NCBI GenBank assembly: GCA_025453925.1
Contig: JALOPK010000040.1
Span: forward strand, 1-15,129
DNA length: 15,129 nucleotides
From: Candidatus Eiseniibacteriota bacterium
Lineage (GTDB): Bacteria; JAFGKV01
Reading direction: 5' to 3'
The translations under genes and the position numbers were made by a program. Shown here in pieces: positions 1-15,129 of the stretch. The notes below the pieces were generated by a model. It saw only the letters and a list, made by a program, of their open reading frames with translations. It was not told where the DNA came from and ran no database searches. Position 1 is the first letter of the stretch; each line of letters begins with the position of its first letter.

Positions 1-9
1 CGGCGCGTA

Positions 10-1155
10 GTGGCGGATCTTCGCGGGTGGCGGGAATCACTCGCGAGCCAACTGGGGGAGGTCGCCGGCGATCTCCAGCAGTGCCGGACTCTCATGGGAT
101 TCGCCGCGGGCCTCGGCCTGACTGCGGATGTGCTCGGCCAGAAGCTCCAGGAGTTCGCCGCGACCTCGCTGGACCCGGTGCTCTCCATCGTGTCAGCAGA
201 CCTTGATCACGGCGTCCGCCTTGTCGGGGATCTCCACCATGCCCCCGAATCGCATGCGTGCCTCATGGGCCGGAAAGAACTTGCGATGGCCTCGAGAGTT
301 CCTTCCTCGGCCGTGGCATGGTCGGTGTGGGGCGGGCCAAACGCCGCAGATGCGTGGCGCACGGGCCTTGATGAAGCGGTCAAATGGCGCTCCATGCCCT
401 GGGCGACCATGTCGGTGCCGGCCGAGCAGCGCGCGGTACAGGGCAAGCTTACCGACCTGATGGTCATCACCCGCGACAGCCTCCCCGCGGCCCTCGGAGA
501 AGAGGGCATGTGCGCGATGTCGTGGGAGGGAGTGCTCACCAGGATCGGCGAGCGAGAGGAGGCGCTCACCATACCGGAACTCGCCATGGTCCTGGAGATC
601 AGGGATCAGGCGCGCATCCGCTCCCTGGGCGCCGTCTACGAAGCGAAGATCACCGAACTGCTCGCGCAGAAGGCAGACAGCGCGGTCGAGTTCCCCAAGC
701 CGAAATCGCAGAAAGTGAAGGATGGCGAGAAGCTGACCTGGGAAGGGTTGATCCCCGTCGAGGGAACGGGATTGCTTCCGACCCTCTACCTGACGAACCG
801 TCATCTCATCGTGGCCTCCAGCGCGCGTCTTGCCGATGAGATCTACGAGCTGTGCCGCGGAAGGGGAGAGCCCCGGAGCTGGCCCGCGGGCGAGGCGGCG
901 GAGCTGGTCTCGGGGGCGTCTTCGGGAGCCGGTGTCATGCTGGTGGCCGACATGGCGCCCCACCTGATGCCGTTCGTCGACTACGCAATGGGCGGGTCAA
1001 AGCCCGAGCTGTCCGAGAAGGACATGCGGACCAAGGCCGATATCGCCGCCGCGCTGCGCCTGCTGCAGGCCATTCCGCAGGCGTGGGGCCATGTCAGCAT
1101 GGAGGGCAACCTTGCCCAGATGACCGGAGGCGTCGTCATCCAGGATCTTCAGTAG
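10..1155 (+). CDS. Hypothetical protein, possibly the C-terminal part of a longer gene
   Basis: I do not recognise this protein. The frame is open to the left edge (three further codons, no stop), so the GTG at position 10 may be internal. The out-of-frame TAG at 8-10 overlapping that GTG also fits a coupled start after an upstream gene. From the GTG it is 381 residues, mostly soluble and mixed alpha/beta, with no membrane segment, signal peptide or conserved cysteine cluster. A charged stretch (about residues 229-241) is followed by a hydrophobic beta-like segment (residues 260-275, including TLYLTNRHLIVASS), and the protein ends with a helical region and TGGVVIQDLQ. The 'ylt-r-livass' pattern loosely recalls the C-terminal halves of large DUF3352-type proteins, but this is a weak impression. 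A strong GC hairpin lies 8 nt after the stop. It is separated from the glycan genes by about 335 nt and is probably a different transcription unit. Confidence 0.7.
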   Translation: MADLRGWRESLASQLGEVAGDLQQCRTLMGFAAGLGLTADVLGQKLQEFAATSLDPVLSIVSADLDHGVRLVGDLHHAPESHACLMGRKELAMASRVPSSAVAWSVWGGPNAADAWRTGLDEAVKWRSMPWATMSVPAEQRAVQGKLTDLMVITRDSLPAALGEEGMCAMSWEGVLTRIGEREEALTIPELAMVLEIRDQARIRSLGAVYEAKITELLAQKADSAVEFPKPKSQKVKDGEKLTWEGLIPVEGTGLLPTLYLTNRHLIVASSARLADEIYELCRGRGEPRSWPAGEAAELVSGASSGAGVMLVADMAPHLMPFVDYAMGGSKPELSEKDMRTKADIAAALRLLQAIPQAWGHVSMEGNLAQMTGGVVIQDLQ

Positions 1156-1162
1156 GCTCACC

Positions 1163-1184
1163 GGGGGAGGGTCGCCCCTACCCC
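1163..1184 (+). terminator. GC-rich hairpin after the first gene, possible terminator or REP-like palindrome
   Basis: GGGG at 1163-1166 pairs with CCCC at 1181-1184 and AGGG at 1168-1171 pairs with CCCT at 1176-1179. The two helices are separated by a single G/A mismatch and closed by a TCGC tetraloop. The hairpin starts 8 nt after the TAG of the preceding gene, as a terminator would. No T-run follows, so it is not a textbook intrinsic terminator. Its minus-strand reading contains GTAGGGGCGACCC, which from memory resembles a palindromic intergenic repeat common in several bacterial genomes, so it may instead be a REP-like element. Confidence 0.4.
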
Positions 1185-1213
1185 TCCGCCATCCGCTCGG
1201 TTTCGCGGTGCGG

Positions 1214-1272
1214 CCGCCTGCGGCGTTTTCCCTCCGGAGAGCACACCCAAGGCAGACCTGGCCCGCAGGCGG
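1214..1272. repeat. Inverted repeat A: 10-bp arms, 39-nt spacer
   Basis: CCGCCTGCGG at 1214-1223 is the exact reverse complement of CCGCAGGCGG at 1263-1272. In RNA the stem could extend outward by two G-U pairs and one C-G pair. The spacer contains the left arm of inverted repeat B, so the two helices interlock in an A-B-A'-B' order. Coding capacity is absent, so a structured RNA or a DNA-level palindrome are both possible. Confidence 0.5.
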
Positions 1273-1313
1273 TTGGGCCTCGTTGACCAGCATGCCGCGC
1301 CCGGTGCTCTCCG
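1235..1313. repeat. Inverted repeat B: 10-bp arms, 59-nt spacer
   Basis: CGGAGAGCAC at 1235-1244 is the exact reverse complement of GTGCTCTCCG at 1304-1313. The left arm overlaps a small palindrome CTCCGGAG (1232-1239). The repeat crosses inverted repeat A, so both helices can form together only as a pseudoknot, or they can be mutually exclusive alternatives. Confidence 0.5.
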
Positions 1314-1319
1314 CAGAAT

Positions 1320-1332
1320 GATCGTGACGATC
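1320..1332. promoter_or_regulatory. 13-bp palindrome, possible operator
   Basis: GATCGT at 1320-1325 and ACGATC at 1327-1332 are exact reverse complements around a single central G. Short perfect dyads of this kind are typical of dimeric regulator sites, but no regulator gene is nearby and only one copy was noticed. It lies about 160 nt upstream of the lipoprotein start. Confidence 0.25.
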
Positions 1333-1451
1333 GCTGTTCCACGGGGCTTCGTGCGTGCCGGAGGTGGAGCCCTGTTCATTCTGAGGCCCCCCCTACCTAC
1401 CTGCTCACACGATCGCGGGTAGATGGCCCGGGTGTCCGCTCCGCCGACGGC

Positions 1452-1457
1452 TATATT
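1452..1457 (+). promoter_or_regulatory. Possible -10 box of the lipoprotein gene
   Basis: TATATT (1452-1457) is the one AT-rich hexamer in an otherwise very GC-rich interval and matches five of six positions of a sigma-70-type -10 consensus. It would place transcription start near 1464, about 27 nt before the TTG start. No convincing -35 element is seen 16-18 nt upstream, so this is tentative. Confidence 0.25.
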
Positions 1458-1478
1458 GTCGCGGTCTTCCATGACCTG

Positions 1479-1484
1479 AGGAGG
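1479..1484 (+). promoter_or_regulatory. Shine-Dalgarno AGGAGG that decides a TTG start
   Basis: AGGAGG at 1479-1484 is a perfect Shine-Dalgarno core. It abuts the GTG at 1485, which is too close for initiation, but lies 6 nt before the in-frame TTG at 1491. The TTG is therefore the better start for the lipoprotein, two residues shorter than a GTG-initiated reading. Confidence 0.7.
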
Positions 1485-1490
1485 GTGTCA

Positions 1491-2876
1491 TTGATTCGTC
1501 GAAGATGGGCGCTGGTCGGGCTCGTGACCCTGGCGTTCGGGGGATTCGCGCTGGGATGCCGCGGAGAACGCGGTGCCGCGGCAGACTCCGGCCTCAAGGT
1601 GGTGATTCTGGGGCTCGACGCGGCCACGTGGCAGATCGCTGAACCGCTGGCCCGGTCGGGGCGCCTGCCCAACTTCCGCCGGCTCCTGGAGGAAGGCGCC
1701 ACGGGCATCATGGTTGCCAGCGAGCCCACGTGGAGCCCCGCGGTGTGGACGAGCATCGCCACAGGGGTGAGCCGCGCGCGCCACGGCATCACGGATTTCG
1801 TGACGACCAATCGTGAGGGAGACCGCGTGCCCTTCACCGCCAACCAGCGGAAGCGTCTCGCGATCTGGAACATCCTGTCGGACGCGGAGCGCACCGTGGG
1901 AGTCGTCAACTGGTGGGTAAGTTACCCCGCGGAGCCGGTCAACGGGTTCATGGTATCCAACTACTGGCGGTACTTCTACCACCGCATGCTGGCCGGCACG
2001 GTGACCGACGGCCAGCTCCTGGAGGGCCTTTCGGAAGCAGTGTATCCCCGGGAGATCGCCAGGGAGATCGCGGTTGCCGCGGCGGAAATCGGAACGCCAT
2101 GGGACATCGTCGATCGGCATGCCATTGAGACCCACGAGGTCGACGGCGTCGTTGATCCGGCATTCGGCATGGAGTTCAGGCACGACGCGGCGATCTTCCG
2201 CCATATTCTGGAACGGGACGAGTTGGTCCGGGCTGCGGCCATGCGGCTGTATCGCCAGCGTCATCCCGACTTCTTCGCCGCCTACTTCGAGGGAATAGAC
2301 GCCGCCTGCCACCTGTACTGGCCGTTCGCCCACCCCGATGAATACCCTGTGGACCCTGCAGCGGCGAGGGATCTGGGCGGTGTGATCCACGACTGCTACG
2401 AGCTGGCGGATCGCGTGCTGGGCGATTACATGTCGTTGGCGGATTCCGCTACTGTCGTGGTGGTCTGTTCCGACCACGGCTACGGCTCGCTGGGCGGAGG
2501 CCGGCATTTTCATGTGCCGCAGGGGCTGATCGCCTTCTGGGGTGCGCCGGTGCGCCGCGGCATACGCCTCGCAGACATGCGGGATGAGGATATCACCCCG
2601 ACGATCCTGGGCGTCATGGGATATCCCCGCGCGAAAGACATGGACGGGAAGACCGCCGGAGGAATCCTCGCCGACCTGTACGCCGACCGATTGCCGGGCC
2701 GCGAGGTCGCCACCTACGAGCGCGCCGGGAACCGGGACACGGAGCCCATGGTCTCACCAATCGATGACGACGTTATCTCGCAACTGGAAGCATTGGGCTA
2801 CCTGGAGGCCGCCAGACCCCGAGGGGAGAGTGGCGCGAGGCGACGCTCCGCTCCCCGAGCCTCTCGGGGCAACTGA
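1491..2876 (+). CDS. Alkaline-phosphatase-superfamily phosphodiesterase/phosphatase, predicted lipoprotein
   Basis: This is a 461-residue protein of the type I phosphodiesterase/nucleotide pyrophosphatase fold (Pfam Phosphodiest, COG3379-like), which hydrolyses phosphomono- or diesters with two metal ions. All expected ligands are visible (numbered from the TTG start): D43 in GLDAATW, nucleophile S82 (or neighbouring T80) in EPTWSPAVWTSIATG, D270 and H274 in GIDAACH, D328-H329 in CSDHGYG, and H341 in HFHVPQG. The D, S/T, DxxxH, DH, H series matches the superfamily in order and spacing. The N-terminus has an RRR n-region, a hydrophobic stretch and C23 in FALGC, an imperfect lipobox (L at -2 rather than -3), so it is probably exported and membrane anchored. 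The C-terminal LEALGYLE motif (432-439) is common in such proteins, followed by an Arg-rich tail. The natural substrate cannot be told. It precedes the radical SAM gene by 153 nt and may be a separate unit. Confidence 0.88.
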   Translation: MIRRRWALVGLVTLAFGGFALGCRGERGAAADSGLKVVILGLDAATWQIAEPLARSGRLPNFRRLLEEGATGIMVASEPTWSPAVWTSIATGVSRARHGITDFVTTNREGDRVPFTANQRKRLAIWNILSDAERTVGVVNWWVSYPAEPVNGFMVSNYWRYFYHRMLAGTVTDGQLLEGLSEAVYPREIAREIAVAAAEIGTPWDIVDRHAIETHEVDGVVDPAFGMEFRHDAAIFRHILERDELVRAAAMRLYRQRHPDFFAAYFEGIDAACHLYWPFAHPDEYPVDPAAARDLGGVIHDCYELADRVLGDYMSLADSATVVVVCSDHGYGSLGGGRHFHVPQGLIAFWGAPVRRGIRLADMRDEDITPTILGVMGYPRAKDMDGKTAGGILADLYADRLPGREVATYERAGNRDTEPMVSPIDDDVISQLEALGYLEAARPRGESGARRRSAPRASRGN

Positions 2877-3017
2877 CCGCTGAAAGGCTCGACCGGCGCG
2901 TGGTCCCTCCCTCCGACCCGGCTCGTGTCTCCCGCGAGACCCTTCATCCCCCGCTGCCTTGACCCATCTCTCCCCGAGGTCTTACTTGTCGGTCCCCGCA
3001 GAAACGACCGATCCCAT

Positions 3018-3023
3018 AAGGAG
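3018..3023 (+). promoter_or_regulatory. Shine-Dalgarno AAGGAG that decides a GTG start
   Basis: AAGGAG at 3018-3023 sits 6 nt before the GTG at 3030. The frame stays open a further 35 codons upstream, but those encode a Pro/Arg-rich stretch with no conserved features. The GTG yields the typical start RVTLINP of a B12-binding-domain radical SAM protein, so the start is set here. Confidence 0.75.
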
Positions 3024-3029
3024 TCCGGC

Positions 3030-4370
3030 GTGAGAGTCACGCTGATCAACCCACTGTGGACCCGGGGCAAGAGGCTCCGGGGCCCTGTGTACAACCGAGT
3101 CTGGCCGCCCCTTTCCCTCGCCACGGCAGCTGCGATGATCCGTGATGCCGGGGCCGAGGTGACCCTCATCGACGCCAATGCCGAGAGGATTCCCGCCTCG
3201 GCGTTGACCTCCATGATTGAGGGCGACCTGGCATTTGTCACCAGTTCGACTCTTGACAAATGGGTATGTCCCAACACCGAGCTCGACCCGTTCCTCGCCG
3301 CGGTCGAGGCAGTCAGGACGGCCATCCCGAAGGTAGTGGTGGTGGGAGTCCACGGCACGGTGAAGCCGGCCGAGATGCTGCGGGCTACGGGAGCGTACGC
3401 GGTGGTGCTGGGTGAGCCGGAGGCGACCATGCGCGACCTGGCGCGCGGGCTGCCCCGGGAGGCGACGCCGGGGATCGCCTACATGGACGCCGGCGCGCTG
3501 GTGACCACCGAGCCCCGCTCCCTGTTGGATCTTGCCCAGCTTCCGATCCCGGCGATGGATCTGCTGCCGATGGAGCGCTACCGGTATGAAATCCTTGGTG
3601 AACGCCTCATGCTGCTGGAGGCGACGCGAGGATGCCCACATGGATGCCGCTTCTGTCTCCGCGCCATGTACGGCGGCAGGGTGTTCCGCAGGAAGCCCGC
3701 CCCGCAGGTCTGCCGCGAGATACGCGAGGCGGTCCTCGCTCACGGCGCCCGCAGTCTGTACTTCATAGATATCGAGTTCACGATAGATCGCGCCAGCGCT
3801 TTGGCCGTCTGCGACTGCATCGAAGACCTGGGAGAATCGATCCCCTGGTGCTGCCAGACCCGGGCTGACAGCCTTGACCAGGCCCTTCTCCATCGCATGC
3901 GCCAGGCAGGGTGCCGGCTCGTGCACTTCGGCGTGGAGTCGGGGAGCGATCGGGTTCTGACCAGCATCCGAAAGGGCGAGACTACCGACATCATCCGCAC
4001 CGGGGTGCGCATGGCGCAAGACGCGGGAATGGAAACCGCCTGCTTCTTCATGTTCGGGTTTCCCGGCGAAACTGCTGAGGACATGGAGGCCACCATCGAG
4101 TTCGCCAAGGAACTGGCGCCGACCTATGCCTCGTTCCACGTGCTCGAACCCTATCCCGGCACGCCCATGGCCGATGACCTCGGAGACGCGCTAGCGGGGG
4201 ATTTCTTTCCCCTTACCTACCGGTTCCCCGGCCCTGACCTGAAGGCCGTTCAGCGCCGGGCGCTCATGCGGTACTACCTGCGGCCTGCTTATGTTTTCCG
4301 CCGGCTCTCCAGAGGATCGCTCCGCATGCTGGCGCGGCAGATTGGGATCTTTGCAGACTACCTTCGCTGA
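3030..4370 (+). CDS. B12-binding-domain radical SAM protein (COG1032 type)
   Basis: This 446-residue protein has the two-part build of cobalamin-type radical SAM enzymes. Residues 1 to about 135 form a Rossmann-like B12-binding domain: RVTLINP start, WPPLSLATAAAMI (25-37), VTLID (44-48), VVVGVHGT (103-110) and GEPEAT (128-133). The radical SAM core follows from about 195 with EATRGCPHGCRFC, whose C202, C206 and C209 hold the 4Fe-4S cluster, then the GVESGS motif (301-306), MFGFPGET (341-348) and EPYPGTPM (373-380). As is usual in this subgroup, the DxHxxG cobalamin motif is not evident. Family members include methyltransferases acting on unactivated carbon or phosphorus, and cyclases such as BchE; the substrate here is unknown. 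Its last 80 nt overlap the longest reading of the nucleotidyltransferase. The position among glycosyltransferases suggests a sugar or lipid-carrier modification (inference). Confidence 0.9.
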   Translation: MRVTLINPLWTRGKRLRGPVYNRVWPPLSLATAAAMIRDAGAEVTLIDANAERIPASALTSMIEGDLAFVTSSTLDKWVCPNTELDPFLAAVEAVRTAIPKVVVVGVHGTVKPAEMLRATGAYAVVLGEPEATMRDLARGLPREATPGIAYMDAGALVTTEPRSLLDLAQLPIPAMDLLPMERYRYEILGERLMLLEATRGCPHGCRFCLRAMYGGRVFRRKPAPQVCREIREAVLAHGARSLYFIDIEFTIDRASALAVCDCIEDLGESIPWCCQTRADSLDQALLHRMRQAGCRLVHFGVESGSDRVLTSIRKGETTDIIRTGVRMAQDAGMETACFFMFGFPGETAEDMEATIEFAKELAPTYASFHVLEPYPGTPMADDLGDALAGDFFPLTYRFPGPDLKAVQRRALMRYYLRPAYVFRRLSRGSLRMLARQIGIFADYLR

Positions 4371-5442
4371 TCCGCGCCCTGCCGGCCGTCTGACCGCATC
4401 CGGCGGGCCCGATGGGGAGGCCAGGGCCTTCGATGACCTCCGGCGTGTCGCGGATGCCATCGAAGAGGCGTTTCCTGACCTTCTCACCCTCGCGGTGATC
4501 GGCGCCTTTGGACGCGGAGAAGGCGCCATGGTGCGCACCGAGGCGGGGGTGGCGCCCTGGAACGACTACGATCTGCTGCTGGTCACGCCAACCCGGGGCG
4601 GGTGGGAACGCATCAGTGCGGTCTGCCGGGAACTGAAGACCAGGCTCGGCCTTCCCGGCATTGACATTGTGCCGTTCACCCCGAAAGACCTGGTCCGTGC
4701 CGCGGACACCATGCTCGTGCATGACGCCCGGGCGGGCCATCACGTGATCCGCGGCGACGGGAGCACTCTGGCGGCATTGCCCGCACGATCGGTGGCCCGC
4801 CGCGAGGCGCTCATCTTGCTCCTGAACAGAATGGTCTGCCTGCTGGAGTGCCCTCCCCGGGACCTCACCGGACTGCCGGAGGACCCGCTTCGGTTCCCTT
4901 CTCAGGTGAGCAAGGCAGTGATGGCGGTCATAGACGCGGCGCTGGTCAGGGCGGGCGAGTATGCCGTCACCTACCGTGAGAAGGTCGCCCGGTTCAAGTC
5001 GCTCGCACCGGGCGACGTGCTCGTACCGGCCGCGGAGGATGCGCTCTCGTTTCGCTTTGAGCCCGGCCCGCGCCAGTGGGATCCGGGGCTGTGGCATCTC
5101 GCCGGCGCGAGGCTCCTCGACGCCATCGGCGAGTTCGTGGGGTGCCCGGGATCACAGGCGGAGCGCACCGGCAGGAGGCTCTGGCGGGACCGATTCCGTC
5201 CCGTGAGGCATACCGCCCGATCCCTGCTCCGGGGGAGACTCCCCGACGCCCGGCGCCGGGCGGTGGAGTGCGCGGAAGTGCTCGTGCTGGCGGCGTCCAG
5301 GCGAGAGGGCGAGGAGCGGGCCGAGATGCTCCGGGAGGCCCGCGGTTTCATAGAACGCTCGGCCCCCATGCCGCCCTTCACCGATTGGCACCAGGCCGCC
5401 CGCCTCACGGTCGGGCGCTGGTTCGAAATCTGCTACGGATAG
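4291..5442 (+). CDS. Pol-beta-superfamily nucleotidyltransferase
   Basis: This protein is up to 383 residues. The catalytic core of the DNA polymerase beta-type nucleotidyltransferase fold is visible: GAFGRGEG (71-78) as the nucleotide-binding turn, NDYDLLLV (91-98) with metal ligands D92 and D94, and GIDIVPF (123-129) with D125 as the third carboxylate. DARAGHHVIRGD (145-156) follows, as in related stand-alone transferases. The C-terminal half (about 165-383) is mostly helical and rich in Arg and Glu, of unknown role. Such enzymes move an NMP to a protein, RNA, sugar or small molecule; nothing shows which. The start is uncertain: ATG 4291 has no Shine-Dalgarno and overlaps the radical SAM gene by 80 nt. 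TTG 4342 or TTG 4351 (weak GGGA upstream) would shorten it by 17 or 20 residues without touching the core. It ends 11 nt before the phosphatase-fold gene, so the two are probably co-translated. Confidence 0.8.
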   Translation: MFSAGSPEDRSACWRGRLGSLQTTFADPRPAGRLTASGGPDGEARAFDDLRRVADAIEEAFPDLLTLAVIGAFGRGEGAMVRTEAGVAPWNDYDLLLVTPTRGGWERISAVCRELKTRLGLPGIDIVPFTPKDLVRAADTMLVHDARAGHHVIRGDGSTLAALPARSVARREALILLLNRMVCLLECPPRDLTGLPEDPLRFPSQVSKAVMAVIDAALVRAGEYAVTYREKVARFKSLAPGDVLVPAAEDALSFRFEPGPRQWDPGLWHLAGARLLDAIGEFVGCPGSQAERTGRRLWRDRFRPVRHTARSLLRGRLPDARRRAVECAEVLVLAASRREGEERAEMLREARGFIERSAPMPPFTDWHQAARLTVGRWFEICYG

Positions 5443-5453
5443 AGGCGGATCCC

Positions 5454-6653
5454 ATGACTGACTCTCACCTGCTCATGGTGCTGGTGGATGCCCTGCGGCA
5501 TGATCAGATCGACGCCGGTCGCACCCCCTTCCTCTGGGAGACGGCCCGCACCGGCTCTCTGGGCGCCACCCAAGAGGTACTCGCCGGCCAGCTCAGGCCC
5601 GCCTTCTTCGCGGGGCTCTGGCCAAATGAGAGCGGCGTGGGGCATTTGTTCAGCTACGACCCTTCTTCATCACCGTTCCGTGCCGCGCGATTCGTGCCCC
5701 CCTGTGTTGACCGTTCGCCCCGCGCGGCGTGGTGGGTGCGACGGGGCCTGCGGGCGGCGGCCTCCCGGATCGAAGCACGGCGTGGCCACCGCGGTAGCTC
5801 CGCCTACTGCTACCTGGCGGAGATCCCGACGTCCAGGCTGCCGCTGTTCGCGTTTTCCGAAACGGAGCTTCCCTGGGAAGACCGCACCCTGCCCAGGCCG
5901 GGTCTGCTGCGGATCCTCTCGGCGCAAGGGATTCCCTGGCTGCATCTCGGGTATCCCGTCATCGACCAGAGGACCTCGTTTCTCACCGAGGCCGCGCTCT
6001 CCCGCATGCGTGGGCCTCACCGCATGGTGTTCCTCCACTACGCCGAACTGGACTGGGTGGGGCATGAACACGGACCTTTGGGAGATCGCGCCGATTCGAC
6101 CCTCGCCGCCATCGATCGCAGCCTCGAGAAGGTGTGGCGGCACGCCGCATCCCTGTGGCCCTGCGCCAGGCTCCTGGTCTTCGGCGATCACGGCATGGTA
6201 CCGGTACGCGGTGAAGTAGACGTATTGCGCGCTTTGAGAGAGCTCCCCTTGCGGCATGGGCGCGACTACGCCGTGTTCCTCGACTCCACGGTAGCCCGCT
6301 TCTGGTTTCTCACCCCCCGGGCGAGACCGCTCATCGTTGACCTGCTCGCCGCGCTCCCGGGCGGTCGTTGGCTCACTCCCGCCGATATGGACGACCTGCA
6401 TCTCCGCGGCACGCGTCGCGAGAACGGGGAGGCCTTCTGGCTCCTCGATGAGGGCCTGGTGATCATGCCGTCCTACTTCCAGCGGGAGGCACGACCCGCC
6501 GGCATGCACGGGTATCACCCCTCGGTCCGCGACAACTGGGGAGCCGTCGTGACCGCGGACGGCTCGGGGCCTACCCATGCGGTACCGCTCACCGAGGTAT
6601 TTCCCCTGGCCCTGGGCATGCTCGGCCTGTGCCCGGGCACGGTTCTGCCGTGA
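5454..6653 (+). CDS. Alkaline-phosphatase-superfamily protein lacking an obvious nucleophile
   Basis: This is a 399-residue cytoplasmic protein with no signal peptide; it begins directly with the first core strand. The start is ATG 5454, with GAGG (5442-5445) 8 nt upstream; longer readings would only overlap the preceding gene. Metal-site residues of the phosphodiesterase fold are present: D12 in VDALRHD, D200 and H204 in ELDWVGHEHG, D245-H246 in GDHGM and H352 in GMHGY. At the nucleophile position, 10 residues before the Gly of the FFAG turn, the sequence LAGQLRPAFFAGLWP has A44, and no Ser or Thr is nearby (closest T39). It may be a non-hydrolytic binder, a phosphomutase-like enzyme with another nucleophile, or a subfamily where the RPAFFAG segment is normal. 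It sits 11 nt after the nucleotidyltransferase and its TGA overlaps the next ATG by 1 nt, implying joint expression with the membrane protein. Confidence 0.82.
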   Translation: MTDSHLLMVLVDALRHDQIDAGRTPFLWETARTGSLGATQEVLAGQLRPAFFAGLWPNESGVGHLFSYDPSSSPFRAARFVPPCVDRSPRAAWWVRRGLRAAASRIEARRGHRGSSAYCYLAEIPTSRLPLFAFSETELPWEDRTLPRPGLLRILSAQGIPWLHLGYPVIDQRTSFLTEAALSRMRGPHRMVFLHYAELDWVGHEHGPLGDRADSTLAAIDRSLEKVWRHAASLWPCARLLVFGDHGMVPVRGEVDVLRALRELPLRHGRDYAVFLDSTVARFWFLTPRARPLIVDLLAALPGGRWLTPADMDDLHLRGTRRENGEAFWLLDEGLVIMPSYFQREARPAGMHGYHPSVRDNWGAVVTADGSGPTHAVPLTEVFPLALGMLGLCPGTVLP

Positions 6654-8566
6654 TGTCTACCTCAAGCGACTGGCTGGCCTTGCTGCGGGTGGGCGCCGGC
6701 GCGGGGGCGTTGTGGATCCTGCCGTGGTGGGGTGTGGCCGGGCTGCTGCGGCCGAAGAGCGCCGCGGCCCGAACCAGCCTGGCATTCCTTGCGGGAGTGG
6801 TCGCCAACGTCGCGTCATCCTATGTCCTCATCGTCGTCGGGCGGTACACGCCGTGGACCGGGCTCGTCGCCCATGGGGGCCTTGCAGCGGCAGCGATTAT
6901 GTGGTCGGTGCGGCGCAGGGCTCCCTCCGCCGGCATCATGCCCTGGCCCCTGGCGCTGGCGGCGGCGGGCGCGGTGGCCTTGCGCCTTCCTGATGCCCTG
7001 GCGCACTTCAGCCTCGGAGGCAATGATCCGTGGGGGCATTTCGTCTTGTGCAAGGCACTGGCCGCGGGCGATCCCGTCGCGGCGTTTCACCCATTCTCGT
7101 TCTATCCTCGCGGCTACCATGCCTTGGTCCTGACGCTCAATGCCGTCTCAGGCGTCACCATCTATGACATCATGCGGCTCTTCTCCCCCCTGCTGGCCGT
7201 TGTCGGGGTGTTCGGGGCGTATGCCCTGGCCCACCGGGTGTCGGGCCGTTTCGGCGGTCTGGCGGCCGCCTTCATCTATGCGGTGCCGCCCTACCGGCAC
7301 CTGGTGCTGCCCTCGCTGCAGACGGCGCTGGAACCCGACCGCTTCGCCTTCGCCTTCCTCCCGGCCGTGATCCTGCTCGTGATGGATATGGTGGAGAACC
7401 CTTCAACGGCGGTCGCCGTCGTGCTGCTGATCAGCGAGATGGTGCACCTGCTCATCCACCCGCTTTCGGTGCAGTTCTCCGTTGGATGGATCGCCTGCGG
7501 CGCGGCGGCCGCCGTGCTGACGCGCAGGCGCGTGTGGCCGCTGGTGTTCACCGGGTTGGCGGTGATGGTGTTCGCCGGGGGGTACTTCCACGTGATGCGC
7601 GCCGCCTATGGCATCCACGTGATGCCCCACCTTTCCCCCGCGTCGGCCTTTGCGGTGGGCGGATTCGGAATCGACATCCGTCGCGTCGTTCTGGGCACCG
7701 GCTGGCAGGTGGAGGCCATGGACCTGCTGGGCCTGGCCCTGGCCGGGGTGCTGATCTGGCGCAGCCTTCGCCTGCGGGATCCTCTGCGGCTCGCGCTCGC
7801 GCTGGTGTTGCTCCACACGACCTACGCCGCGACCCGCGATGCCCTCTACTTTGGCGACTTCGGGCACGCGCCGCCCTACTACGCCATGGCGTTCGCGTGG
7901 GTGGCGGGCGGCCTGGCGGGTGACGATGCGTTCGCCTCGTGGCGGGGGATCGCGCCCTTGGGCTGCATGGCCGTGCTCCTGGGGCATCGAATCATGTCAG
8001 GGGGCATTACTCCCCTCCCCGGCATGTTGCTCGCGGCCGCGGGGATGCTCGCTGCGGGTTGCCTGGCAGCGCCCCGGATCAGGGAGAGCCTGGCGGCTCT
8101 CTTCGTCGGCGTCGCGCTCTTCTCCCTCCGGCCCCAACCGGTGGCCTACCCCCACCTTGGCTATCCTGAGGCGGTACGGTGGGCCCACGAACTGCTGTCG
8201 GTACCCCCCGGTGTGGTGTTCTCCGCCGGCCTCATCTCCCGGATGCCTGACGGCACGCCGTTTCCCACCCAGGACCCGGTGCAGGCCATCGTGTGGCCTC
8301 GCCATCGACCCGCGCCTCTGGCGGCCCTGCTGACGAGGCCGCCCGACTACCGCTGGCCGTCGAACGAGCCGGTCTATGCCGTCGTGGAAACCGAGCCCCA
8401 CGGGTGGGGTTTCCCCTACTTCGCCGGCGAAGAGCGGACTGCCCTGATGGAGAGGGTGGTTCGCTGGCTCGCGGAGCGGACGAGGAGTGGAGCGCCGGTC
8501 CGCACGGTCGAGTCCACCGGCCGCATGCTGCTGCTCGCGCTGCACGATGCGGAGGAAGGATGCTGA
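6653..8566 (+). CDS. Polytopic membrane protein, predicted GT-C-type glycosyltransferase
   Basis: This is a 637-residue integral membrane protein with roughly a dozen hydrophobic segments between about residues 10 and 495, then a soluble C-terminal domain (about 500-637). After the third hydrophobic segment comes an acidic/aromatic loop, GGNDPWGHF (122-130), with D125 as a candidate catalytic Asp. It is followed by FSFYPRGYHALVL (148-160), which resembles the YPxGYHxL loop of GT-C glycosyltransferases. EPDR (227-230) and HxxxHP (265-270) are further conserved-looking polar sites inside membrane regions. GT-C enzymes transfer sugars from polyprenyl-phosphate donors on the outer face of the membrane. 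The ATG at 6653 overlaps the previous TGA by 1 nt; no good Shine-Dalgarno is visible, so translation is probably coupled. It could alternatively be a polymerase or ligase of the same fold. The membrane topology is clear, the enzymatic class less so. Confidence 0.8.
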   Translation: MSTSSDWLALLRVGAGAGALWILPWWGVAGLLRPKSAAARTSLAFLAGVVANVASSYVLIVVGRYTPWTGLVAHGGLAAAAIMWSVRRRAPSAGIMPWPLALAAAGAVALRLPDALAHFSLGGNDPWGHFVLCKALAAGDPVAAFHPFSFYPRGYHALVLTLNAVSGVTIYDIMRLFSPLLAVVGVFGAYALAHRVSGRFGGLAAAFIYAVPPYRHLVLPSLQTALEPDRFAFAFLPAVILLVMDMVENPSTAVAVVLLISEMVHLLIHPLSVQFSVGWIACGAAAAVLTRRRVWPLVFTGLAVMVFAGGYFHVMRAAYGIHVMPHLSPASAFAVGGFGIDIRRVVLGTGWQVEAMDLLGLALAGVLIWRSLRLRDPLRLALALVLLHTTYAATRDALYFGDFGHAPPYYAMAFAWVAGGLAGDDAFASWRGIAPLGCMAVLLGHRIMSGGITPLPGMLLAAAGMLAAGCLAAPRIRESLAALFVGVALFSLRPQPVAYPHLGYPEAVRWAHELLSVPPGVVFSAGLISRMPDGTPFPTQDPVQAIVWPRHRPAPLAALLTRPPDYRWPSNEPVYAVVETEPHGWGFPYFAGEERTALMERVVRWLAERTRSGAPVRTVESTGRMLLLALHDAEEGC

Positions 8567-9480
8567 CCCTTTCCATCATCATCCCGACCTACAACCGTGG
8601 CGACCTGCTCATGCGAGGGGTCAAGGAGCTGGCAATACAGTGCAGCGGCGTGGACGCCCAGATCATCGTGATCGATGACGGATCGGTTGACGACAGCCCC
8701 GGCCTGGTGGAACGCTGGGCCGCCGAGTCACGGATGCCGGTGCACGTCATCAGGCAGGAGCACCGGGGCCCTGCCACCGCAAGAAATCGCGGGCTCGACT
8801 GCGCCGCAGGACATCTCGTGCTCTTCATGGGCGATGACATCTTCCCGGCGCCCGGGCTGGTGCATGCCCATCTGGCCCACCACCGGCGTTTCCCCTCTCC
8901 CGAAGTGGCGGTGCTGGGCCGGGTCACGTGGAGTCCCGACCTTCGGATCACCCCACTCATGCAATGGCTCGAACACGGCGGCCCGCAGTTCTGTTACGAC
9001 CGGATCGCCGATCCCCTGGCGGTGCCGCCGACCTTCTTCTGGACCGCCAATGTCTCGGCGAAGACCGCATTCGTCAGGGGTGCGGGCGGCTTCTCCCCGC
9101 GATTCCCGGACGCCGCGTTCGAGGACGTGGAGCTGGGGGTACGGCTGGCACGGAGCGGCATGGCGTTGCACTATGCGCCGGAGGCGCTGGGGTATCATCA
9201 CCATGCCGTTTCGCTCCTCCGCAGCCTGGCGCGCATGGAAACGCTGGCGCAGGGGGCGCTGATCGCCAATGACACGATGCCAGGGCTGATCTCGCTGGGG
9301 CACGACACCCGGTGGGGCCGGGCGCGTCGCGCTCTGGCCCATGACCGACGCATACTGGCGCTTCTCCGCGCCCTGGCGCCGGTCTGCACCGCGGTGCCGG
9401 CATGCAGGGCGACGTATTTCCGACTCGTGCACGATCTCCACTATCGGGCGGCCATCCGCCGACGTGTCCGGGAGGTCTGA
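8560..9480 (+). CDS. Family 2 glycosyltransferase (GT-A fold)
   Basis: This is a 306-residue protein with a classic GT2 layout: LSIIIPTYNRG (4-14) first strand, IVIDDGSVDD (36-45) for nucleotide binding, ARNRGLD (74-80), the metal-binding GDD at 91-93, FFWTANVSAKTAF (159-171) before the acceptor site, and FEDVELGVRLARSGM (187-201) with the candidate catalytic base D189. No transmembrane segment is evident, so it acts at the cytoplasmic membrane face using an NDP-sugar; sugar and acceptor are unknown. The start is ATG 8560, with GGAGGAAGG at 8551-8559 immediately upstream. It overlaps the end of the GT-C-like gene by 7 nt and touches the following glycosyltransferase by 1 nt. A longer open reading upstream is only an overlap artefact. 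Confidence 0.92.
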   Translation: MLTLSIIIPTYNRGDLLMRGVKELAIQCSGVDAQIIVIDDGSVDDSPGLVERWAAESRMPVHVIRQEHRGPATARNRGLDCAAGHLVLFMGDDIFPAPGLVHAHLAHHRRFPSPEVAVLGRVTWSPDLRITPLMQWLEHGGPQFCYDRIADPLAVPPTFFWTANVSAKTAFVRGAGGFSPRFPDAAFEDVELGVRLARSGMALHYAPEALGYHHHAVSLLRSLARMETLAQGALIANDTMPGLISLGHDTRWGRARRALAHDRRILALLRALAPVCTAVPACRATYFRLVHDLHYRAAIRRRVREV

Positions 9481-10427
9481 TGATCTCCATCGTGACGGTG
9501 ACGTTCAATGCCCGGGAGCATGCCAGGGAGTGTCTGCGGTCGGTCATCTCCGCCTCGCCCATGGCCGGGGACTATGAGCACATCGTTGTTGACAACGCCT
9601 CCGGGGATGACACGGCCGGGATGGTGGCCAGGGAGTTCCCGGGGGTCATTCTGGTTCGCAGCGGGGAGAACCTGGGGTTCGCCCGCGGAGCGAATCTCGG
9701 CATGCGGCGGGCTCGGGGGGAGCACCTGCTGCTGCTCAACCCGGACTGCGTCCTCCCCGCCGGCGCGGTGGAAGGCCTCGTCCGGTTCATGGACGACCAT
9801 CCCCGCGCGGGGGCTGTCAGTCCCATGCTGCTGACGCCCGAGGGCCTTCCCCAGATCTCATACGCCCGGTTTCCCCGGCTCGTGCCGCACCTCCTCGGTC
9901 TCTCGCCCCTGGGGTGGTTCGTTCCGGGACGTTTCAAGGACACGGGCTTCGGCGGCGTGCCGCCCGCGCGGGAGGAGAAGACCCACCGGGAGGTGGATGC
10001 CCCGGCCGGTTCCTGCCTCCTGGTTCGGCGCGCGGCCTACGAATCCACCGGGGGTATGGACGAGCGCTTCTTCACCTACTATGAAGACATCGACTGGGCC
10101 TACCGCATGGCGCAGGACGGCTGGCTCCGCTTCTACGTGCCGTCGGTACGGGTGACCCATGACATGGGCGCGACATGGCGGACCCTGCCCGACGGGTTGC
10201 AGCTTGCCCGCTCGTACGAGGGCAAGTACCTCTACTTCACCGCCCGCTGCGGACGCCTGGGCGGACCCCTCGTTCGGTGGACCACCGTGTGGTGCGCCCG
10301 TTTCAACGTGCTGATCGGCACCATGGCAGCACGGCTGGGCATCCGAGGCGGATCGTGGGGCAGGAAGCTCGCATTCAACTCCGCGCTGCTGTCCGCGCAC
10401 CGCACCTATCTTCGCGGGAGGGCATGA
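9480..10427 (+). CDS. Family 2 glycosyltransferase, WbbL/rhamnosyltransferase-like
   Basis: This 315-residue protein carries the hallmarks of the WbbL-like GT2 branch: ISIVTVTFN (2-10), VVDNASGDDT (36-45), ENLGFARGANLGM (63-75), LLLNPDC (84-90) with the metal-binding Asp, GSCLLVRRAAYESTGGMDE (177-195), and FTYYEDIDWAYRM (198-210) with the ED pair and Trp. A conserved-looking His lies in VTHDMGATWR (225-234). This branch includes rhamnosyltransferases that extend O-antigen and cell-wall polysaccharides, but donor specificity cannot be read from sequence. The start is ATG 9480, overlapping the upstream TGA by 1 nt, with GGGAGG (9470-9475) 4 nt before it. Its own TGA overlaps the next ATG by 4 nt. 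The C-terminal portion (from about 240) is weakly hydrophobic and Arg-rich, suggesting peripheral membrane attachment. Confidence 0.93.
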   Translation: MISIVTVTFNAREHARECLRSVISASPMAGDYEHIVVDNASGDDTAGMVAREFPGVILVRSGENLGFARGANLGMRRARGEHLLLLNPDCVLPAGAVEGLVRFMDDHPRAGAVSPMLLTPEGLPQISYARFPRLVPHLLGLSPLGWFVPGRFKDTGFGGVPPAREEKTHREVDAPAGSCLLVRRAAYESTGGMDERFFTYYEDIDWAYRMAQDGWLRFYVPSVRVTHDMGATWRTLPDGLQLARSYEGKYLYFTARCGRLGGPLVRWTTVWCARFNVLIGTMAARLGIRGGSWGRKLAFNSALLSAHRTYLRGRA

Positions 10428-11506
10428 CGGCGCGCTCCACGGGTGAGGCTGAAGGCGGCATGGCGGCACGCGCCGGCCGGCTGCTGGCGATGGCGCGTGA
10501 CCGCGGCGTGGCAACCACGCTCAACCATGTCGCGGCCGCCATCGCGGTGCGGCGCCGGCCCCGGGTGGTCCGTTCCTGGCCGAGATTCCTGCAATTCGAG
10601 GTCACGAGCCGCTGCAACATGGCGTGCGCCCAGTGTTCCCGTTCCACTCTCGGGGTGCCGGCACGGCAGGGGCACATGAGTCTGACCCTGTTCGAGTCGC
10701 TGCTCGGGCAGTTTCACCGATATCAGTCGGTGACCCTCCACGGTCTGGGCGAGCCGCTGCTCAATCCCGAACTGCCTGCCATGGTCAAGGCGGTCCGGGC
10801 GCGATCCGCCCACGTACGGGTGGGCTTCAACACCAACGGGCTGCGGTTGACTCCGGATCTCGCGCGGAGTCTGGCTGAGGCCGGTTTGGATGAAATCGGC
10901 GTCAGTCTGGATGCGGCGTCTTCGGACACGCACCGGGCGGTTCGCGGCGGCGGATTCGAGGAGATCGTCGCTCGCGTGCGTGCCGTCTGCGCCAGCCGTG
11001 AGCCACGGCCGGCCATGGCGCTGGCTTTGGTGGTGATGGAGCCCAACATCGGCGAGTTGGTGCAGTTCGTCGAACTGGGGAAATCCTTGGGGGTGGACCG
11101 TGTGAGCCTCTGCGACCTCAGCATGAGATGGAGAGCGCAGGGAGCGGACCCCATGGCGGTGCGAAGCCTTGACGCGGCGAGGCAGAACAGCCTGGAGGCG
11201 GAGCGCCGGGCCCGGGAGGCCGGGCTTCCTTTCTGGTACACCCGACTTGACAGGGCGCTGTGGCCCGACGCGTTCATCCCCTGCTTTTACCTCTGGGACT
11301 ATCCGTACATCACATGGGAGGGCCGACTCACGCCGTGCTGCGCACTCCCGTACGCTGAGCACTCGCTGGGTGACCTTCGCGCCACGCCGTTTCGCCGACT
11401 CTGGAACGGGCCCGCATATCGCGCCATGCGCGCGGCGCTGGTCTCCGGGCGCATTCCTCCCCCCTGCGCGAACTGCCACCACGCCTCCCCGGAGGGTCCG
11501 CCGTGA
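10424..11506 (+). CDS. Radical SAM protein with SPASM/twitch-like C-terminal cysteines
   Basis: This is a 360-residue protein. The radical SAM core begins at about residue 55: FEVTSRCNMACAQC gives C64, C68 and C71 for the 4Fe-4S cluster, HGLGEPLLNP (106-115) is the GGEP-type SAM-binding strand, and GFNTNGL (134-140) and EIGVSLDAA (157-165) are the next barrel strands. Auxiliary-cluster cysteines follow: C287, C305, C306, C348 and C351, in the order expected for a SPASM or twitch domain (Pfam SPASM-like, MoaA/COG0535 group). Such enzymes modify peptides, sugars or cofactors by radical chemistry; among glycosyltransferases a sugar substrate (epimerisation, dehydration or deoxygenation) is the natural guess. 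The start is ATG 10424 with GGGAG just upstream; ATG 10460 behind GAAGG is a possible alternative, 12 residues shorter. It overlaps both neighbours by 4 nt. No precursor-peptide gene is visible nearby. Confidence 0.9.
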   Translation: MTARSTGEAEGGMAARAGRLLAMARDRGVATTLNHVAAAIAVRRRPRVVRSWPRFLQFEVTSRCNMACAQCSRSTLGVPARQGHMSLTLFESLLGQFHRYQSVTLHGLGEPLLNPELPAMVKAVRARSAHVRVGFNTNGLRLTPDLARSLAEAGLDEIGVSLDAASSDTHRAVRGGGFEEIVARVRAVCASREPRPAMALALVVMEPNIGELVQFVELGKSLGVDRVSLCDLSMRWRAQGADPMAVRSLDAARQNSLEAERRAREAGLPFWYTRLDRALWPDAFIPCFYLWDYPYITWEGRLTPCCALPYAEHSLGDLRATPFRRLWNGPAYRAMRAALVSGRIPPPCANCHHASPEGPP

Positions 11507-13008
11507 CACGGGAGATCCTTCTGGTGTATCCGGGCAGCCACATGGCCGTCTCTGGGGAGGAGCTCTCGTCGGACCCGGGGCGCAGCCTGCCCATGGGGCT
11601 GCTGTTTCTGGCCGCCGCTCTGGAACGGGCCGGCTTCCGGGTGCATCTGCACGATGCGCGCCTTCATGCCAAGGCCGTGACCGAGGCGTGGCTCGCGGAG
11701 CATCTGCCTCGCGATCCGGTCTTTCTCGGGATATCGGCGATGACGGTCCAGGTCGCGCACGGCCTCTCGATCGCCCGGCGTGCCAGGGCCCTGGCCCCGA
11801 GAGTGCCCATCGTCTGGGGCGGGGCGCATGCGAGCCTCTTTCCCACCACCACGGCGGCAGACCCCGCCGTGGACTGGGTGCTTCCCCGGGAGGCTGATGA
11901 AAGCGCGGTGATGCTGGCCCGGGCGCTCACGGACGGCGGCGCGCTGTCGGATATCCGCGGCCTTCTCTCCCGCACCGGCGGGGGCGTCACAACCACCGGC
12001 GAGGCGCCGTTGCCCGACGTCGCCACCCTCCCGTCACCGGCGTACCATTTGATCGACCTGACCCGGTATGCCCCGCGACGCATCCCGGACGGAGGCACGG
12101 TCATGGGCGTCGACGTGCTGACGTCCCGTGGATGCCCGTACCGGTGCGCGTTTTGCCCCAACGAACTTCTCCTGGGGCGACGATGGCGGAAACGCCCCGT
12201 CGACCAGGTCAAAGACGAACTCGATCACCTTCTGGTGACCGGCGCGATCAACCACGTGTGGTTCATGGATGACCTCTTCATCGGTGACACCAACCGTGTG
12301 GCCGACATCCTGGATCACCTCCACGGGCGGTACCCCGCCGTCAGATGGGAGGCCAATGTCCGGGCGGACATGTTCCGTGCCGGGCTGGTCGACGCTTCAT
12401 TCCTGCGATACCTCCGGGAGACCGGGTGCGCCTGCCTGCGCATGGGTGCGGAGAGTGGAAACAACGATGTGCTGGCCCTGCTCCAGAAGGATATCACGGT
12501 GGAGGAGACCGAACACGCCGCCGCGGCCTGTCTCGATGCGGATATCGTGCCCCTGTTGTTCTTCATGATGGGCATTCCGGGAGAGAGCCGATCGCAGCTC
12601 TTCGACACTCTCGCGTTCATGGCGCGGCTCAAGCGACGGTTCCCCCGCGCCATGGTGTGCGGCCCGGGCCTCTTCCGTCCGTATCCCGGGGGATCCCTGT
12701 ATGAGAAGGCCTTGGATTTGGGACTCCGCGAGCCGCCGGACCTCGCGGGTTGGGCACGGGAACTGGGCCCGCAGGGCTTCCTCCAATCGGGGAGGTTGCC
12801 CTGGATCGAGGACCCCGGCCTCATGGAGGACATTCTGTTCAGTATGTTCTATGTCGAGGAATTCGATCGACTCGGTGACTACCCCCACCCCTGGCTGCGC
12901 AGACGGCTCGCCGGCCTGGCCTTCTGGCGCGCGGAACACCGATCCTGGGGGTTTCGGGTCGAAGCGCGACTGCGCCGGCTGGCTCGGAGCATGCGGAGCC
13001 GGGCATGA
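11503..13008 (+). CDS. Second B12-binding-domain radical SAM protein
   Basis: This is a 501-residue protein. Residues 1 to about 145 form the cobalamin-binding-type domain: REILLVYPG (3-11), LPMGLLFLAAALERAGF (29-45), FLGISAMT (74-81) and IVWGGAHASLFP (103-114). The radical SAM domain starts with TSRGCPYRCAFCPN, where C211, C215 and C218 bind the cluster. It continues with VWFMDDLFI (252-260), CLRMGAESGN (311-320), MMGIPGES (355-362) and FRPYPGGSLY (391-400). A helical C-terminal domain (about 430-501) rich in Trp, Arg and Leu ends the protein. It belongs to the same broad class as the enzyme at 3030-4370 but is clearly divergent, so it is not a recent duplicate. The GTG at 11503 overlaps the previous TGA by 4 nt, with GGAGGG (11491-11496) 6 nt upstream. 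Likely chemistry is radical methylation or a related reaction on a carbohydrate or lipid; substrate unknown. Confidence 0.92.
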   Translation: MTREILLVYPGSHMAVSGEELSSDPGRSLPMGLLFLAAALERAGFRVHLHDARLHAKAVTEAWLAEHLPRDPVFLGISAMTVQVAHGLSIARRARALAPRVPIVWGGAHASLFPTTTAADPAVDWVLPREADESAVMLARALTDGGALSDIRGLLSRTGGGVTTTGEAPLPDVATLPSPAYHLIDLTRYAPRRIPDGGTVMGVDVLTSRGCPYRCAFCPNELLLGRRWRKRPVDQVKDELDHLLVTGAINHVWFMDDLFIGDTNRVADILDHLHGRYPAVRWEANVRADMFRAGLVDASFLRYLRETGCACLRMGAESGNNDVLALLQKDITVEETEHAAAACLDADIVPLLFFMMGIPGESRSQLFDTLAFMARLKRRFPRAMVCGPGLFRPYPGGSLYEKALDLGLREPPDLAGWARELGPQGFLQSGRLPWIEDPGLMEDILFSMFYVEEFDRLGDYPHPWLRRRLAGLAFWRAEHRSWGFRVEARLRRLARSMRSRA

Positions 13009-14237
13009 AGCTGGGCATTGACATCCGATGGCTGCACGAGGCGCTGATCAACGTGCCTTTGTTTGCCGCCGAGGCCGACGATCTGCAGGTCCCGGGCCCG
13101 TCCGGGGCCCAGTCAGGCAATCTGGGCGGGGTCGGGCGATACCTGGACGAACTCCTCCCGCTTCTGGCGTCCCGGCTGCACGAGGCTGAGTGCCTCTTCT
13201 GCGTCCTGGAGGATCAGGCGATTCCGGCGCACATGGCGGATGTGTGGCCCCGGGCTCGGATGGTGGGGCTTCCCGCCCGCTGGAGGCCCCAGGGAAACGC
13301 TCTCGGTCTCCTCGCCAATGTGGCGGCGTGGCGCGTGCGTCGGGCGTCCAGTCGAACCCTGGCGCCGCTGGGACTCGACGTGTTCCTCAGCCCTCAACAG
13401 TTGGTGGTGCCCGGCACTGCATGGGCGCGCCACCACGCCGTGGTGTGCCATGATCTGGCCTTCCTCCAGCGCCCGGACCTGTTCTTCCGTTCCGGCACGG
13501 TACCGCCGTCTTACCGCGCCCACTACCGTGCCCTTGCCCGGGCGGAACAGCTCATCGCGGTGTCGGAGCGCACGGCGACCACGCTGGTCGAGATGCTCGG
13601 CGTCGATCCCGAGCGGATCACCGTGACGCTGGAGGGCATCAATTCCGCTTTCACGCCAGACGGGCCGGCCTTCGCGCCGGGGTGGCCCTATGCCATGTGC
13701 GCCGGCAGCGCGGGACCGGGGAAGAACGTTCCTGTGGTGGTAGAGGGCTGGGTCCGGGCACGCCGGCACGGGGAGCCGCTGCGACTGCTCCTGGCGGGGG
13801 CGCCGCGGGAGCGGGTCCGCGAACTGGCGGCGGGCTGTGCGCCGGGGGACGCAGCAGCGATCCATCGAGTAGCGGCACCGGGCGATGCCCAGCTCGCCGC
13901 GCTCTACCGGGGGGCCTCGATGTTGCTCATTCCGTCGCTGGTGGAGGGCTTCGGCCTTCCGGCACTCGAGGCCATGGCCTGCGGATGTCCCGTGATCACC
14001 GCCCACGGCACTCCCATGGCGGACATGGTGGGCGCGGCGGCCCTCGTGGTGGCGCCGGATCGCCCCGATGAGCTTCGTGATGCCATCGTGCGTCTCTCCG
14101 GTGACGATGCGCTACGGCGACGGCTCATCGATGCCGGAAGGCTGGCGGTGGCCGGCTACACATGGGAGAGGACCGCCGACCTCACTGCCGCGACGATCCG
14201 CAGTCTCGCCGCCCGGCCCGGTCGCTTCACGCAGTGA
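13005..14237 (+). CDS. Family 4 glycosyltransferase (GT-B fold)
   Basis: This is a 410-residue protein with the GT4 two-domain plan. The N-terminal domain opens with KLGIDIRWL (2-10), and the glycine loop GGVGRYLDELLPLL (41-54) contacts the acceptor or donor phosphate. VCHDLAF (147-153) holds the central His-Asp, and AEQLIAVSERT (180-190) is the strand and turn before the interdomain linker. In the C-terminal domain CAGSAGPGKN (232-241) is the donor phosphate loop with K240, and PSLVEGFGLPALEAMACG (310-327) contains the EX7E motif (E314, E322). It is a retaining enzyme using an NDP-sugar at the cytoplasmic side. The stretch between strand 1 and GGVGRY is about 30 residues, longer than usual. 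The start is ATG 13005, overlapping the preceding TGA by 4 nt, with GGAG (12995-12998) 6 nt upstream. It is the last gene of the tightly coupled chain; a 70-nt gap follows. Confidence 0.93.
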   Translation: MKLGIDIRWLHEALINVPLFAAEADDLQVPGPSGAQSGNLGGVGRYLDELLPLLASRLHEAECLFCVLEDQAIPAHMADVWPRARMVGLPARWRPQGNALGLLANVAAWRVRRASSRTLAPLGLDVFLSPQQLVVPGTAWARHHAVVCHDLAFLQRPDLFFRSGTVPPSYRAHYRALARAEQLIAVSERTATTLVEMLGVDPERITVTLEGINSAFTPDGPAFAPGWPYAMCAGSAGPGKNVPVVVEGWVRARRHGEPLRLLLAGAPRERVRELAAGCAPGDAAAIHRVAAPGDAQLAALYRGASMLLIPSLVEGFGLPALEAMACGCPVITAHGTPMADMVGAAALVVAPDRPDELRDAIVRLSGDDALRRRLIDAGRLAVAGYTWERTADLTAATIRSLAARPGRFTQ

Positions 14238-14307
14238 TCATGCTATGCTCGCGAGGTGAGCGGTGGCGAGTCTCGCATGAACCGCACCCCGTGAACTGAT
14301 CTCTCCC

Positions 14308-15129
14308 ATGCTCCCCTACATCGCGGCCGGCTTCGGATTGGGGCTCTTGCTGTATCCCTGGCTGAGTCCCGCCCAGGGCATCCTCTCTCTGTCTCAGGAA
14401 ATGGCCCGCCAGTTCGTACTGTTGGGGATCACGTTGTTCATCGCCGCGAATGTGAAGGGTGCCCTCGCCCTCAAGCGCATTCCCATCTGGCTGCCGGCGT
14501 GCATTGCCGCACTCGCCGCCCTGCTGGTGCGGAGCACGGTGCTCGCCGGGCTCCCGTTTGTTCCCGGTGATGAGGACGAGTATCTCTTCCAGGCCCGTAT
14601 CTTCGCCCGCGGGCACGTCACGGCGCCCGCTCCTCCGCATGCGGAGCGATTCTGGGCGCCGGGCATTCTGATCCACGGAGCGCGCTGGTTCGGGCACCAC
14701 CAACCGGGCCACAGCCTCCTTCTGGCCGCGGGCGTGGTGCTGGGAATCCCGGGCATCATCCCTGCGGTTTCGACCGGACTCACGGTCCTGCTCCTGTCCA
14801 TGACCGCGCGGCGGCTGGCCGGACCGGATGCGGGAGCACTGACCGCCCTGCTGGCTATGACGAGTCCGATGCTGCTGCTCACCGGCGCGACTCTGGTCAG
14901 CGAGACGACCTCACTGCTGGCGGTGGCCGCCATCTTCTGGCTCGCGGTCGCCGAACCATTCGGGAGGAGGTCCTTGCTCCTGGCGGGCCTCATGGTCGGG
15001 TGGTTGTTGAACGTCCGCCTCATGACGGGGATCAGCGCGGGGCTGGCGACAATGGTCCTGCTGGGCGCACGCTTCCGGTTCCTCCTGCCGGGGATCGGCG
15101 TGGGAATCGCCGGCATGATGGCCCACAAC
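14308..15129 (+). CDS. Polytopic membrane protein, GT-C/GT39-like glycosyltransferase, 3' end outside the window
   Basis: The reading frame runs from ATG 14308 to the right edge without a stop (274 residues seen). An in-frame TGA at 14278 limits the start; no Shine-Dalgarno is visible before this ATG. Hydrophobic segments lie at about residues 4-18, 36-50, 60-82, 134-167, 178-196, 200-216 and 222-270. After the third comes the loop FVPGDEDEYLFQARIFARG (84-102), whose acidic D88-E89-D90-E91-Y92 series and following A..FARGH pattern match the first extracytoplasmic loop of GT39/ArnT-type GT-C enzymes. FWAPGILIHGARWFGHHQPGH (from residue 115) follows, reminiscent of the 'YPPGhp' loop of that class. 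It probably transfers sugar from a polyprenyl-phosphate donor outside the cytoplasm. The 70-nt gap (14238-14307) has no strong promoter or terminator, so read-through from the operon is possible. Confidence 0.85.
   Translation, partial: MLPYIAAGFGLGLLLYPWLSPAQGILSLSQEMARQFVLLGITLFIAANVKGALALKRIPIWLPACIAALAALLVRSTVLAGLPFVPGDEDEYLFQARIFARGHVTAPAPPHAERFWAPGILIHGARWFGHHQPGHSLLLAAGVVLGIPGIIPAVSTGLTVLLLSMTARRLAGPDAGALTALLAMTSPMLLLTGATLVSETTSLLAVAAIFWLAVAEPFGRRSLLLAGLMVGWLLNVRLMTGISAGLATMVLLGARFRFLLPGIGVGIAGMMAHN

Follow-up and report, generated by a model that had tools for sequence, protein, structure and literature searches.

The window analysed here, a stretch of 15,129 nucleotides from a metagenome-assembled genome (MAG) of an uncultured Candidatus Fermentibacteria bacterium, raises the question of whether three radical SAM enzymes encoded amid glycosyltransferases (GTs) act with them in one pathway and, if so, on which kind of substrate. 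Positions 3030-15129 form a chain of ten genes, g3-g12, all on one strand (+):

g3, 3030..4370, + strand: B12-binding-type radical SAM protein, COG1032-like (PF04055 and PF02310)
g4, 4351..5442, + strand: nucleotidyltransferase-like protein without a Pfam family
g5, 5454..6653, + strand: alkaline-phosphatase-superfamily protein (PF01663), predicted cytoplasmic, with Ala at the nucleophile position
g6, 6653..8566, + strand: GT-C-like multi-pass membrane protein
g7, 8560..9480, + strand: GT2 glycosyltransferase (PF00535, 81.1 bits)
g8, 9480..10427, + strand: GT2 glycosyltransferase (PF00535, 78.1 bits)
g9, 10424..11506, + strand: radical SAM protein with SPASM/twitch domain (PF04055 and SPASM)
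g10, 11503..13008, + strand: B12-binding-type radical SAM protein (PF02310 and PF04055)
g11, 13005..14237, + strand: GT4 glycosyltransferase (PF13692, 72.6 bits)
g12, 14308..15129, + strand: GT-C/PMT_2-like membrane protein, truncated by the contig end

The preliminary description had claimed two B12-binding-type radical SAM proteins and one of the SPASM/twitch type, the last two of the three lying between glycosyltransferases in an overlapping gene chain, and all of this was borne out. Three PF04055 matches were obtained, for g3, g9 and g10 (88.6, 74.9 and 57.4 bits), all above curated cut-offs, with the CxxxCxxC motif intact at residues 202, 64 and 211, respectively. PF02310 was matched by g3 (45.7 bits) and g10 (59.6 bits) at a cut-off of 32.1 bits and SPASM by g9 (48.8 bits, above cut-off), while overlaps of 4 bases join g8 to g9, g9 to g10 and g10 to g11. 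The accompanying gene list (radical SAM, GT2, GT2, GT4 and GT-C-like) also stood, the last kind by weak or sub-threshold matches, but it had overlooked g4 and g5.

Comparison with two further genomes of the phylum, G001 and G002, revealed an identical order of g3-g12 in G002 and of g3-g11 in G001, where the contig stops. Conservation of gene order in related genomes was therefore exact up to the contig limits, and the radical SAM genes, whose absence from syntenic loci was looked for, are present in both relatives. Identities to the window in the two relatives were 82/66% for g3, 77/66% for g10, 65/60% for g9 and 60/52% for g6, and g12 is 58% identical to a 542-aa protein at the equivalent place in G002. 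As the order is kept in all three genomes compared, we regard g3-g12 as a real gene set. The protein g2, a second PF01663 protein, was considered as a further member and rejected, because g1 and g2 do not adjoin the locus in G001 or G002. An Rfam search of the window gave no match, and Pfam revealed no gene for NDP-sugar synthesis and none for a flippase, polymerase or ABC exporter in it; neither a flippase/polymerase nor an ABC exporter was recognised adjoining the locus in G002.

Three radical SAM genes in one locus are not extreme by themselves, since the host genome (3.9 Mb) contains 73 PF04055 matches. Loci with at least two radical SAM genes and at least one GT number nine in this genome and seven and five in the relatives; the view of the locus as exceptional, with ordinary polysaccharide loci carrying few such genes or none, fails in the face of these five to nine comparable loci per genome. 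Radical-SAM-plus-GT loci are common in these bacteria. Across the three genomes, 23, 23 and 19 radical SAM genes were found near GTs versus 8.8, 7.1 and 7.0 expected, an enrichment of about 2.5-3 times chance which persists when the present locus is omitted (P 1e-4 to 5e-6).

In both g3 and g10 a B12-binding domain is fused to the radical SAM core, as in class B radical SAM methyltransferases. The closest solved structure to g3 (E 1.3e-30) and to g10 (E 2.6e-18), across the radical SAM core, is AprD4 (6fd2; PMC5461906), which serves apramycin biosynthesis as a radical SAM diol dehydratase, and because this nearest structure is a dehydratase, the B12-binding domain is no proof of methylation in either protein. 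However, the alignments are limited to the core, the NCBIfam AprD4 model (NF033070) scored 136.6 bits for g3 and 73 bits for g10 against a cut-off of 500, and no AprD3-like NADPH reductase gene was recognised among g1-g12 (Pfam) or in the loci of the relatives. The top rank of AprD4 may partly be due to the scarcity of solved COG1032 structures. TIGR04295 (B12_rSAM_oligo) shares the domain plan of B12-binding plus radical SAM, but scores g3 at 116 and g10 at 85 bits, where 400 is the cut-off. The scores of g3 and g10 for HpnJ (161 and 108 bits, cut-off 578), BchE (138 and 97 bits, cut-off 481) and MiaB-RimO (45.5 and 20 bits, cut-off 251) are all below threshold as well. When membership in families with a fixed unrelated role was tested for the radical SAM proteins, none reached the NCBIfam threshold of any tRNA or tetrapyrrole family. 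To our knowledge, the substrate is known for few B12-binding-type radical SAM proteins.

For g9, the cysteines 287, 305, 306, 348 and 351 are invariant across the three genomes, and the nearest solved structures are BtrN and BlsE, a cytosylglucuronate decarboxylase (E 2e-6 and 2e-7). These two are radical SAM enzymes acting on cyclitol and sugar substrates, and the spacing 287-305-348-351 in g9 is compatible with a one-cluster twitch-like pattern, although the similarity is low and the second half of g9 gave no significant BtrN alignment (2.1 bits). Among distant genomes, the closest homologues of g9 are mostly encoded beside genes for a GT, flippase, DegT protein, epimerase or O-antigen ligase. 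The closest PDB relatives of all three radical SAM proteins, weakly so for g9, are sugar, cyclitol or nucleoside-sugar enzymes.

The two membrane proteins are GT-C-like by weak or sub-threshold matches. No Pfam match was obtained for g6, which has a weak archaeal STT3 match (TIGR04154, 23.8 bits versus a cut-off of 450) and is present only in the three Fermentibacteria genomes among 386 searched; its structure model, built from a three-row alignment, is poor (pLDDT 50.0). g12 matches PMT_2 with 21.9 bits, under the cut-off of 26.1.

A similar arrangement was found far from the phylum's own loci, in L060 of the distant genome G044, which reads Wzm, Wzt with PF14524, B12-binding radical SAM, nucleotidyltransferase (NT), PDE::GT2 fusion, GT2, B12-binding radical SAM, GT4. 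This O-antigen-type ABC-exporter locus thereby has the radical SAM, NT, PDE, GT2, GT2, radical SAM, GT4 order of the window, but its PDE and first GT2 are fused, with the g7-homologous GT2 domain behind the g5 homologue, it lacks counterparts of the SPASM and GT-C genes, and it carries a Wzm/Wzt exporter whereas the window has none. The equal layout suggested its radical SAM proteins as orthologues of g3 and g10, which was rejected by the tree; they belong to other subfamilies. Flippases or Wzm/Wzt are likewise carried by related distant loci.

Overall, g3-g12 probably form a single conserved locus that makes a surface glycan, or a lipid- or protein-borne glycan chain, with radical sugar modifications. 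The earlier idea of a shared surface-glycan pathway is supported by the order in relatives, the mostly polysaccharide-type loci of the g9 homologues, the layout of L060 and the PDB relatives; that of an exceptional locus is not supported. What we infer beyond the observed gene content, gene order, link to glycan genes and motifs, namely substrate, reactions, order of steps and location of the product, would run as follows. g7, g8 and g11 would build an oligosaccharide in the cytoplasm. Radical reactions would modify sugar carbons: g3 and g10 most likely add C-methyl groups or deoxygenate, and g9 most likely catalyses an oxidation, an epimerisation or a related conversion. The GT-C-like g6 and g12 may work on lipid-linked sugar at the outer face, and g4-g5 may serve as a precursor-tailoring pair recruited from a broader group of polysaccharide loci. 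Literature searches on O-antigen or polysaccharide loci with radical SAM genes, and on radical SAM in Fermentibacteria, with most subscription papers outside their coverage, retrieved no direct description. The position of three radical SAM genes amid glycosyltransferases, in a locus common to all three phylum genomes compared, points to sugar substrates, a prediction that is testable by expression.

Alternatively, the radical SAM proteins might modify the lipid moiety of a glycolipid, be it hopanoid-like, another isoprenoid or a fatty chain, with the GTs only glycosylating it. HpnJ, the best NCBIfam match of g3, is matched by g10 too, both proteins match TIGR04072, a family of lipid biosynthesis, and the scores for these two families are about equal to those for the sugar families. 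We nevertheless consider lipid tailoring rather unlikely, as these scores lie far under the cut-offs (577.6 for HpnJ, 360 for TIGR04072), no isoprenoid or fatty-acid gene was found in the locus or its orthologous loci, and the distant layout adjoins an ABC exporter for polysaccharide that includes a Wzt C-terminal domain. A small diffusible metabolite of aminoglycoside or nucleoside type as the product, and no surface polymer, would agree with AprD4, BlsE and BtrN as nearest structures and with the weak resemblance of the g4 family to aminoglycoside nucleotidyltransferases. This appears highly improbable given the two GT-C-like membrane proteins, the flippases or Wzm/Wzt of related loci and a locus in which no exporter, resistance gene or cyclitol synthase was recognised, and the strict conservation in all three phylum genomes compared would fit a structural product better. 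That the radical SAM genes are chance neighbours with unrelated roles, as the 73 PF04055 matches in 3.9 Mb might suggest, is close to refuted by the synteny, with order and overlapping reading frames kept in three genomes, and by the genome-wide enrichment near GTs outside this locus.

Returning to the glycan reading, the g4-g5 pair merits separate consideration. The start of g4 was placed at TTG 4351 from relatives, as ATG 4291 would give an 80-base overlap with g3. Alignment of the 15 members of its family revealed the pattern GxxxxGEG...DxD, in which one G is invariant and G, E, D and D are near-invariant, in agreement with the polymerase-beta-type nucleotidyltransferase signature G[GSA]...DxD. 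PF01909 was matched by only one of the 15 members (E 0.013), and the structure model of g4 is poor (pLDDT 52.7, three-row alignment). The family profile weakly matches aminoglycoside nucleotidyltransferases (6sxj and 4ebj, E 0.0041 and 0.017), the former value belonging to streptomycin 3''-adenylyltransferase; these enzymes share the polymerase-beta-like signature, but g4 has no Pfam assignment and a longer C-terminal part. The g5 protein matches PF01663 with 57.1 bits, above cut-off, and D12, D200, H204, D245, H246 and H352, which from the alignment and general knowledge we take to be metal ligands, are kept in 14 of 14 members. Of 14 intact distant loci, 13 have the g4 and g5 homologues side by side in the same orientation, in most cases accompanied by flippase and glycosyltransferase genes. 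No direct description emerged from a literature search for the set of nucleotidyltransferase, alkaline phosphatase and flippase, which left most subscription papers outside its coverage; the pair is widespread and apparently undescribed in glycan loci. Its recurrence provides a genome-context handle on two protein groups that have no assigned function in the glycan loci of many lineages.

At the nucleophile position, Ala is present in g5 (Ala44), in its orthologues and in the L060 member, Arg in the members from loci L071 and L135, and Ser in eight other members; Ser is replaced in every member from radical-SAM-rich genomes. A speculative and distinctly unlikely proposal is that g4-g5 represents an unrecognised sugar-tailoring pair in bacterial loci for surface glycans, in which g4 would nucleotidylate a sugar hydroxyl and g5 would normally remove or transfer the group, the repeated loss of Ser in radical-SAM-rich loci sparing the nucleotidylated sugar from hydrolysis, to be retained or passed on as the radical SAM substrate. 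Altered chemistry in the radical-SAM-rich variants is a specific prediction from their missing nucleophile Ser.

Ten consecutive genes, g3–g12, form a cluster that is best interpreted, with reasonable likelihood, as a locus for a surface glycan whose sugars undergo radical modification, a kind of cluster that is already known. In open-access papers, no description was found of the variant combining three radical SAM genes, the g4–g5 pair and a changed g5. The window represents the complete contig C354 of a 3.9-Mb MAG (82% complete), for which Candidatus Fermentibacteria are the closest relatives with a name, and is organized as follows:

10-1155, + strand: g1, protein without Pfam family
1485-2876, + strand: g2, PF01663 protein
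from 3030, + strand: g3–g12 chain, following g2

Analysis of the chain revealed an intact CxxxCxxC motif in all three radical SAM proteins (B12-type g3 and g10, SPASM/twitch-type g9) and 4-base overlaps at g8/g9, g9/g10 and g10/g11. The preliminary description of three radical SAM genes interleaved with glycosyltransferase genes was correct as given, although it omitted the nucleotidyltransferase-like g4 and the alkaline-phosphatase-superfamily g5. A tblastn comparison of the window proteins with two relatives revealed that the locus is present in 3/3 Fermentibacteria genomes compared: G002:C184 carries g3–g12 and G001:C16 carries g3–g11, the latter contig stopping after g11, with order and strand kept in both. 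In these relatives, the proteins g3, g10 and g9 were 82/66%, 77/66% and 65/60% identical to those of the window, compared with 60/52% for the membrane protein g6. As a nitroreductase gene (G001) and a divergent NMT1-like solute-binding gene (G002) occupy the upstream position, and g2 does not adjoin the locus in either relative, g1 and g2 were placed outside the unit.

The expectation that such a locus is exceptional was not borne out, as loci joining radical SAM and glycosyltransferase (GT) genes recur in all three genomes of the phylum. Using the positions of PF04055, PF00535 and PF13692 matches, 23/71, 23/68 and 19/56 radical SAM genes were located within 5 kb of a GT, compared with 8.8, 7.1 and 7.0 expected. 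Without the present locus, enrichment remained at P = 1e-4, 5e-6 and 1e-4, which are rough values, since under the null all positions are independent and neither contig ends nor the clustering of genes in operons is taken into account. Nine, seven and five loci, respectively, combined two or more radical SAMs with one or more GTs, several of these loci being orthologous among the three genomes according to the tree of B12-type proteins. These repeated loci and the GT enrichment led to the conclusion that radical-SAM-bearing glycan loci are a general habit of the lineage. In other lineages, the neighbourhoods of the nearest g9 relatives are mostly of this type as well, with genes for GT4, flippase, DegT, epimerase or O-antigen ligase. 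Within the phylum, two to five radical SAM genes also stand beside glycosyltransferases at G000:C397 (L072), G001:C201 (L071) and G001:C140 (L070), the last a 15-kb contig with five matches to radical SAM.

Against NCBIfam, every score of g3, g9 and g10 was far below the curated cut-off, and therefore none of them is a named enzyme. Sequence searches returned AprD4 as the nearest PDB match for g3 and g10, and BlsE and BtrN for g9. AprD4 acts with the reductase AprD3 to deoxygenate paromamine, and C-methylation of aminoglycoside sugars is carried out by B12-dependent radical SAM enzymes such as GenK and GenD1 (PMC5461906). The likenesses to AprD4, BlsE and BtrN may be taken as leads to sugar chemistry, not as assignments.

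The g4 protein is without Pfam family and shows a polymerase-beta-like signature, with the G, GE and DxD positions invariant or nearly so across 15 aligned members; its family profile matched streptomycin 3''-adenylyltransferase at E 0.0041. A g5 (PF01663) profile made from four sequences gave matches in 16/386 genomes at E ≤1e-15. In the extracted neighbourhoods (L060, L071, L123–L135), the gene immediately upstream of g5, and of equal orientation, is a g4 homologue in 13 of the 14 loci with complete g5, L133 being cut by a contig end; the exception, L126, belongs to a genome with a g4 homologue elsewhere (L061). Most of these adjacencies do not depend on the profile, because L123–L135 did not enter the first nucleotidyltransferase profile (A8), and L127 and L129 were left out of the second. 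Distant pairs are mostly accompanied by flippases and glycosyltransferases, flippase-like genes being nearby in L123, L124, L127, L128, L131, L132, L133 and L134.

The distant locus L060 (genome G044) runs epimerase, Wzm, Wzt, B12-type radical SAM, nucleotidyltransferase, PDE::GT2 fusion, GT2, B12-type radical SAM, GT4; its radical SAMs were ruled out as orthologues of g3 and g10 by the tree of B12-type proteins. Its Wzt ends in a carbohydrate-binding PF14524 domain, and the natural fusion downstream of Wzm/Wzt (L060:10774-13143, 789 aa) has 35–36% identity to g5 in its PDE domain and to g7 in its GT2 domain. Through the fusion and the exporter, g5 and g7 are linked to a single surface-glycan product. 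In this distant version of the layout, the core is retained and the radical SAMs are swapped.

Alignment of 14 g5 members revealed invariant D12, D200, H204, D245, H246 and H352 as putative metal ligands. The position of Ala44 in g5 (window 5454-6653), where Ser is replaced, is presumably that of the nucleophile, which we take from the family alignment and general knowledge of the superfamily. Eight members have Ser here; Ala is found in g5, its two orthologues and L060, and Arg in L071 and L135. The Ser-less members stem from radical-SAM-rich loci (g5 with its orthologues, L060 and L071), with L135 too short to judge (5.9-kb contig), and every member from a radical-SAM-rich genome lacks Ser but keeps the putative ligands. 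The one radical SAM match near a Ser-bearing locus is that of L125, ~7.6 kb off. As the Ala and Arg groups separate in the g5-family tree, Ser was probably lost twice, in a small sample whose Arg-group alignment is gapped around the position. In g2, the second PF01663 protein (1485-2876), the nucleophile position holds Thr, and an N-terminal stretch ending in LGC resembles a lipoprotein signal. The 637-aa membrane protein g6 (6653-8566) has no Pfam match, contains an invariant GGNDPWGH stretch and was found in 3/386 genomes, all three Fermentibacteria.
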